DNA of 64,000 nt, from assembly GCF_029625215.1 (NCBI RefSeq), contig NZ_CP121197.1, forward strand, positions 62,001-126,000, given 5' to 3'. The number at the start of each line of letters is the position of its first letter. The stretch's first letter is position 1. The translations under genes and the position numbers were made by a program. The stretch comes from Aurantibacillus circumpalustris (lineage in GTDB: Bacteria; Bacteroidota; Bacteroidia; B-17B0; Aurantibacillaceae). Shown in pieces: positions 1 through 64,000 of this stretch. The notes beneath the pieces are model-generated. The model was not told the DNA's origin. It worked only from the letters and a program-made list of their open reading frames with translations, and made no database searches.

Positions 1-342
1 ATTAAAATTTCTCACAACATTCTTTGCTAATTCTTTCGCTGCTTTTCCTTTAGTTGTCAAAACAATTTTCATTTTTCTCCCATCTTCTTTATCCGGAATT
101 CGCTGGATTAGTTTTTTCTTTTCCAACGACAACGTAATTCGAGAAAGCGAGGTGCTTTCCATTCCAAGAAGGGGAGCTAGATCTGATCCATAAATTCCAT
201 CATGGCTATCGATGTTCAGCAAAAAATGTCCCATAGATATTGTAAGGTCATGTAATGACGCTTCTGCATTATACATTCTGCTGACCACCTGCCAAGCCGT
301 CTTTAATTTAGAATCAACTGTTTCTGTATGTTTTTTACTCAT
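1..342 (-). CDS. MarR-family transcriptional regulator (3' end cut by window edge)
   Basis: The reading frame starts at the ATG at 342 and runs leftward off the window, giving 114 visible residues. A winged helix-turn-helix lies at about residues 35-95: helix GSDLAPLLGMESTSLSRIT followed by the MarR wing motif DKEDGRK (84-90). MarR proteins are small dimeric DNA-binding regulators, often answering to small aromatic or lipid-like ligands. The last 30 or so residues of the usual 145 are missing because of the window end. A 20-bp perfect palindrome lies 23 bp upstream of the start, and a related site lies between the ligase and monooxygenase genes, so it probably represses itself and those two genes. 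The family is clear from the sequence; the regulon is inferred. Confidence 0.88.
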   Translation of the reverse strand, partial: MSKKHTETVDSKLKTAWQVVSRMYNAEASLHDLTISMGHFLLNIDSHDGIYGSDLAPLLGMESTSLSRITLSLEKKKLIQRIPDKEDGRKMKIVLTTKGKAAKELAKNVVRNFN

Positions 343-365
343 GTCAAAAACAAATATAGACTTTT

Positions 366-385
366 ATATTATGCGCGCATAATAT
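366..385. promoter_or_regulatory. Perfect 20-bp palindrome, likely MarR operator
   Basis: ATATTATGCGCGCATAATAT is a perfect inverted repeat between the marR-like start (342) and the ligase stop (399). Its core ATGCGCGCAT recurs with one change as ATGCACGCAT at 2222-2231, in the divergent promoter region of the ligase and monooxygenase. Size, symmetry and position fit an autoregulatory MarR site. Confidence 0.65.
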
Positions 386-398
386 TTTGTGATTTATT

Positions 399-2183
399 TT
401 AAAGTGCATTTTCCGAACGATAAATTTTATCATAAGCATCCTTATTACCATTTAAAATAATTTTACGCTTTAATGATAACTTTGGGGTCATTTCTCCCTT
501 TTCAATCGTCCATTCGTCAGACAGTAATTCTATTTTCTTTATACGTTCGTGCTGCGAAAGATCTTTGTTTACTATTTCCACTTCTTTCATAACACGTGCT
601 CTGACTTGTTCGTTTTTAATAATATCGAATGAATTCGTATAAGGGATGTTGTGTTTTTCGCACCAAGTTTTTATAAAGGCGAAAGCTGGAACAACAAAGG
701 CAGCAGGAAACTTTTCGTTTTCACCAATTACCATTGCTTGTTCAATAAATCTGCTTCCTTTTAGTTTATTCTCAGTAATTTGTGGTGTAATATATTTACC
801 TCCTGAGGTTTTAAACATTTCCTTTTTACGATCGGTAATTTTTAAAAATTTATTATCAACCAAAGTGCCGATGTCTCCAGTATGAAACCAACCATCTGAA
901 TCAATAACTTCTGCGGTTAAATCAGGCCGATTGTAATAACCCATCATCACGTTTGGTCCTTTTACGCAAATTTCTCCCTCATCAGAAAATTTTACTTGCA
1001 CATTTGAGACAATCGGTCCAACTGTACCAATCATTATGTTTTCATCTGCATAATTATTTACGGCGACAACTGGTGATGTTTCCGTTAATCCATAACCTTC
1101 TAATATTTTTATTCGCGCGGCGTGAAACACACGGGCTAAAGGTATTTGAAGAGCTGAGCCACCAGAAACAATTGCTACAATATTTCCGCCCAAGGCTTCC
1201 CGCCATTTACTGAAAACTAATTTATTTACGATTTTTAATTGAAATTCGTACCACCAACCATTGGCTCCATGTTGTTCATATTTTAAGCCAAGTTTAAGAG
1301 CCCAAAAGAAAAACACCCGTTTAATTCCTTCTAACTGAGTACCAGTTGCCACAATTTTTTCATACACCTTTTCAAGTAAACGGGGAACTGTCACAAAAAT
1401 ATGAGGCTTTACTTCTTTTAAATTTTCGCCAATTTTTTCAAGACTTTCGGCATAATATACCGACATACCTCTACTGATATACAAATAAGAAAGCATACGT
1501 TCATAAACGTGATTTAATGGCAGGAAGCTCAATGCCCGCCAATCACTCTCGAACGGACAAAGATCTTTACATGCCAAAACATTACTTACAAAATTATTGT
1601 GTGATAACATCACTCCTTTAGGATTACCTGTAGTGCCTGAGGTGTAAATTAAGGTTGCGAGATCAGAATTTTTTATTGATTTCTTAATAGCCTCTAATTT
1701 TTCAACTTGAGGATTCTTTTTACCTATCGCAATAAGCTCTTGGATGTTTCTTAAGCCTTTAATTTTTGGAATGGAAAAAATCTCTATAACACTTGAATTG
1801 GCAGCACAGCTTTTCACTCTCTCATAAATTTCTTCATTAGCTACGAAAAAATACTTTATATCAGCGTCACCAATAACATGTTTAAGATCATGTTCACTAA
1901 TGGTTGGATACAATGGTGTGTTAATTGTACCAGTTTGGGAACAGGCATAATCAATAAAATTCCACTCCGGGCGATTATTAGAAATAAGTCCAATTTTATC
2001 ACCTCGCTGAATACCAATATCTAAAAATGCATAACTCAGTGCATTAACTGTATCAATATACTCGTCGGTACTGTATTTCCTCCACACACCATTCTCTTTT
2101 GCAGCCAAGGTATCTGACTTTGCTGGCAATTTTTTCAGATGGTGTAAAAAATCAAAAAGACGAAAGTTTTCTATTGAATCCAT
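399..2183 (-). CDS. Long-chain fatty acid--CoA ligase (AMP-forming)
   Basis: This 594-residue enzyme should activate long-chain fatty acids with ATP and CoA through an acyl-adenylate. The family signatures are all visible: P-loop-like YTSGTTGNPKG (180-190), EGYGLTETSP (362-371), GWFHTGD (431-437) and the hinge/catalytic stretch DRKKEMFKTSGGKY (451-464). The length is typical of bacterial FadD15/ACSL-type ligases. The ATG at 2183 lies next to the divergently transcribed nitronate monooxygenase, and ATGC-type operator half sites lie between them (2204-2232). With the MarR gene downstream on the same strand this looks like a MarR-controlled lipid-activation unit. Substrate chain length cannot be read from sequence. 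Confidence 0.93.
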   Translation of the reverse strand: MDSIENFRLFDFLHHLKKLPAKSDTLAAKENGVWRKYSTDEYIDTVNALSYAFLDIGIQRGDKIGLISNNRPEWNFIDYACSQTGTINTPLYPTISEHDLKHVIGDADIKYFFVANEEIYERVKSCAANSSVIEIFSIPKIKGLRNIQELIAIGKKNPQVEKLEAIKKSIKNSDLATLIYTSGTTGNPKGVMLSHNNFVSNVLACKDLCPFESDWRALSFLPLNHVYERMLSYLYISRGMSVYYAESLEKIGENLKEVKPHIFVTVPRLLEKVYEKIVATGTQLEGIKRVFFFWALKLGLKYEQHGANGWWYEFQLKIVNKLVFSKWREALGGNIVAIVSGGSALQIPLARVFHAARIKILEGYGLTETSPVVAVNNYADENIMIGTVGPIVSNVQVKFSDEGEICVKGPNVMMGYYNRPDLTAEVIDSDGWFHTGDIGTLVDNKFLKITDRKKEMFKTSGGKYITPQITENKLKGSRFIEQAMVIGENEKFPAAFVVPAFAFIKTWCEKHNIPYTNSFDIIKNEQVRARVMKEVEIVNKDLSQHERIKKIELLSDEWTIEKGEMTPKLSLKRKIILNGNKDAYDKIYRSENAL

Positions 2184-2221
2184 AACTTAGTTTTTTAGAA
2201 TACTCATGCATAAAAAATACT

Positions 2222-2249
2222 ATGCACGCATAAAAATAATGTATATTTG
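2222..2249 (+). promoter_or_regulatory. Operator ATGCACGCAT overlapping a TATATTTG -7 box
   Basis: ATGCACGCAT (2222-2231) is followed after 10 nt by TATATTTG (2242-2249), a match to the Bacteroidota -7 consensus TAnnTTTG, 23 nt before the monooxygenase start. A further half-site-like CATGCATAA lies at 2205-2213. The operator occupies the spacer of the promoter, a position suited to repression by the MarR protein at 1-342. Confidence 0.6.
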
Positions 2250-2272
2250 TATTAAATCAAAATTATTTTAGG

Positions 2273-3271
2273 ATGAAAGACAAGAACGAGTTAAATCATT
2301 TGCTAAAAATTAATTTTCCGATTATTATGGCTCCTATGTTTTTAGTGAGCAATCTTGAAATGATGAAAGCAGGAATACGCGCAGGTATTATGTCCACTTT
2401 TCCATCATTAAACTACCGGAAAGACGGTGAACTTGAAAAGGTACTCGACGAACTTAATGCCTATTGTAAACTTCATAGTGGTAGTTATGGGGTTAACATC
2501 ATTGTACAAAAATCAAATCCTTTGTCCCTTAAACATACAAAAATTTGTCTCGAAAAACAAGTTCCTTTTTTTATTACATCGTTAGGCAATCCTAAAGATG
2601 TGATTGATGGCGCTCATGCATACGGAGGAAAGGTATTCTGTGATGTTACCAACCTAGTGCATGCAAAAAAATGTGTAGATGTAAATTGCGATGGATTTAT
2701 AGCTGTGGGTCAGGGTGCTGGTGGACATGCAGGACCAAACCCCTTGCAAGTTTTGATTCCAGCTCTCAAAGAAATTTTTCCGAATACGCCAATTGTTGCG
2801 GCAGGTGGTATTACTAATGGCGCCGGACTCTTATCGGTTCAGGTATTAGGTGCAAGTGGCGCATCGATTGGTACCCGCTTCATTGCAAGCACAGAAGCTG
2901 GTGTAAATGATAATTACAAAAATGCAGTAGTGAGCTCAGGAATGGACGATATTGTTATGACCACGAAGTTATCTGGCACCCCCTGCGCGGTTATTAATAA
3001 CGATGCAGCAAAAAAAATGGGTTACACCCAAAACTGGCTTGAAAAATGGCTCAGTTCAAATCAACAAACAAAAAAATGGTTTAAAATGCTGGTTCAGATA
3101 AGAGGGATGAAAAAACTTGAAAAATCGGTACTACCTAACAATTACCAGAGTTTATGGACAGCTGGAAAATCATCTGAACTGGTTCACGACATTATTTCTT
3201 GTGAAGAAATTGTAAATCGTATTAAACAAGAACATGAGAAAATTCTGAAAGAACTGTCCCATTTAATTTAA
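2273..3271 (+). CDS. Nitronate monooxygenase / 2-nitropropane dioxygenase-like FMN enzyme
   Basis: The 332-residue protein is an FMN-binding TIM barrel. Features seen are the N-terminal PIIMAPMFLVSN (16-27), GQGAGGHAGP (146-155, which in the family holds the flavin and the catalytic His152), AAGGI (176-180) and the phosphate-binding GASGASIGTRF (193-203). The family covers nitronate monooxygenases and FabK-type enoyl-ACP reductases; these residues do not separate the two with certainty, though GHxG favours the nitronate class. It is transcribed divergently from the acyl-CoA ligase under a promoter carrying a MarR-type operator, so a role in oxidising or reducing a lipid-related substrate is possible (inference). 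Confidence 0.85.
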   Translation: MKDKNELNHLLKINFPIIMAPMFLVSNLEMMKAGIRAGIMSTFPSLNYRKDGELEKVLDELNAYCKLHSGSYGVNIIVQKSNPLSLKHTKICLEKQVPFFITSLGNPKDVIDGAHAYGGKVFCDVTNLVHAKKCVDVNCDGFIAVGQGAGGHAGPNPLQVLIPALKEIFPNTPIVAAGGITNGAGLLSVQVLGASGASIGTRFIASTEAGVNDNYKNAVVSSGMDDIVMTTKLSGTPCAVINNDAAKKMGYTQNWLEKWLSSNQQTKKWFKMLVQIRGMKKLEKSVLPNNYQSLWTAGKSSELVHDIISCEEIVNRIKQEHEKILKELSHLI

Positions 3272-3345
3272 AATAAGAAATTGTTAAGCCCTGAGTTTAA
3301 GCTGCGCTAACTTGAAGGCAATAATTTTGAATTCTTAAAATTCTA

Positions 3346-3795
3346 CTATCGTATTTGTACGATTTTTTTTACTAAGAATTTACCATCCGCAAAAAAGTTT
3401 GAATAACTCCTTTGAAGGTGCGCGTAAATTTCATGATCTATTTCATTGAGAGAATCAAAATTTTTCGAGAAATAGGACTTAAGATCTATCTCTGATACTA
3501 ATTTTTTTCGGAACACTTTCTCCACTCGAACTTCGTTATCAGACTTTTTTGCACCCTTTAATGTTACTTTATAATAATGCAAACGTACTTCTAATTCATT
3601 TTTTGCAATAGCTTTGAGGTTACTTAGATTAAGAAATCTATTATGAACAGCAATGTATTCCTTAGATGTCATGTAGGGATTTACTGACTTTGTAAGGGTG
3701 CTAATTTCGTTCGATAGCTCACGTATGTGCTGTTTTAGAACATTGATTTCGTTTGAACTTGACATAAATACAGAATTAAAATTACTATGGTTCAA
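3346..3795 (-). CDS. Hypothetical protein, 149 aa
   Basis: I do not recognise this family. The protein is basic and soluble with no signal peptide. Residues about 17-40 (NEINVLKQHIRELSNEISTL) have a heptad-like hydrophobic pattern, suggesting a short coiled coil. The start could be the first Met (3795) or Met11 (3765, MSSSNEINVL), which lies closer to the helical part. The middle is Lys/Arg-rich (KGAKKSDNEVRVEKVFRKK) and the C-terminus is aromatic. It stands alone between the monooxygenase (convergent) and the histidine kinase (same strand, 72 nt gap). Confidence 0.55.
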   Translation of the reverse strand: MNHSNFNSVFMSSSNEINVLKQHIRELSNEISTLTKSVNPYMTSKEYIAVHNRFLNLSNLKAIAKNELEVRLHYYKVTLKGAKKSDNEVRVEKVFRKKLVSEIDLKSYFSKNFDSLNEIDHEIYAHLQRSYSNFFADGKFLVKKIVQIR

Positions 3796-3867
3796 GTTAG
3801 CTACTTTAGAGGCAAAAGCTCGATTTTGAAGATTAGAATTACCTTAGAATTTCGGTTTAAACAATAT

Positions 3868-5238
3868 CTATGACAAGTGGTTAAAAGACAATTCAAAGGA
3901 CGTTCCTTTACCCTTAGCCGTTTCTAAAGAAATGGAAGCATTATGTAGCTGAATGATTTTTTTAGTTAACGCTAAACCAATACCATTACCTTTTGTTTCT
4001 GAAGTAGAATTTGCTCGGTAAAAAGGTTCAAACACAAGGGCGCTTTCTTCTTTCGATAATCCTATTCCAGTATCTGTAAATCTTACGAGCAGGTCTTCAT
4101 CCTTACTAAAAAGTAAAAAAACATTACAGGTAGTGTTGGCACTAAATTTGCAGGCGTTATCTATTAAATTAGTAAATGCTATTGTTAAAAGTGCTTCGTT
4201 TCCTTTAATTAAAAGCTTATTCGCGTCTTCGGGCATGCTATCCAGATGAATATTTACTTTGTAATCAGGTCGTGTTCGTTGAAAATAATCCCGACTAAAC
4301 CATAAAAGATCATCTATTCGTAAATCCGATAATTGAATTACATTTTCATAATTCAACCGCGCGTACTCCATTAAGTCGTGGGTTGTACGGTTTAAATTTT
4401 TTATATCTTCTAAAATAGAACCGAGAATGCCTTTATATTCGTCAACACTTCTCTCGTTAATTAAACTTACCTGTAATTGAGAAGTAATTGACGCGAGTGG
4501 ATTTTTCAATTCATGAGAGGCGCCGCTTACAAAAAGCTTTTGCAATTTGAAAGCATTTTCTATACGATCAAGAAGTGTATTGAACGTCTTAATCAACTGT
4601 CCAATTTCATCATTATTTTTACCTAAGTTTAAACGCGTGTCCAGTTTATCGGCATTTAAAGCATTTACTTGATCAACTACTTTTGAAAGTGGTCTGAGTG
4701 CTCTACCAGCGTATATCCAACCACTATATGCTGCTATTGAAATAATCACAACAAAAAGTGTAGCCAACATATTTCTTAAATAAATAAGTTTATTTTCTCC
4801 AAACTCATTCATAGCACCGGCAAAAATCACAAAATGAGTTTGCTCATCATTGTATACAATTCCCAAAATTTTAAAATTGCCCTGTTCAAATTCTATTCTG
4901 TTAGTAGACTTTATCTCATCAAACAATTCTTTGTCAATATCAAAGTCTAATGAATCATTACTCGTGTATATTTCAAAATTCCTATCATTGTAGATACTAA
5001 TATTTTCATAGGGCAACTTATCTCGTTGCGTCCTGTCGAGGATGCGCTGCATGGTTGAATCAATCTGCTGAACAGAGATAAATATTTCAGCAGATGTTTT
5101 GGCTTTATTTTCTAAACGCTGGTAAAACTCGTCCTTTATATATGTATATGAAGAATAATAAACAACACTAAATCCAAAAAGAATAATTAGAATTACTACG
5201 ATTATAAACTGCAGAGTTAGTTTTGTTCTTATTTGCAT
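3868..5238 (-). CDS. Membrane sensor histidine kinase of an OmpR-type pair
   Basis: In order the 456-residue protein has an N-terminal transmembrane helix (about 8-30), an extracytoplasmic sensor region (31-150), a second helix (about 153-175), a HAMP linker with the conserved RPL motif (182-184), the dimerisation box SGASHELKNPLAS with phospho-acceptor His242, an N box (FTNLIDNACKFS, 355-366), a G1 box DTGIGL (389-394) and a G2 box GNGIGLAL (417-424). All catalytic boxes are intact. The sensed signal is unknown. It is co-transcribed with the response regulator at 5240-5920, from which it is separated by a single nucleotide. Confidence 0.94.
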   Translation of the reverse strand: MQIRTKLTLQFIIVVILIILFGFSVVYYSSYTYIKDEFYQRLENKAKTSAEIFISVQQIDSTMQRILDRTQRDKLPYENISIYNDRNFEIYTSNDSLDFDIDKELFDEIKSTNRIEFEQGNFKILGIVYNDEQTHFVIFAGAMNEFGENKLIYLRNMLATLFVVIISIAAYSGWIYAGRALRPLSKVVDQVNALNADKLDTRLNLGKNNDEIGQLIKTFNTLLDRIENAFKLQKLFVSGASHELKNPLASITSQLQVSLINERSVDEYKGILGSILEDIKNLNRTTHDLMEYARLNYENVIQLSDLRIDDLLWFSRDYFQRTRPDYKVNIHLDSMPEDANKLLIKGNEALLTIAFTNLIDNACKFSANTTCNVFLLFSKDEDLLVRFTDTGIGLSKEESALVFEPFYRANSTSETKGNGIGLALTKKIIQLHNASISLETAKGKGTSFELSFNHLS

Positions 5239-5239
5239 T

Positions 5240-5920
5240 TTAAGGCTCTTCTCTAAAAATATAACCTATACCTTTTTTGGTATGAATTAGTTTTACAGGA
5301 AAATCTTTATCAATTTTATTTCTTAGGTAACTAACATACACTTCAATAATATTAGTTCCGGTATCAAAATTCAAATCCCAAACCTTTTCCGATATTTCTT
5401 CTTTTGAAACAACCCTATGCTTATTTCGCATAAAAAACTCTAATAAAGCGTACTCCTTAGCAGTAAGCACAATTAATTTATCATCCCTTCTCACTTCTTT
5501 CGAATCTAAATCCAACTTAACATTCGAATAAACTAATTCTTTGTTTGCACCAGAAATATTTCTTGTTCTGTTCATCGAAACTTTAATGCGCGCTAAAAGC
5601 TCATCAAAATCAAAAGGTTTCACAAGATAATCATCACTACCAGCATCAAAGCCCTTAATCTTATCTGAAGTTAAACCCAAAGCTGTAAGCATAATAACGG
5701 GTGTGAAATTTCTACTTTCTCTTAGTTTTTGGCAAAACTCTAAACCACTAATTTTAGGAATAATTATATCGGTAATGATTAAATCAAAGATTTGTGAATT
5801 GGTAAGTTTAAGCGCCTGCTCACCATCATAAGCTATTTGAACTTCATAGCCTTTTTCTTTCAATCCTTTCTGAAGGATATTAGCTGTTTTAACTTCGTCT
5901 TCTACTACAAGCAACTTCAT
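5240..5920 (-). CDS. OmpR-family response regulator
   Basis: The 226-residue protein has a receiver domain (1-115) with acidic residues E7/D8, phospho-acceptor Asp51, Thr79 and Lys101, followed by an OmpR/PhoB winged helix (about 127-224) containing LTAKEYALLEFFMRN and the C-terminal GIGYIF wing. It is the first gene of the pair, upstream of the kinase on the minus strand. Overall it resembles the CusR/ArlR group. The targets are unknown; I see no repeated operator around the locus. Confidence 0.94.
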   Translation of the reverse strand: MKLLVVEDEVKTANILQKGLKEKGYEVQIAYDGEQALKLTNSQIFDLIITDIIIPKISGLEFCQKLRESRNFTPVIMLTALGLTSDKIKGFDAGSDDYLVKPFDFDELLARIKVSMNRTRNISGANKELVYSNVKLDLDSKEVRRDDKLIVLTAKEYALLEFFMRNKHRVVSKEEISEKVWDLNFDTGTNIIEVYVSYLRNKIDKDFPVKLIHTKKGIGYIFREEP

Positions 5921-6159
5921 TCCGTAAATTTACTCTATAGCTACGTATTTTTTACATTAAAAAAGCCTTAGAAATTGGTGTTTTTAGTGTTTTATTGTCA
6001 AATAGGATCGAAAACTTGAGGTTTAGAAAAAACATATTTAGGATTATGGTTTTTTTAAATCTCATAAATGGTTAGTTCAAGTTTGCTACTGCACCAAACA
6101 TGCAAAAGTTTACGACGCTTTCTTAATTCCTATAAAATATTAATTTTACCATTATTGTA

Positions 6160-7155
6160 TTGCTTGTGGAACATTTTTCTAAATTAAAATTAAAGGGCCT
6201 TGGAATTGGCTGGTTTGTACCTTCAATTCTGTGTATGGTGATTCTTGCCTATTATTTTCCGAAACCTGGAATTATAAAAGAGCCAATTTCTCTTTCTGAG
6301 CTTAGTTCTTTTGGGATTTTTTTAATTTTCTTTTTTTATGGAGCCAAGCTCAATTTTGAAAAATTAAGAATAGGCTTAAACAACTGGCACCTTCACCTTT
6401 TAATTCAAATTACAACTTTTTTAATTTTTCCACTACTCATACTCAGTATAAAACCTTTTTTTCTAAATGAACAGTTAATCAACATTTGGCTAGGATTGTT
6501 TTTTCTTTCAGCTCTCCCTTCAACGGTTTCATCGTCTGTTGTGATGGTTTCCTTAGCAGGAGGTAATATTCCCTCAGCAATATTTAACGCAAGTATTTCA
6601 GCATTCATTGGCATACTAGTTACCCCTTTATGGATTGGTTTATTTTTTTCAAATAATGGCGTTCGACTTGAACTTACCAGTATAATTATAAAATTAACTC
6701 TGCAAGTTATTCTTCCTGTACTAGTTGGAATGCTGCTTCATAAGCGTTTAAATACCTTTGTTGAAAAGCATAAAAAAAGTCTGCAAGTTTTTGATCAAAC
6801 TATTATCCTTTTAATTATTTACAACTCGTTTTGCAAATCATTTTCAGAAAAACTGTTCAGCAACATGACTCTCTTAGAGGTAATGGTTCTTGCTCTAGGT
6901 ATGCTTTTCCTTTTTGTTTTGATTGTGCTCTTTAGCAAATTTAGTTCAACTGTTTTAAAATTTAACCGCGCAGATACCATCACGACTATTTTTTGTGCTT
7001 CTAAAAAATCCTTGGTGCACGGTTCAGTTATGGCCGGGATACTTTTCGCTGGAAATCCTATTGTTGGCTGGATTATACTTCCGCTGATGTTTTATCACGC
7101 CATTCAGCTCATTGTTTCTAGTTTTTTGGCAAAAAGAATGTCAAGAATAGAATAA
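6160..7155 (+). CDS. SBF-like membrane transporter (bile acid:sodium symporter family, YfeH type)
   Basis: This is a polytopic membrane protein of up to 331 residues with about nine to ten hydrophobic segments. It carries the SBF-like core pattern: FGIFLIFFFYGAKLNFE in an early helix and FFLSALPSTVSSSVVMVSLAGGN in the first discontinuous region (about residues 117-139), plus a later FCASKKSLVHGSVMAGILF. The family transports organic anions, often with sodium; the substrate here is unknown. There is no ATG near the beginning of the frame; translation starts at TTG (6160) or GTG (6166), and the next Met is about 26 residues in and would cut into the first helix. Confidence 0.82.
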   Translation: MLVEHFSKLKLKGLGIGWFVPSILCMVILAYYFPKPGIIKEPISLSELSSFGIFLIFFFYGAKLNFEKLRIGLNNWHLHLLIQITTFLIFPLLILSIKPFFLNEQLINIWLGLFFLSALPSTVSSSVVMVSLAGGNIPSAIFNASISAFIGILVTPLWIGLFFSNNGVRLELTSIIIKLTLQVILPVLVGMLLHKRLNTFVEKHKKSLQVFDQTIILLIIYNSFCKSFSEKLFSNMTLLEVMVLALGMLFLFVLIVLFSKFSSTVLKFNRADTITTIFCASKKSLVHGSVMAGILFAGNPIVGWIILPLMFYHAIQLIVSSFLAKRMSRIE

Positions 7156-7325
7156 CAAACAGAAGATAAAAAGAAAAGTTCCTAAATAAAACATTATATT
7201 TAGTCTCCTTATTAAAAGCGTGTAACAACGTCCATTTGTAGTAATTTACAATTCGATACATTTTACAATTTTATATCAGGGCAACGGTGATGTGAATTGC
7301 ATCTTATTCATTTAAATTTTAAAAT

Positions 7326-8189
7326 ATGAGGCAACTCAAAATAACCAAGTCCATTACAAACAGAGATGCCGCGTCTCTTGATAAATATTTAGCTGACATT
7401 TCAAGACTTCCATTAATTACGAGCGAAGAAGAAACCATTCTCGCGCAAAAAATAAGAGCTGGAGATATGGATGCGCTTGAGAAACTTACACTAGCAAACT
7501 TACGTTTCGTGGTTTCAGTTGCAAAGCAATATCAGAATCAAGGTTTAAGTTTACCTGATCTTATTAATGAAGGTAATGTTGGTTTAATAAAAGCTGCAAA
7601 ACGGTTTGACGAAACAAGAGGATTTAAATTTATTTCTTACGGAGTATGGTGGATACGCCAAGCTATTATTCAGGCAGTATCTGAACAATCGCGTGTGATT
7701 CGTTTACCCTTGAATAAAATTGGCGCTCTCAACAAAATTAAAAAAGCTCAGAGTGCTTTAGAGCAGCAGCTTGAAAGACCAGCTAGTGTTGGTGAAATTG
7801 CTGAGGTATTAGAAATGTCGGAAGAGGAAATTAGTATTACAATGCGTGCTTCAAGTTGGCATATTTCAACAGACGCAACACTTCCGGGAAATGAAGATCA
7901 AACAATCATGGAACTCATTTCTAATCCGGATGCAGAAAAACCAGATGATCTTCTTATGGTTTCTTCATTGCAGTTTGAAGTCCAACGTGTTCTTGATACG
8001 CTTACTGAGAGAGAGAAAAATGTGATTGCTTTATTTTATGGAATCGGTCAGACATCGTCTATCACTTTAGAAGAGATTGGTGAAAAATATGACCTTACTC
8101 GTGAACGTGTTCGTCAAATAAAAGAAAAAGCCATTCGCAAATTGCGCTTGGCTTCAAAAAATAAAATACTAAAAACCTATTTAGGTTAA
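7326..8189 (+). CDS. rpoD: Primary RNA polymerase sigma factor (RpoD/SigA)
   Basis: The 287-residue sigma-70 protein directs core RNA polymerase to housekeeping promoters. Region 1.2 (ASLDKYLADISRLPLITSEEE) begins the conserved part. Region 2 includes LTLANLRFVVSVAKQYQ, then LPDLINEGNVGLIKAAKRFD and the 2.3/2.4 stretch FKFISYGVWWIRQAI. Region 3 and region 4.2 (LTRERVRQIKEKAIRKLR) follow. The short form without region 1.1 is the normal primary sigma of Bacteroidota, which reads TAnnTTTG -7 boxes such as those noted elsewhere in this window. It is monocistronic, closed by a strong hairpin terminator. Confidence 0.95.
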   Translation: MRQLKITKSITNRDAASLDKYLADISRLPLITSEEETILAQKIRAGDMDALEKLTLANLRFVVSVAKQYQNQGLSLPDLINEGNVGLIKAAKRFDETRGFKFISYGVWWIRQAIIQAVSEQSRVIRLPLNKIGALNKIKKAQSALEQQLERPASVGEIAEVLEMSEEEISITMRASSWHISTDATLPGNEDQTIMELISNPDAEKPDDLLMVSSLQFEVQRVLDTLTEREKNVIALFYGIGQTSSITLEEIGEKYDLTRERVRQIKEKAIRKLRLASKNKILKTYLG

Positions 8190-8226
8190 TTTGTAAACTT
8201 CCTTAATCCAAAAAAGGAAAATATTC

Positions 8227-8278
8227 AAAACCGCAGGCATTGTATATTTAATCATACACTTATGCCAGCGGTTTTTTT
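8227..8278 (+). terminator. Rho-independent terminator of the sigma factor gene
   Basis: A long interrupted hairpin with arms AAACCGC-a-GGCAT and ATGCC-a-GCGGTTT, an inner GTAT/ATAC pairing and a run of seven T, starting 38 nt after the stop codon. Confidence 0.85.
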
Positions 8279-8285
8279 ATTCAAG

Positions 8286-8474
8286 TTAAGCTTCAGAAAT
8301 AAATTTATCTAAATCTTCTTTTGATACTCCAAGTATTAAATTGAGTTTTCCTAAAAGTTGGTCATACTTTCCATCTACCCAAACTAAATCACTGTCGGTG
8401 AGAATTCCGAATTTTTGTCTCATTTTGCCCTTAATTACCGGCCAGTTTTCTTTCATTTTGATTACGTCTGTCAT
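8286..8474 (-). CDS. CsbD-like stress response protein
   Basis: The 62-residue protein shows the CsbD pattern: MKENWPVIKGKMRQKFG, then LTDSDLVWVDGKYDQLLGKL and an acidic end. CsbD proteins are small, soluble, general-stress-induced proteins whose molecular role is not known. I place the start at 8474 (MTDVIKMKENW); Met at 8456 is also possible. The frame stays open further upstream to 8525, but those residues do not resemble the family. It is a single gene convergent with the sigma factor, with the two ends only about 100 nt apart across the terminator. Confidence 0.82.
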   Translation of the reverse strand: MTDVIKMKENWPVIKGKMRQKFGILTDSDLVWVDGKYDQLLGKLNLILGVSKEDLDKFISEA

Positions 8475-8613
8475 GCTACAAAGGTGAGCAATTAAAAGCT
8501 GGAAACGCTTGCTGATGATAAACAATCATAAGTATTTTAGTATTCGGTAACAAGACACCTTATTCGTCAAATAAACGATAATTAGACTATTGAAATAGAA
8601 TTAAAGATGCAAA

Positions 8614-9681
8614 TTACACCACATAAGTAATGGCATTAATATTCATTCCGGCACCAACCGATGCAAAAAGAATGACATCGCCCTCTTCCAAAATATGATT
8701 TTCTTGTTCTTTTCTTAAAACCATATCTAGTAAGGTTGGAATAGTTGCTACAGAACTATTTCCAAGAAGATGAATGTTCATTGGAAGTACGTCTGCTGGT
8801 GGTGTATCTATATTGTAGAGTTTGTAAAAATCTCTTATGATGGCTTTATCCATTTTTTCGTTTGCCTGATGGATAAATATTTTCTTGAGTTTATCAATTC
8901 CATAACCCGATTTATCCAAACATTGTTTCATGCCAAGCGGTACATTTTTTAATGCAAATTCATAAATCTTTTTTCCTTGCATTTTTAAATACCGCGTTTC
9001 TGGCTTATGCCCTTCTTTATAAGAGGTGTCAAAATTTAAAAAATCAAATTCATCATAACTAAAGGTGAGGGAAGCGGTACTAACTATACCCCTTGATTCT
9101 TTACTATCAACTGCCTCTATTATGCCTGCTGCCGCGCCATCCGCATAAATCATCGAATCTCTATCATGAGGATCTATTACCCGAGAAAGCGTTTCTGCGC
9201 CAATAACCAAGTAGCGTTTTGCACCATCTGCAATAATGGCTTGTCTGGCAAGTATTAATCCTTGAACCCAACCCGGGCATCCGAACAAAATATCAAAAGC
9301 GACACAGGCTGGATTTTTAATTTGTAATTCATGTTTAACTTTTGAAGCTAAGGCTGGCAAAAAATCTGCTTGACTCGAGCCAAAAGGAACATCACCGCAG
9401 GTATGAGCAAGAATAATTCCATCAAGCGTTTCGGGATCTATACCAGAATTTTTTAAGGCAAGTCTCGCAGCAATAACTGCAATATCAGACATAACTTGAT
9501 CTTTGCCCACATAACGTCTCTCAGATATTCCGGTTATGTTTCTAAATTTTCGTTCAGTTACTTCTGGAGAATCTATAAATTCTTTCCCTCCTCTTTCATA
9601 AAATGAATGGCCTTTAAAATTGTCATTGGTGACTATATTGTCTGGGATATAACTTCCCATACCGGTAATCATAATATTCAT
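8614..9681 (-). CDS. 3-oxoacyl-ACP synthase III-like enzyme (KAS III family)
   Basis: This is a 355-residue condensing enzyme with the KAS III catalytic triad: Cys135 in FGCPGW, His271 in IHQAN and Asn308 in GNSS. The N-terminal ITGMGSYIPDNIVTND and the C-terminal ASVGAGMNINAITYVV are also typical. Canonical FabH starts fatty acid synthesis from acetyl-CoA and malonyl-ACP. This protein is longer than FabH (about 315-330) and not next to other fab genes, so it may be a specialised KAS III-like enzyme; the two cannot be separated here. A GTAACAAA/TTTGTTAC inverted repeat lies about 80 nt upstream of the start (9762-9780). Confidence 0.82.
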   Translation of the reverse strand: MNIMITGMGSYIPDNIVTNDNFKGHSFYERGGKEFIDSPEVTERKFRNITGISERRYVGKDQVMSDIAVIAARLALKNSGIDPETLDGIILAHTCGDVPFGSSQADFLPALASKVKHELQIKNPACVAFDILFGCPGWVQGLILARQAIIADGAKRYLVIGAETLSRVIDPHDRDSMIYADGAAAGIIEAVDSKESRGIVSTASLTFSYDEFDFLNFDTSYKEGHKPETRYLKMQGKKIYEFALKNVPLGMKQCLDKSGYGIDKLKKIFIHQANEKMDKAIIRDFYKLYNIDTPPADVLPMNIHLLGNSSVATIPTLLDMVLRKEQENHILEEGDVILFASVGAGMNINAITYVV

Positions 9682-10331
9682 GCTTTAATGAATTACAACG
9701 ATCATTTTCTTCAACCATCTATTAAATAAGTTGAACTAAACGAACTCACTAGTTAAAAACAGTAACAAACTTTTTGTTACACGACCTTAAAAAAATGGAA
9801 GAAATAATTTGCAAAAAGTGGCTAAACAAATAAGATCTATATTCCGAAAGATGTGAAGTAAATATACTGATTATTCCTCTTTTGCAAAGCCTCACAATAA
9901 AAGGAATTGAAAGATGTGAAATAAGATTACTAATCCTGGCTTTGCTTGTGAACTCTTAAATAGATACCATTCATTAAAACAGAAACAACTCGGTCAAACA
10001 TGTTTACTAACTTATCACCATTCCTTATTAATAAGACGAATCCCATCAAAAAAAACACTTAGTGAACACCCGCAGTTAAAGGATTTAGAGGCATTTGAGG
10101 AGTGGTATATAAAGATGTGCTTAAATTTACTGCTTACTCAAAACACTAATATTATTATACAGCTTAATACTGTGTAAAAAAACGGCAAACTTTTACCTTC
10201 AAAAGGTCACTTATAGCAGTATATACAGAAGATTGGTCTTCCTTAAGTCCCATTATAGGGTGATTTTGTAAGTCAAATTGTTAAAAAACTGCTAATAATC
10301 GACGAATCAGGCATTTTTTATTCCAAAACAC
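9682..10331. other. Long gene-free interval with an inverted repeat and short direct repeats
   Basis: No convincing gene was found in about 650 nt. It holds a perfect inverted repeat GTAACAAA-ctt-TTTGTTAC (9762-9780) and the direct repeat GAAAGATGTGAA at 9846-9857 and 9909-9920, with a third partial copy AAAGATGTG at 10111-10119. One frame is open from 9920 to the stop at 10175-10177 (86 codons), but it has no early start codon and no family resemblance. An unannotated small RNA or an eroded gene is possible, unproven. Confidence 0.5.
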
Positions 10332-10362
10332 TTGACAAACGTGGTTTATATCATTATGTTTG
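10332..10362 (+). promoter_or_regulatory. Bacteroidota-type promoter of the HU gene
   Basis: TTG (10332-10334, in CTTGACAAAC) is separated by 20 nt from TATGTTTG (10355-10362), matching the -33 TTG / -7 TAnnTTTG consensus. The start codon follows 41 nt downstream, after an A-rich leader. Confidence 0.7.
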
Positions 10363-10403
10363 TTCCAAGTAAATAATTGTTTAACCCTTTAATTAAAAAA
10401 AAA

Positions 10404-10685
10404 ATGAACAAAGCAGATTTAATTGAAGCTATCGCTTCAGGATCAAAATTAACAAAAGCAGACGCTGGTCGTGCTTTAGATTCAACAATTGAAGCAATTC
10501 ACAAAGCCTTAAAAAAAGGTGATCGTATTGGTTTAGTTGGTTTCGGTGCATTCTCAGTTGCTAAACGCGCTGCACGTATCGGACGTAATCCACAAACTGG
10601 AAAAGAAATTAAAATCGCTGCTAAAAAAGTAGTGAAGTTCAAAGCTGGAGCTGATTTAGCTGGAACTGTAAACAAAGGAAAATAA
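10404..10685 (+). CDS. HU-family DNA-binding protein
   Basis: This 93-residue histone-like protein has the complete HU/IHF layout: N-terminal dimerisation helices (MNKADLIEAIASGSKLTKAD), the GFGAFSVAKRAAR saddle (about 49-61) and the DNA-binding arm GRNPQTGKEIKIAAKKVVKFKAG with the intercalating Pro in RNPQTG. HU bends and compacts DNA and assists replication and recombination. I chose the ATG at 10404, behind an A-rich stretch, because the frame upstream (to 10377) reads as non-homologous Lys-rich filler. A strong promoter and a strong terminator frame the gene, in keeping with high expression. Other family paralogues probably exist elsewhere. Confidence 0.95.
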   Translation: MNKADLIEAIASGSKLTKADAGRALDSTIEAIHKALKKGDRIGLVGFGAFSVAKRAARIGRNPQTGKEIKIAAKKVVKFKAGADLAGTVNKGK

Positions 10686-10702
10686 TTTCCCTTTCCAAAA
10701 AT

Positions 10703-10735
10703 AAAAAGGCTGTGAGAATCTCACAGCCTTTTTTT
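10703..10735. terminator. Bidirectional terminator between HU and the GlxA-type regulator
   Basis: AAAAAGGCTGTGAGA and TCTCACAGCCTTTTT form a nearly uninterrupted hairpin followed by T residues on the plus strand and preceded by A residues, so it can serve both convergent genes. Confidence 0.85.
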
Positions 10736-10747
10736 ATGTCTATTATT

Positions 10748-11740
10748 TTAAGCTGCAAGCATTTCTTTATTGTATCTGTTGCGATATTCAATTGGAGATA
10801 AACCAGCAATTTTTTTGAAGATAGTTCTAAATGCTTTGGTATCACTATAACCCACCTCATACATGACTTCATTAATATTTTTCCTACTCGATTCAAAACT
10901 TTTTTTGGCCGCTTCAATTTTCACCCTTTGGATATATTCTACTACTGTATTGTTTGTTGCTTTTTTAAAACGACGTTCCAAACTCCTTCTGCCTAATGCA
11001 AACATATCTGCCAACTGTTCTACAGTCAGCCTATCCTGAAAATGATTTTCAATAAACTCTTGGGCTTTTTTAACTGGTTCATCTAAATGATCTTTTTGTC
11101 CTGTGAAAATACTAAAGGACGCTTGGCTACCACGATCAATTTCTATTTCATACATCTTGGCACATAAAAGCATAATTTCTCTTCCTGCGTATTTCTCGAC
11201 AATGTAGAGTAACAAATTCCAAAAAGAGTTTGCTCCACCACTTGTGTAAATTCCATTTTCATCAGTGATTATTTTTTCCGAAACCAAATTTATTTCCGGA
11301 AACATTTTTCTAAAATCATTTGCAGCAAACCAATGTGTAGCGCAACTCTTGCCATTCATTAATCCTGTTGAAGCCAGCAGAAATGCGCCGACACAAAGGC
11401 TGGCAATTTCACTACCGGATTTATATTGCGCACTTACCCAGGGAAAAAACTCTTTATTCATTTCAACTATACTTTCCCATTCACCATTTACAGGTGGTAT
11501 AATAATCAAATCGTGTTTATACGAATCATGAACGCTTAAATCTGGAATAACCGAAAATACGCCTTGATAGGACACAGGATCTGTCGTTAGGCCAACCATC
11601 TTAACATTAAACATTGGCGGTTTACCCATACTTACAAGAAATTCGTTTACGCGATTAAACATAAAAAAAGAACCCTCTATGCAAGTGAGCGTTGCAGCTC
11701 CTTTTGGTAATAAGATGGAAATGTTTTTAATTCTAGACAT
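10748..11740 (-). CDS. GlxA-type transcriptional regulator (DJ-1/PfpI domain plus AraC HTH)
   Basis: The 330-residue protein combines an N-terminal DJ-1/PfpI (glutamine amidotransferase-like) domain (about 5-190) with a C-terminal AraC/XylS double helix-turn-helix (about 225-325). In the first domain the nucleophile-elbow position is occupied by Cys116 (IASLCVGAF). In the second, LTVEQLADMFALGRRSLERR is followed by the second-helix signature VGYSDTKAFRTIFKKIAGLSP, split here only by naming. Members of this class respond to small metabolites and often activate an adjacent gene. The divergent VOC gene (11866) is the nearest candidate target. A promoter lies just upstream on the minus strand. 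Confidence 0.9.
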   Translation of the reverse strand: MSRIKNISILLPKGAATLTCIEGSFFMFNRVNEFLVSMGKPPMFNVKMVGLTTDPVSYQGVFSVIPDLSVHDSYKHDLIIIPPVNGEWESIVEMNKEFFPWVSAQYKSGSEIASLCVGAFLLASTGLMNGKSCATHWFAANDFRKMFPEINLVSEKIITDENGIYTSGGANSFWNLLLYIVEKYAGREIMLLCAKMYEIEIDRGSQASFSIFTGQKDHLDEPVKKAQEFIENHFQDRLTVEQLADMFALGRRSLERRFKKATNNTVVEYIQRVKIEAAKKSFESSRKNINEVMYEVGYSDTKAFRTIFKKIAGLSPIEYRNRYNKEMLAA

Positions 11741-11759
11741 GTATAAGGTTTTAGTGTTT

Positions 11760-11790
11760 CAAAAATAGACTAAAATTTTGTCGCAATCAA
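11760..11790 (-). promoter_or_regulatory. Promoter of the GlxA-type regulator gene
   Basis: Read on the minus strand, TTG (11790-11788) is followed after 20 nt by TATTTTTG (11767-11760), a match to TTG / TAnnTTTG. The start codon at 11740 is 19 nt beyond the -7 box. Confidence 0.6.
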
Positions 11791-11865
11791 CCCATTGTAT
11801 TGGCGCATTCGCACTTCGGTTTTCTCTATAGTATAAATAGTTTTGTGAGGTAATATAAAAAGAAG

Positions 11866-12261
11866 ATGACGCAAATAAACGCTTATTTAACTTTCAACGG
11901 CAATTGTCGCGAGGCGATGTTGTTTTATCAAAAATGTTTAGGAGGAAAACTAACTCTTCAATCCGTTGAGGAGTCTCCCATGTCGGATCAGTGGCCAAAA
12001 GATGTTCAAAAAAATATTTTACACGCTTCACTAATTAATAAACAAATTAGCCTATTGTCATCTGACATGGGTTCAGAAAAATTAATAATGGGCAATGCCA
12101 TTTCTCTTGCTTTAGCTTGTTCAAATGAAGATGAAATAAATCACTTTTTTAAAAATCTTTCCGAACAAGGAAATATAACACATCCCTTACATAGATTTTT
12201 TGATGGCACCATTGGTGCGCTAACAGATAAATATGGAATCAACTGGTTATTTAAACTTTAA
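11866..12261 (+). CDS. VOC superfamily protein, PhnB/glyoxalase-like
   Basis: The 131-residue protein matches the PhnB-like subgroup of the vicinal oxygen chelate fold: INAYLTFNGNCREAMLFYQKCLGGKL at the N-terminus is split as INAYLTFNGN and AMLFYQKCLGGKL, and the C-terminal FFDGTIGALTDKYGINW closes the second beta-alpha-beta module. Many PhnB-like proteins have incomplete metal-ligand sets and no proven reaction, so function cannot be given. It is the first gene of a plus-strand row and is divergent from the GlxA-type regulator. Confidence 0.82.
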   Translation: MTQINAYLTFNGNCREAMLFYQKCLGGKLTLQSVEESPMSDQWPKDVQKNILHASLINKQISLLSSDMGSEKLIMGNAISLALACSNEDEINHFFKNLSEQGNITHPLHRFFDGTIGALTDKYGINWLFKL

Positions 12262-12298
12262 ATATCCACTAGGTGCCTAAAAGTAAATAACACATAAC

Positions 12299-12523
12299 AT
12301 GGTGGAGGTTTTTAAAACAAACGTGATTCATTTTGAAGAAGCACAAAAACTTTTGGAATTAATTCATTGTCGTTTTAAAACCTACTCCTGTAATTTTGAT
12401 TTAGAAGATTGTGATTGTGTATTAAGGGTAGAGACAAAAAACAGCATTATCGAAACCAAGGTTATTATAAAATTTTTGTGTGATCGGGGTTATGAAGTTG
12501 AAATTCTGAATGACGATTGCTAA
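12299..12523 (+). CDS. Small conserved-looking protein of unknown function, 74 aa
   Basis: A compact acidic protein beginning MVEVFKTNVIHFEEAQKL and containing the cysteine-bearing stretch FDLEDCDCVLRVE. The alternation of helix and strand (beta-alpha-beta-beta-alpha-beta reading) suggests a ferredoxin-like fold, as in small metal-binding or HMA-like proteins, but the CxxC motif of HMA domains is absent. I cannot name the family. It lies 37 nt after the VOC gene and is probably co-transcribed with it. Confidence 0.6.
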   Translation: MVEVFKTNVIHFEEAQKLLELIHCRFKTYSCNFDLEDCDCVLRVETKNSIIETKVIIKFLCDRGYEVEILNDDC

Positions 12524-12668
12524 AGAACTAGAAGGTGTATGATAGATTTTGCAAAAAAATTATTCTTGAAGGGTCGGCAAAACATTTACCATTTTGGAAG
12601 AATAGCTTAAAAAAAAGCGGGAACTAATTATTTTTTATACGATATTTAATAATCAAAAAATAAACACC

Positions 12669-13052
12669 ATGAAAAAAACAAACATTATCTATTGGATTTT
12701 CACCAGCTTGTTTTCAGTATTAATGATTTTTTCATCTATTGGAGGCTTTGGCAATGATCCCGAAGCAACCAAATTTATGTCAGACCTTGGATACCCTGCT
12801 TACTTTGTTTTTTTTATTAGTCTAGCTAAAATACTTGGTGTGATTGCAATTCTTATTCCAGGTTATCCCCGTATAAAAGAATGGGCTTATGCAGGACTTA
12901 TATTTGATCTTGCGGGAGCCACCTACTCTCAAATAGCGGCTGGTATGCCTACCGACGGTTTAATCTTTATGGCCATTTCTTTTACTCTTGCTTTTGGCTC
13001 TTACTTATATTATCACAAACGTTTAAAAGAAAAGGCACAAGTGACAACATAA
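12669..13052 (+). CDS. DoxX family membrane protein
   Basis: A 127-residue protein with four predicted membrane helices, the DoxX-like layout: IIYWIFTSLFSVLMIFSSIG, then YPAYFVFFISLAKILGVIAI with the family's KILG motif, AYAGLIFDLAGATYSQ and FMAISFTLAFGSYLYY. DoxX-like proteins are membrane proteins of mostly unknown role, some linked to sulfur or redox stress. It precedes the MATE pump by 24 nt, probably as one transcript. Confidence 0.82.
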   Translation: MKKTNIIYWIFTSLFSVLMIFSSIGGFGNDPEATKFMSDLGYPAYFVFFISLAKILGVIAILIPGYPRIKEWAYAGLIFDLAGATYSQIAAGMPTDGLIFMAISFTLAFGSYLYYHKRLKEKAQVTT

Positions 13053-13076
13053 CCTAAGATTATTATCCAAAAATTT

Positions 13077-14474
13077 ATGAATCAAGAAAAAAACCTCAGT
13101 AATTTTACAAGATATTTTAATGTGATTAAACAATCACTTAATGGTGAGGAACAAGACTATACACAAGGAAGTATCCGGCGCGCTGTATTTCTTTTAGCTA
13201 TTCCAATGATTTTGGAATTGAGCCTTGAAAGTGTATTTGCCATTGTAGATATGTTTTTTGTTGGCAAACTTGGTGAAAATGCTATTGCAACTGTTGGGTT
13301 AACGGAGTCTGTAATAACCCTTGTGTATTCAGTAGCTATAGGATTAAGTACTGGTGCAACAGCAATTGTTGCACGCCGTATTGGTGAAAAAAATCCGGAA
13401 GCAGGTGCTCATGCCGGCGCACAATCGCTTATCATAGCCCTAATAATAACCATTTTTTTAAGTATTCTAGGAATGGTATTCGCCTCTGATATTCTTCGCC
13501 TTATGGGTGCGAGCAATGAAGTCATAGAAGAAGGAACTTCGTTTACACAAATTATGTTTGGTGGAAGTCTTGCTATTATTCTTTTGTTTTTAATAAATGG
13601 AATCTTCCGTGGTGCGGGGAATGCTGCCATGGCTATGAAGAGTTTATGGATTGCTAGTTTTGTGAACATAATTTTATGTCCGATCTCAATTCATTTTTTT
13701 GGGTTAAAAGGAGCTGCAATAGCTACAGTAATTGGAAGAAGTTCGGGAGTTGCTTACCAGTGTTATCATTTATTTATGGGAAGTGGGATTCTTAAATTTT
13801 ACGCTCGTCATTTTAAAATCGAAATGACTTTAATAAAATCGGTAATTACGGTTGCTTGGCCTGCGACCTTGCAATTTATAATTGCGAGCGGTAGCTGGAT
13901 AGTTTTGGCAAGACTTGTTGCGGAAACCGACGGAACAACAGCCTCTGCTGGCTATCAAATTGCTATTCGTAATGTGGTGTTTTTTATTTTACCGGCTTGG
14001 GGATTAAGTAATGCGGCAGCAACACTCGTGGGACAGAACTTAGGGGCAAAACAACTTGAACGTGCCGAAGAAAGTGTTATGATTACTACAAAGTACAATG
14101 TTATTTTTATGGGCTTAGTAATGATTCTTTTCATTTTCTGCTCGAATCCTATTATTCGTTTGTTTAGTCAGGACGAAGCAGTTATTGCTTACGGTGCAAG
14201 AGCTTTACAAATTATCGGATTCGGTTACATTTTCTACGGAATCTCTATGGTAATGACACAGGCTTTAAATGGTGCAGGCGATACAAAAACCCCAACGCTC
14301 ATTAATTTTGTTTGTTTTTGGTTGATTCAAATTCCCTTAGCCTACTTTCTCGCAAAAGGCCTAGACCTTCGGTCTACCGGTGCTTTTATAGCAGTACCTG
14401 CTGCAGAAACGCTCATTGCATTTGTAGCTTGGTATTATTTCAAAAAAGGAAAGTGGAAAGAAGTAAAAGTGTAG
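13077..14474 (+). CDS. MATE family multidrug/cation efflux transporter
   Basis: The 465-residue protein has about twelve membrane helices in two pseudo-symmetric halves. Typical MATE signatures are PMILELSLESVFAIVDMFFV and GLSTGATAIVARRIGE in the first half and GLSNAAATLVGQNLGAKQ in the second. MATE pumps export drugs or metabolites in exchange for Na+ or H+. The N-terminal 40 residues (to YTQGSIRRAV) form a short cytosolic extension seen in the NorM/DinF-like group. It lies upstream of the TetR gene but is not obviously covered by the TetR operator at 14518-14537, which follows its stop codon. Confidence 0.92.
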   Translation: MNQEKNLSNFTRYFNVIKQSLNGEEQDYTQGSIRRAVFLLAIPMILELSLESVFAIVDMFFVGKLGENAIATVGLTESVITLVYSVAIGLSTGATAIVARRIGEKNPEAGAHAGAQSLIIALIITIFLSILGMVFASDILRLMGASNEVIEEGTSFTQIMFGGSLAIILLFLINGIFRGAGNAAMAMKSLWIASFVNIILCPISIHFFGLKGAAIATVIGRSSGVAYQCYHLFMGSGILKFYARHFKIEMTLIKSVITVAWPATLQFIIASGSWIVLARLVAETDGTTASAGYQIAIRNVVFFILPAWGLSNAAATLVGQNLGAKQLERAEESVMITTKYNVIFMGLVMILFIFCSNPIIRLFSQDEAVIAYGARALQIIGFGYIFYGISMVMTQALNGAGDTKTPTLINFVCFWLIQIPLAYFLAKGLDLRSTGAFIAVPAAETLIAFVAWYYFKKGKWKEVKV

Positions 14475-14517
14475 AGCTACCCATCAGAAATTAAACAAAA
14501 GCCAATTTTATCAAAAT

Positions 14518-14550
14518 AATATACCGATTGGTATATTTTACCTACATTTG
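14518..14550 (+). promoter_or_regulatory. TetR operator and -7 box upstream of the tetR-like gene
   Basis: AATATACC-GATT-GGTATATT (14518-14537) is an inverted repeat with 8-bp perfect arms. It is followed at 14543-14550 by TACATTTG, a TAnnTTTG -7 box, 20 nt before the tetR start. The 14-bp core ATACCGATTGGTAT is the exact reverse complement of the core at 15182-15195 in front of the thiolase gene. This fits autorepression. Confidence 0.75.
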
Positions 14551-14570
14551 TTTCAGAATTTGAATTACTC

Positions 14571-15164
14571 ATGTCAAAAGCCGAAAAAACACGCGAGTTT
14601 ATTATAGAAAAAGCAGCACCTATTTTTAATAAGAAAGGGTATGCGGGCACATCGCTAAACGACTTGATACATGCGACAGGACTAACAAAAGGTTCTATTT
14701 ACGGTAATTTTGAAAATAAAGATGAAGTAGCTACAGCTGTTTTTGAATACAATATTAAAGGCGTACACAAACGTATTTCAGAATACGTTGTAACGCAAAA
14801 AACAGCACCCGGTAAATTAATCGGTATTACTGATTATTACCGTTGCAATTGGAAACAGGTTTTTGAAAAAGGCGGTTGTCCTTTACAAAACGCATCCGTT
14901 GAGGCAGATGATAATCTCAAATTTTTAAAAGGGAAAGTACAACACAGTGTTAAACGTTGGGCCGAAAACATAACGGGTATAATCGAAACCGGCAAACAAA
15001 ATGGGGAGATTAAGAAAAATATTGTGTCTTCTGATTATGCTTATATGTTCATTACGCTACTCGAAGGAGGTATTATGCTGGGAAAAATAATGAACAATCC
15101 CAAACATTTAATTATGGCATTAGACAGAATAAAACTCATTGTAGAATCAGAAATGAAAAAATAA
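14571..15164 (+). CDS. TetR/AcrR-family transcriptional repressor
   Basis: The 197-residue protein has the N-terminal TetR helix-turn-helix (about 6-52): EFIIEKAAPIFNKKGYAGTS followed by LNDLIHATGLTKGSIYGNF. The C-terminal half is the variable ligand-binding domain with Cys at KGGCPLQNASVEAD, a pattern typical of the TetR C-terminal subgroup near AcrR/LmrA-YxaF-like proteins. Matching operators sit before its own promoter and between it and the thiolase gene, so it very probably controls itself and the downstream lipid-type row. The ligand is not known; an acyl-CoA or related lipid would suit the neighbours (inference). Confidence 0.92.
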   Translation: MSKAEKTREFIIEKAAPIFNKKGYAGTSLNDLIHATGLTKGSIYGNFENKDEVATAVFEYNIKGVHKRISEYVVTQKTAPGKLIGITDYYRCNWKQVFEKGGCPLQNASVEADDNLKFLKGKVQHSVKRWAENITGIIETGKQNGEIKKNIVSSDYAYMFITLLEGGIMLGKIMNNPKHLIMALDRIKLIVESEMKK

Positions 15165-15180
15165 TTTTTTTAACCTAAAA

Positions 15181-15196
15181 TATACCAATCGGTATA
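15181..15196 (+). promoter_or_regulatory. Second TetR operator, in front of the thiolase gene
   Basis: TATACC-AATC-GGTATA is a 16-bp inverted repeat ending 9 nt before the thiolase start codon. Its core is the reverse complement of the operator at 14521-14534. Repressor bound here would block an internal promoter or read-through from tetR. Confidence 0.75.
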
Positions 15197-15205
15197 ATAT
15201 AAAAC

Positions 15206-16378
15206 ATGAAAGAAGTATACATTATTTCCGCAAAGCGAACAGCCGTTGGAGGACTTTTAGGAAGTCTTTCGCATTTATCAGCCACGCAATTAGGGGCCAT
15301 AGCTATAAAGGACGCCTATGAAAGCGCAGGAATAGACCCAAAAAACATTGACTCCGTTTACATGGGAAATGTTTTGAGTGCTAACCTGGGCCAATCACCA
15401 GCAAGGCAAGCAGCTATTTTTGCAGGTATTCCTAATAAAACAGATGCCACCACTATTAATAAAGTATGCTCATCTGGAATGAAAGCTACGGCCATTGGTA
15501 CACAACAAATTCAATTAGGTTTGGAAAATATTGTTGTTACTGGCGGCATGGAAAGTATGAGCAACACGCCCCATTATGTAAATGTGCGCCGAGGAACGAA
15601 AGCTGGTGATTTAAATTTAGTTGACGGTATGATTAAAGACGGTCTTTGGGATGTGTATAATAATTTTCACATGGGCAGCGCGGCTGAATTGGGAGTTACA
15701 GAATACAAACTTAGTCGCGAAGCACTTGATAACTACGCCATACAATCTTACCAAAAAGCGCAACAAGCGACTAAAGAAGGAAAATTTAAAAACGAAATAA
15801 TACCTATTCTGGTTAAACAAAAAAACGGGACTCTTATTATTGATAAAGATGAAGATATTGATAAAATAATTCTTGAAAAGGTTTCAAAACTGAAACCGGT
15901 CTTTGAAAAAAATGGAAATCTAACTGCCGCCAACTCCAGCAATTTAAATGATGGCTCTGCCGCATTAATATTAGCCTCGAAAGAAGCGGTAGAAAAATAC
16001 AATTTAAAACCCATTGCAAAAATTATTGCTTATGCAGATGCAGCCCAAGCACCAGAAAAATTTCCTACCTCTCCTGCCATAGCCATACCTAAAGCACTTG
16101 AACAAGCCAATCTTAAACTGAATGATATTGATCTTTTTGAAATTAACGAAGCCTATGCCTCTGTTGTTCTTTCTAATCAACAAATTCTTGGATTAGATTT
16201 AAACAAGGTCAATATCTACGGTGGTGCCGTAGCCATCGGTCATCCTATTGGGGCATCTGGTGCAAGAATTATTGCCACTTTAATTTCCGCCTTAAAACAA
16301 GAGAATAAAAAATTAGGAACGGCGGCGATATGCAATGGTGGTGGCGGTGCCTCTGCTATGATAATTGAATCGATATAA
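15206..16378 (+). CDS. Thiolase, acetyl-CoA C-acyltransferase type
   Basis: This 390-residue enzyme catalyses condensation or thiolytic cleavage of acyl-CoA. The acylated Cys88 lies in INKVCSSGMKA, the catalytic His346 in GGAVAIGHPIGASGAR, and the second Cys376 in CNGGGGASA. NEAYA (314-318) completes the active site. The pattern is that of biosynthetic/degradative acetyl-CoA acetyltransferases; direction cannot be told from sequence. It is the first gene under the TetR operator at 15181-15196 and opens a row with a thioesterase and a KAS II enzyme. Confidence 0.93.
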   Translation: MKEVYIISAKRTAVGGLLGSLSHLSATQLGAIAIKDAYESAGIDPKNIDSVYMGNVLSANLGQSPARQAAIFAGIPNKTDATTINKVCSSGMKATAIGTQQIQLGLENIVVTGGMESMSNTPHYVNVRRGTKAGDLNLVDGMIKDGLWDVYNNFHMGSAAELGVTEYKLSREALDNYAIQSYQKAQQATKEGKFKNEIIPILVKQKNGTLIIDKDEDIDKIILEKVSKLKPVFEKNGNLTAANSSNLNDGSAALILASKEAVEKYNLKPIAKIIAYADAAQAPEKFPTSPAIAIPKALEQANLKLNDIDLFEINEAYASVVLSNQQILGLDLNKVNIYGGAVAIGHPIGASGARIIATLISALKQENKKLGTAAICNGGGGASAMIIESI

Positions 16379-16398
16379 TAAATTGATAATCTAGAACC

Positions 16399-16620
16399 AT
16401 GAAACATAAAATCGCTTTTGCAATGATAATGGGAATAATTACTACCGGTATTATCTCTTTTACACTCATTTCCATCAATGTTGGTATAAATGAAAAATTT
16501 TTAAAAATCTGGATAAAATCCTGGGCTACGGCTTATCTTGTAGTCATTCCCGCTATACTTATAATCGGACCAAGAGTTCAAAAAATAGTAGATAATTTAT
16601 TTAACGAAAAAAAGATATAA
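16399..16620 (+). CDS. Small DUF2798-like membrane protein
   Basis: A 73-residue protein with two membrane helices (about 6-27 and 42-60) and the DUF2798 pattern: AFAMIMGIITTGIISFTLIS in helix one and FLKIWIKSWATAYLVVIPAI leading into helix two. The function of this family is unknown. It lies 20 nt after the thiolase and one nucleotide before the thioesterase start, so it is translated as part of the same message. Confidence 0.8.
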   Translation: MKHKIAFAMIMGIITTGIISFTLISINVGINEKFLKIWIKSWATAYLVVIPAILIIGPRVQKIVDNLFNEKKI

Positions 16621-16621
16621 A

Positions 16622-17062
16622 ATGAAATCTCATAATGCATTAGAAATATTACAAAGTTTTATTGGAAAGGAATTTGTTGAGAGTCCATCTCCTTTTACAA
16701 AATGGTTAAACCCAATTGTAATGTATGCCGAAACAGGTCGTGTGTCGTTTCGTTATCTTATTAGAGCCGACATGACTAATCCGCTCAAAGGACTTCATGG
16801 AGGAGTAACCGCCGCTATTATTGATGATGTGGTTGGTGCAACTTTATTTTCTTATAATGAACCTTTTTTCTACACCACTTTAAATAATGTCATAGATTAT
16901 TTTTCACCAGCCAAAATTGGTGATGTGATTTTTGCCGAAACTATTGTGATAAAAAAAGGTAAACAAATTGTAAACGTTCAATGTGAAGTTTGGAATGAGG
17001 AAAAAAATCGTTTAATTGCACGAGGTTATTCCAACCTTTTAAAAACAAGTTTTGAAAAATAA
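16622..17062 (+). CDS. PaaI-type hotdog-fold thioesterase
   Basis: The 146-residue protein has the acyl-CoA thioesterase hotdog signature LKGLHGGVTAAIIDDVVGAT (about residues 53-72), where the HGG and the acidic residue of the following helix form the active site. Such enzymes hydrolyse acyl- or aryl-CoA thioesters. The start at 16622 follows the DUF2798 stop by one nucleotide. Its place between a thiolase and a ketoacyl synthase suggests release or proofreading of an acyl intermediate (inference). Confidence 0.85.
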   Translation: MKSHNALEILQSFIGKEFVESPSPFTKWLNPIVMYAETGRVSFRYLIRADMTNPLKGLHGGVTAAIIDDVVGATLFSYNEPFFYTTLNNVIDYFSPAKIGDVIFAETIVIKKGKQIVNVQCEVWNEEKNRLIARGYSNLLKTSFEK

Positions 17063-17071
17063 ATTAACAGC

Positions 17072-18322
17072 ATGAAAAGAGTAGTGATTACGGGCCTTGG
17101 TGCAATCACACCACTAGGCAACACCGTTGATGAGTTTTGGAAAAACATTATTGCCGGTAAAAACGGCGTTGGTCCTATTACCAAATTTGACGCTGCAAAA
17201 TTTAAGACACGTTTTGCATGTGAGGTAAAAAGTTTTAATGCCGATGATTATGGCGACAAAAAAGAAATGCGTAAGTACGATCTTTTTACACAGTACGCTA
17301 TAGCAGCCTCAGAGCAAGCCATTAAAGATTCTGGTTTAGATTTCGAAAAGATGGGTTTGAAAGAACGAGCAGAGGTTGGTGTTATTTGGGCGAGTGGAAA
17401 TGGAGGTATAGCAACCTTTGAAGAACAATTAAAAGAATTTAATGCAGGTGATGGAACACCTCGTTTTAATCCATTTTTCATTGCAAAAATGATTGTGGAT
17501 ATTGCTGCCGGTGTTATCTCCATTCGAAATAAGCTACATGGTCCGAATTACTGCACAGTTTCTGCATGCGCATCTTCGAATACCGCAGTCATTTCCGCCT
17601 TTGACACTATTCGTTTAGGAAAAGCAAACATCATGGTTGCCGGTGGTTCTGAAGCCGCCATTACTGAAGCTTCTGTAGGCGGATTTGGTGCAGCACAGGC
17701 CTTATCAAAAAGAAACGATGAACCAGAAAAAGCATCCCGTCCTTTCGACAAAGACCGTGATGGTTTTGTTATTGGTGAAGGTGCTGGTGCTCTTATTTTA
17801 GAAGAACTAGAACACGCAAAAAAAAGAGGCGCGAAAATATATGCTGAAATTGTTGGTGGAGGAATGGCCGCCGACGCTTATCACCTTACCGGAACTGCTC
17901 CTGATGGCATTGGCGCTTCGTTAGGAATAGAAAAAGCACTAAAAGATGCTGGTATCGACGCATCTAAAATAGATTACATTAACGCGCATGCTACCTCAAC
18001 AGGGCTTGGAGACATAAGCGAGTTAAAAGGCATTCAAAAAGTTTTTGGAAATAATTTAGTCGCCATCAGTGCTACAAAATCTATGACTGGCCATCTTCTC
18101 GGTGCCGCCGGTGCCGTAGAAAGTATAATTTGCGTGTTAGCTCTCAAAAATAGTATTATTCCAGCAACAATAAATCTTCAAAATAGAGATGAAGAAGTTG
18201 AAGAACTTATAAATATTGTCACAGGAAAATCTATTGATAAAGAAATCACTTATGCTCTCAATAATTCATTTGGCTTTGGCGGACATACTGCAAGCTCTTT
18301 ATTCAAAAAGTATATTCCTTAA
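17072..18322 (+). CDS. fabF: Beta-ketoacyl-ACP synthase II
   Basis: The 416-residue condensing enzyme has the KAS II catalytic set: Cys166 in VSACASS, His306 in NAHATST and His341 in TGHLLGAAGA, with the C-terminal NNSFGFGGHTAS. It extends acyl-ACP with malonyl-ACP. The length and motifs are those of FabF. Its setting behind a TetR operator, with a thiolase and thioesterase and without acpP next door, suggests it may be a second, pathway-specific copy rather than the housekeeping enzyme (inference); the gene symbol refers to the family. Confidence 0.9.
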   Translation: MKRVVITGLGAITPLGNTVDEFWKNIIAGKNGVGPITKFDAAKFKTRFACEVKSFNADDYGDKKEMRKYDLFTQYAIAASEQAIKDSGLDFEKMGLKERAEVGVIWASGNGGIATFEEQLKEFNAGDGTPRFNPFFIAKMIVDIAAGVISIRNKLHGPNYCTVSACASSNTAVISAFDTIRLGKANIMVAGGSEAAITEASVGGFGAAQALSKRNDEPEKASRPFDKDRDGFVIGEGAGALILEELEHAKKRGAKIYAEIVGGGMAADAYHLTGTAPDGIGASLGIEKALKDAGIDASKIDYINAHATSTGLGDISELKGIQKVFGNNLVAISATKSMTGHLLGAAGAVESIICVLALKNSIIPATINLQNRDEEVEELINIVTGKSIDKEITYALNNSFGFGGHTASSLFKKYIP

Positions 18323-18430
18323 ACGCAAGTTAGAATCGAAATTTCGTAAACAATCTTCCTCCTTGCCTGTTTGTTAGTCTGTAGGTTTGGCTTTTTTAGT
18401 TAACTTGCAGTAATTTCAAACAAACAGCCT

Positions 18431-20089
18431 TTGGAAAACAGTGAATTTGACACCATCATTATCGGCTCGGGTGCCGGCGGTTTAACAGCTGCTATTTGCC
18501 TTGCAAAGGCTGGCCAAAAAGTACTTGTACTTGAACAACATTATGTTCCAGGAGGCTGGTGTCATAGTTTTCATTTAAATGGTCAGCGTTTTAGTCCCGG
18601 TGTACACTATATCGGACTTCTAGACGAAGGTCAATCTACCAGCAATTTATATAAGGCTTTAGGAATTGCGAATGAACTTGTTTTTTTCAGAATGAATCCG
18701 AAAGCTTATGAGCACTGTCTTGTTGGAAATCAGAAAATTGATATGCCTGCAGGGATTGATGCACTCTATGAAAGTCTTGCTAAACGATTTCCAGCTGAAA
18801 AAAAAGGTTTAAAAAAATATTTATCTACTGTTGAAAAAGTAAGTCAGCAGGTCCAGCTCATTCCAAAAATGAAAGGATTTATGGATCACCTTACCATTCC
18901 TTTTAGAACGAAGGATATGGGCAAGTATGGTTTATTCAGTCTAAAACGTGTCATTGATTGGCATATTAAGGATCCACTTCTTAAAAGCATTTTAAATGTG
19001 CAATGCGGCGATCATGGGCTTCCACCATCAAAAGCGAGTTTCCCTGTACATTGTGTGGTGATGTTTCATTATTTTTCTGGTGCCTTTTATCCCATGGGTG
19101 GTGGGGCTGGTATTGTGAAAGCTATGACCAATGCTTTAAAGAAAAACGGTGGTGAAGTCCGGGTAAAACAATCTGTAAAGAAAATTCTTCTAGAAAATAA
19201 AAAGGCGATTGGGGTTGAATTAAAAGATGGTCAGAAAATTTTTGCGAAAAATATTGTTTCCAATACAGATCCTACGGCGACTTTTTTTAACCTAGTTGGC
19301 AAAGAAAATATAAGTAACAACCTTATTAAGAAATTAAACAAAACAAAATATTCCGTTACCTCCCTTATTCTTTTTCTTACACTAGATATGGATCTTAAAT
19401 CTGCTGGATTAGACTCCGGAAATATCTGGTATCTCAAAACTGACGATTTAGAGAAAATATACAATGAGTTAAAAGGCACGGACATTGGTGCAGGAGAAGA
19501 ATTCCCTGGAGTATTTATTAGTTGCCCTACACTGAAAGATCCCGTAAGTTTTAATGGCCGTTATCATACTTTAGAAGTAGTTACATTTATTGATAACGAG
19601 AGTTTTGATAAGTTTGAAAAGGGAACAGACTACCACTCTGATGCATATACCGCTCAAAAAGAAATTATCAAGCAAAAATTTCTGAATACGGTTGAGAAAA
19701 TAATTCCCGGAGCAAAAAAACACCTTGTTCACGCCGAACTTGGTACGCCTAGCACCAATAAATATTACATACAATCAACAAAAGGAAACGTTTACGGCAC
19801 GGAAAAAAATCTGATGCAAGTAGGTCCTTTTTCTTTTAATACAAAATCTGAAATTGAAAATTTATTTTTATGCGGAGCCAGTACCATTTCACATGGCGTT
19901 GGCGGAGCGGCCTATTCAGGTGTAGAAGCAGCTTCTAAAATTCTTCAGATGAGTCAAGACGAAATTTTAAAGCCACAAGAAAATCAAAAATTAAGAATTT
20001 ACGAAGCGGAAGATTCTTCTACCTGGCCTGATTTCGTTCATCAGAAAATTGAAGACAAAAAAAGACGGTTTAAGGAAGTAACCCTTTAA
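18431..20089 (+). CDS. FAD-dependent oxidoreductase of the RetSat/CrtISO (phytoene desaturase-like) family
   Basis: The 552-residue flavoprotein begins with a Rossmann dinucleotide motif IIGSGAGGLTAAICLAKAGQ (about 10-29) and the following LEQHYVPGGW, as in carotenoid isomerases and retinol saturases. The FAD-contacting C-terminus LFLCGASTISHGVGGAAYSG is also conserved. The frame starts at TTG (18431); no ATG lies near the Rossmann motif, and starting later would remove it. The gene follows fabF after 108 nt. Family members saturate, desaturate or isomerise polyenes, so with the upstream condensing enzymes it might act on a polyunsaturated lipid or pigment; that is inference. Confidence 0.83.
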   Translation: MENSEFDTIIIGSGAGGLTAAICLAKAGQKVLVLEQHYVPGGWCHSFHLNGQRFSPGVHYIGLLDEGQSTSNLYKALGIANELVFFRMNPKAYEHCLVGNQKIDMPAGIDALYESLAKRFPAEKKGLKKYLSTVEKVSQQVQLIPKMKGFMDHLTIPFRTKDMGKYGLFSLKRVIDWHIKDPLLKSILNVQCGDHGLPPSKASFPVHCVVMFHYFSGAFYPMGGGAGIVKAMTNALKKNGGEVRVKQSVKKILLENKKAIGVELKDGQKIFAKNIVSNTDPTATFFNLVGKENISNNLIKKLNKTKYSVTSLILFLTLDMDLKSAGLDSGNIWYLKTDDLEKIYNELKGTDIGAGEEFPGVFISCPTLKDPVSFNGRYHTLEVVTFIDNESFDKFEKGTDYHSDAYTAQKEIIKQKFLNTVEKIIPGAKKHLVHAELGTPSTNKYYIQSTKGNVYGTEKNLMQVGPFSFNTKSEIENLFLCGASTISHGVGGAAYSGVEAASKILQMSQDEILKPQENQKLRIYEAEDSSTWPDFVHQKIEDKKRRFKEVTL

Positions 20090-20259
20090 AGGTGATTTTT
20101 ACTAAAATTGTTTAATACCGAAAAAGCTCAAAATCTGCGTCATCTCACTCAAATACCCCCAAATGGGGGACCTCGGGGTGGATACCATTCATGTATTTAA
20201 TTTCTGATCTTCGTTATTTTTTTACACTTTTACACTTCAATTTATCACAATAAACAAAT

Positions 20260-22290
20260 ATGAAAATTCACCTAATTAGCCTAAGCACTCTTTTTATTAT
20301 TGGAGCAAGCTCTTGTAAAAATGAACATGCCGAAAAACCTGCAGAACATTATTTCGATACTGCAGGAATGGATACTACTATTAAACCAGGAGACAATTTT
20401 TTCTTGTACGCCAATGGCGAATGGATGAAAACAGCTGTTATACCAGACGATCAAAGCGGATGGGGAAGTTTTTATACCTTATATCAAGATAACTTAAAGA
20501 AACTAAAAGGTCTTTTAGAAGACGCTGCCCAAAGCAAAAGTGAAAAAGGATCAGTGGAACAAAAACTTGGTGATTATTATGCAAGTGGCATGGATACGAT
20601 TGCTATTGAAAAACTAGGTGCTGAGCCCTTAAAAGAAGGATTAGCTAAAATTGATGCTATAAAAGACTACAAAGATTTAATGAACTTTGAGTATGATATG
20701 CAGGCAGAAGGCGAGGGCTTTTTAATTGCCTTATATGTTGGCGCGGATGAAAAAAATAGTTCTCAAAATATCGCTATTCTTTATCAAACAGGCACCACAC
20801 TTCCTGAAAAAGCTTACTATACACGTAAAGACAGCGCAAGCGAAGCCTCACGTATGGCCTTAGTAAACTATGCGGAAAAAATGTTCGTATTAACAGGAAC
20901 AGATGCTGTTACCGCAAACAAATACGGTAAAAACATACTTGCTCTAGAAACTGAAATTGCAAAAACACAACGCAGTAGAGTTGAAATGCGTGACCCTCAA
21001 GCAAACTACAATAAAATGAGTGTTGCTGCACTTGAAAAACTTTCTCCAAATATTAATTGGAAAAATTTCCTTACTAAACTAAATATTCATATTGATACAG
21101 TGAATGTTGGTCAGCCTGGTTATTACGAAGGTTTAAGTAAATTATTAGTAAGTCAACCCATCGATATTTGGAAAACAAAACTAAAGTTTGATTACATAAC
21201 TAGTAACGCTGCTTTATTAAGCAAAGATTTTACTGATGCAGATTTTCAATTCGGGAAAATATTTAATGGTCAGAAAAAAGATAGCGACCGTTGGAAAAAA
21301 ATGACCAATCGTGTTGATCGCGGTCTTGGTGAAATGTTAGGTCAGATCTATGTTAAAAAATACTTTAACGAAACGGCTAAGCAACGTATGGATGAATTGG
21401 TAAACAATCTCCAAAAAGCTTTCGAAAACAGAATTAAAAATCTGGATTGGATGAGTACTGTAACCAAAGAAAAAGCAACAACTAAACTTCACACCTTTCT
21501 TAAAAAAATTGGTTACCCTGAAAAATGGAAAAATTACGATGACGTTACCATTGATAGAAATAACTTTTTTGCAAACGTGAGAAGTGTTCGCATGCACAAC
21601 CACAAAGAAGATATGGATAAAATTGGAAAGCCTGTAGATCGTATGGAATGGGGAATGAGTCCGCCAACGGTGAATGCATACTACAATCCAAGCAACAACG
21701 AAATCGTTTTCCCTGCAGGAATTTTACAATTCCCTTTCTTTAATGCTAATGCCGACGATGCCGTTAATTATGGCGCTATCGGAATGGTAATAGGACATGA
21801 AATGACGCACGGTTTTGATGATCAAGGTAGTCAGTACGACGATTTAGGAAATATGAAAAACTGGTGGACAAGTGAAGACAGTGTAAAATTCAAAAGCAAA
21901 ACCAGTGGCGTTGTAAATCAATATAACAATTACACCGTTCTTGATAACCAACATGTAAATGGAGAATTAACATTAGGCGAAAACCTTGCGGACATTGGTG
22001 GTTTAGCCATAGCTTACGATGCATTTAAAATGACCAAACAAGGAAAAGAAGGTGAGAAAATCGATGGTTTTACACCTGATCAACGTTTCTTTTTGGGCTA
22101 TGCTCAAGTTTGGCGTTTAGTGAATAGAGAAGAAATTTTAAGAACCCGTATCAACACCGATCCACACTCTCCGGAAATGTTTCGTGTAAATGGTCCATCA
22201 GCAAATTTCGAACCCTTCTATGCAGCATTTAACATACAGCCAACAGACAAAATGTATATTAAGCCAGAAGAACGCGCGCGTATCTGGTAG
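20260..22290 (+). CDS. M13 family (neprilysin/PepO-type) zinc metallopeptidase, lipoprotein
   Basis: The 676-residue precursor has a lipoprotein signal ending at IGASSC with Cys19. The zinc site is HEMTH (His513, Glu514, His517) and the third ligand is Glu574 in ENLADIGG, where Asp578 is also conserved. NAYYNPSNNEIVFPAGIL upstream of HExxH is the M13 substrate-binding signature. Members are exported oligopeptidases. It is monocistronic, with a long leader region and a terminator. A CCCCC-aaat-GGGGG inverted repeat lies about 90 nt upstream of the start (20156-20169). Confidence 0.95.
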   Translation: MKIHLISLSTLFIIGASSCKNEHAEKPAEHYFDTAGMDTTIKPGDNFFLYANGEWMKTAVIPDDQSGWGSFYTLYQDNLKKLKGLLEDAAQSKSEKGSVEQKLGDYYASGMDTIAIEKLGAEPLKEGLAKIDAIKDYKDLMNFEYDMQAEGEGFLIALYVGADEKNSSQNIAILYQTGTTLPEKAYYTRKDSASEASRMALVNYAEKMFVLTGTDAVTANKYGKNILALETEIAKTQRSRVEMRDPQANYNKMSVAALEKLSPNINWKNFLTKLNIHIDTVNVGQPGYYEGLSKLLVSQPIDIWKTKLKFDYITSNAALLSKDFTDADFQFGKIFNGQKKDSDRWKKMTNRVDRGLGEMLGQIYVKKYFNETAKQRMDELVNNLQKAFENRIKNLDWMSTVTKEKATTKLHTFLKKIGYPEKWKNYDDVTIDRNNFFANVRSVRMHNHKEDMDKIGKPVDRMEWGMSPPTVNAYYNPSNNEIVFPAGILQFPFFNANADDAVNYGAIGMVIGHEMTHGFDDQGSQYDDLGNMKNWWTSEDSVKFKSKTSGVVNQYNNYTVLDNQHVNGELTLGENLADIGGLAIAYDAFKMTKQGKEGEKIDGFTPDQRFFLGYAQVWRLVNREEILRTRINTDPHSPEMFRVNGPSANFEPFYAAFNIQPTDKMYIKPEERARIW

Positions 22291-22309
22291 TCAAAAAATA
22301 AACTAATGA

Positions 22310-22337
22310 AAAGCCTTTCGGAAACGGAAGGCTTTTT
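22310..22337 (+). terminator. Terminator of the M13 peptidase gene
   Basis: AAGCCTT-tcggaaacgg-AAGGCTT hairpin followed by a run of T, starting about 20 nt after the stop codon. Confidence 0.8.
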
Positions 22338-22487
22338 TTGTTTTACTGTTTTTTTGGGTGTTTCGCGTTTTTTTTGTTTCGAAAATCACACCTAGTTTTT
22401 AATACTCTTAACATCATTCCGCAAACCAGCTAAACAAAAATAAGTAACTTGTGTTTACAAAGTATAACTCATTTTAATTTTACTTCT

Positions 22488-23000
22488 ATGAAAAGCTATT
22501 CACTAAAAACCGCAGCAATTTTCACATTAGCTTTATTTATTTCATTGACTTCGTTAGGTCAAAAGAAAATCGCTAGTCCACGCGACAGTGCCAGCGGTAA
22601 AATTAGTAAAGCACTCATTTCAATAAATTATGGAAGTCCTTCTGTAAAGGGAAGAAAAATATGGGGTGACCTAGTCCCATACGGAAAAGTTTGGAGAGCA
22701 GGTGCTAACGAAGCAACCACCTTTACAACAAACCAAAACATTAAAGTAGAAGGCAAAGATTTACCAGCGGGTACCTATGGTTTTTTTGCAATTCCTGGTG
22801 AAAAAGACTGGATTATTATTTTTAATAAAACAGCCCAACAATGGGGTGCTTACGAGTATAAAGAAAAAGACGATCTCATTCGTGTTACTGTGAATGCAGG
22901 CAAATCTTCTTCTATGAATGAACGATTAATTTATAAAGTAACAGCTAGTGGCGTTTCACTTTTATGGGAAAATATAGAGGTGGCGTTTGCGATAAAATGA
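22488..23000 (+). CDS. DUF2911 domain protein, secreted
   Basis: The 170-residue protein starts with a signal peptide (MKSYSLKTAAIFTLALFISL up to SLGQ) and then carries the DUF2911 pattern: ISINYGSPSVKGRKIWGDLV, then PYGKVWRAGANEATTF and LPAGTYGFFAIPGEKDW. The function of DUF2911 is unknown; it is frequent in Bacteroidota and Acidobacteriota envelopes. I chose the ATG at 22488 because it gives a standard signal peptide, whereas the frame upstream to 22449 does not. Confidence 0.87.
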   Translation: MKSYSLKTAAIFTLALFISLTSLGQKKIASPRDSASGKISKALISINYGSPSVKGRKIWGDLVPYGKVWRAGANEATTFTTNQNIKVEGKDLPAGTYGFFAIPGEKDWIIIFNKTAQQWGAYEYKEKDDLIRVTVNAGKSSSMNERLIYKVTASGVSLLWENIEVAFAIK

Positions 23001-23035
23001 GGTATTCGCCGCAATTAAAAGCCCTAAAATCAAAA

Positions 23036-23068
23036 AAGCCTTTCACTTCGTGAAAGGCTTGTCTTTTT
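23036..23068. terminator. Bidirectional terminator shared by the DUF2911 gene and tRNA-Pro
   Basis: AAGCCTTTCAC-ttc-GTGAAAGGCTT is a perfect 11-bp stem. It has a T-rich tail on the plus strand (23061-23068) and six A before it, which read as T on the minus strand, so it can end both converging transcripts. Confidence 0.88.
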
Positions 23069-23069
23069 G

Positions 23070-23143
23070 TCGGGGTGGCCAGATTCGAACTGACGGCCTC
23101 CACGTCCCAAACGTGGCGCGATACCGGGCTACGCTACACCCCG
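23070..23143 (-). tRNA. tRNA-Pro (anticodon UGG)
   Basis: On the minus strand the acceptor stem CGGGGTG pairs with CACCCCG and the discriminator is A. The anticodon arm is CCACG-TTTGGGA-CGTGG, giving anticodon TGG for proline. The T arm has the TTCGAAT loop and the D arm is regular. CCA is not encoded. The C1-G72 first pair is characteristic of bacterial tRNA-Pro. Confidence 0.95.
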
Positions 23144-23250
23144 AACTTCTCAAAATAAAATTTGAGAGTGCAAATATACAATTATTTTAGCATCTACAAA
23201 AAAAGTGTTCATTTTTCTTAAAAATGTTTAAGCTCTAGTGAAATAGACTT

Positions 23251-23278
23251 TTTGGCCGAAAATTAAGTTGTATTTTTG
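23251..23278 (+). promoter_or_regulatory. Putative guaA promoter very close to the start codon
   Basis: TTTG (23251-23254) and TATTTTTG (23271-23278) are separated by 16 nt and match -33/-7 elements. If used, transcription would begin only a few nucleotides before or at the ATG at 23285, giving a leaderless or nearly leaderless message. Confidence 0.45.
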
Positions 23279-23284
23279 TCTTCT

Positions 23285-24814
23285 ATGCAAGAACAGATTC
23301 TCATTTTAGATTTTGGTTCTCAATTTACTCAGTTAATTGCCCGCCGTTTGCGCGAATTAAACGTCTATTGCGAAATTCATCCTTACACGAAAGTCCCAAA
23401 AATTACACCCGATATTAAGGGAGTGATTCTCTCGGGCAGCCCTCATAGCGTGCGTGAAGAAAACCCTCCGCAACCCAATCTTTCTGAAATTAAAGGAAAA
23501 CTTCCTTTATTAGGGGTTTGTTTTGGTGCCCAATACCTTGCTCATTTTTTTGGCGGTGAAGTTGGAAAATCTAATTCACGGGAATACGGCCGCGCCCACC
23601 TTGAAATAAAAGACAAAAACAGTAAGCTATTTAATGATGTGGCAGATGATTCCGTTGTTTGGATGAGCCACGCCGACACTATCCTTAAAATTCCTTCTAA
23701 TTATAAAGTTACGGCCAGTACACACGATGTAAAAATTGCAGCCTATGATATTGAAGGGGAAGAAACATCTTGCATACAGTTCCACCCGGAAGTATACCAC
23801 ACCAAAGAAGGCGCTAAAATTCTTAAAAACTTTGTTTACGGAATTTGTAAGTGTAAGGGAGATTGGACGCCTGCATCCTTTATTGAGACAACTATTTCTG
23901 ATCTTAAGACACAATTGGGTGATGAAAAAGTTATTCTTGGTCTAAGTGGTGGAGTTGATAGCAGTGTTGCGGCCATGATTCTTCACAAAGCGATTGGAAA
24001 AAATTTACATTGCATTTTTGTTGACAATGGTTTGTTACGTAAGAACGAATTCGAAACAGTTCTGGAGTCCTACAAACACATGGGGCTTAATGTGAAAGGT
24101 GTTAACGCCAAAGATAAATTTTACGCTGAGCTGAACGGTGTTTCTGATCCAGAAAAAAAACGTAAAGCCATTGGAAAAGTTTTTATTGATGTGTTTGATG
24201 AAGAATCTAAACTTGTTACCAATGCTCAATGGCTAGCACAAGGAACCATTTATCCAGACGTTATTGAAAGTGTGAGCGTAAAAGGCCCTTCTGCTACTAT
24301 TAAATCGCATCACAACGTAGGTGGCTTGCCTGACTACATGAAATTAAAAATTGTGGAGCCTCTCCGCAGCTTATTTAAAGACGAAGTGCGTCGTGTGGGT
24401 AAAGAGTTGGGTTTAGATGAAAATATTTTAAACCGTCATCCTTTTCCTGGTCCGGGTTTAGCAATCAGAATTCTTGGAGAAATTACTCCCGAAAAAATTA
24501 GAGTAATTCAGGAAGTGGATTATATTTTTATTGAAGGATTAAAATCGCACAACTTATACAAAGAAGTTTGGCAAGCAGGTGCTATTTTCTTACCAATTCA
24601 AAGTGTTGGCGTAATGGGCGACGAAAGGACTTACGAAAGCGTTGTTGCCTTAAGAGCTGTAAGTAGTACCGACGGTATGACTGCAGACTGGTGTCATTTA
24701 CCCTATGAGTTTCTCGCTAAAATCAGTAATGAAATAATAAACAAAGTTAAAGGCGTTAACAGGGTTGTATATGATATTAGCTCTAAGCCTCCTGCTACCA
24801 TTGAGTGGGAATAA
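23285..24814 (+). CDS. guaA: GMP synthase (glutamine-hydrolysing)
   Basis: The 509-residue enzyme converts XMP to GMP in purine synthesis. The N-terminal class I glutamine amidotransferase has the nucleophile Cys79 in LLGVCFGAQ and the His-Glu pair in QFHPEVYH. The ATP pyrophosphatase domain has the P-loop [11 protein letters not shown], and the C-terminal dimerisation domain ends in [14 protein letters not shown], the usual GuaA end. I chose the ATG at 23285; the frame is open a few codons upstream through a TTG at 23276, but the family begins at [10 protein letters not shown]. Confidence 0.97.
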
Positions 24815-24865
24815 CAAACAACAGATAAACTGTTCTTATTAAATTTTGTTGTAAAGATTAATTGA

Positions 24866-26572
24866 ATGATTAAAAACAATTTGAATAAATATTTCCTTGC
24901 GTGCATTTTTTGTATTATTTCAGTTGTCTTTTTCGGACAAACAAAATCTTCGAACATACAAACAATTGACGGCAAGAAATATTACATTCATAAAATTCAA
25001 AAAAGTCAAAGCCTTTATTCCATTTCAAAAACATACACTGTTAGTTTAGACGAGATTTATAAATTAAATCCAGAATTAAAAACACAGGGCGCTAAGGTAG
25101 ATCAAGAAATTAAAATTCCTTTTGGTGTTTCTGCTCCAGTTGTTATCACGCCTACAGTCAGTCCAGGTATTCCAACCATAGTCATAGATACGAACAAATA
25201 CGTGGTGCATAAAATCGCTAAAAGTGAAACCGTTTATAGCATTACGCGTCACTACAAAATTACAGAGAAAGAACTTGCGGCTTTTAATCCCGGTATAACT
25301 CCTGCTTTAAAAGAAGGTCAATTAATTATTGTTGGTGAAAGAATCAGAAAGAAATCAGGACCTAAAGAAAATAAGCAAACCATTGTCACTCCAGAGGCTG
25401 TTGTAAATAATTTTAGTGTGGTTGATTCCAGTCTTTTCAAACCAGCTCTTAAGGCAAAAAAAACAAAATATAAAGTCGCTTTAATTTTACCATTCAGAAC
25501 AGAAGCGACCTTAGCGCTTGATATGAATGAACTGGTTAAATCTGGTGGTAGTTTCCCAATGGTTCCAGGCTTAGCAGTTGATTTTTATCTCGGCTTTAAA
25601 TGTGCGATGGATTCTTTAATTAGCAATGACTTCGAGGTGGACCTAACACTTTATGAAAGTGATGACAAAGACTCTATTAAACTTGATTTGATTGTAAATG
25701 ATCCTGGTTTTAAGGATTTAGATTTTATTTTTGGTCCTTTGTATGCAAGCGGATTTAAAGATATTTCTCAAAAAGCGAAAGAGCTTAATATTCCAATCGT
25801 ATCACCAATTACGCAGCAAAATAAAATACTGTATAATAATATTTACATTTCTAAAACAAACCCTTCTCAGTTTACCTTAATGGAGAGTTTAGCTGATTAT
25901 TGCATTGATTCTCTTGTAAACGGTAATGCTAAAATTATTTTAATGCTGTTGTCGGACAAAGACAAACGAGAACTCTCTTTTGTAACCGCTTTTAAAAAAT
26001 ATTACAACGAAAAGCAAAAGGCTTTAGGAAAAGGAATTCAGGATACTATAACGCTTGCCAACGGAATGGAGGGTTTAAAAGCAGCATTTAAACCGAATGC
26101 AAAAAACATTGTGGTGACACTTAGTTCCAATCAAGTCTTTCTGACGGATTTCACTACTCAGTTTTCAATGTTTGGTGATAAAAAAGATGTAACCTTGTGC
26201 GGTTGGCAGAATCTTACGGAATCTGACAATATTGACCAAGAGTATTTAAATCAACTGCATTTTACTTTTCCTAACCAATTTAATCTTACCAATACAGAAG
26301 CTTACAATACAGCTACGGCAAGATATAAGGAACAACAACAAACCGCACCTGGGGAATATTTTTATATTGGATTTGATATTGCTTATTATTACCTGACAAA
26401 CTTAAAAAAAATCGGCCCTGACTTTATTTACCGTTTAGAAACTCTCCCTTTTGAAACGAATTATATGCGTTTCAAATATGCGAGACCAGACTATACAACA
26501 GGTTTCGATAACCGCGGTGTTTATATTTTTAAATATTCTAACTACCACATTCAAAAAACAGGATGGAAATAA
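24866..26572 (+). CDS. LysM (x2) protein with a type 1 periplasmic-binding fold
   Basis: The 568-residue secreted protein has a signal sequence (about 1-25), two LysM modules (39-86 and 112-158; each contains the YSIS/YSIT and hydrophobic core pattern that binds peptidoglycan glycan) and a long C-terminal domain (about 205-565) resembling Leu/Ile/Val-binding proteins: KVALILPFRTEA, FYLGFKCAMDSL, FIFGPLYASGFKDIS and IPIVSPITQQNK. Proteins joining a wall anchor to this fold could sense a ligand or, by analogy with LpoA, assist peptidoglycan synthases (inference). It follows guaA by 51 nt and its end overlaps hemF by 10 nt. Confidence 0.83.
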   Translation: MIKNNLNKYFLACIFCIISVVFFGQTKSSNIQTIDGKKYYIHKIQKSQSLYSISKTYTVSLDEIYKLNPELKTQGAKVDQEIKIPFGVSAPVVITPTVSPGIPTIVIDTNKYVVHKIAKSETVYSITRHYKITEKELAAFNPGITPALKEGQLIIVGERIRKKSGPKENKQTIVTPEAVVNNFSVVDSSLFKPALKAKKTKYKVALILPFRTEATLALDMNELVKSGGSFPMVPGLAVDFYLGFKCAMDSLISNDFEVDLTLYESDDKDSIKLDLIVNDPGFKDLDFIFGPLYASGFKDISQKAKELNIPIVSPITQQNKILYNNIYISKTNPSQFTLMESLADYCIDSLVNGNAKIILMLLSDKDKRELSFVTAFKKYYNEKQKALGKGIQDTITLANGMEGLKAAFKPNAKNIVVTLSSNQVFLTDFTTQFSMFGDKKDVTLCGWQNLTESDNIDQEYLNQLHFTFPNQFNLTNTEAYNTATARYKEQQQTAPGEYFYIGFDIAYYYLTNLKKIGPDFIYRLETLPFETNYMRFKYARPDYTTGFDNRGVYIFKYSNYHIQKTGWK

Positions 26573-27495
26573 ATAGAATTGAGATCTCAAACTGGTTAAA
26601 AAATTTACAAGACTCTATTTGTTTTTCCCTCGAGAAAGCTGACGGTAAATCACTTTTTGAAGAAGAAAACTGGACCCGCGAAGAAGGCGGCGGCGGAAGA
26701 ACGCGTATTATTAAAGATGGAAATGTTATTGAGAAAGGCGGCGTTTTATTCAGTGCTGTTGAAGGTATAGCTCCTGATTTTTTGTTTAAAGAAAAAGAAC
26801 ATTCTATTTCTGAACCAACAAACGAAAACACTAAACCAGTTTTTTTTGCGACCGGCGTTTCTATTGTGATTCATCCTAAAAACCCAATGGTTCCGATCAT
26901 TCACATGAACATTCGTTACTTTGAAATGAGTGGCGGCATTCGTTGGCTTGGTGGTGGGATCGACTTAACGCCACATTACATTGTTCAAGAAGATGCAAAT
27001 TATTTTCACACACAATTAAAAAACGTATGTGATAAACACCACAAGGACTATTACAATAAATTTAAAAAGTGGGCAGACGATTATTTTTACATCTCACATC
27101 GCAAGGAAACAAGGGGCGTTGGCGGTATCTTTTTTGACCGTTTAAATGAAGAGGATTCTATGAGTTTTGAAAAAAACTTTAATTTCTGGAAAGAAGTCGG
27201 TGAAGCTTTTACTCCAACCTACACAACACTAATAGAAAAAAATAAAAATAAAACGTATACTGATAAAAACAAAGAGTGGCAACTTCTTCGAAGAGGACGA
27301 TACGTGGAATTTAATCTTGTTTACGATAAAGGCACCAAATTTGGTTTAGAAACAAATGGAAGAGTGGAATCCATTTTAATGAGTCTCCCGAAACTCGCCG
27401 GCTGGGAATATGATTTCACTCCAGATAAAAATTCCGAAGAAGAAAAAACTTTAGGCTTATTAAAGAAAGATATTGATTGGATTGCTAATCACTAA
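26563..27495 (+). CDS. hemF: Oxygen-dependent coproporphyrinogen III oxidase
   Basis: The 310-residue enzyme makes protoporphyrinogen IX from coproporphyrinogen III with O2 in haem synthesis. Family features include EENWTREEGGGGRTRIIKDG (about 25-44), VSIVIHPKNPMVPIIHMNIR split across the core, GGGIDLTP, the strand RKETRGVGGIFFD and YVEFNLVYDKGTKFGL. The enzyme requires oxygen, so the organism is likely able to live aerobically. The start codon lies inside the last codons of the LysM gene, implying translational coupling. Confidence 0.96.
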   Translation: MEINRIEISNWLKNLQDSICFSLEKADGKSLFEEENWTREEGGGGRTRIIKDGNVIEKGGVLFSAVEGIAPDFLFKEKEHSISEPTNENTKPVFFATGVSIVIHPKNPMVPIIHMNIRYFEMSGGIRWLGGGIDLTPHYIVQEDANYFHTQLKNVCDKHHKDYYNKFKKWADDYFYISHRKETRGVGGIFFDRLNEEDSMSFEKNFNFWKEVGEAFTPTYTTLIEKNKNKTYTDKNKEWQLLRRGRYVEFNLVYDKGTKFGLETNGRVESILMSLPKLAGWEYDFTPDKNSEEEKTLGLLKKDIDWIANH

Positions 27496-27518
27496 TTATC
27501 ATAGGGGCCTTAAGGCCT

Positions 27519-27785
27519 CTACTTTTTGAATTTAAAAATAATCAGCATTAAAAAAATTACTGGAAGCGAACTTAAGAACATACCAATATATCCCTTCGGA
27601 TATTTTTCCTGTTCAAAATAATGCTTTTCGTTTAAAAAAATATTAATGCTCGCGAAAATAAATCCTAAGATAGAAAGAGCTACCCCGTAGTACATGTATT
27701 GAATTCTATAAATACACAAAACAGCAATGATTCCTACTACTATAGAAAGGTATCCGCTAAGCTTATAAACCGACTTTACATTCAT
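27519..27785 (-). CDS. Small membrane protein of unknown function, 88 aa
   Basis: The protein has three hydrophobic segments (about 10-28, 31-51 and 67-85) separated by a charged loop NEKHYFEQEKYPKG. I do not recognise a family. Its ATG follows the stop codon of the helicase gene with no gap (stop 27788-27786, start 27785-27783 on the minus strand), so the two are very probably translated from one message by re-initiation. Its end converges on hemF. Confidence 0.65.
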   Translation of the reverse strand: MNVKSVYKLSGYLSIVVGIIAVLCIYRIQYMYYGVALSILGFIFASINIFLNEKHYFEQEKYPKGYIGMFLSSLPVIFLMLIIFKFKK

Positions 27786-29294
27786 TTATTCCGCGTAATA
27801 CGTCATTAAGCGTCGGCGCAACTTACTTGCATAGGTTTGACTTTGCCAATCGGTGTGATTGTTTGTTGAATTGATGCATTTACCAAACTGTTTCATTCGG
27901 TATTTCATTTCTTCACCCAATAAATTAAATAACTCCATGGCTTCTTCAAAATCGGAAGCATTATCTTTGATTCTACCAAAATGATCTTCCATACTTTCTT
28001 CCACAACGGTTTGTGGCTTTTTACCTTTACGCAAGGCCATCATATAACGGTCGCGCACAATAAAGGCTTCGGCACTGGAGTTAAGAAAACGCTCTTTAAT
28101 TTCGGGAGGTAAATCGTAATCATTAACTAATTCATAATCCCACTCATCTTTGTAACGTTGCTCAAGATACATGTGAGGCGCAGCAAACACGTGATTCCAG
28201 TCAATAGGATACTGCCATAAATTAAAACGGCGAGAATTGTTTCCTAAATCAATAATATTAAATGTTTTTTTAGTCGGTAAAACCCTGCTACCACGACCAA
28301 TCATTTGATGATAAAGTGTAAGAGATTTCGTAGCACGATTTAAGAAAATCGTTTCTACTTCCGGCTCGTCAAAACCTGTAGTTAAAATACTTACCGAAGT
28401 TAGTATGCCATCTTTTGTTTTTCTGAACCAATCGAGCGTATCAACACGTTCTTTATCGCTGAAAGTACTATCTAAATGTTTAATCGGATATCCTTTTGCT
28501 TTAAATGTTTCGTAAACTGCCCTACTAGTTAAAATACCGGCGTTAAATATTAAAGTCTTTTTTCCTTTAGAAAGTTCTTCGTAAGCCTCAACCAGTTTAC
28601 CCTGCATGATAGCTTGTGTATAGAGCATTTCATGAGAACCAACGGTAAACTCACCATTGTTACCCACACGTAAGGAACTTAAATTAACATCGTATGAAAA
28701 TGTTTGTCCCTCGCATAAGTACCCTTGTTCAATAAGGTTAGAAATACTTTCTCCAACTATAAGCTCTGTATAGGTTTGATATAAGGGTAATTTTTTATTA
28801 CTGCTTAAAGGCGTTGCAGTAACACCTAATATATTTACATCATTAAAATAATGGAAAATTTTTCTGAAAGAATTGTTATGCGCCTCGTCAACAATAACCA
28901 AACCAATATCTTCAAGAAACTGATCATTTTCTTGCAAACGGTTATTCAACGTTTCTACAAGGGCAATAAAGGAATTGTAATGACTTTGTTGCGGAAGTTG
29001 TTTTACATCACTCGTAATGACTTTATTAGAAATACCTGCTTCGGTAAGAACGTCTGAAGTTTGTTTTCCCAATTCAATACGATGGGTAAGAATTAATACT
29101 TTTCTTTTGTGCTGCGCTATATAACGCTTTGCAATCTCACTAAAAATTATGGTTTTCCCTCCACCCGTTGGCAATTGAAATAACAAATTTGCATTCGGCG
29201 GTAACTCCCCCAAACGATTAAAAATGCGATTAACGGCTTGCTCCTGGTAAGGATATAATTTGCGTGACTCAGCGGTTTCTAGGGTTTCTTCCAT
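27786..29294 (-). CDS. Superfamily 2 DEAD/DEAH-box helicase, RadD-like
   Basis: The 502-residue protein has the SF2 set: Q-like LYPYQEQAVNRI, motif I PTGGGKT, motif Ia TLTHR-like LILTHRIELG, motif II DEAH (VIVDEAHNNS), motif III TATP, motif V TGFDEPEVE and motif VI QMIGRGSR. Layout and length resemble RadD (YejH), a DNA-repair helicase/ATPase, but the C-terminal zinc-binding cysteines of RadD are not seen, so the name is tentative. I start at 29294 (MEETLETAESRKLYPYQ); the frame is open up to 29354 but that extension is unlike the family. It is abutted by a small membrane-protein gene. Confidence 0.82.
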   Translation of the reverse strand: MEETLETAESRKLYPYQEQAVNRIFNRLGELPPNANLLFQLPTGGGKTIIFSEIAKRYIAQHKRKVLILTHRIELGKQTSDVLTEAGISNKVITSDVKQLPQQSHYNSFIALVETLNNRLQENDQFLEDIGLVIVDEAHNNSFRKIFHYFNDVNILGVTATPLSSNKKLPLYQTYTELIVGESISNLIEQGYLCEGQTFSYDVNLSSLRVGNNGEFTVGSHEMLYTQAIMQGKLVEAYEELSKGKKTLIFNAGILTSRAVYETFKAKGYPIKHLDSTFSDKERVDTLDWFRKTKDGILTSVSILTTGFDEPEVETIFLNRATKSLTLYHQMIGRGSRVLPTKKTFNIIDLGNNSRRFNLWQYPIDWNHVFAAPHMYLEQRYKDEWDYELVNDYDLPPEIKERFLNSSAEAFIVRDRYMMALRKGKKPQTVVEESMEDHFGRIKDNASDFEEAMELFNLLGEEMKYRMKQFGKCINSTNNHTDWQSQTYASKLRRRLMTYYAE

Positions 29295-29513
29295 GTAAAA
29301 AAGGCAATTTGCAAATATACTGCTAAAGGAGCCAATTCGGTAAATAAATATCAAATAAATTGTGAAGATTTAAACATCTTGTAAATACTTTTCGTTAAAA
29401 AAAGCAATTATGGTATCTTCGAAACCTATGAAATAGCCATGTTTTCCGAAACATAAACACAAATGACTAAACTGGCTATACTATATAACCTTTAAAAATA
29501 ATAATTTAGACAC

Positions 29514-31139
29514 ATGAAAGGTAAATTTACCCTCCTCCTCTTAAGTTTATTATCTGCGCTTTTACTCTCAGCTTCCTGGTATTGGCATTTGAGTATTTGC
29601 ATCTTTTTTGCTTTTGTTCCTTTGTTATTTATTGAGGATAAACTCTCTCATGCTCCTAAATCGCGGTTAAAATTATTCGCCTACTCCTACCTTACCTTTT
29701 TTACCTGGAACATTTTGGTAACCTGGTGGGTTGTTTATGCCTCACTAGAAGGTGCCAGCCTGGCCTTTTTAGCAAACTCTCTTTTAATGGCATTTGTGTT
29801 TTTAATTTTTTCGGCAACAAAAAAACGCATCAATAAACACTGGGCCATTTGGTTGCTTGTACCGATTTGGATTGCCTGGGAACATGGTCATACTATCTGG
29901 GATCTCACCTGGACCTGGCTTACTATTGGGAACGCATTTGCCTTTAATACCAACTGGATTCAGTGGTACGAATTTACTGGCACATCAGGAGGTACTTTAT
30001 GGGCTTTAGCGACTAATATTTTAATTTTCCAGACTTTAAAAAACAACGCGTCTTTAAAATTAGTTTCGAAGCCCGTTTTTAAAATTGCTGGAATAATTAT
30101 TATCCCAATTCTTTTTTCATTTATAATTCTGTTCATCTACACGATTAAACAAGCGAATAACAGTAAATCAAATGCCCAACAGGTAGTGGTTGTGCAACCG
30201 AATATTGATCCCTACAACACAAAGTTTACTCTAGATTATCAATCACAGTTTTTACAAATGCTTCGATTAATTAAAGGAAGGGTGACAGAGGAAACTAATT
30301 TTTTGGTGCTACCAGAAACCTTTATTACAGATGATATTGACGAAGCGAAAGTTAAAACAGATCAATCTATTCAATGGTTTAGGGACAGTTTATTAAAAAA
30401 ATTTCCACATCTAAAAATAATTACCGGTGGAAACACTTATGTGCTTTACGAAAACAAAGAGAAAGCCACCGCCACAGCCAGAAAAGAATTGAGTAGCGAA
30501 AGGTATTATGATTATTTTAATAGTGCTATTTACATTGATAATAGCCGCGTACAAGTTTATCATAAATCAAAGCTTGTGCCTGGTGTAGAACGCATGCCCT
30601 TCCCTGCTCTTTTGAAACCATTAGAAAGTCTGGCTATTAATATGGGCGGAACTATGGGAAGTTTGGGGACACAAGATACACGTGATGTTTTTACAAACGA
30701 CTCAATGGGAACAAGTATTGCTCCTGTTGTCTGTTATGAAAGTGTGTATGCAGATTACGTAGCAGAGTATATTCGTAACGGTGCTAATTTTATTTTCATA
30801 ATTACAAATGATGGTTGGTGGCAGGATACACCTGGATACATTCAACATTTAAATTACGCACGGATGCGCGCTATTGAAAACCGCAGACAGATTGCCCGCT
30901 GTGCTAATACGGGTATAAGCTGTTTTATAAGTGAATTTGGAACAATCTCTGAAACTACTAATTGGTGGGAAGAAGCGGTTATTGAGAAAAAAATGTATCC
31001 AAATAATGATCTTACTTTTTTCTCAAGATTTGGAGATTTGATTTCTTATTTCTCGGTAATTTGTAGTTTGTTGTTTATTGCTTGGAGCTTTTTGCAAGCC
31101 TATCTCGCAGGAAAACAGCGTAGTATCCCTAGAAATTAA
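29514..31139 (+). CDS. lnt: Apolipoprotein N-acyltransferase
   Basis: The 541-residue inner-membrane enzyme adds the third acyl chain to lipoproteins. There are about seven N-terminal membrane helices, then a nitrilase domain with the catalytic triad Glu268 (LPETFI), Lys351 (YHKSKLVPG) and Cys407 (VVCYESVY), and a final membrane helix near 515-535. The nitrilase-loop INDGWW-like ITNDGWWQDTPG is present. Candidate substrates in this window are the M13 and OmpA-family lipoproteins. The gene is alone, divergent from the helicase. Confidence 0.95.
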   Translation: MKGKFTLLLLSLLSALLLSASWYWHLSICIFFAFVPLLFIEDKLSHAPKSRLKLFAYSYLTFFTWNILVTWWVVYASLEGASLAFLANSLLMAFVFLIFSATKKRINKHWAIWLLVPIWIAWEHGHTIWDLTWTWLTIGNAFAFNTNWIQWYEFTGTSGGTLWALATNILIFQTLKNNASLKLVSKPVFKIAGIIIIPILFSFIILFIYTIKQANNSKSNAQQVVVVQPNIDPYNTKFTLDYQSQFLQMLRLIKGRVTEETNFLVLPETFITDDIDEAKVKTDQSIQWFRDSLLKKFPHLKIITGGNTYVLYENKEKATATARKELSSERYYDYFNSAIYIDNSRVQVYHKSKLVPGVERMPFPALLKPLESLAINMGGTMGSLGTQDTRDVFTNDSMGTSIAPVVCYESVYADYVAEYIRNGANFIFIITNDGWWQDTPGYIQHLNYARMRAIENRRQIARCANTGISCFISEFGTISETTNWWEEAVIEKKMYPNNDLTFFSRFGDLISYFSVICSLLFIAWSFLQAYLAGKQRSIPRN

Positions 31140-31140
31140 T

Positions 31141-31200
31141 GCCACGAATTTCACAAAAAACACGAATTATTGCTTTGTGAAAATTAGTGTAATTCGTGGC
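31141..31200. repeat. 60-bp imperfect palindrome (REP-like element)
   Basis: The outer arms GCCACGAATT and AATTCGTGGC (31141-31150 and 31191-31200) are perfect, and the inner arms TTCACAAA and TTTGTGAA pair as well. The element contains repeated CACGAATT/AATTAGTGT-type words and begins two nucleotides after the lnt stop codon. It looks like an intergenic repetitive palindrome; it may also act as a transcript 3' end. Confidence 0.65.
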
Positions 31201-31215
31201 GCAAAACAAAGACAT

Positions 31216-31243
31216 AAAAAAAGCCTCCTTTAATTTTGGAGGT
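31216..31243 (-). terminator. Terminator of the OmpA-family gene
   Basis: Read on the minus strand, ACCTCC and GGAGG form a stem followed by GC and a run of seven T, about 25 nt beyond the stop codon. Confidence 0.75.
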
Positions 31244-31266
31244 CTCTTGCGTTAGAAGACAACAAC

Positions 31267-32208
31267 CTATTTCCCGTTCAACAATTTCATTATTTCATCC
31301 AATTTTGGAGATAAAATAATTTCTGTTCTTCTATTTTTCGCACGTCCTTCGCTTGTTTCGTTACTTGCTTTAGGGAAAAATTCGCCTTTACCTGAAGCGG
31401 TTAAACGTGAAGCTGGAATTTTATAATCTTCGGTCAAAATTCTTACAATAGATGTTGCTCTTACAACACTTAAATCCCAATTATCTTTGTAAACAGCCGT
31501 TTTAATTGGAATGTTATCGGTGTGACCTTCTACTAAAATATCAATGTCAGTATTTTTATCTAAAACATCAGCCAACAATTTCAAAGCGTCTTTTCCTTTA
31601 CTTTCGATAGACGCACTACCCGATTTGAACAACAGTTTATCAGACAAAGAAACATATACTTTACCATTTTTAATTTCTACAGAAAGTTCGTCAGAATTAA
31701 ATCCAAGCAAAGCCTTGCGTATAATGTCATTCAAACGTTTTGTAATGGAATCTTGTCTTGCAATTTTAGATTGCAGATCTCTTAGAGATTTCTCTCTTTC
31801 AGAAAGTAATTTTTCTTTAGCATTCAATTCTTCAGACTTTGCTTTTAAAGCCTTATCGTACTGATTCGCCTTAGATAGACTTTCATTAATCAAATTATCA
31901 TACTTGCCCTGTAGTGCTGTATTATTTTTTTGTAGCACATCTCGTTCATTTAATAAAGACGCCTTTGTAGCTGTCAATTGACCGTTTTCACTTCCTAAGC
32001 TATCTACTTTACTTTTAAGTTTGGAATTCTCAGCTTCCTTGGAAGATAAATTTGAACAAAGCTCGTTTCGCTCTACCACAACCGCTTTCAGCCTCTTGCC
32101 AGCTATCAACTTTTTTTCAGGAACAGTTTCGCTACATTTATATACAGGGGCACACGAGGCAAAAAACACAGCAATAACAACTGCTACAAGGGAAACAAGT
32201 TTTTTCAT
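31267..32208 (-). CDS. OmpA-family lipoprotein with coiled coil
   Basis: The 313-residue precursor has a lipoprotein signal with lipobox FASC (Cys19), a long heptad-rich coiled coil (about 50-160, many Leu/Lys/Glu/Asn) and a C-terminal OmpA/MotB peptidoglycan-binding domain (about 190-300) with DILVEGHTDNIPI, the TDN core and RAKNRRTEIIL. It should anchor the outer membrane to the cell wall from an acylated N-terminus. The coiled coil gives it more reach than ordinary Pal. Monocistronic, ending at a terminator. Confidence 0.9.
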   Translation of the reverse strand: MKKLVSLVAVVIAVFFASCAPVYKCSETVPEKKLIAGKRLKAVVVERNELCSNLSSKEAENSKLKSKVDSLGSENGQLTATKASLLNERDVLQKNNTALQGKYDNLINESLSKANQYDKALKAKSEELNAKEKLLSEREKSLRDLQSKIARQDSITKRLNDIIRKALLGFNSDELSVEIKNGKVYVSLSDKLLFKSGSASIESKGKDALKLLADVLDKNTDIDILVEGHTDNIPIKTAVYKDNWDLSVVRATSIVRILTEDYKIPASRLTASGKGEFFPKASNETSEGRAKNRRTEIILSPKLDEIMKLLNGK

Positions 32209-32392
32209 AGTATCAAATTTAGATTTGGTACAAAGTTAAAATTATTAAACGGCTTACATTTCTAATTAGTGTTTTTTAAGGGAAATCTAACTTAAAGAAC
32301 CTTCTGATTCAGTGAAAGTTTGTTAATCAGCATTAGAGAAAAAAACTGTAAATTCACCCTTATTTTATTAAATATAATAGACAATTTTATAT

Positions 32393-33799
32393 ATGGAAAA
32401 ATTTGATGTAACAATTATTGGTGCAGGTCCTGGTGGATATGTGGCAGCAATTCGTTGTGCGCAGTTAGGCATGAAAACTGCTTTGGTTGAGAAATATGCT
32501 TCTCTTGGAGGTACTTGTTTGAATGTAGGTTGTATTCCTTCAAAAGCTTTACTTGATTCAAGCGAGCATTTTTATAATGCTGTTCACCATTTTGAAGAGC
32601 ATGGTATTGACGTAAAAGCTCCAAAAGTGAATTTAAAACAAATGATAGAGCGCAAACGTGGCGTTGTGAAAATGACTGTTGATGGCATCAATTTTTTGAT
32701 GAAGAAAAATAAAATTACCGTTTACACTGGGCATGGTTCGTTTATTTCAAAAAACACCATCGAGATTTTAAAAGCAGACGGTAGCAAAGAACAAATCGAA
32801 ACTGGAAAAACTATTATCGCAACGGGTTCAAAACCTTCTAGTTTACCAGGTATTGAAATTGATAAAAAAAGAGTGATTACTTCTACTGAGGCATTAGAAA
32901 TGACAGAAGTTCCGAAAAATCTCATTATTATTGGTGGTGGCGTTATTGGTTTGGAGTTAGGAAGTGTTTACGGACGTTTGGGAAGCAAAGTTACAGTAGT
33001 AGAATTTATGGACCGTATCATTCCTGGAATGGACGGTGCATTGAGCAAAGAATTACAACGTGTATTGAAAAAGAATTTAGGTTTTGAGTTTTTATTGAAA
33101 CATAAAGTTACTGGTGTGAAAGCAAGCGCTAAAGAGGTAACCGTTAGTATGCTAAATGCTAAAGATGAGAAAATAGAAATAAAAGGAGATTATTGTCTTG
33201 TTTCGGTTGGAAGAAAACCTTATACGGATAATTTGGGATTAGAAAAAGCTGGGGTAAAGGTGGATAACCGTGGTAGAATTGAAACCGACGATCATTTAAA
33301 AACAAATATTGATGGCATTTATGCGATTGGAGATGTTGTAAAGGGCGCCATGTTAGCGCACAAAGCAGAAGAAGAAGGAACTTTTGTAGCTGAACAAATC
33401 GCAGGACAAAAACCGCATATCAATTACAACTTAATTCCGGGTGTTGTTTATACTTGGCCGGAAGTTGCGGCAGTTGGTTATACTGAAGAACAATTAAAAG
33501 AACAAGGTAAAAAATACAAAGTTGGTTCCTTTCCATTTAAAGCAAGCGGAAGGGCAAGAGCCAGTATGGATACTGATGGTTTTGTAAAAGTTTTAACCGA
33601 CGAAGCTACAGATGAAATTCTGGGAGTTCACATGATTGGTCCGCGTACGGCTGACATGATTGCCGAAGCAGTTGTTGCAATGGAATTCAGAGCAAGCGCG
33701 GAAGACGTGTCCAGAATGAGTCATGCACATCCTACTTTTACCGAAAGTATGAAAGAGGCTTGTTTAGACGCAACAGGAAAAAGAGCAATACACATTTAA
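32393..33799 (+). CDS. lpdA: Dihydrolipoyl dehydrogenase
   Basis: The 468-residue flavoprotein re-oxidises dihydrolipoamide of 2-oxoacid dehydrogenase or glycine cleavage complexes with NAD+. FAD site [11 protein letters not shown] (10-20), redox disulfide Cys42-Cys47 in [17 protein letters not shown] site [20 protein letters not shown] (part), second FAD motif YAIGDV and the C-terminal catalytic HAHPTFTES with His and Glu are all intact. It leads a same-strand row with purE, although its subunit partners are elsewhere. Confidence 0.96.
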
Positions 33800-33864
33800 T
33801 AAAAATAAGGGCGTTTCTTCATTCTGATTGCTGTCGGAAAAACACCCATTTAAAAAAACTAATT

Positions 33865-34356
33865 ATGAGCAATACAAAAGTTGGAATTATTATGGGCAGC
33901 AACAGTGATCTGCCAGTCATGCAGGCAGCGGTCGATATTCTAAAACAATTTGATATTGCTTTTGAAATTGATATAGTTTCAGCCCACCGCACTCCAGAAA
34001 AAATGTTTGATTATGCTAAGAATGCACACGGTAGAGGCTTGCAAGTGATTATCGCTGGGGCTGGTGGCGCAGCGCATCTTCCAGGAATGGTAGCATCTCT
34101 TACACCACTTCCTGTAATTGGTGTGCCGGTAAAAAGCAGTAATAGCATTGACGGTTGGGACAGCTTACTAAGTATTGTTCAAATGCCAAATGGTGTTCCT
34201 GTTGCAACCGTTGCGGTAAACGCAGCACAAAACGCCGGAATTCTTGCTGCACAAATAATTGGATGTTCTGATAAAAAGATACTTGATAAAATGATTGCCT
34301 TTAAACAAGGATTAAAAGAAAAAGTGATAAAGGCAAGTGACGACATGAAAAAGTAA
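33865..34356 (+). CDS. purE: N5-carboxyaminoimidazole ribonucleotide mutase
   Basis: The 163-residue class I PurE moves the carboxyl group of N5-CAIR to give CAIR in purine synthesis. The signature [14 protein letters not shown] lies at the N-terminus, and [10 protein letters not shown] and [16 protein letters not shown] contain the active-site His residues. I chose the ATG at 33865; the frame is open upstream into the end of lpdA but the family begins at [15 protein letters not shown]. PurK is not nearby. Confidence 0.96.
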
Positions 34357-34379
34357 TTTTTCTCCTAATAATTTTAGTA

Positions 34380-34673
34380 ATGGCAAAAAAAAACAATCTT
34401 ATTAAACTTGGTGATGCCATTAATCAGCTCTTCAAACAAGAAAAGTTGGATGTAAAAATTTCCCAGTTTTCTGTAAAAAATGGGTGGAAAGATATTGTTG
34501 GCGATATGATTGCAAACAGTACCACCGAAATTTTCTTTAATGAAAAAATTATTTTTATTACTTTGAGTTCAGCTGCTCTAAAGCACGAATTGACTTTTAG
34601 ACGAGAAGAATTAGTAAACAGCATTAATAAATTTTGCGGGTATAAATTAGTTGATCAAATCGTTATCAGATGA
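34380..34673 (+). CDS. DciA/DUF721-like protein
   Basis: The 97-residue basic protein fits the DUF721 (DciA) family: IKLGDAINQLFKQEKLDVKI, W at VKNGWKDIVGDMIANST and a KIIFITLSSAALKHELTFRR strand-helix part with the conserved hydrophobic-Leu-HEL pattern. DciA loads the replicative helicase in many bacteria that lack DnaC. Short Bacteroidota forms such as this one have not been tested to my knowledge. It lies 23 nt after purE, and its stop overlaps the next start by 4 nt (ATGA). Confidence 0.82.
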   Translation: MAKKNNLIKLGDAINQLFKQEKLDVKISQFSVKNGWKDIVGDMIANSTTEIFFNEKIIFITLSSAALKHELTFRREELVNSINKFCGYKLVDQIVIR

Positions 34674-36049
34674 AAAAAACTTTTATTTTTATTATTACGT
34701 TTTTTGTTTTGTATTTCACTGCCTCTTCGCAAAACAAAGATTCACTTACCCTCAGGAAAATTTACGATCACTACTTAACCAAAAGTCTTTGTTATTCAAA
34801 CCTTGAATACCTCACAACAAAAATTGGTGGGCGTTTAAGTGGCAGTCCGCAAGCAGAACAAGCCGTTCAATGGGCAAAAAAAGCCATGTACGCCGCAGGC
34901 GCTGACACCGTTATTCTTCAACCCTGTATGGTGCCCCATTGGGTGCGCGGACAAGAAGAACAATGCTCATTTAATTCCCCGAAATTAAAATCAGAAACCA
35001 CTTTAAAATGTACTGCTCTGGGAAGTTCCGTTGACACTGGCCCTAAGGGAATAAATGCAGAAGTAATAGAAGTCCAAAGCTTTGAAGATTTGGAAAAATT
35101 GGGTGAAAAAAATATTAAAGGAAAAATTGTTTTTTACAATGTGTTTTTTGATCAAAGAAAAATTCGCAGCGGAAGTGCTTATGGAGAAACCGTTAAATTC
35201 CGTGCAAAAGGAGCCAGCTATGCCGCAAAATATGGTGCTTTGGGTTGTCTTGTAAGAAGCATGACTTCTGTAGCCGATGATGAACCACATACGGGAAACA
35301 TGTATTACGACACAACACTTTCCAAAATAAAAATTCCTGCTGTTGCTTTGAGTTACAAGGCCGCTGAAATACTTCATGAAACTCTTTTAAAGGATCCGAA
35401 ACTTTTATTGTATTTAGAAACACATTGTCAAACATTACCCGACGAACCTTCTTTTAATGTTGTGGGACAAATTAACGGAACTCAAAAATCAAATGAATTT
35501 ATTATTGCTGGCGGTCATTTAGATAGTTGGGATAATGGACAAGGCGCGCACGATGATGGTACTGGAGTTGTGCAATGCATTGAAATTTTATCGGCATTTA
35601 AACAATTGGGCATTAAACCAAAACACAACATAAGAGCCGTTGCTTTTATGAACGAAGAAAACGGTTTAGCTGGAGGTACTGCTTATGCTAAATTCGCTAA
35701 AGAAAAAAACGAAAAACATTTGGCCGCGCTTGAAGCCGATGCCGGCGGTTATACACCAAGAGGTTTTTTAATCGACACGACAAATGGTTTGTATAATCTT
35801 GCAGTAAAATGGGAATCTTTATTTCATCCTTATTTAGTTGATCGCTTTGAACCTGAAGGTGGCGGAGCGGATTTAATCGCCCTTGAAAAACTGGGTGTAC
35901 CCTGCATTGGCTTTGAACCAGATACACAACGCTATTTTGACATTCATCACACAGCAGCCGATACCTTTGATAAAGTAAACAAACGTGAATTAGAATTAAG
36001 TGGGGCAGCGATTGCTTCTTTGCTTTTTTTGATTGATTCTTATTATTGA
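34670..36049 (+). CDS. M28 family zinc aminopeptidase/carboxypeptidase Q-like, secreted
   Basis: The 459-residue protein has a signal peptide (about 1-20), an inserted protease-associated-like segment, and an M28 catalytic core. Zinc ligands appear in GGHLDSWDNGQGAHDDGTG (His and bridging Asp), NEENGLAGG (general base Glu and ligand Glu), EADAGG (Asp) and DIHHTAADT (His). This order matches the carboxypeptidase Q/plasma glutamate carboxypeptidase branch. It should cleave peptides outside the cytoplasm. It is translationally coupled to the DciA-like gene by a 4-nt overlap, although there is no evident functional link. Confidence 0.92.
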   Translation: MKKTFIFIITFFVLYFTASSQNKDSLTLRKIYDHYLTKSLCYSNLEYLTTKIGGRLSGSPQAEQAVQWAKKAMYAAGADTVILQPCMVPHWVRGQEEQCSFNSPKLKSETTLKCTALGSSVDTGPKGINAEVIEVQSFEDLEKLGEKNIKGKIVFYNVFFDQRKIRSGSAYGETVKFRAKGASYAAKYGALGCLVRSMTSVADDEPHTGNMYYDTTLSKIKIPAVALSYKAAEILHETLLKDPKLLLYLETHCQTLPDEPSFNVVGQINGTQKSNEFIIAGGHLDSWDNGQGAHDDGTGVVQCIEILSAFKQLGIKPKHNIRAVAFMNEENGLAGGTAYAKFAKEKNEKHLAALEADAGGYTPRGFLIDTTNGLYNLAVKWESLFHPYLVDRFEPEGGGADLIALEKLGVPCIGFEPDTQRYFDIHHTAADTFDKVNKRELELSGAAIASLLFLIDSYY

Positions 36050-36243
36050 TTCACAAAACTCCTTTAAGAGTTTCAATTTTCGCGGATTAAACTACTCCGC
36101 TCCCTCAAACTTAATTCACACTTAACAATCTTTGGCATCATTGTTGTAAATACTTAAATGAAACGTAATTAAATAAACAATAAAGAAGTTTTACCCAAAA
36201 CAAACGAGTAATGTCCTTCTACTATAAGGGGTAGGGGATTCCT

Positions 36244-36277
36244 AAAAGGCAGTTTTACCCAGAGAACTGCCTTTTTT
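36244..36277. terminator. Bidirectional terminator between the M28 peptidase and CDF genes
   Basis: AAAAGGCAGTT and AACTGCCTTTT form an 11-bp stem with T-runs in both directions. It touches the stop codon of the CDF gene. Confidence 0.82.
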
Positions 36278-37145
36278 ACTGATTAGGTTCAACGTGTATT
36301 AACACGTTTGCTAAATACTCTAATTCTTTACGAAGATGATCTTTTAACTTGTGTGCAATATCGTGTCCTTCCTTCACAGTAATATGCGCGGCAACTATTA
36401 TATGTAAATCTACATGATATTTCATTCCCGTTTTACGTATCAAACACTTCTCAGTATCCAATACACCTTCCACATTCTTTGAAAGATCACGAATGGTTTG
36501 TATAAGTGTGTCGTATACCTGTTCATCCATAATTTCACCCAATGCAGGACGAAAAATCAAATAACTGTTGTATAAAATAATTACCGCCGCAAACAGAGCT
36601 GCCCAATCATCAGCTGCCTCGTAACCCTTTCCTAAAAACAAAGCAATTGAAATTCCTATAAAAGCAGCAAGCGAAGTGATAGCATCGCTCCGGTGATGCC
36701 ATGCATCTGCTTTTATAGCAGAGCTATGCGTTTGTTCTGCTTTCTTTAAAACAATGCGATAAAACAATTCTTTAATAATAATTATAAACCCGAGTATAAT
36801 AAGTGTAAAAGGTTTTGGAAGTTCGTGCGGTGTGACAATATTATGGATACTGTGGTAAAAAATAATTACCGCCGAACAAACTAAAAAACCAACAACTAAA
36901 AATGTCACCAAGGGTTCGGCTCTGCCATGACCATAAGGATGATTCTCATCTGCCGGCTTGTTTGCATACTTTATTCCAAACAAAAGTAAAAGAGAAGAAA
37001 AAATATCTGAAACAGATTCAATAGCATCCGCAATAAGAGCATAAGAGTTTCCAAAAACACCGGCAACACCTTTCACGATTGCCAGAAACGTGTTACCAAT
37101 TATACTGAGGTATATAATTTTTATGACTTTCTGCTCTGCTTTCAC
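36276..37145 (-). CDS. Cation diffusion facilitator (CDF) family transporter
   Basis: The 289-residue protein has six membrane helices and a cytosolic C-terminal domain. Metal-site motifs are ALIADAIESVSD (helix 2; D-E-D pattern) and AWHHRSDAITS (helix 5; HxxxD). HPYGHGRAEPL is the typical loop motif. CDF proteins export divalent metals (Zn, Mn, Fe or Co) in exchange for protons; the metal cannot be fixed by sight, although DxxxxD in helix 2 and HxxxD in helix 5 are compatible with an Fe/Zn or Mn group. The gene is divergent from the Crp/Fnr regulator. Confidence 0.93.
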   Translation of the reverse strand: MKAEQKVIKIIYLSIIGNTFLAIVKGVAGVFGNSYALIADAIESVSDIFSSLLLLFGIKYANKPADENHPYGHGRAEPLVTFLVVGFLVCSAVIIFYHSIHNIVTPHELPKPFTLIILGFIIIIKELFYRIVLKKAEQTHSSAIKADAWHHRSDAITSLAAFIGISIALFLGKGYEAADDWAALFAAVIILYNSYLIFRPALGEIMDEQVYDTLIQTIRDLSKNVEGVLDTEKCLIRKTGMKYHVDLHIIVAAHITVKEGHDIAHKLKDHLRKELEYLANVLIHVEPNQ

Positions 37146-37247
37146 CTTTGTGAAATTAATTTATTTAAATGCCAATACTCATTTAAATCCTAATAAATTG
37201 TTTTGTACATTGGCTTAGCTAATATAGTTCCTTTTAGTAGTAAATTA

Positions 37248-37817
37248 ATGTCAGAGTTAGAAATATACATAAGTTCGTATTTTGGCGTTGAACAAAAAGA
37301 CCTCCAAACATTAAGTTCCCTGTTTAAAACCGAACAAATAAAAAAAGGAGATTATTTTTTAAAAACGGGGAAGTCGTGTGATAAACTAAGCTTCATTAAG
37401 TCTGGCTATTTACGCATATACGTTGACAAAGAAAAAAAAGAAATCACACAATGGATTTCAAGCCAGGGCTATTTCGTAACAGATCTTTCCTCCTTAGTTT
37501 TTGATTCCCCTGCCAGATGGAACATTCAAGCTTTATCAGATGTCGAATTATATACCATTGAAAAACACAATTACAAAAAGATAGGCACATTAATAAGTAA
37601 GTGGCACGAATTAGAAAAACTTTTTATTGCCAAATGTTTTTCGATGTTAGAAGACAGAATTTTCAGTCACCTTTCTATGACTGCGGAAGAACGTTATTTG
37701 TTTTTTTATGAAAAGAACAAAGAACTTTTTAATCAAGTCCCTCTCCAATACTTGGCTTCTATGCTTGGCATGACACCAGAAACGATAAGCAGAATTCGAA
37801 AAAAGACCCTGAGTTAA
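37248..37817 (+). CDS. Crp/Fnr-family transcriptional regulator
   Basis: The 189-residue protein has a cyclic-nucleotide-binding-like beta barrel (about 20-115; IKKGDYFLKTGKSCDKLSFI) and a C-terminal helix-turn-helix ending in LGMTPETISRIRKK. The recognition helix contains E-T-I-S-R, the arrangement that in FNR reads TTGAT half sites. FNR's N-terminal cysteine cluster is absent, so oxygen sensing by an Fe-S cluster is not supported; the ligand is unknown. I start at 37248 (MSELEIY); the frame upstream is not family-like. A perfect TTGAT-N4-ATCAA box lies 4 nt after its stop codon. Confidence 0.9.
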   Translation: MSELEIYISSYFGVEQKDLQTLSSLFKTEQIKKGDYFLKTGKSCDKLSFIKSGYLRIYVDKEKKEITQWISSQGYFVTDLSSLVFDSPARWNIQALSDVELYTIEKHNYKKIGTLISKWHELEKLFIAKCFSMLEDRIFSHLSMTAEERYLFFYEKNKELFNQVPLQYLASMLGMTPETISRIRKKTLS

Positions 37818-37820
37818 TTT

Positions 37821-37836
37821 CTTGATCCAGATCAAG
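37821..37836. promoter_or_regulatory. FNR-type box CTTGATCCAGATCAAG
   Basis: TTGAT-CCAG-ATCAA is the textbook FNR-family half-site spacing, with an extra matching C/G pair outside. It lies between the Crp/Fnr-like gene and the SRPBCC gene (start 37896). A CTTTG that could end a -7 box lies at 37861-37865, which would place the box centre (37828.5) near -41.5, the class II activator position. The box is seen directly; regulation is inferred. Confidence 0.7.
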
Positions 37837-37895
37837 TGAGTCGTTGTTTTTACACCTGATCTTTGTAATGTTAAATCAAATAAACAACAAACATC

Positions 37896-38339
37896 ATGGC
37901 AAAAGAAATTAAAACAGAAATTCTTATCCTAGCTTCTCCTGAAAAAGTATGGAACATTCTTACAGATTTTAAAATTTATCCGAATTGGAACCCTTTTATT
38001 AAGTTTATCAGTGGTGATCCAAAGGCATATCGTTCCATCAATGTCACGATTCAACCACCAGAAAAAAAAGCAATGAAATTCAGTCCAAAAGTTCTTGTGT
38101 ATAACCTTAACAAAGAATTTCGCTGGAAAGGGCATTTTATTATTCCTGGCATTTTTGATGGGGAACATATTTTTGAATTAATAAACAACAAAAACGGGAG
38201 CACCACTTTTATTCAACGTGAGGTATTTGGTGGAATACTTGTGCCTTTATTAACCAAAATGTTGGATGTAAATACCAAAAATGGCTTCAATCTTATGAAT
38301 GAAAAGCTAAAGGAACAGGCGGAAAGCACTAAGTTTTAA
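37896..38339 (+). CDS. SRPBCC domain protein
   Basis: The 147-residue protein has the START/Bet v 1-like (SRPBCC) pattern with hydrophobic cavity: LASPEKVWNILTDFKIYPNW followed by NPFIKFISGD at the N-terminus, FRWKGHFIIPGIFDGEHIFE in the middle and a long C-terminal helix. Such proteins bind lipids, aromatics or other hydrophobic molecules; the ligand is unknown. It sits behind an FNR-type box that follows the Crp/Fnr gene, suggesting regulation by that protein. Confidence 0.87.
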   Translation: MAKEIKTEILILASPEKVWNILTDFKIYPNWNPFIKFISGDPKAYRSINVTIQPPEKKAMKFSPKVLVYNLNKEFRWKGHFIIPGIFDGEHIFELINNKNGSTTFIQREVFGGILVPLLTKMLDVNTKNGFNLMNEKLKEQAESTKF

Positions 38340-38416
38340 GAATCTGCTCCGATAAATTATTAATTTACTTATAAAGATTTTTATAGTAAATTCATCCTGA
38401 TTATCAATAGGTGCTT

Positions 38417-40369
38417 ATGTCTGACACACAGCTAAACAGAAAAAAAATAAGTATTGGCGGTTTATTAATCTCACTCGGTATTATTTACGGAGCTATTGGC
38501 ACATCGCCTTTATACGTAATGAGTGCTGTCTTTCGAGATACCGTCATTAACGCCGAAGTAGTAAAAGGTTGTCTTTCTGCTATTTTCTGGACACTCAGCA
38601 TTCAAGCAACTGTTAAATATATTATTCTCACGCTTCGCGCAGATAATATTGGTGAAGGAGGGATTTTTTCTCTTTATGCGCTTGTAAGAAGAACAAAATT
38701 TAAATGGTTATTAGTTCCTGCAGTTATTGGTGGAAGTGCGCTGCTGGCAGATGGTGTCATTACACCTTCTATTTCTATTTCAGCTGCGCTAGAAGGATTA
38801 CGCTTTTATAATCCCGATGTTAAAACTGTGCCAATGGTAATTGGAATTTTATTTGTTCTCTTTTTTCTTCAACAATTCGGCAGCGGTTTTATGTGGAAAC
38901 CTTTCGGTCCGTATATGACTCTGTGGTTCTTAACACTTGGTATTCTTGGTGTTTATCAATTACAAAATAATTGGTCGGTACTTGCCTGCCTCAATCCCTA
39001 CTACGCCTTTCATCTGCTTATTACACATCCTTTCGGGTTTACTTTGTTTGGTGCCATTTTTCTCTGTACGACAGGAGCAGAAACCATTTATTCAGACATG
39101 GGGCATTCTAACAAAAAAAACATTCGTGCTTCTTGGGCCTTTGTAAAAACAATGCTACTCTTGAATTATTTTGGACAAGGTGCCTGGTTGATTGCTCAAG
39201 AGGGCAGAACCTTGCAATCGTTTAGAGGTGGTAATCCTTTTTATTTGAGTATGCCCGAGAGTTTTATTCCCTACGGAATCGCCATGGCTGTTATTGCAAC
39301 CATTGTAGCATCGCAAGCTTTAATAAGCGGATCGTTTACCATTATTAATGAAGTCATTCGTTTAAATCTCTGGCCAAAAATGCGAATAAAACACCCTTCA
39401 CTCTTAAAAGGGCAATTGTATATTCCATCTATTAACTGGATTCTCATGTTCGGTTGTATTGGCGTTGTATTGTATTTTAAAGAATCTAAAAATATGCAAC
39501 ATGCTTATGGACTAGCTATAGCTTTAACCATGTTAATGACAACGACATTGCTCAATTTCTACATGCATATGAAGCGTTATAACAAATATTTTATTTATTT
39601 AATTATAACCTATTTTCTTCTTCTTGAACTTTCCTTTTTTATTGCAAACATGAGCAAGTTTACGCACGGTGGTTGGATTACACTTTTAATTGCTTTGATA
39701 CTCATTTTTGTAATGACCATTTGGCACCTTGCGAAAAAAATCCGTAAACGCTATGTAGAAATGGTTCGGCTGGAAGATCATCAACAAAAATTAATTGATC
39801 TGAGCCACGATAATTCTCTTACAAAATATGCGACTCATTTAGTGTATATGACTAGTGCAAATAATCCAGAGGAAATCGAAGCAAAAATTATTTATTCCAT
39901 TTTACAAAAACGTCCTAAGCGCGCGGATATTTATTGGTTCTTACATGTGGATGTTGTAGATGAGCCTTACCGCATGGAATACAAAGTGAAACATGTGGCG
40001 GTTGACGATATTATTCGTGTAGATTTTAGACTTGGGTTTCGTGTTGCTCCTAAAATAAATTTACTTTTTAGAAAAGTTGTGGAAGACTTGGTGAAAAATA
40101 AAGAGGTAGATATCACAAGTCGCTACCAATCCTTAAATAAAAACAATGTGATTGGTGATTTTAAATTTGTTGTAGTAGAAAAATTTCTTTCATACGATAA
40201 TGATCTTCCTGCCTTTGAAAAACTGGTCTTGAATATTTATTTCATTATGAAACATTTCAGTATGAGTGAGGCCAAAGCTTTTGGATTAGATTCCAGCTCC
40301 GTGAAGATTGAACATTTTCCAATGGTGATTAGTCAACCGAAAGATTTGTCGATGCGACGTATCAACTAA
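38417..40369 (+). CDS. kup: KUP-family low-affinity potassium uptake transporter
   Basis: The 650-residue protein has about twelve membrane helices and a cytosolic C-terminal domain. KUP motifs are GIIYGAIGTSPLYVMSAVF in helix 1, DNIGEGGIFSLYALVRR and CTTGAETIYSDMGH. Kup takes up K+ with protons. I start at ATG 38417 behind AATAGGTG, which also contains a GTG at 38411. The C-terminal domain (about 440-650) is complete. The gene converges on the MBL hydrolase with a 7-nt gap. Confidence 0.94.
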   Translation: MSDTQLNRKKISIGGLLISLGIIYGAIGTSPLYVMSAVFRDTVINAEVVKGCLSAIFWTLSIQATVKYIILTLRADNIGEGGIFSLYALVRRTKFKWLLVPAVIGGSALLADGVITPSISISAALEGLRFYNPDVKTVPMVIGILFVLFFLQQFGSGFMWKPFGPYMTLWFLTLGILGVYQLQNNWSVLACLNPYYAFHLLITHPFGFTLFGAIFLCTTGAETIYSDMGHSNKKNIRASWAFVKTMLLLNYFGQGAWLIAQEGRTLQSFRGGNPFYLSMPESFIPYGIAMAVIATIVASQALISGSFTIINEVIRLNLWPKMRIKHPSLLKGQLYIPSINWILMFGCIGVVLYFKESKNMQHAYGLAIALTMLMTTTLLNFYMHMKRYNKYFIYLIITYFLLLELSFFIANMSKFTHGGWITLLIALILIFVMTIWHLAKKIRKRYVEMVRLEDHQQKLIDLSHDNSLTKYATHLVYMTSANNPEEIEAKIIYSILQKRPKRADIYWFLHVDVVDEPYRMEYKVKHVAVDDIIRVDFRLGFRVAPKINLLFRKVVEDLVKNKEVDITSRYQSLNKNNVIGDFKFVVVEKFLSYDNDLPAFEKLVLNIYFIMKHFSMSEAKAFGLDSSSVKIEHFPMVISQPKDLSMRRIN

Positions 40370-40376
40370 AATAATT

Positions 40377-41231
40377 TTAAAAAAGAGAAATCTGTTTGTT
40401 AAGATGTAAAGTTTCTCTTTTTTCGTTAACAACTATTTTTTTGTCTGGCATTTCGGTTTTACCATTTGCCTTTATAATAAACACTTCTGTTTCAGAATCT
40501 CGGGAAGCGACTACCACTCTGGTATTTCCAGCGTGTTGTTGAAACAATTGCTCGGCAAGTTGCGGCGAATTGTTCTCTTTTGAAAGATGAGACAATAAAA
40601 CATGACTCAAATAATTGGCCTTGTGTTTTGTAAATAGCTCAAGTGCCTGATGGTTGGATAAATGGCCATGGCCGCCGCGAATTCGTCCTTTAAGATAAAA
40701 TGGATAATCTCCTTCTTCCAACATTTTTTCATCGTAATTGGCTTCGAGAAAAACGGCATGGCACAATTTAAAATTATCAATCACATGTTTGCAAACAGAA
40801 CCAATGTCTGTTAAAACGCCAATATTCACGCCATTACCCGAAACAATAAAACTATGTGGATCGGAAGCGTCGTGAAATTTTGGAAAAGGAGTAATTGTGA
40901 GCTGACCAATGGTAACGTTTTGATACGCTTTAAATTCGTTTACAAGTGTTTCTTCTATTTGAAGTCTTCCTGAAATTAAAGTTCGCTGAGTGATGTAAAC
41001 TGGTAATTGGTATTTGCGAGCTAGTACTTGCACTCCTCTTATATGATCGGAATGTTCGTGTGAAATAAAAATTGCTTTTATTTTTTTGACAGAAAGTTCC
41101 AAACGCAACAAGCGCTTTTCAATTTCACGACAAGAAATTCCAGCATCTACTAAAATAGCTTCGCGCTCATTGCCTATGTAGTAACAATTTCCATTGCTTC
41201 CAGAATTTAACGAGGTAATAAACAAAGACAT
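40377..41231 (-). CDS. MBL-fold metallo-hydrolase (YycJ/WalJ-like)
   Basis: The 284-residue protein has the metallo-beta-lactamase metal motif SHEHSDH (57-63; His58, His60, Asp62, His63), the N-terminal SLNSGSNGNCYYIG typical of YycJ/WalJ, and the later GHLSNHQ and LLSHLSKENN elements with further metal ligands. YycJ-like proteins are predicted exonucleases or phosphodiesterases; no activity can be assigned here. The 3' end contains an inverted repeat that also serves the convergent kup gene. Confidence 0.87.
   Translation of the reverse strand: MSLFITSLNSGSNGNCYYIGNEREAILVDAGISCREIEKRLLRLELSVKKIKAIFISHEHSDHIRGVQVLARKYQLPVYITQRTLISGRLQIEETLVNEFKAYQNVTIGQLTITPFPKFHDASDPHSFIVSGNGVNIGVLTDIGSVCKHVIDNFKLCHAVFLEANYDEKMLEEGDYPFYLKGRIRGGHGHLSNHQALELFTKHKANYLSHVLLSHLSKENNSPQLAEQLFQQHAGNTRVVVASRDSETEVFIIKANGKTEMPDKKIVVNEKRETLHLNKQISLF
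40379..40424 (+). terminator. Possible kup terminator inside the end of the MBL gene
   Basis: AAAAAGAGAAA (40380-40390) and TTTCTCTTTTT (40412-40422) form an 11-bp stem with a 21-nt loop and trailing T. The arms lie inside the MBL coding sequence, so the terminator and protein C-terminus share bases. Confidence 0.5.
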
Positions 41232-41309
41232 ATTACAAAGAAATAAAATTATGTCTTTGTTTGGTGAATCTCTTATTAAAACTTGTCATGGTTTTTCATC
41301 TGTTTCTCT

Positions 41310-41699
41310 TTATCCAATAAAATTCTCAGAACCTATAATTTCATAACCTGTTAAAGTTACAAATTGCGATTTCCGAAAGGGTTTAGCAATCATCAAAGTA
41401 TTTGCTTTACTAAATACATGAACAAACTGCAAATCACTCCCTTCTTTTATAAAATCCTGAAGGCGTTTTAAGTGTTCTAATTTATATTCTAAATCTTTGT
41501 AAACTGTTTTTGATCCACTTTGTTCACAGACTAACTCAAGATATAATTTAGTTTTTTGACGTTCTATTTTAAGCCGGAAAAAAAGTCTTGAATTATTAGT
41601 AATCAAATCTTCATAAGCTTTTACTGCTTGGTATTCATAATTGTATTTAATTCCAATTTTTGAGGGTTTATCCTTATACAATTTAATAACCAATTCCAT
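41310..41699 (-). CDS. Hypothetical protein, 129 aa
   Basis: I do not recognise a family. The protein is basic, without signal or membrane segment, and begins MELVIKLYKDKPSKIGIKY. The middle alternates strands and charged helices (YKDLEYKLEHLKRLQDFIKE), suggesting a small alpha/beta domain. It is alone, 78 nt upstream of the MBL gene on the same strand, and separated by a 240-nt gap from the next gene. Coding is likely from its length and composition only. Confidence 0.5.
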   Translation of the reverse strand: MELVIKLYKDKPSKIGIKYNYEYQAVKAYEDLITNNSRLFFRLKIERQKTKLYLELVCEQSGSKTVYKDLEYKLEHLKRLQDFIKEGSDLQFVHVFSKANTLMIAKPFRKSQFVTLTGYEIIGSENFIG

Positions 41700-41938
41700 T
41701 CTTTAAAATTACAGTCTTTAAGCCTTGTGACGCGCTACAATTCATAGCAATTAATTAAAAACTGTTTCTTATGCGTTTAATTTTAAATGCTATTAACATT
41801 GAGCGCTTAAAAAGAATCGATTTTGTTGTAGGTAACGTTAAAAAAAAATGTATTTTGATCAAATTAAATAAACCACACATAAAATAGAGAATTCATTGAC
41901 ACTTAAGTCATTAAATACCAACACTCTTTTATCGCTTT

Positions 41939-42346
41939 ATGAAAAAACAGTATAAGAAGGCTGAAGAAACTAAAAACATTTTAAACTGGAAGAACAGACG
42001 AGAGTTAATGAGTAAAAATATTCCTTTAGAAGTGGATCTTGAAAATAGACAGCTCTTTTTTAAAGACGGCATTAAAGAAAAATTACATTTTGATTTTGGA
42101 ACAAATAATATCGACAATCTTATTAAAACTTATCTCGATCCAAAAGATCTTGAGATTGTCAACAGATCATTAACACAAGCTAAAAAGGGTCTCGAAAAGC
42201 CTATCCCATTTAATTTTATACACCCACTCACTTCCAAATCCATTCGATTTGAATACCGATATCAAATCGTTTATGTGAAATATGCTTCAACGCGTTTACT
42301 TGGTGAATTAATAAAGATTGGCTCCAAAAAGGCAAGAAAAATATAG
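41939..42346 (+). CDS. Small PAS-like protein
   Basis: Residues about 60-130 show the second half of a PAS fold: YLDPKDLEIVNRSLTQAKKG (helix and the DLE turn seen in PAS_3), then PFNFIHPLTSKSIRFEYRY and the strands IVYVKYASTRLLGELIKI. No kinase, cyclase or DNA-binding domain is attached; the N-terminus (MKKQYKKAEETKNILNWKNR) is basic. A second possible start is the Met at 42008. A free-standing PAS protein may work as a sensor partner. Identification is tentative. Confidence 0.5.
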   Translation: MKKQYKKAEETKNILNWKNRRELMSKNIPLEVDLENRQLFFKDGIKEKLHFDFGTNNIDNLIKTYLDPKDLEIVNRSLTQAKKGLEKPIPFNFIHPLTSKSIRFEYRYQIVYVKYASTRLLGELIKIGSKKARKI

Positions 42347-42511
42347 TTTTCAAATTGAGCTGCAGTGTAAAAACTCAAATTAGAATTAGATTAGAAATAC
42401 CCTAAGGAGACGTTGATCTAAAAGCACTTAGCTTTTTTTTATACCGCTTCCCTTGTGGCTTTATATCTATTTCTTACTTTAGTATCTAATTTAACCTCTA
42501 AATTTTTTACA

Positions 42512-43051
42512 ATGAAAAAAATAGTATTTCTTTTATCACTGTGCGTGTTACAAATAAATCGTGCTTCGGCTCAAACTTTCACGCTAAAGAGCAGTGATGT
42601 TGGCGGACAAGCTACTCAAAAACAGTTTTTTAATGGCATGGGTTGCAGTGGTCAAAACATTTCGCCGCAATTATCGTGGGAAAATGCTCCCGAAGGAACT
42701 ACACATTTTGCGGTTACCATGTTTGATAAAGACGCACCAACAGGTAGTGGGTTTTGGCATTGGGTGATTTTTAACATCCCAGCAACTGTTACCGAATTAA
42801 AATCTGGCGCGGGTGAAATTACAAAAAAACTTGCTCCAAAGGAAGCGATACAAAGTATAACAGATTTTGGCAAGCCTGGTTACGGTGGACCTTGTCCTCC
42901 TGCTGGCGCGCCGCACCAATACCTAATTACTGTGTACGCCCTTAAAAGCAAAATTGAACTTGATAAAAATGCTTCTCCCGCTATGGTAGGCTTTTACCTG
43001 AATAGTAATATGTTAAGTAAAGCTGCTATCGTAATGTACGGAAAACAATAA
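42512..43051 (+). CDS. YbhB/YbcL-type PEBP (Raf kinase inhibitor-like) protein, secreted
   Basis: The 179-residue protein has a signal peptide ending at ASAQ (about residue 21) and then the bacterial PEBP pattern: CSGQNISPQLSWENAPEGTT, the DKDAPTGSGFWHWVIFNIP core (DPDAP-type motif) and GYGGPCPPAGAPHQY, both of which line the ligand pocket. The family binds anions or small ligands; no enzymatic role is proven. I chose the ATG at 42512 because it gives a clean signal peptide. Confidence 0.9.
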   Translation: MKKIVFLLSLCVLQINRASAQTFTLKSSDVGGQATQKQFFNGMGCSGQNISPQLSWENAPEGTTHFAVTMFDKDAPTGSGFWHWVIFNIPATVTELKSGAGEITKKLAPKEAIQSITDFGKPGYGGPCPPAGAPHQYLITVYALKSKIELDKNASPAMVGFYLNSNMLSKAAIVMYGKQ

Positions 43052-43092
43052 TACCAATAAAACTTTTGAAATAGCAAAAATTAAAGCTTCAA

Positions 43093-43128
43093 AAAAAACG
43101 CCGTAACAATAATGTTACGGCGTTTTTT
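43093..43128. terminator. Bidirectional terminator between the PEBP gene and array copy 1
   Basis: ACGCCGTAAC-aataat-GTTACGGCGT hairpin framed by A-run and T-run. A near copy with one mismatch follows array copy 4 (53388-53422), showing that the terminator was duplicated with the gene. Confidence 0.85.
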
Positions 43129-43142
43129 TAAGTGATTTATAC

Positions 43143-46100
43143 TTATTTCGTCACCACAATCTTTTGATAAATCTGAAGCCCATCTTTTTGTCCACTCACA
43201 AAATAAATTCCTTTTGCAAGATCACTGATGTTCACTTCATAATTATTGTTAGCTGACAAATTAATCACTCTAATAAGTTGACCAAGCTCATTCACCAAAC
43301 TCAATTTTAAATCAGCGGTGCTTTGAATCGTGAACTTACCATCGTTAGGGTTAGGATAAATGGTTATTCCGTTATTTAAATGACTGAATTCATTTAATCC
43401 AGCGCAGCTTGATATTTTCACTTGAACCGTTGCGGTACTGCTACAACCGTTATCATCTGTTCCTGTTACTGTATAATTGGCAGCAGTGCCGTTTGGAGAC
43501 ACTGTAATGGTTGGCCCTGTCATGGTATTATCCCAAGCATAACTTGAGCCTCCGGCTGCCGTAATTTCAACAGATTCTTTTACACAAATAAGCGTTCTTG
43601 CAGGAACAGCAGTAATGGTAGGATTGTAATAAATACCCAAAGCAATGGTTTGTGTTGCAGGACAAATTAAACCAACAGAATTGCTATTGGCAGTAAGAGT
43701 GAATACAGATGCTACAGTAAGCGGTATTTGTAAAATTTGATTGGTAATTGGAGTCCCACTACCTGTATACCAGTTGTATGTACCCAAAACGCCATTACCT
43801 CCATTTAGATTAATTAGTCCGCCAGAACAAGTGTTTGTGCTACCACTAATAGTAAGTGTTGGAATAAATACGCTTACTGCAACTGTTTGAGTGTTTTTAC
43901 AACCTGTACTGGAGTTTGTTCCTTCCACGGTATACATAATAGCACTTGAAGTAAGTGCAATTGGATTTACAACAGCAATAGCAGTTAAAACATTATTAGC
44001 ATTTGCATCCCAACTGTATGTGCTAGCTCCAAGAGCTGTTAAAGTGGCGCCACCGCCAGAACAGATCAAGGCTTTATTTGATGTTACCGTTAAGTTAGGT
44101 TTTGCATAAACTAAAACAACCTGACTAGCACCGGAGGTACAACCAAAAGAATTATCACCTGTTACATTATAAGCAGTAGCAGTTGTTGGAGTATCAGCAA
44201 TACTGGCTCCAGTAAAAACACCACCACCGGTAGCTGTCCAGTTATAATTAATTCCACCAGTAGCATTAAGGTTAACGGTTTGACCTTCACAGAGTGTTGG
44301 TGTGCTCGCAGAAACCGTAATTGTTGGATTTGGATTTGCATTTAAAAACACCGTGGTTGTACTAATACAAGTTCCATCAGAAGCAGCCACTGAATAAACT
44401 GAAGGCGCAATAGGACTAACAATAGGACTAGAACCGGTAAAGGTATAAGTTGGAGGTCCTGGAGACGTCCACGTATAAGTTAGAGCACCACCAATGGCAA
44501 GCGTTGCAGGTGTTAGTGCACAAACTACGGTAGGAGTTACAATCGCAAAAACAGTTGGTAAAGGATTCGTTTGCAGTGAAAGTACTTGTGTATTAACACA
44601 TGAAGAATTTGCTTTAGTAATGGTATATGTTGTAGTTCCCAAAACCGGAGTCACAATAAAATTGGCTGTGTTTACCGTTTGTGTGGCACTCGACCAGGTG
44701 TAAGAAAGAGCTCCTGTTGCAGAAAGGGTAGAAGAACCCCCAATACAAACTAAACCGGGATTTGCGGTAGGTACATTAACCGGCGTTGGATAAACCGTAA
44801 CCGGCATAGTAGCAAAAGCTGTACAACTTAAAGCACTTGTTCCAATAACGGTATAAGTTGCCGTTAACGGAGGTGTGAAACCCACACCGTTAGTGATACC
44901 GCCAGCACCGCCAGACCAAACATAATTGGTTGCGTTACCAGTTGCTGTAAGCGTTACACTACCACCTGCACATAAAGTAGAAGCGCTCGTTGCAGGATTA
45001 ACTGTTGGAAAAGGGTGCACAGAAACAGAAGTAACTGCTGTTGTTGTTCCACAACCATTCACACCACTCACAGTATAACTAACTGCTGAAGTGGGAGAAA
45101 ATACAACTCCGTTGGTTACAGGAATCGCTCCACCTGCCCAATTGTGAACCAAAGCACCATTTGCTGTAAGCATAACTGTTTGTGTTGGACAAATACCTCC
45201 ACTTGAACTGGCTGTATTGGCAACCGTTAAAACAGGTAAAGATCCATTTACGGTTATTGTAATTGCAGCAGAAGTTGTACAATTAGAAGGACTTGTTGCG
45301 GTTAAACTATAAACTGTATTAGACACAGGAGAAACAACAATTGAAGAAGTGCTTGCGCCTGTGCTCCATGAGTAATTACTTACCGCGTTAGTTGTGAGAG
45401 TAGCTGAATTACCATTACAAATAGCATTGATACTACTGCTCGTTAAGCTTGAAAGTGTAATATTGCATAATTCTGTTATTATAACTCTTCCGTTTCCATT
45501 AACATCGGGATTGGTAACAAATCCGGTTTGACCAAACATGATAGTTGTAGCACTTGTTACTCCACCAATATAGGAAGAACCGCCACCGCCACCGTTGCTA
45601 GTATTGCCTGTAATTGACCCGCCACCTGCACCGCCGCCATACCAGCCGCCGCCGCCGGCACCAGCCATATCTAGGGACTGGCCGCCTTGTCCAAAAGTGC
45701 CGGGTGAACCGCTTGCTCCTGTTCCAGCCGCACCTCCGGCTGCCTGGGTCCCACCTAAGCCCGGATTTGCTCCGTTGCTATTTTGACCTGATAAACCGCC
45801 GCCGTTACCAACTCCTGTGCCAGCATTCGAACCGCCGCCGCCGCCCCCGGCAACAATTTTCACGGCCGATTGATTTGTGGATAAGGTGCTTAAAAGCCCT
45901 GTTGCTGTAGCGACATGCGTTGCGCCACCACCAGAACCTCGTGTGGCTCCACCCGGATTTGGACGGGGACCTCCTCCGTTGTACCCACCGTTAATGTCAG
46001 CGGGGATACCTCCGGTACCGCCCGTCCCACCAACAACAACATAAATAGTTGTAGCAGAACTAAGGGTAAGCGTCCCTTTTGAGTATCCACCTTTCCCTCC

Positions 46101-46295
46101 TTGAGAACCTCCCCCATTGGCACCCCACATTTCTATGTCATAATTACCTGCCTGTGCGAGTAAGGTTTGTGTACTTCCTGTAAAATTGAAAGTGTATGTT
46201 GCTTGCGAATAGGCCGCAACCGAAAATACGGTGAATGCGAGCGCAAACAATCCTTGTTTTGTGCTTGATAATAATTTGTAAATTTTTCTTTTCAT
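43143..46295 (-). CDS. Array copy 1: glycine-rich, Ig-like-repeat, T9SS-sorted surface protein
   Basis: The 1050-residue precursor has a signal peptide (1-31, ending AAYSQ), a glycine-rich domain (about 32-275; starts ATYTFNFTGSTQTL and includes GKGGYSKGTL and IYVVVGG), nine Ig-like modules of about 75 residues each (pattern C-x-G-x-S-x-TL, A-x-x-Y-x-W, TYTV-x-G), and a T9SS type A sorting tail beginning ITIYPNPNDGKFTIQ and ending KIVVTK. It should cross the outer membrane through the T9SS and be held on the surface or released. I start at 46295 because the Met there opens a normal signal peptide; the frame also has an upstream Met at 46322. Confidence 0.9.
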   Translation of the reverse strand: MKRKIYKLLSSTKQGLFALAFTVFSVAAYSQATYTFNFTGSTQTLLAQAGNYDIEMWGANGGGSQGGKGGYSKGTLTLSSATTIYVVVGGTGGTGGIPADINGGYNGGGPRPNPGGATRGSGGGATHVATATGLLSTLSTNQSAVKIVAGGGGGGSNAGTGVGNGGGLSGQNSNGANPGLGGTQAAGGAAGTGASGSPGTFGQGGQSLDMAGAGGGGWYGGGAGGGSITGNTSNGGGGGSSYIGGVTSATTIMFGQTGFVTNPDVNGNGRVIITELCNITLSSLTSSSINAICNGNSATLTTNAVSNYSWSTGASTSSIVVSPVSNTVYSLTATSPSNCTTSAAITITVNGSLPVLTVANTASSSGGICPTQTVMLTANGALVHNWAGGAIPVTNGVVFSPTSAVSYTVSGVNGCGTTTAVTSVSVHPFPTVNPATSASTLCAGGSVTLTATGNATNYVWSGGAGGITNGVGFTPPLTATYTVIGTSALSCTAFATMPVTVYPTPVNVPTANPGLVCIGGSSTLSATGALSYTWSSATQTVNTANFIVTPVLGTTTYTITKANSSCVNTQVLSLQTNPLPTVFAIVTPTVVCALTPATLAIGGALTYTWTSPGPPTYTFTGSSPIVSPIAPSVYSVAASDGTCISTTTVFLNANPNPTITVSASTPTLCEGQTVNLNATGGINYNWTATGGGVFTGASIADTPTTATAYNVTGDNSFGCTSGASQVVLVYAKPNLTVTSNKALICSGGGATLTALGASTYSWDANANNVLTAIAVVNPIALTSSAIMYTVEGTNSSTGCKNTQTVAVSVFIPTLTISGSTNTCSGGLINLNGGNGVLGTYNWYTGSGTPITNQILQIPLTVASVFTLTANSNSVGLICPATQTIALGIYYNPTITAVPARTLICVKESVEITAAGGSSYAWDNTMTGPTITVSPNGTAANYTVTGTDDNGCSSTATVQVKISSCAGLNEFSHLNNGITIYPNPNDGKFTIQSTADLKLSLVNELGQLIRVINLSANNNYEVNISDLAKGIYFVSGQKDGLQIYQKIVVTK

Positions 46296-46440
46296 GATAT
46301 TTTTTCTTGGACTTAAATACAATAAGATGACTAAAGTTACTAAATTTTGCTTTAATGGACTATCGATTTTTGATAAAAATTCTCTGCCTCACGTTTGTTT
46401 TAATTACTTCAGATTAACACATTCTGAAAACAGTTCCCAT

Positions 46441-46470
46441 AAAAAAACCTCCTAAATTGGAGGTTTTTTT
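46441..46470. terminator. Terminator of array copy 2
   Basis: AAAAAAACCTCC-taaatt-GGAGGTTTTTTT hairpin with A and T runs on both sides, 20 nt beyond the copy 2 stop. Its counterpart follows copy 5 at 56682-56711. Confidence 0.85.
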
Positions 46471-46490
46471 ATTTAGCTTTCTAAAGCGAC

Positions 46491-49400
46491 TTATTTCGTC
46501 ACCACAATCTTCTGATAAATCTGACTTGAATCTTTTTGTCCACTCACAAAATAAATTCCTTTTGCAAGATCACTGATATTTACCTCATGGTTATTGGTTG
46601 CAGACAAATTAATCACTCTGATTAATTGACCAAGTTCATTTACCAAACTCAATTTTAAATCAGCGGTGCTTTGAATCGTGAACTTACCATCGTTAGGGTT
46701 TGGATAAATGGTTATTCCGTTATTTAAATGCCTTAATTCATTTAATCCAGCGCAGCTTGATATTTTCACTTGAACCGTTGCGGTACTGCTACAACCGTTA
46801 TCATCTGTTCCTGTTACTGTATAATTGGCAGCAGTGCCGTTTGGAGACACTGTAATGGTTGGCCCTGTCATGGTATTATCCCAAGCATAACTTGAGCCTC
46901 CGGCTGCCGTAATTTCAACAGATTCTTTTACACAAATAAGCGTTCTTGCGGGAACAGCAGTAATGGTAGGATTGTAATAAATACCCAAAGCAATGGTTTG
47001 TGTTGCAGGACAAATTAAACCGATAGAATTGCTATTGGCTGTAAGGGTGAATACAGATGCTACAGTAAGCGGTATTTGTAAAATTTGATTGGTAATTGGA
47101 GTCCCACTACCTGTATGCCAGTTGTATGTACCCAAAACGCCATTACCTCCATTTAGATTAATTAGTCCGCCAGAACAAGTGTTTGTGCTACCACTAATAG
47201 TAAGTGTTGGAATAAATACGCTTACTGCAACTGTTTGAGTGTTTTTACAACCTGTACTGGAGTTTGTTCCTTCCACGGTATACATAATAGCACTTGAAGT
47301 AAGTGCAATTGGATTTACAACAGCAATAGCAGTTAAAACATTATTAGCATTTGTATCCCAACTGTAAGTGTTAGCTCCAAGAGCTGTTAAAGTGGCGCCA
47401 CCGCCAGAACAGATCAAGGCTTTATTTGATGTTACCGTTAAGTTAGGTTTTGCATAAACTAAAACAACCTGACTAGCACCGGAGGTACAACCAAAAGAAT
47501 TATCACCTGTTACATTATAAGCAGTAGCAGTTGTTGGAGTATCAGCAATACTGGCTCCAGTAAAAACACCACCACCGGTAGCTGTCCAGTTATAATTAAT
47601 TCCACCAGTAGCATTAAGGTTAACGGTTTGACCTTCACAGAGTGTTGGTGTGCTCGCAGAAACCGTAATTGTTGGATTTGGATTTGCATTTAAAAACACC
47701 GTGGTTGTACTAATACAAGTTCCATCAGAAGCAGCCACTGAATAAACTGAAGGCGCAATAGGACTAACAATAGGACTAGAACCGGTAAAGGTATAAGTTG
47801 GAGGTCCTGGAGACGTCCACGTATAAGTTAGAGCACCACCAATGGCAAGCGTTGCAGGTGTTAGTGCACAAACTACGGTAGGAGTTACAATCGCAAAAAC
47901 AGTTGGTAAAGGATTCGTTTGCAGTGAAAGTACTTGTGTATTAACACACGAAGAATTTGCTTTTGTAATTGTATATGTTGTAGTTCCCAAAACCGGAGTC
48001 ACAATAAAATTGGCTGTGTTTACCGTTTGTGTGGCACTCGACCAGGTGTAAGAAAGAGCACCTGTTGCAGAAAGGGTAGAAGAACCACCAATACAAACTA
48101 AACCGGGATTTGCGGTAGGTACATTAACCGGTGTTGGATAAACCGTAACCGGCATAGTAGCAAAGGCTGTACAGCTTAAAGCACTTGTTCCAATAACCGT
48201 ATAAGTTGCCGTTAACGGAGGTGTGAAACCCACACCGTTAGTGATACCGCCAGTACCGCCAGACCATGCATAATTGGTTGCATTACCAGTTGCTGTAAGC
48301 GTTACACTACCACCTGCACATAAAGTAGAAGCGCTCGTTGCAGGATTAACTGTTGGAAAAGGGTGCACAGAAACAGAAGTAACTGCTGTTGTTGTTCCAC
48401 AACCATTCACACCACTCACAGTATAACTAACTGCTGAAGTGGGAGAAAATACAACTCCGTTGGTTACAGGAATCGCTCCACCTGCCCAATTGTGAACCAA
48501 AGCACCAGTGGCAGTAAGCATGACTGTTTGGGTTGGACAAATACCACCACTAGAGCTTGCTGTATTTGCAACGGTTAAAACAGGTAAAGATCCATTTACT
48601 GTTATAGTAATGGCAGCATATGCTACACAGTTTGAAACACTGGTTGCACCCAAAGAATAAGTAGTTGTAGTTGTTGGAGAAACCACAACAGAAGAACTGC
48701 TTGCGCCTGTGCTCCACGAATAATTACTTACCGCGTTAGTTGTGAGAGTAGCTGAATTACCATTACAAATAGCATTGATACTGCTGCTGGTTAAACTTGA
48801 AAGGGAAATGTTACATAACTCTTCTATAATTACTTTTCCATTTGCCAAAACGGTTGTAACCGAATTAGTTTGATTTGCACCAGAGTTGTATGATCCACCG
48901 CCGCCACCACCTTCTCTTCCGGTACCATTAGTAGAATTACGGTTACCTCCATTTCCACCAGAAAAACCGCCGCCGCCGCTTGAGGCATACGTTGATGTAG
49001 CAGGGCTAGCATTTCCACCACCACCACCAAAACCACCCCAGGCATAAAGCATAGTAGTGCTTGCCCCTAAACCACCATTCACGTATGCTTTACCGCCATT
49101 GGCAACAGTAGAGTTACCTGCTCCGTCGGTAAAAAAACCACCGCCGCCACCGCCAGAGTTCCCGGTAAAGCTAATACCGCCATTGCCAGCGCATTGACCG
49201 GGCCCTGATTGTAAGTCGAATGTGCCGCAGGTAGCCGTAGTAGCGCTAAGACCCGAAAAATCGCCGCTTGGAGCGCCACCGCCTCCGGCAATAACCAAAA
49301 TGGAGGGAAGTGAATTATGAGGCGTTTTTGTTACAAAACTAGCTCCACCTCCTCCAGCGGCATAACTCGGATGATCTTGCCCCCTCTGGCCTACCAATAT

Positions 49401-49787
49401 TTGCAGTACATCTCCTGCAGTTAATGTAAATTCGCCACTCATGAAAGCGCCGTAGCCTGGCGTCCTTCCCGAGGCACCAGTTGTGCCACTAGTGGCGCCA
49501 ATAGCTGTTATTCTATACAAACCGGTTAAAGGTACCGTCCATGTTTGAATTCCCGTAGTAGTAACTCCCACGGCTAAGTTAAGATTGGTTAATGCGTAAG
49601 CACTGTTTATCTGAATTTGTGTTGGACCTATACTTCCCGTAGCACTACAGTTCGTGAAAGTGTACGTTTGTTGCGAATACATTGCAGTAAATGCTAATAA
49701 TGAACTTAAAAAAAGTAATAATCTTATTTTTTCTAGATTCAACTGTAAAATAGTTGGGAAATTAAAAGGGGGGTAGTTTTTTTTCAT
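46491..49787 (-). CDS. Array copy 2: ALK-type glycine-rich domain, Ig-like repeats, T9SS sorting tail
   Basis: The 1098-residue precursor is the longest copy. After a signal sequence (1-38, ending AMYSQ) comes a glycine-rich domain (about 39-325) different from those of copies 1, 3 and 4: FTNCSATGSIGPTQIQINSA, then IQTWTVPLTGLYRITAIGA, FTLTAGDVLQILVGQRGQD and several GGGG runs. This order closely recalls the glycine-rich extracellular domain of ALK/LTK receptors. The following nine Ig-like modules are almost identical to copy 1, including a 577-nt stretch (47372-47948) with no difference by eye. The tail reads YPNPNDGKFTIQSTADL and ends QKDSSQIYQKIVVTK. Confidence 0.9.
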   Translation of the reverse strand: MKKNYPPFNFPTILQLNLEKIRLLLFLSSLLAFTAMYSQQTYTFTNCSATGSIGPTQIQINSAYALTNLNLAVGVTTTGIQTWTVPLTGLYRITAIGATSGTTGASGRTPGYGAFMSGEFTLTAGDVLQILVGQRGQDHPSYAAGGGGASFVTKTPHNSLPSILVIAGGGGAPSGDFSGLSATTATCGTFDLQSGPGQCAGNGGISFTGNSGGGGGGFFTDGAGNSTVANGGKAYVNGGLGASTTMLYAWGGFGGGGGNASPATSTYASSGGGGFSGGNGGNRNSTNGTGREGGGGGGSYNSGANQTNSVTTVLANGKVIIEELCNISLSSLTSSSINAICNGNSATLTTNAVSNYSWSTGASSSSVVVSPTTTTTYSLGATSVSNCVAYAAITITVNGSLPVLTVANTASSSGGICPTQTVMLTATGALVHNWAGGAIPVTNGVVFSPTSAVSYTVSGVNGCGTTTAVTSVSVHPFPTVNPATSASTLCAGGSVTLTATGNATNYAWSGGTGGITNGVGFTPPLTATYTVIGTSALSCTAFATMPVTVYPTPVNVPTANPGLVCIGGSSTLSATGALSYTWSSATQTVNTANFIVTPVLGTTTYTITKANSSCVNTQVLSLQTNPLPTVFAIVTPTVVCALTPATLAIGGALTYTWTSPGPPTYTFTGSSPIVSPIAPSVYSVAASDGTCISTTTVFLNANPNPTITVSASTPTLCEGQTVNLNATGGINYNWTATGGGVFTGASIADTPTTATAYNVTGDNSFGCTSGASQVVLVYAKPNLTVTSNKALICSGGGATLTALGANTYSWDTNANNVLTAIAVVNPIALTSSAIMYTVEGTNSSTGCKNTQTVAVSVFIPTLTISGSTNTCSGGLINLNGGNGVLGTYNWHTGSGTPITNQILQIPLTVASVFTLTANSNSIGLICPATQTIALGIYYNPTITAVPARTLICVKESVEITAAGGSSYAWDNTMTGPTITVSPNGTAANYTVTGTDDNGCSSTATVQVKISSCAGLNELRHLNNGITIYPNPNDGKFTIQSTADLKLSLVNELGQLIRVINLSATNNHEVNISDLAKGIYFVSGQKDSSQIYQKIVVTK

Positions 49788-50113
49788 AGTTATTGTTTAT
49801 CAGATATAGCTAATGTAAATTTATTAAATTCAGATGGATGTTAGAAGTTTTTTATGTTAAACTAAGAGGTTAACTAATTAAGTATTAGTTAATCAAAAAT
49901 ATTAGTAATCTAGATGCGGGATCTCTAACTCGATTTTCGCCACACTCACTTATCCAAACAACAACTGAGTCAACGTTACACCGGTAGACCTTTGAAATTC
50001 ATTTGGTATAAACAATTAGCATAGGTGGTGAATTTAGGAAACCAATTTGAAAAACATATAAAAAAATAAGCCCTGTCTCCAAAAAGAAACAGGGCTTTAA
50101 ATTAAAATTTAAT
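49788..50113. other. Intergenic interval between copies 2 and 3
   Basis: No gene is seen in 326 nt. It contains the copy 3 terminator at about 50061-50097 (AAGCCCTGT and ACAGGGCTT stem, T-run on the minus strand) and AT-rich leader DNA of copy 2. Unlike the other gaps in the array it has no copy elsewhere in the window. Confidence 0.6.
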
Positions 50114-53100
50114 TTACTTTGTCACCACAATCTTCTGATAAATCTGAAGCCCATCTTTTTGTCCACTCACAAAATAAATTCCTTTTGCAAGATCAATGAT
50201 GTTTACTTCATGATTATTGGTTGCAGACAGATTTATCACTCTAATGAGTTGACCGAGTTCATTTACTAAACTCAATTTTAAATCGGCATTCGTTTGAATA
50301 GTAAACTTACCATCATTCGGATTTGGATAAATGCTTATTTCGCTATTTAAACTACTTAATTCATTTAATCCAGAGCAGTTTGATATTTTCACTTGAACAG
50401 TTGCGGTACTACTACAACCGTTATCATCTGTTCCTGTTACTGTATAGTTTGCAGTAGTGCCAGTTGGAGATACCGTAATAGTTGGCCCTGTCATGGTATT
50501 GTTCCAGGCGTAACTTGTAGCTCCGGCCGCTGTAATTCCAACAGATTCTTTTGTGCAAATAAGTGTTCTTGCAGGAACCGCAGTAATGGTTGGATTATAA
50601 TAAATACCCAAAGCAATGGTTTGTGTTGCAGGGCAAATTAAACCAACAGAATTGCTATTGGCAGTAAGAGTGAATACAGATGCTACAGTAAGCGGCATTT
50701 GCAGAATTTGATTGGTAATTGGAGTACCGCTACCTGTATGCCAGTTGTATGTACCCAAAACGCCGTTACCCGCGGTTAGATTAATTAGTCCGCCAGAACA
50801 AGTGTTTGTGCTACCATTAATTGTAAGTGTAGGAACAAAAACGTTTACCAATACTGTTTGGGTGTTTTTACAACCTGTATTAGAGTTTGTTCCTTCAACG
50901 GTATACATAACAGCACTCGAGGTAAGTGCAATTGGATTTACAACAGCTGCCTGAGTTAAAACATTGTTGGCATTTGCATCCCAACTGTATGTGCTAGCTC
51001 CAAGAGCCGTTAAAGTGGCAGCACCGCCAGAACAGATCAAGGCTTTATTTGATGTTACCGTTAAGTTAGGTTTTGCATAAACTAAAACAACCTGACTAGC
51101 ACCAGAAGTACAACCAAAAGAATTATCACCTGTTACATTATAAGCAGTAGCCGTTGTTGGTGTATCAGCAATACTAGCTCCGTTAAAAATACCACCACCG
51201 GTAGCAGTCCAAGTATAATTAATTCCACCACTTGCATTAAGATTAACGGTTTGACCTTCACAGAGTGTTGGTGTGCTCGCCGTAGCCGTAATTGTTGGAT
51301 TTGGATTTGCATTTAAAAACACAGTGGTTGTACTAATACAAGTTCCATCAGAGGCCGCCACTGAATAAACAGTAGGCGCAATAGGACTAACAACAGGACT
51401 AGCACCTGTAAAAGTATAAGTTGGAGGTCCAGGAGAGGTCCACATATAAGTTAGCGCACCACCAATGGCAAGTGTTGCAGGTGTTAGCGCGCAAACCACA
51501 GTAGGAGTTACAATTGCAAAAACAGTTGGTAAAGGATTTGTTACCACTGAAAGAGTTTGCGTATTAATACAAGAAGAGTTAGCTTTTGTAATGGTATATG
51601 TTGTGATTCCTAAACCTGGCGTCACAATAAAATTGGCTGTATTTACAGTTTGTGTAGTACTTGACCAAGTGTAACTTAAAGCCCCTGTGGCAGAAAGGGT
51701 AGAAGAACCCCCAATACAAACTAAACCTGGATTGGCGGTAGGTACATTAACCGGTGTTGGATAAACCGTAACCGGCATAGTAGCAAAGGCTGTACAGCTT
51801 AAAGCACTTGTTCCAATAACCGTATAAGTTGCCGTTAACGGAGGTGTGAAACCCACACCGTTAGTGATACCGCCAGTACCGCCAGACCAAACATAATTGG
51901 TTGCATTACCTGTTGCAGTTAAAGTGACACTGCTGCCTGCACACAAAGTAGAAGCACTAGTAATTGGGTTAACTGTTGGAAAAGGATGAACAGAAACTGA
52001 AGTCACAGCCGTTGTTGTTCCACAACCATTCACACCACTCACAGTATAACTAACTGCTGAAGTGGGTGAAAACACCACGCCGTTTGTTACAGGAATTGCT
52101 CCACCGGACCAAGAATAAGTCAATGCACCACTTGCAGTAAGTATTACCGTTTTCGTAGGACAAATACCACCGCTTGCACTAGCTGTGTTGGCAACTGATA
52201 AAACAGGAACGGATCCGTTTACGGTTATCGTGATTACTGAAGAGGCTGTACAATTAGAAGGACTTGTTGCAGTTAAACTATAAACAGTATTAGACAAAGG
52301 AGAAACAACAATTGAAGACGTACTTGCGCCAGTGCTCCACGAATAATTACTGATTGCATTGGTGATTAAGGTAGCTGAGTTACCGCTGCAAATAGCATTA
52401 ATACTGCTACTTGTTAAACTTGAAAGTGAAATGTTGCATAACTCTTTTATAATCACCAGGCCGTTTCCGGTAGTAACTGGATTGACAACAAAACCGGTTT
52501 GACCGAACCCTGCGATTGTCCCAGTAGTTAACCCACCAATATAGCCTGAACCACCGCCGCCGCCGCTATGCACAGCACCTCCTGCTGAACCGCCATAATA
52601 TCCACCACCACCACCACAACCTGACCAACCGCTTCCCGGAGCTGTGGTTGAGTGAGAACCTCCCACACCTAAAACTCCTGCACCAACGGTACTGTTAGAT
52701 TCTGTTGTTCCTGGGCCGCCCGCGATTTGCGTTCCACCTTGACCTGCCCAATAAATTGTGGTGCCGACAGAATAATTTACTCCGTTGGCTCCATTAGTAC
52801 CACCACCGTTACCACCGGCAAATTGGTAAGTGCTTACGCCAGGTATAGAACCGCCCCCACCGCCGCCGGCAACAATAACTCTATTTGCATAAGTTGTGTT
52901 TAGAGTAGTTCTCACATCTGAGCCGCCGCCACCGCCGCCACTCGTACCATACCCCGAGTTACAAGAACCATTGCCGCCACCGTTCCAACCGCCAAGCGCG
53001 TTACCAGAACCTGTTACATTGATTGCCGTACCAACACCGCCAACATAAATATAGCATGTTGTTGGTGTTGGTATAGTTAGAGTGCCTGTCGAATAACCGC

Positions 53101-53305
53101 CTTTTCCACCATTGGAAGTGCCGCCATTTGCTCCCCAGCACTGTATTGAATAAGAACCTGCTTGAAGGGCTAAGGTTTGTGAAGCTCCCGTGTAATTGAA
53201 AGTGTAAGTTGCTTGTGAGTATGCAATGCCCGAAAATACGATCAATGCAAATGCAAACAATCCTTTTTTTGTTATTAATAATAGATTGTAAATTTTTCTT
53301 TTCAT
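50114..53305 (-). CDS. Array copy 3: glycine-rich, Ig-like-repeat, T9SS-sorted surface protein
   Basis: The 1063-residue precursor has a signal peptide (about 1-30, ending GIAYSQ) and a glycine-rich domain (31-285) related to copies 1 and 4 at the start (ATYTFNYTGASQTLALQAGS) but with its own middle (GYGTSGGGGGGSDVRTTLN). The nine Ig-like modules differ from copy 1 throughout at scattered sites. Its last about 300 codons match copy 5 best: GLINLTAGNGVLGTYNWHTG, ESVGITAAGATSYAW and KISNCSG, and a tail with FTIQTNADL and VNIIDLAKG. It was probably the donor for patches seen in copy 4. Confidence 0.9.
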   Translation of the reverse strand: MKRKIYNLLLITKKGLFAFALIVFSGIAYSQATYTFNYTGASQTLALQAGSYSIQCWGANGGTSNGGKGGYSTGTLTIPTPTTCYIYVGGVGTAINVTGSGNALGGWNGGGNGSCNSGYGTSGGGGGGSDVRTTLNTTYANRVIVAGGGGGGSIPGVSTYQFAGGNGGGTNGANGVNYSVGTTIYWAGQGGTQIAGGPGTTESNSTVGAGVLGVGGSHSTTAPGSGWSGCGGGGGYYGGSAGGAVHSGGGGGSGYIGGLTTGTIAGFGQTGFVVNPVTTGNGLVIIKELCNISLSSLTSSSINAICSGNSATLITNAISNYSWSTGASTSSIVVSPLSNTVYSLTATSPSNCTASSVITITVNGSVPVLSVANTASASGGICPTKTVILTASGALTYSWSGGAIPVTNGVVFSPTSAVSYTVSGVNGCGTTTAVTSVSVHPFPTVNPITSASTLCAGSSVTLTATGNATNYVWSGGTGGITNGVGFTPPLTATYTVIGTSALSCTAFATMPVTVYPTPVNVPTANPGLVCIGGSSTLSATGALSYTWSSTTQTVNTANFIVTPGLGITTYTITKANSSCINTQTLSVVTNPLPTVFAIVTPTVVCALTPATLAIGGALTYMWTSPGPPTYTFTGASPVVSPIAPTVYSVAASDGTCISTTTVFLNANPNPTITATASTPTLCEGQTVNLNASGGINYTWTATGGGIFNGASIADTPTTATAYNVTGDNSFGCTSGASQVVLVYAKPNLTVTSNKALICSGGAATLTALGASTYSWDANANNVLTQAAVVNPIALTSSAVMYTVEGTNSNTGCKNTQTVLVNVFVPTLTINGSTNTCSGGLINLTAGNGVLGTYNWHTGSGTPITNQILQMPLTVASVFTLTANSNSVGLICPATQTIALGIYYNPTITAVPARTLICTKESVGITAAGATSYAWNNTMTGPTITVSPTGTTANYTVTGTDDNGCSSTATVQVKISNCSGLNELSSLNSEISIYPNPNDGKFTIQTNADLKLSLVNELGQLIRVINLSATNNHEVNIIDLAKGIYFVSGQKDGLQIYQKIVVTK

Positions 53306-53387
53306 GTAAGTGTAGTGTAAAGTTAAGATAGGTAAATATAGTAAATTATATATCCTATCCTAATATTATTCTGTTAAAAGTTAGCGA

Positions 53388-53422
53388 CAAAAAAGCCGCA
53401 ACAATATTGTTACGGCGTTTTT
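53388..53422. terminator. Terminator of array copy 4
   Basis: GCCG-c-AACAATATTGTT-a-CGGC hairpin (one C-A mismatch) with A-run before and T-run after. It is a diverged duplicate of the terminator at 43093-43128 behind copy 1. Confidence 0.75.
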
Positions 53423-53440
53423 ATTAAGCGATTTGTATGC

Positions 53441-56400
53441 TTACTTCGTTACCACAATCTTTTGATAAATCTGAAGCCCATCTTTTTGTCCACTCACAAA
53501 ATAAATTCCTTTTGCAAGATCACTGATGTTCACTTCATAATTATTGTTAGCTGACAAATTAATCACTCTGATTAATTGGCCGAGTTCATTTACTAAACTC
53601 AATTTTAAATCGGCGTTCGTTTGAATAGTAAACTTACCATCGTTAGGGTTTGGATAAATGGTTATTCCGTTATTTAAATGACTGAATTCATTTAATCCAG
53701 CGCAGCTTGATATTTTCACTTGAACCGTTGCGGTACTGCTACAACCGTTATCATCTGTTCCTGTTACTGTATAATTGGCAGCAGTGCCGTTTGGAGACAC
53801 TGTAATGGTTGGCCCTGTCATGGTATTATCCCAAGCATAACTTGAGCCTCCGGCTGCCGTAATTTCAACAGATTCTTTTACACAAATAAGCGTTCTTGCG
53901 GGAACAGCAGTAATGGTAGGGTTGTAATAAATACCCAAAGCAATGGTTTGTGTTGCAGGACAAATTAAACCGATAGAATTGCTATTGGCTGTAAGGGTGA
54001 ATACAGATGCTACAGTAAGCGGTATTTGTAAAATTTGATTGGTAATTGGAGTCCCACTACCTGTATGCCAGTTGTATGTACCCAAAACGCCATTACCTCC
54101 ATTTAGATTAATTAGTCCGCCAGAACAAGTGTTTGTGCTACCACTAATAGTAAGTGTTGGAATAAATACGCTTACTGCAACTGTTTGAGTGTTTTTACAA
54201 CCTGTACTGGAGTTTGTTCCTTCCACGGTATACATAATAGCACTTGAAGTAAGTGCAATTGGATTTACAACAGCAATAGCAGTTAAAACATTATTAGCAT
54301 TTGCATCCCAACTGTATGTGCTAGCTCCAAGAGCTGTTAAAGTGGCGCCACCGCCAGAACAGATCAAGGCTTTATTTGATGTTACCGTTAAGTTAGGTTT
54401 TGCATAAACTAAAACAACCTGACTAGCACCGGAAGTACAACCAAAAGAATTATCACCTGTTACATTATAAGCAGTAGCAGTTGTTGGAGTATCAGCAATA
54501 CTGGCTCCAGTAAAAACACCACCACCGGTAGCTGTCCAGTTATAATTAATTCCACCAGTAGCATTAAGGTTAACGGTTTGACCTTCACAGAGTGTTGGTG
54601 TGCTCGCAGAAACCGTAATTGTTGGATTTGGATTTGCATTTAAAAACACCGTGGTTGTACTAATACAAGTTCCATCAGAAGCAGCCACTGAATAAACTGA
54701 AGGCGCAATAGGACTAACAACAGGACTAGCACCAGTAAAAGTATAAGTTGGAGGTCCAGGAGAGGTCCACATATAAGTTAGCGCACCACCAATGGCAAGC
54801 GTTGCAGGTGTTAGCGCACAAACTACGGTTGGAGTTACAATCGCAAAAACAGTTGGTAAAGGATTCGTTTGCAGTGAAAGTACTTGTGTATTAACACATG
54901 AAGAATTTGCTTTAGTAATGGTATATGTTGTAGTTCCCAAAACCGGAGTCACAATAAAATTGGCTGTGTTTACCGTTTGTGTGGCACTCGACCAGGTGTA
55001 AGAAAGAGCTCCTGTTGCAGAAAGGGTAGAAGAACCCCCAATACAAACTAAACCGGGATTTGCGGTAGGTACATTAACCGGTGTTGGATAAACCGTAACC
55101 GGCATAGTAGCAAAAGCTGTACAACTTAAAGCACTTGTTCCAATAACGGTATAAGTTGCCGTTAACGGAGGTGTGAAACCCACACCGTTAGTGATACCGC
55201 CAGCACCGCCAGACCAAACATAATTGGTTGCGTTACCCGTTGCAGTTAAAGTGACACTACCGCCAGCACATAAAGTAGAAGTGCTTGTTGCAGGATTAAC
55301 CGTTGGAAAAGGATGAACTGAAACTGAAGTCACAGCCGTTGTTGTACCACAGCCATTCACACCACTCACAGTATAACTAACTGCTGAAGTGGGAGAAAAT
55401 ACAACTCCGTTGGTTACAGGAATCGCTCCACCTGCCCAATTGTGAACCAAAGCACCATTTGCTGTAAGCATAACTGTTTGTGTTGGACAAATACCTCCAC
55501 TTGAACTGGCTGTATTGGCAACGGTTAAAACAGGTAAAGATCCATTTACGGTTATTGTAATTGCAGCAGAAGTTGTACAATTAGAAGGACTTGTTGCGGT
55601 TAAACTATAAACTGTATTAGACACAGGAGAAACAACAATTGAAGAAGTGGTTGCACCAGTGCTCCATGAGTAATTACTTACCGCGTTAGTTGTGAGAGTA
55701 GCTGAATTACCATTACAAATAGCATTGATACTACTGCTCGTTAAGCTTGAAAGTGTAATATTGCATAATTCTGTTATTATAACTCTTCCGTTTCCTGTAA
55801 CATCAGGATTAGGCACATAACCAGTTTGAGCAGACATGGTAGTTACACCATTAGTTACACCACCGATGTAACCACTACCACCAGAACCAGCATTATTTTG
55901 ATAGCCACCGCCGCCATACCAACCGCCGCCACCGCCGCCGCCATAAGATGTTGTTATATCTCCACCCTGACCAAATGAGCCAAAAACACCACCAGAACTG
56001 CCTGTTTGTGTGCCTGGATAACTTCCACCTCCAGATAAACCACCACCATGTCCAATTAATCCTGAATTTTGATCTCCGCCGCCGCCGCCGGCAACTATAC
56101 GAACTGCAGATTGGTTACTCACTAAAGCACTTAAAACTCCTGTTGCAGTTGAAATATGAGTAGCGCCACCACCTGCTCGGCCAGTAGAGGCAGCATATCC
56201 CATTCCTCCACCATTATATCCTCCAGCTTGCAATCCTGTGGCCGTATATATCGGTGTGCCACCAACTACAATGTATAAAGTAGTAGTGGCTGGCAAATTA
56301 AGAGTTCCAGTTGAATACCCACCTATACCAGCTCTTGTGTTACCCGAATTTCCACCATTAGCACCCCACATTTTTATGTCATAAGTACCTGCCTGAAGGG

Positions 56401-56536
56401 TTAAGGTTTGTATACTTCCTGTGTAATTTAGAGTGTAGGTTGCTTGTGAGTGTGCCACACCCCAAAATACAGTCAATGCAAGTGCAAATAATCCTTGTTT
56501 TGCGCTTGATAATAATTTGTAAATCTCTCTTTTCAT
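53441..56536 (-). CDS. Array copy 4: mosaic glycine-rich, Ig-like-repeat, T9SS-sorted surface protein
   Basis: The 1031-residue precursor has a signal peptide close to copy 1 (MKREIYKLLSSAKQGLFALA), a glycine-rich domain of its own (about 32-255; WGANGGNSGNTRAGIGGYST) and Ig-like modules that follow copy 1 except for clear copy 3-like tracts. One lies at about 54721-54815 (protein: TYMWTSP and GASPVVSP instead of TYTWTSP and GSSPIVSP), one at about 55225-55345, and one in the tail at about 53593-53640 (FTIQTNADL instead of FTIQSTADL). Such switches point to gene conversion. The start at 56536 is chosen as in copy 1; a Met at 56563 also lies in frame. Confidence 0.9.
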   Translation of the reverse strand: MKREIYKLLSSAKQGLFALALTVFWGVAHSQATYTLNYTGSIQTLTLQAGTYDIKMWGANGGNSGNTRAGIGGYSTGTLNLPATTTLYIVVGGTPIYTATGLQAGGYNGGGMGYAASTGRAGGGATHISTATGVLSALVSNQSAVRIVAGGGGGDQNSGLIGHGGGLSGGGSYPGTQTGSSGGVFGSFGQGGDITTSYGGGGGGGWYGGGGYQNNAGSGGSGYIGGVTNGVTTMSAQTGYVPNPDVTGNGRVIITELCNITLSSLTSSSINAICNGNSATLTTNAVSNYSWSTGATTSSIVVSPVSNTVYSLTATSPSNCTTSAAITITVNGSLPVLTVANTASSSGGICPTQTVMLTANGALVHNWAGGAIPVTNGVVFSPTSAVSYTVSGVNGCGTTTAVTSVSVHPFPTVNPATSTSTLCAGGSVTLTATGNATNYVWSGGAGGITNGVGFTPPLTATYTVIGTSALSCTAFATMPVTVYPTPVNVPTANPGLVCIGGSSTLSATGALSYTWSSATQTVNTANFIVTPVLGTTTYTITKANSSCVNTQVLSLQTNPLPTVFAIVTPTVVCALTPATLAIGGALTYMWTSPGPPTYTFTGASPVVSPIAPSVYSVAASDGTCISTTTVFLNANPNPTITVSASTPTLCEGQTVNLNATGGINYNWTATGGGVFTGASIADTPTTATAYNVTGDNSFGCTSGASQVVLVYAKPNLTVTSNKALICSGGGATLTALGASTYSWDANANNVLTAIAVVNPIALTSSAIMYTVEGTNSSTGCKNTQTVAVSVFIPTLTISGSTNTCSGGLINLNGGNGVLGTYNWHTGSGTPITNQILQIPLTVASVFTLTANSNSIGLICPATQTIALGIYYNPTITAVPARTLICVKESVEITAAGGSSYAWDNTMTGPTITVSPNGTAANYTVTGTDDNGCSSTATVQVKISSCAGLNEFSHLNNGITIYPNPNDGKFTIQTNADLKLSLVNELGQLIRVINLSANNNYEVNISDLAKGIYFVSGQKDGLQIYQKIVVTK

Positions 56537-56681
56537 GCTATTTTTTTTTGGACTTAAATACAATAGGATGACTAAAGTTACTAAATTTTGCTTTAATGGA
56601 CCATCGATTTTTGATAAAAATTCTCTGCCTCACGTTTGTTTTAACTACTTCAGATTAACAAATTCTGAAAACAGTCTCCAT

Positions 56682-56711
56682 AAAAAAACCTCCAAATTAG
56701 GAGGTTTTTTT
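56682..56711. terminator. Terminator of array copy 5
   Basis: AAAAAAACCTCC-aaatta-GGAGGTTTTTTTT hairpin, a duplicate of the copy 2 terminator, with surrounding DNA also duplicated. Confidence 0.85.
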
Positions 56712-56732
56712 TATTTAGCTTTCTAAAGCGAC

Positions 56733-59700
56733 TTATTTCGTCACCACAATCTTCTGATAAATCTGAAGACCATCTTTTTGTCCACTCACAAAATAAATTC
56801 CTTTTGCAAGATCAATGATGTTTACTTCATGATTATTGGTTGCAGACAGATTTATCACTCTAATGAGTTGACCGAGTTCATTTACTAAACTCAATTTTAA
56901 ATCGGCATTCGTTTGAATAGTAAACTTGCCATCGTTAGGATTTGGATAAATGATTATTTCGTTATTTAAATTACTTAATTCATTTATTCCAGAGCAGTTT
57001 GATATTTTTACCTGAACCGTTGCGGTACTGCTACAACCGTTATCATCTGTTCCTGTTACTGTATAATTTGCAGTAGTGCCAGTTGGAGATACCGTAATGG
57101 TTGGTCCTGTCATGGTATTGTTCCAGGCGTAACTGGTAGCTCCGGCCGCTGTAATTCCAACAGATTCTTTTGTGCAAATAAGTGTTCTTGCAGGAACGGC
57201 AGTAATGGTAGGATTGTAATAAATACCCAAAGCAATGGTTTGTGTTGCAGGGCAAATTAAACCAACAGAATTGCTATTGGCAGTAAGGGTGAATACGGAT
57301 GCTACCGTAAGCGGCATCTGTAAAGTTTGATTGGTAATTGGAGTACCACTACCTGTATGCCAGTTGTATGTACCCAAAACTCCGTTACCCGCGGTTAAAT
57401 TAATTAGTCCACCAGAACAAGTGTTTGTGCTACCATTAATTGTAAGTGTAGGAACAAAAACGCCTACCGATACTGTCTGAGTATTTTTACAACCTGTGCT
57501 GGAATTTGTTCCTTCAACAGTGTACATTACAGCACTGGAAGTAAGTGCCGTTGGATTTACCACAGCTATGGGAGTTAAAACATTATTGGCATTGGCATCC
57601 CAACTAAATGTACTAGCTCCTGAAGCTGTTAAAGTTGCAGAGCTACCTGAGCATATTAATATTTTATTTGAACTTGCTGTTACAATAGGTTTAGGGTAAA
57701 CTAAAACAACTTGATTAGCAGAAGAAGTGCAACCAAAAGAGTTACTACCCGAAACGTTGTAAGCAGTTGCAGTCGTAGGAGTGTGAACAATACTTGATCC
57801 TGTATAAGTAGCTCCACCGGTAAGAGTCCAATTATAATTAAGTCCGCCATTCGCGTTCAGTGTTACTGTTTCACCTTCACACAATGAAGGTGTACTTGCT
57901 GTAGCCGTAATTGTTGGATTCGGATTTGCATTTAAAAATACAGTAGTTGTATTAATACAAGTTCCATCAGAAGCAGCCACAGTATAAATTGAAGGAGCAA
58001 CGGGACTTGTAATAGGACTGGCACCAGTAAAGGTATAAGATGGTGGTCCAGGTGAAGTCCATGTATAAGTGAGGGCGCCACCAACTGCAAGTGTTGCAGG
58101 AGATAGTGCACAAACCACAGTTGGTGTTACAATAGCAAAAATGCTAGGTAATGGATTTGTTACAACCGTGATTATTTGCGTATTATAACAGGTAGAGTTT
58201 GCCTTTGTAATAGTATATGTTGTGTTTCCTACAACGGGTGTTACAATAAAATTAGCTGTGTTTACTGTTTGACTAGAGCTCGTCCAGGTATAATTGGCAG
58301 CACCTGTTGCAGAAAGCGTTGAAGAACCACCTATACAAATTAAGCCAGGATTTGCTGTTGGAGGATTGATAGGTGTTGGATAAACCGTAACTGGAATCGT
58401 GGCTGAAGCCGTACAACTTAAGGCACTCGTTCCAATAACAGTATAAGTGGCCGTTAAGGGTGGACTAAAGCCAACGCCATTAGAAATACCACCAACGCCA
58501 CCAGACCATGCATAAGCGGTTGCGTTACCTGTTGCTGTTAGTGTTACGCTATTGCCTGAACATATTGAAGCGCTGCTGGCAACCGGATTAACTGTTGGGA
58601 ATGGATGAATGGATACACTAATAGCTGCGGTAGCAGTACCACAAGCATTACCGCCTGTAACCGTATACACATTTGTTCCAATTGGTGCAAAAGCCACGCC
58701 GTTGGTTACTCCACCTGTCCAAGTATAGGAAGTCGCTCCGCCACCATTTAAGGTAAGCGTTTTACCGGGGCAAGCACCAGCGGTACCATTACTACTATTT
58801 GCCGTTACGGTTGGTGTATTATTAACAGTAACAGTTATAGCACTATTGGCAATACAACCAAATGAATTTGTACCCGAAACAGAATACGTTGCATTCGCTG
58901 AAGGAGCTACAGTTATGCTGTTTGAGTTAGATGTAGTACTCCAGGTATATGTTGTATTTCCGGTAGCGGTTAAAGAAGCTGTTGAGCCAACACAAATAGA
59001 GTTATTTCCAACAACTGTTATGGTAGAAGGGCTAACAACGGTTGTTTGTGTAGATAAACAACTCGTTCCTGGCGTAAATCGGTACATCTCATTTGTGGCA
59101 GACCAATTTGTTGTTGAGTTACGACCTGCAACGGCGTACCATGCTGATCCATTAATATTCTCAATACCCATGGTATGATTACCACCATCAGTTATCATTG
59201 AAGTGGTATGTATTTCAATAACATTTGTCGATTCATATAATTGCAATTGTGCAGTAAGCGCACCGCCTCCACTTCCAAAGTGAGGAACGTTGTTAAAATT
59301 AACCAGCAATATTCTGTTTGGAGCTATTCCAACAGTTGCATAAGATATTGTTCCACCTACCCCAGGATTAAAATCTTCCCAGGTTAAAGTAATTAAGTCA
59401 TTAGGAGTATTCGTGTTAGGCCATAATTCGCCAGAGCAACATCCGTTGGCACCACCATTATATGAAAAGGTTATAAACCCGTTAGAGCTAATGTAAAAAG
59501 TAGAATACGTATTACAGAAAAACTTAAAGTTAAAACCAATTGACAGTGCATTTGCGGTTACTTGATCATCAGATAATACAACACTGGTCGGTGTTTCTGG
59601 ACCAGTTGTTACTGTTGGCATCGGAAGGGGATTATACCAAGTAGTGCCCGTACCCCCTGTTATCGCATAGGTAGGTGAGCAAATTGAATATGTTACGGTA

Positions 59701-59921
59701 TGCACGCCCGGCCCAGCAATTGAGGGATTAAAAGCTGAATTTACAACACCTGGCCCTGCGAATGTTCCGCCGGTTGCCGTTGTTGTTAAAGCAGTTGTAG
59801 CCGAATTCGTGCAATAATTCGCATTTAAGCCGGTAAAGCTACATTGTGCAAACATTACATATGCATTCGAAATTAATGCCACCGCCAAAAGTAACGTTCT
59901 GTTGTAAAGTTTTTTCATCAT
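56733..59921 (-). CDS. Array copy 5: different N-terminal module, Ig-like repeats, T9SS sorting tail
   Basis: The 1062-residue precursor starts with a signal peptide ending VMFAQ, then a module CSFTGLNANYCTN / GGTFAGPGVVNSAFNPSIAG of a kind repeated in many Bacteroidota surface proteins, then a beta-rich domain of about 190 residues (SIGFNFKFFCNTYSTFYISS, NGFITFSYNGG, TLTWEDFNPGVGGTISY). This replaces the glycine-rich domain of copies 1-4. The Ig-like modules are the most diverged in the middle (for example LCEGETVTLNANGGLNYNW), while the last about 300 codons match copy 3. The tail is IIIYPNPNDGKFTIQTNADL and ends KIVVTK. It has the clearest promoter of the array (59965-59998). Confidence 0.9.
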   Translation of the reverse strand: MMKKLYNRTLLLAVALISNAYVMFAQCSFTGLNANYCTNSATTALTTTATGGTFAGPGVVNSAFNPSIAGPGVHTVTYSICSPTYAITGGTGTTWYNPLPMPTVTTGPETPTSVVLSDDQVTANALSIGFNFKFFCNTYSTFYISSNGFITFSYNGGANGCCSGELWPNTNTPNDLITLTWEDFNPGVGGTISYATVGIAPNRILLVNFNNVPHFGSGGGALTAQLQLYESTNVIEIHTTSMITDGGNHTMGIENINGSAWYAVAGRNSTTNWSATNEMYRFTPGTSCLSTQTTVVSPSTITVVGNNSICVGSTASLTATGNTTYTWSTTSNSNSITVAPSANATYSVSGTNSFGCIANSAITVTVNNTPTVTANSSNGTAGACPGKTLTLNGGGATSYTWTGGVTNGVAFAPIGTNVYTVTGGNACGTATAAISVSIHPFPTVNPVASSASICSGNSVTLTATGNATAYAWSGGVGGISNGVGFSPPLTATYTVIGTSALSCTASATIPVTVYPTPINPPTANPGLICIGGSSTLSATGAANYTWTSSSQTVNTANFIVTPVVGNTTYTITKANSTCYNTQIITVVTNPLPSIFAIVTPTVVCALSPATLAVGGALTYTWTSPGPPSYTFTGASPITSPVAPSIYTVAASDGTCINTTTVFLNANPNPTITATASTPSLCEGETVTLNANGGLNYNWTLTGGATYTGSSIVHTPTTATAYNVSGSNSFGCTSSANQVVLVYPKPIVTASSNKILICSGSSATLTASGASTFSWDANANNVLTPIAVVNPTALTSSAVMYTVEGTNSSTGCKNTQTVSVGVFVPTLTINGSTNTCSGGLINLTAGNGVLGTYNWHTGSGTPITNQTLQMPLTVASVFTLTANSNSVGLICPATQTIALGIYYNPTITAVPARTLICTKESVGITAAGATSYAWNNTMTGPTITVSPTGTTANYTVTGTDDNGCSSTATVQVKISNCSGINELSNLNNEIIIYPNPNDGKFTIQTNADLKLSLVNELGQLIRVINLSATNNHEVNIIDLAKGIYFVSGQKDGLQIYQKIVVTK

Positions 59922-60233
59922 AAAGTTTAATTAATAATTAACTGATTTTTTTCCTCGATTTAATCAAATTTAGGAAATTTTAAGTTACAGTTTGCAAAAA
60001 ATCAGTAAAATCTGATTAAAAATCCATTAGACTTCGAAAATTTATTTTTATCCGGTCATACTGCTTAAAATAGAACAAATTGTTGAGTTTTATTAGGGTA
60101 AACCTCATCAATTGAGTCCCGTTATATGCTTTTTCTACACCGCTCCCTCATTCAAAAAGCAGTTTTGCTAAGTCGGAATTTTTGTATTAATTTAATACTT
60201 AGTTTTAACGAAATTGTTTAACTTAACATTATC
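59922..60233. other. Divergent intergenic region between array copy 5 and the LytTR regulator
   Basis: The 312 nt carry the copy 5 promoter (59965-59998) and AT-rich DNA in front of the LytTR gene. I see no clear TAnnTTTG box for the LytTR gene and no obvious LytTR direct repeat. The region is a natural place to look for control of copy 5 by the adjacent regulator. Confidence 0.5.
59965..59998 (-). promoter_or_regulatory. Promoter of array copy 5
   Basis: On the minus strand TTTG (59998-59995) is followed after 22 nt by TAAATTTG (59972-59965), matching the -33/-7 elements with a slightly long spacer. The start codon lies 43 nt downstream. Confidence 0.55.
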
Positions 60234-60983
60234 ATGCAAAAATACAGGGCAGTAATAATCGACGACGAGGAAGATAGCAGAAGTAATACCCGCAATATGA
60301 TTCAAAACTATTGTGAAGAAATTGAAATTGTTGGTGAAGCGGACAATGGTCCAGATGGGAAAAAGAAAATTCAGGAATTAAAACCGCATGTAGTCTTTTT
60401 AGACATTAATATGCCGGGCATGAATGGCTTCCAAATGTTGGAAGGAATTTATAACCGTGATTTTCAAGTTGTATTCTTAACTGCTTACAGCGAACATGGC
60501 ATCACAGCAGTAAAAGCAGGTGCAACAGATTATCTTCTAAAACCACTTATGTTGAATGAGCTACAAGGCGCCATTCGTAAAGTTGTACAACATTATGAAT
60601 CTAAAGGTGCTCCATCAGGGGCTTCCAAACCTGAAGAAAATAAAAATCTTGTATTAATTAACCACAGTAAAGGATTTACCCTGGTAGATTTTCGTGATAT
60701 TATTTGGCTTGAAGCCAGTGATAACTATACAAACCTTTATTTAAACGGACAAAAGAAAATTATTGCAAGTAAAACGCTTAAGGAATTTGAAACTATACTA
60801 CCGGATCAAGATTTTTTCAGAATTCACCGTTCAGCCCTTATTAATATTCACTACATGAAAGAATATACAAATAACGAAGGCGGCGAAGTCATCTTGAGTG
60901 AAGGAACACATGTACAGGTAAGTAAAGCTCGCACACAAGAGTTTGCTGAGTTTATTAAGTCTCGATCTGTTTCTCCTAAATAA
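60234..60983 (+). CDS. LytTR-family response regulator
   Basis: The 249-residue protein has a receiver domain (about 5-120) with Asp10/Asp11, phospho-acceptor Asp57 (VVFLDINMPGM), Thr83 and Lys103, and a C-terminal LytTR DNA-binding domain (about 150-245; IIWLEASDNYTNLYLNGQKK, then FFRIHRSALINIHYMKEY). LytTR regulators bind direct repeats and often control surface or secreted factors. It is followed by a propeller-type sensor kinase and is divergent from array copy 5. Confidence 0.94.
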   Translation: MQKYRAVIIDDEEDSRSNTRNMIQNYCEEIEIVGEADNGPDGKKKIQELKPHVVFLDINMPGMNGFQMLEGIYNRDFQVVFLTAYSEHGITAVKAGATDYLLKPLMLNELQGAIRKVVQHYESKGAPSGASKPEENKNLVLINHSKGFTLVDFRDIIWLEASDNYTNLYLNGQKKIIASKTLKEFETILPDQDFFRIHRSALINIHYMKEYTNNEGGEVILSEGTHVQVSKARTQEFAEFIKSRSVSPK

Positions 60984-61004
60984 ATTATTTAATTCTTAAA
61001 TATG

Positions 61005-61025
61005 AAGCCCGTTTTACGGGCTTTT
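61005..61025 (+). terminator. Terminator after the LytTR gene
   Basis: AAGCCCG-tttta-CGGGCTTTT, a compact 7-bp hairpin with T tail, 22 nt after the stop codon. It would uncouple the kinase gene at least in part. Confidence 0.75.
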
Positions 61026-61108
61026 CGTATTTTTATACTTTGCTCAATGGTTTTTTCAAACGTATTAAAACCTTAAATGCAAAAGATAAAATTGACACAT
61101 TACTATTT

Positions 61109-64000
61109 TTGGACTTTATAAGACCATATTTAATTGTTTTACTTTTTGCATTAAGCGCAAATCTGTATTCCCAAACGCCATCCTTTAATTTTCAAAAATT
61201 AGGAAGTGAAGACGGCTTAAACAATGCCAATATCTTTAATATTGAACAGCACCAAAACGGACTGATGTATTTTACCACGCAAAATGGTATTTATTATTAC
61301 GACGGCTATAGCTTTAACAAACTGGATATTGATAGTTTAAAAAGCAATGCTCTCATAAATGTCTCTATTAAAAATAACGATGAGCTTTATCTTTCATTGC
61401 GTGAAGACGGTCTCGCTAATTTTAATCTCAAAACAAAAGAATTCACGTTCGATCCTAAATTAAGAATTAAAGAAAATAATGCAGATAATATCGTTCTTAC
61501 TGATGACTATGCTTACCTGTTAACTTCTGAGATTAAAATTGTAATTGTAGATCTTAAAAACGGAAAAATTATTCCCGATGATCTCAAAAAAAAGGACATT
61601 ATGAATCGTCCGTTTTGTATTTACAAAACAAAAAACGGGGGTGTTTTAATTGGCAGGAGTGACGGTATATATGATGCAACAAATGGAAAACAAATTCGTT
61701 TAGAGGTTTTAAAAAACAATACCATACATTCCATAACACAAACAAAAGAAGGGAAATTAGTAGTTGGTACTTCGAGTAAAATTTTTATAATTCAAAACAA
61801 CAAAATTGAAAGCGAAATAAAGCCAGTTTACGAAACTAAAAACAACACTTTCCAATTAAGTGGAGAGCGCCCAATTGGCAACATTATTGCAGACGAATAC
61901 GGCCGAATTTGGTTTACCTCCTACCCGCACGAAAATCTTTATTTGCTTGAAAACAATCGTGTATATGATGTTTTCGAAGCTTTAGATATTCAGCCTGCAT
62001 TAATTAATTGCATTTACAAGGATGAAAATCAAAATATTTGGATCGGAACCTATAACGACGGCGTGTATTACATTCATAATCCATTTTTTAATTCACTAAG
62101 CTTTTCATTCAATAATAAAAATCTCAATATACATCAAGTTTTTTTGAGCAATAATTTATTGGTTGCTGCAACCAGCAATGGATTGTATGGTTTAAATCTG
62201 TCAGATGGTAAAACAAAAATCTTATCAAAACCCGACGAAATATTTTTAGAACCGGTTAGCAGTATCACAGAGTTTGATGGTATATTCTATTATGCCAAAC
62301 GTAACCAAATGAACATGATTCAATCCATGATTTTTGACTCTAAAAACAATTACATCTTTAAACCGGTTATCGCACGACAATATTATCCAATTAACAAGGA
62401 TGAAAGTGTTGTTGCCGATTGGGATAACGCGAATATTTTACTTTGTAATTTAGATGCGACCAAAACACTCGACACACTAATTTCTTTCCCCGATTATCGT
62501 ATTTCAATTAATGCATTCCTAAAAAAGGATAATCTGCTCTACATTGGAACTAGTAACGGTCTTTATGTTTACGATTTTAAAAGCAAACGAAATAAAAATT
62601 TAGTCAGGAACGAATTAAATTTCAACATCAATGATGTAGCAATTATCAACAATAAGCTATATGCTGCGCATGAAGCAGGTATTACAGATGTTTATGACGG
62701 AAAACTAATTCAACAGGTTGGGAAATTTCGTTTGAACACCGTGAAAAAAATTAAACAATATAATGATCAAATTTGGCTTGCTACTCTTGATGGAATTTAT
62801 GTCTGCGACAAAAATTTAGTTCCTCTAAAAACGCTTAATAAATCAAATGGGCTGCTTTCAAACTCCATCAACGATATTACCTTTAACGATCAAACAGTAA
62901 GTATTGCTACTGCAAGAGGAGTCTCTACTGCCGAATTTAAAGATATCATTCGCTTTAACTCCACTTTAAAACCGGTTACCCTTAATACAATAAGTTCTAA
63001 CGGAAGTGTGTATGGCGCAGGCAAATCTGAATACAAATTTACCGCCAGTCAGGAAAACATTTCTATCAATTTCTTTAGTCCATTGTTCAACAAACCAAAC
63101 AAACAGTTTTTTAAATGGCGCATTGACGGGAGTGATTGGAAATATTTTAACAACCCCACGTTTGACGTTACTTTAACTGGCGGTTCACATCTTATTGAAA
63201 TATCGGCTTCGGCTGATAACATTTCCTGGAGTGAAAACACACTAGTGCATATTGAAAAAGAACAAAAACTTACTGAAAAACAATCCATCTATTGGTTAAT
63301 TACTTTAGGAAGTTTATCACTCATTCTGCTTATTAGTTTTGTTTGGATAAGACGTGTAAAAATAAAAGCGCGCAAACGTTTAAAAGATGAACAACAAGTA
63401 AACCTGTTAAAACACCAGGCTATGAACTCTCTTTTAAGTCCTCATTTTATTTTTAATTCTTTAACCTCCATTCAAAATTACATTAATACAAACAAGGGTC
63501 TGCAAGCCAGCGAATACCTTGCTAAGTTCTCACGCTTAATAAGAATGATTATTGAAAAGGCTGCACAAAGTGATATTTCTTTGCATGATGAATTATCTCG
63601 TTTAACTTATTATCTGGAATTGGAAAAAGAAAGATTTAAAAATAAATTCGATTATGTAATAAATATAGACGATAACATTAAGACGCACGAAATTCAAATT
63701 CCTAATATGATTATTCAACCCTTTGTTGAGAATTGTATTATACATGGTATTTTACCTAAACAGGAACATGGAGAACTTATCATTTCATTTAAAACAAAAG
63801 GTAACCGTAAATTTTTAATAACCATTGAAGATAATGGAATTGGCTTGATTAAAGCAAGTGAACACGCAAAAACAGGACATAAATCTTTAGGAACAAGTAC
63901 TATCAATAATATTCTTGAGATTAACTCGAAACTTTCGGGAAAAAAACAAAAAGTCACCATGATTGATAAATCAACACTGGATGAAAATACAAATGGAACT
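61109..64000 (+). CDS. Two-component propeller sensor histidine kinase, LytS type (3' end cut by window edge)
   Basis: The frame stays open for 964 codons to the window end. It has a signal-like start (MDFIRPYLIVLLFALSANLY), a periplasmic beta-propeller of repeated two-component-regulator blades (IWFTSYPHENLYLLE, IWIGTYNDGVYYIHN, LLYIGTSNGLYVYDF, IWLATLDGIYVCD), a Y_Y_Y-like beta-sandwich (FFSPLFNKPNKQFFKWRIDG), a membrane helix (about 725-748) and a His_kinase domain with phospho-acceptor His779 in LLSPHFIFNSL, FVENCIIHG and EDNGIGL. No in-frame ATG occurs near the signal sequence; TTG 61109 is the best start. It most likely phosphorylates the LytTR regulator encoded just upstream. Confidence 0.9.
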   Translation, partial: MDFIRPYLIVLLFALSANLYSQTPSFNFQKLGSEDGLNNANIFNIEQHQNGLMYFTTQNGIYYYDGYSFNKLDIDSLKSNALINVSIKNNDELYLSLREDGLANFNLKTKEFTFDPKLRIKENNADNIVLTDDYAYLLTSEIKIVIVDLKNGKIIPDDLKKKDIMNRPFCIYKTKNGGVLIGRSDGIYDATNGKQIRLEVLKNNTIHSITQTKEGKLVVGTSSKIFIIQNNKIESEIKPVYETKNNTFQLSGERPIGNIIADEYGRIWFTSYPHENLYLLENNRVYDVFEALDIQPALINCIYKDENQNIWIGTYNDGVYYIHNPFFNSLSFSFNNKNLNIHQVFLSNNLLVAATSNGLYGLNLSDGKTKILSKPDEIFLEPVSSITEFDGIFYYAKRNQMNMIQSMIFDSKNNYIFKPVIARQYYPINKDESVVADWDNANILLCNLDATKTLDTLISFPDYRISINAFLKKDNLLYIGTSNGLYVYDFKSKRNKNLVRNELNFNINDVAIINNKLYAAHEAGITDVYDGKLIQQVGKFRLNTVKKIKQYNDQIWLATLDGIYVCDKNLVPLKTLNKSNGLLSNSINDITFNDQTVSIATARGVSTAEFKDIIRFNSTLKPVTLNTISSNGSVYGAGKSEYKFTASQENISINFFSPLFNKPNKQFFKWRIDGSDWKYFNNPTFDVTLTGGSHLIEISASADNISWSENTLVHIEKEQKLTEKQSIYWLITLGSLSLILLISFVWIRRVKIKARKRLKDEQQVNLLKHQAMNSLLSPHFIFNSLTSIQNYINTNKGLQASEYLAKFSRLIRMIIEKAAQSDISLHDELSRLTYYLELEKERFKNKFDYVINIDDNIKTHEIQIPNMIIQPFVENCIIHGILPKQEHGELIISFKTKGNRKFLITIEDNGIGLIKASEHAKTGHKSLGTSTINNILEINSKLSGKKQKVTMIDKSTLDENTNGT

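Follow-up and report, generated by a model that had tools for sequence, protein, structure and literature searches.

We consider it very likely that ectopic gene conversion and unequal recombination homogenize the stalk, terminator, promoter, and signal peptide, but not the heads, of a 17-member gene family in Aurantibacillus circumpalustris. Members of this family share junctions, some of mosaic structure, and long exact tracts occur between distant loci. The shared segments end inside coding DNA, and heads and stalks differ in divergence and ancestry. The recombination events were inferred within one genome, from a single strain of the species. The best-known cases of concerted evolution in bacteria are rRNA genes and tandem arrays confined to one locus. 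Here, it would extend across dispersed clusters of large surface-protein genes, promoters and terminators included, while the heads keep their own histories.

Five tandem genes and their family

The window (the whole 64,000-nucleotide stretch of DNA analyzed) corresponds to bases 62001-126000 of a one-contig genome of 4.60 Mb (completeness, 100). It contains five large genes, W1 to W5 (copies 1 to 5), arranged head to tail on the minus strand (43143-59921) and encoding proteins of 1040-1098 amino acids (aa) each.

43143-46322, minus strand: W1 (copy 1), likely ATG at 46293-46295; Pfam matches to a glycine-rich head (ALK_LTK_GRD, PF12810, 9.6e-26), an Ig_7 stalk (PF19081, 3.6e-9), and a T9SS sorting domain (PF18962, 5.1e-13)
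43143-45476, minus strand: stalk and sorting domain of W1, 777 aa, common to the 17 genes
46491-49787, minus strand: W2 (copy 2), weak Gly_rich_2 head (E 0.01, below cut-off), stalk as in W1
50114-53305, minus strand: W3 (copy 3), ALK_LTK_GRD head, stalk as in W1
53441-56563, minus strand: W4 (copy 4), likely ATG at 56534-56536, ALK_LTK_GRD head, stalk as in W1
56733-59921, minus strand: W5 (copy 5), head without Pfam match, stalk as in W1

Each protein runs from a signal-peptide-like N-terminus through a head and Ig-like stalk domains to a type IX sorting domain. The N-termini, seen by eye to be hydrophobic in the translations, are putative Sec signal peptides. The Pfam scan covered the window proteins, and PF18962 (Por_Secre_tail), a sign of T9SS type A cargo, was found in all five. 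TIGR04183 scored above cut-off in 2/2 family proteins tested; the remaining 12 genes and the other glycine-rich heads were assigned by alignment only. The mechanically called TTG starts of W1 and W4 (46293-46322 and 56534-56563) fall in the 5' leader, with the likely ATG 27 nt further on. Because of this offset in W1, the interval 46296-46490 is exactly the DNA from stop codon to ATG.

When the whole genome was searched with copy 1 (150 of 253 candidates scored), 17 places among the matches listed had 73-100% aa identity, followed by a long match at 40%, with partial matches reaching 58%. The 17 genes occupy six loci: W1 to W5 in the window and P1 to P3, Q1 to Q4, R1 to R3, S1, and T1 elsewhere. 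All are complete open frames of at least 990 aa, and each looks like its own transcription unit, with a signal peptide, a variable head, an Ig-like stalk plus sorting domain of ~775 aa, and a terminator. The P cluster lies at ~3.19 Mb, the Q cluster at ~3.65 Mb, and T1 at ~2.33 Mb. Measured in contig coordinates, the Q cluster is ~3.5 Mb from the window array, or ~1.1 Mb by the shorter way if the contig is circular. Copy 1 had at least 228 matches genome-wide, pointing to many Ig-like, type IX-type proteins besides those of the 17 genes.

Copying of entire clusters with their surroundings was rejected, because the 11 flanks compared (those of the clusters and single genes, leaving out the upstream side of S1) had no mutual similarity at E 1e-5. 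A painting of bins served for orientation only, and its flank bins take in physical neighbors.

A junction block shared by three clusters

The DNA between W2 and W1 has a counterpart between W5 and W4, and both contain the end of one transcription unit and the beginning of the next.

46296-46490, minus strand: junction block W2/W1, containing the terminator of copy 2 and both the promoter and the 5' untranslated leader of copy 1
56537-56732, minus strand: junction block W5/W4, counterpart of the W2/W1 block
46206-46295, minus strand: start of the signal-peptide coding sequence in copy 1 (MKRKIYKLLSSTKQGLFAL...), forming the downstream end of the homogenized block
46439-46472, minus strand: intrinsic terminator of copy 2, hairpin CCTCC-AATTTA-GGAGG plus T run
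56680-56711, minus strand: intrinsic terminator of copy 5
43094-43142, minus strand: terminator behind copy 1
53389-53440, minus strand: terminator behind copy 4
46332-46339, minus strand: putative -7 element TAACTTTA of copy 1, TAnnTTTG-like
56573-56580, minus strand: putative -7 element TAACTTTA of copy 4, TAnnTTTG-like

A sequence-only reading of this DNA had claimed that the W2/W1 block is matched by the W5/W4 block with few substitutions, and that the terminators behind copies 1 and 4 are related. Both claims were borne out. The two junctions aligned over 168/169 bp at 94.1% identity, with 9 mismatches and 1 gap (E 8.5e-71), and the two terminators at 87.8% over 49 bp (E 3.5e-11). Within the junction, identity was 93% of 55 columns in the terminator and 94% of 141 columns in the remaining intergenic DNA. 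Nor does similarity stop at the coding boundaries, the outcome that would have refuted the sequence-only reading: it was 88% in the last 200 nt of the upstream coding sequence (CDS) and 83% in the first 90 columns of the downstream CDS, falling to 70% in the next 159 columns and then to 51%. A single BLAST alignment covered leader, intergenic DNA, and upstream gene (46110-48467 with 56351-58709, 82.4%). Promoter and terminator DNA is shared alongside coding DNA, so the history must include more than the copying of coding sequence.

The best match of the W2/W1 junction lies outside the window, at Q1/Q2 (97.0% over 168 bp, 5 mismatches), with W5/W4 next. A whole-genome search (40 of 41 candidates scored) yielded 12 matches, of which six were full length and six were short and on the opposite strand; the latter are the hairpin itself, at the same six places. 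The full-length copies (W2/W1, W5/W4, P3/P2, P2/P1, Q1/Q2, and Q2/Q3) belong to three clusters. The block, comprising terminator, promoter, and signal-peptide start, thus occupies 6 of the 11 tandem family junctions, always between tandem members, and the other five junctions are of different types. No full-length copy was found elsewhere in the 4.6-Mb genome outside tandem family members, and the complete block was not detected in the 40 relatives searched, five of which had short matches around the terminator (query 21-85). Among the 15 pairs of junction copies, the first 90 CDS columns were 83-94% identical, after which identity dropped to 56-70%.

Folding supported the terminators. The region around the copy 2 hairpin (46430-46492) folded at -20.2 kcal/mol and that around the copy 5 hairpin (56672-56734) at -20.4 kcal/mol, with 0/200 shuffles as good in either case; the values behind copies 1 and 4 were -24.0 (0/200 shuffles as good) and -19.4 (2/200). 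Genome-wide, the hairpin GCCGTAACA-N-TGTTACGGC was found in exactly three places, all behind family genes (W1 at 43094-43142, Q3, and R3), and by eye the W4 terminator is the same hairpin with one mismatch. The loop of the Q1/Q2 terminator (TAAATC) is the exact reverse complement of the Q2/Q3 loop (GATTTA), perhaps through a small inversion inside the hairpin. The putative -7 elements resemble TAnnTTTG, the Bacteroidota-type promoter consensus. Of the 17 genes, 15 had a TAnnTTT[AG] motif no more than 60 nt from the start, compared with 18% of mononucleotide shuffles; for R1 and T1, the scan was anchored at a TTG that is possibly not the real start.

Mosaic structure of the junction

The relatives of the W2/W1 junction switch along its length. 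In the promoter part, 15 sites grouped W2/W1 with W5/W4 and Q1/Q2 against Q2/Q3, P3/P2, and P2/P1, and one site showed the opposite. Over the final 400 nt of upstream CDS, 40 sites grouped W2/W1 with Q2/Q3 against W5/W4 and Q1/Q2, and 0 sites backed the split seen in the promoter part (Fisher P = 1e-12, for segments picked after viewing the alignment). Furthermore, the P3/P2 and P2/P1 junctions had in common an identical stretch of 365 nt that begins 97 nt ahead of the stop codon and ends ~70 nt into the next CDS. Further upstream, P3 was 73-93% like P2 in 30-nt windows, and despite the identical junctions the heads of P1 and P2 differed at a dS of 1.80. Both the P junctions and the W2/W1 mosaic thus reveal a recombination unit that consists of the 3' part of one gene, the intergenic DNA, and the 5' part of the next gene, with its ends in conserved coding DNA.

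Exact tracts and recombination in the stalk

Three of the exact tracts that involve window genes are as follows.

46510-46775, minus strand: 266-bp exact tract, 3' end of copy 2 with Q2 (L017; ~3.65 Mb)
56887-57857, minus strand: 971-bp exact tract, copy 5 with T1 (L020; ~2.33 Mb), the longest between loci
44056-44905, minus strand: 850-bp exact tract, copy 1 with P1 (L016; ~3.19 Mb)

Across 763 gap-free codons, the stalks of the 17 genes were 71-98% identical at the nucleotide level. The PHI statistic was 0.419, compared with 0.598 ± 0.004 under permutation (0/1000 permutations as extreme). Long shared runs were detected at P ≤ 0.01 in 114 of 136 gene pairs, and in 84 of 136 when only third positions were used. 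Both tests were run with our own scripts; uneven conservation along a gene can lengthen runs, an effect that the third-position version reduces. Recombination between paralogs, one mark of concerted evolution, is therefore apparent in both tests. Of the exact stalk tracts of at least 150 bp, 88 joined genes at different loci and 32 joined genes at the same locus, and they linked all six loci. The 971-bp tract joins loci ~2.2 Mb apart and spans 305 polymorphic sites, where the permutation mean was 16.5. Between R2 and R3, identity extended for up to 1205 bp.

Separate histories of heads and stalks

For the nine genes with glycine-rich heads, median dS was 1.32 in the head (possibly inflated, given gappy head alignments), 0.37 in the leader (30 codons), and 0.57, 0.21, and 0.24 in three parts of the stalk. 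The pair W1/W4 combined a head dS of 1.32 with a stalk dS of 0.04-0.13 and intergenic DNA that was 6% different. There was no sign of positive selection on the heads in pooled dN/dS (median, ~0.36).

The head of copy 1 had 11 matches in 6 of the 20 congeners searched (of 24 congeners). We built a tree from 14 own heads and 6 of these matches, dropping four partial matches, one weak match, and own head b21, which is near-identical to b19. Own heads grouped with congener heads in several places: P1 with G008b (100/100), W3 with G008a (98/100), Q2 with G016, G008c, and G019b (99/99), and b19, from a second gene family, with G019a (100/100). W1 and W4 were sister heads at 88/80, under the starred level. 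Only three of the nine family heads had a congener partner in this 20-head tree; those of W1, W4, P2, Q3, R3, and Q4 had none. A single clade of own heads was rejected (14 own versus 6 congener rows; AU P = 2.4e-5). In contrast, the 17 own stalks grouped as a single clade (100/100) when set against 14 congener stalks, which came from five genomes; one of 15 congener stalks (408 aligned residues) had been dropped. The seven own stalks compared were 39-51% identical to those of congeners. The paralogs are thus more alike than they are to the genes of relatives, a second mark of concerted evolution.

Pairwise identities repeat this pattern. Head identity at the aa level was 83% for P1/G008b, 78% for W3/G008a, and 79% for Q2/G008c (76-79% for Q2 with congener heads overall); the remaining head pairs compared were at 42-65%, except for Q2-type heads among themselves (74-79%). 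Bodies were 91-99% identical among five own genes, 52-61% among three G008 genes, and 40-49% between genomes, the G008 comparison being confined to the three genes whose heads match P1, W3, and Q2. Because the G008 bodies are shorter (595-600 versus 775 aa), the low identity between own and G008 bodies may partly reflect another stalk type. The three G008 bodies are only 52-61% alike, so the evidence for strong homogenization covers the A. circumpalustris genome alone. The assemblies of congeners come in many pieces (up to 630 contigs), and near-identical repeats may have dropped out of them. Some heads are probably older than the species, and heads may have moved between stalk types; sharing with congeners could alternatively reflect horizontal transfer. 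By either route, heads and stalks differ in history.

Alternative histories

The sequence-only reading had explained the matching junctions by duplication of a segment containing at least one gene plus flanks. In its simplest form, copy 4 was duplicated within the array, along with its promoter and terminator, to produce copy 1, which later diverged. We regard this as improbable, and as the sole history it is rejected by the mosaic and the unequal divergence. Part of the proposal stands: promoter and terminator are shared together with coding DNA, and W1 and W4 have a common junction type (94%), related terminators (88%, 49 bp), and sister heads (88/80, not starred). Because of these heads and terminators, an old duplication of the whole unit is probably part of the history of W1 and W4. 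But six junction copies exist at three loci, the W2/W1 junction is nearer to Q1/Q2 (97%) than to W5/W4, and its nearest relatives change along its length. A head dS of 1.32 and a stalk dS of 0.04-0.13 are not of one age, and the same promoter stands before the Q2 head, which groups with congener heads (99/99) and not with W1/W4. Pieces of W1/W4 and of the junction differ in apparent age, which recurrent recombination explains and a single duplication does not.

An assembly artifact, in which near-identical repeats were misjoined or polished to each other, is very unlikely. Identity tracts as long as that of R2/R3 (1205 bp) are of a size that misleads short-read assembly, but this is a one-contig genome of completeness 100 with all 17 open frames (at least 990 aa) intact. 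Besides the long copies, there are many short alternating patches with substitutions of their own, and the dissociation of heads from stalks is independent of long-range joins.

We give even less credence to retro-duplication or cDNA conversion, whereby reverse-transcribed transcripts recombined back into the genome. Similarity does end near the terminator T run in some pairs, ~55-57 nt after the stop codon for Q3/R3 and ~49 nt for W1/W4. Yet the DNA common to the six junctions runs through the terminator, the stretch behind it that is presumably not transcribed, and the promoter, more than a transcript that stops at the terminator would contain; at all six, shared DNA lies upstream of the predicted transcription start. 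The sole RVT_1 hit in the genome is of phage type and has its own repeats nearby, and a blastn comparison (E 1e-3) of the 14 kb around it with the 17 genes and their flanks gave no match. No variable repeat matching a template beside a reverse transcriptase, as expected for a target of a diversity-generating retroelement, was found in the 17 genes, and an origin by either kind of retro-copying was rejected.

A recent lineage-specific expansion with fast-evolving heads under selection and no conversion, for which the single clade of own stalks and the six of nine heads without congener partner could speak, is scarcely credible, since head synonymous divergence is ~2 to 6 times that of stalk parts of the same genes at a head dN/dS of ~0.36 (medians), three heads pair with congener heads and a single own head clade is rejected (AU P = 2.4e-5), and the stalk mosaic requires recombination.

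The reverse transcriptase hit is an observation in its own right. At ~1.324-1.327 Mb (L087:6425-8500), the phage-type enzyme (phrog_1423, 2e-117) stands beside three related repeats of ~80 bp, and the element looks like a diversity-generating retroelement.

A proposed mechanism

Under gene conversion and unequal recombination, the reading that we prefer, homologous recombination between copies, even megabases apart, would keep overwriting the stalk. In neighboring genes, the junction would be overwritten as well, from the 3' end of gene n through the terminator, promoter, and 5' leader to the signal-peptide start of gene n+1. The block would end in coding DNA because the partners share coding DNA there, and it would stop where the heads are too different. 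Heads of different types (42-65% aa identity) would escape overwriting and persist as separate lineages, and a junction could be handed between genes without closely related heads, such as W1 and Q2. The main process may be RecA-type gene conversion. Unequal crossing-over between stalks would change copy number and spread genes to new loci, and a circle of stalk, junction, and head could possibly be excised and reinserted. Selection may favor uniform expression, export, and anchoring of different heads.

A tentative and rather doubtful extension is that the family constitutes a uniform display system. Very old head modules, some shared with other species, would be mounted on one standard used throughout the genome and made up of promoter, signal peptide, stalk, sorting domain, and terminator. 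Recombination between distant loci would keep this standard uniform, and stalk-junction-head circles could move heads between clusters.

Relation to known systems

Tsuru and Kobayashi reportedly described, in 2008, a recombination unit across two adjacent genes in the tandem lipoprotein (lpl) array of Staphylococcus aureus. For the esaG array of the same species, the portion of the published account used here gives intergenic regions that resemble one another in length and sequence, apart from those preceding other genes (PMC9484751). As far as that portion goes, the lpl and esaG arrays and our case have in common a two-gene recombination unit that spans the intergenic region. Unlike in those arrays, exact tracts here also connect six separate loci, the conserved part is a stalk of 2.3 kb, a promoter and a terminator lie within the junction, and the products have type IX sorting domains; the present case is known from one genome, at one genome per species. 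It is the lpl/esaG principle extended to dispersed clusters and to large surface proteins in another phylum.

Rhs genes, in the sections of the source consulted (PMC2935791), have a conserved core and exchanged C-terminal tips, with a proposed circular intermediate. On that description, both systems attach different tips to one conserved part, recombine homologously within it, and could move tips between loci by a circle. In contrast to Rhs as described there, the variable part here is N-terminal and each of the 17 copies is a complete gene, in most cases provided with a terminator-like hairpin and a promoter-like site. The Porphyromonas gingivalis genes kgp, rgpA, and hagA encode surface proteins that share adhesin domains and end in type IX sorting, carrying the corresponding domains, according to the excerpt available (PMC5266723). 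There, too, type IX-sorted surface proteins are diversified by recombining shared domains; that excerpt concerns allele and domain variants between strains, whereas our 17 genes lie in one genome and their noncoding junctions are included. As judged from the 17 family members alone, antigenic variation with one expression locus and silent cassettes is less likely: 17/17 genes are complete open frames and 15/17 have a promoter-like site. In searches of open-licence papers, one with a weak query, none of the titles listed dealt with the 17-gene family or with shared junctions in type IX cargo.

The same delivery parts (switches, export signals, stalks, and anchors) have thus been copied among genes across the chromosome and serve different tips. 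In trees of such proteins, heads and stalks must be treated apart, and genes that stand behind the same promoter block were not necessarily duplicated together with it. The family also offers a test, in a natural genome, of the identity needed for ectopic recombination.

A second clustered family, to which b19 belongs, is present at ~2.525-2.531 Mb (L019:5897-12126) and ~1.278-1.284 Mb (L021:3223-9454), and joins the leader and glycine-rich type of head seen in the 17-gene family to different bodies. The gene order is b-c-d in one cluster and d-c-b in the other. Between clusters, genes b and c are 95-99% alike and gene d 83-88%. The junctions of this family stay in place, being 96-97% identical when compared by position versus 87-90% otherwise.
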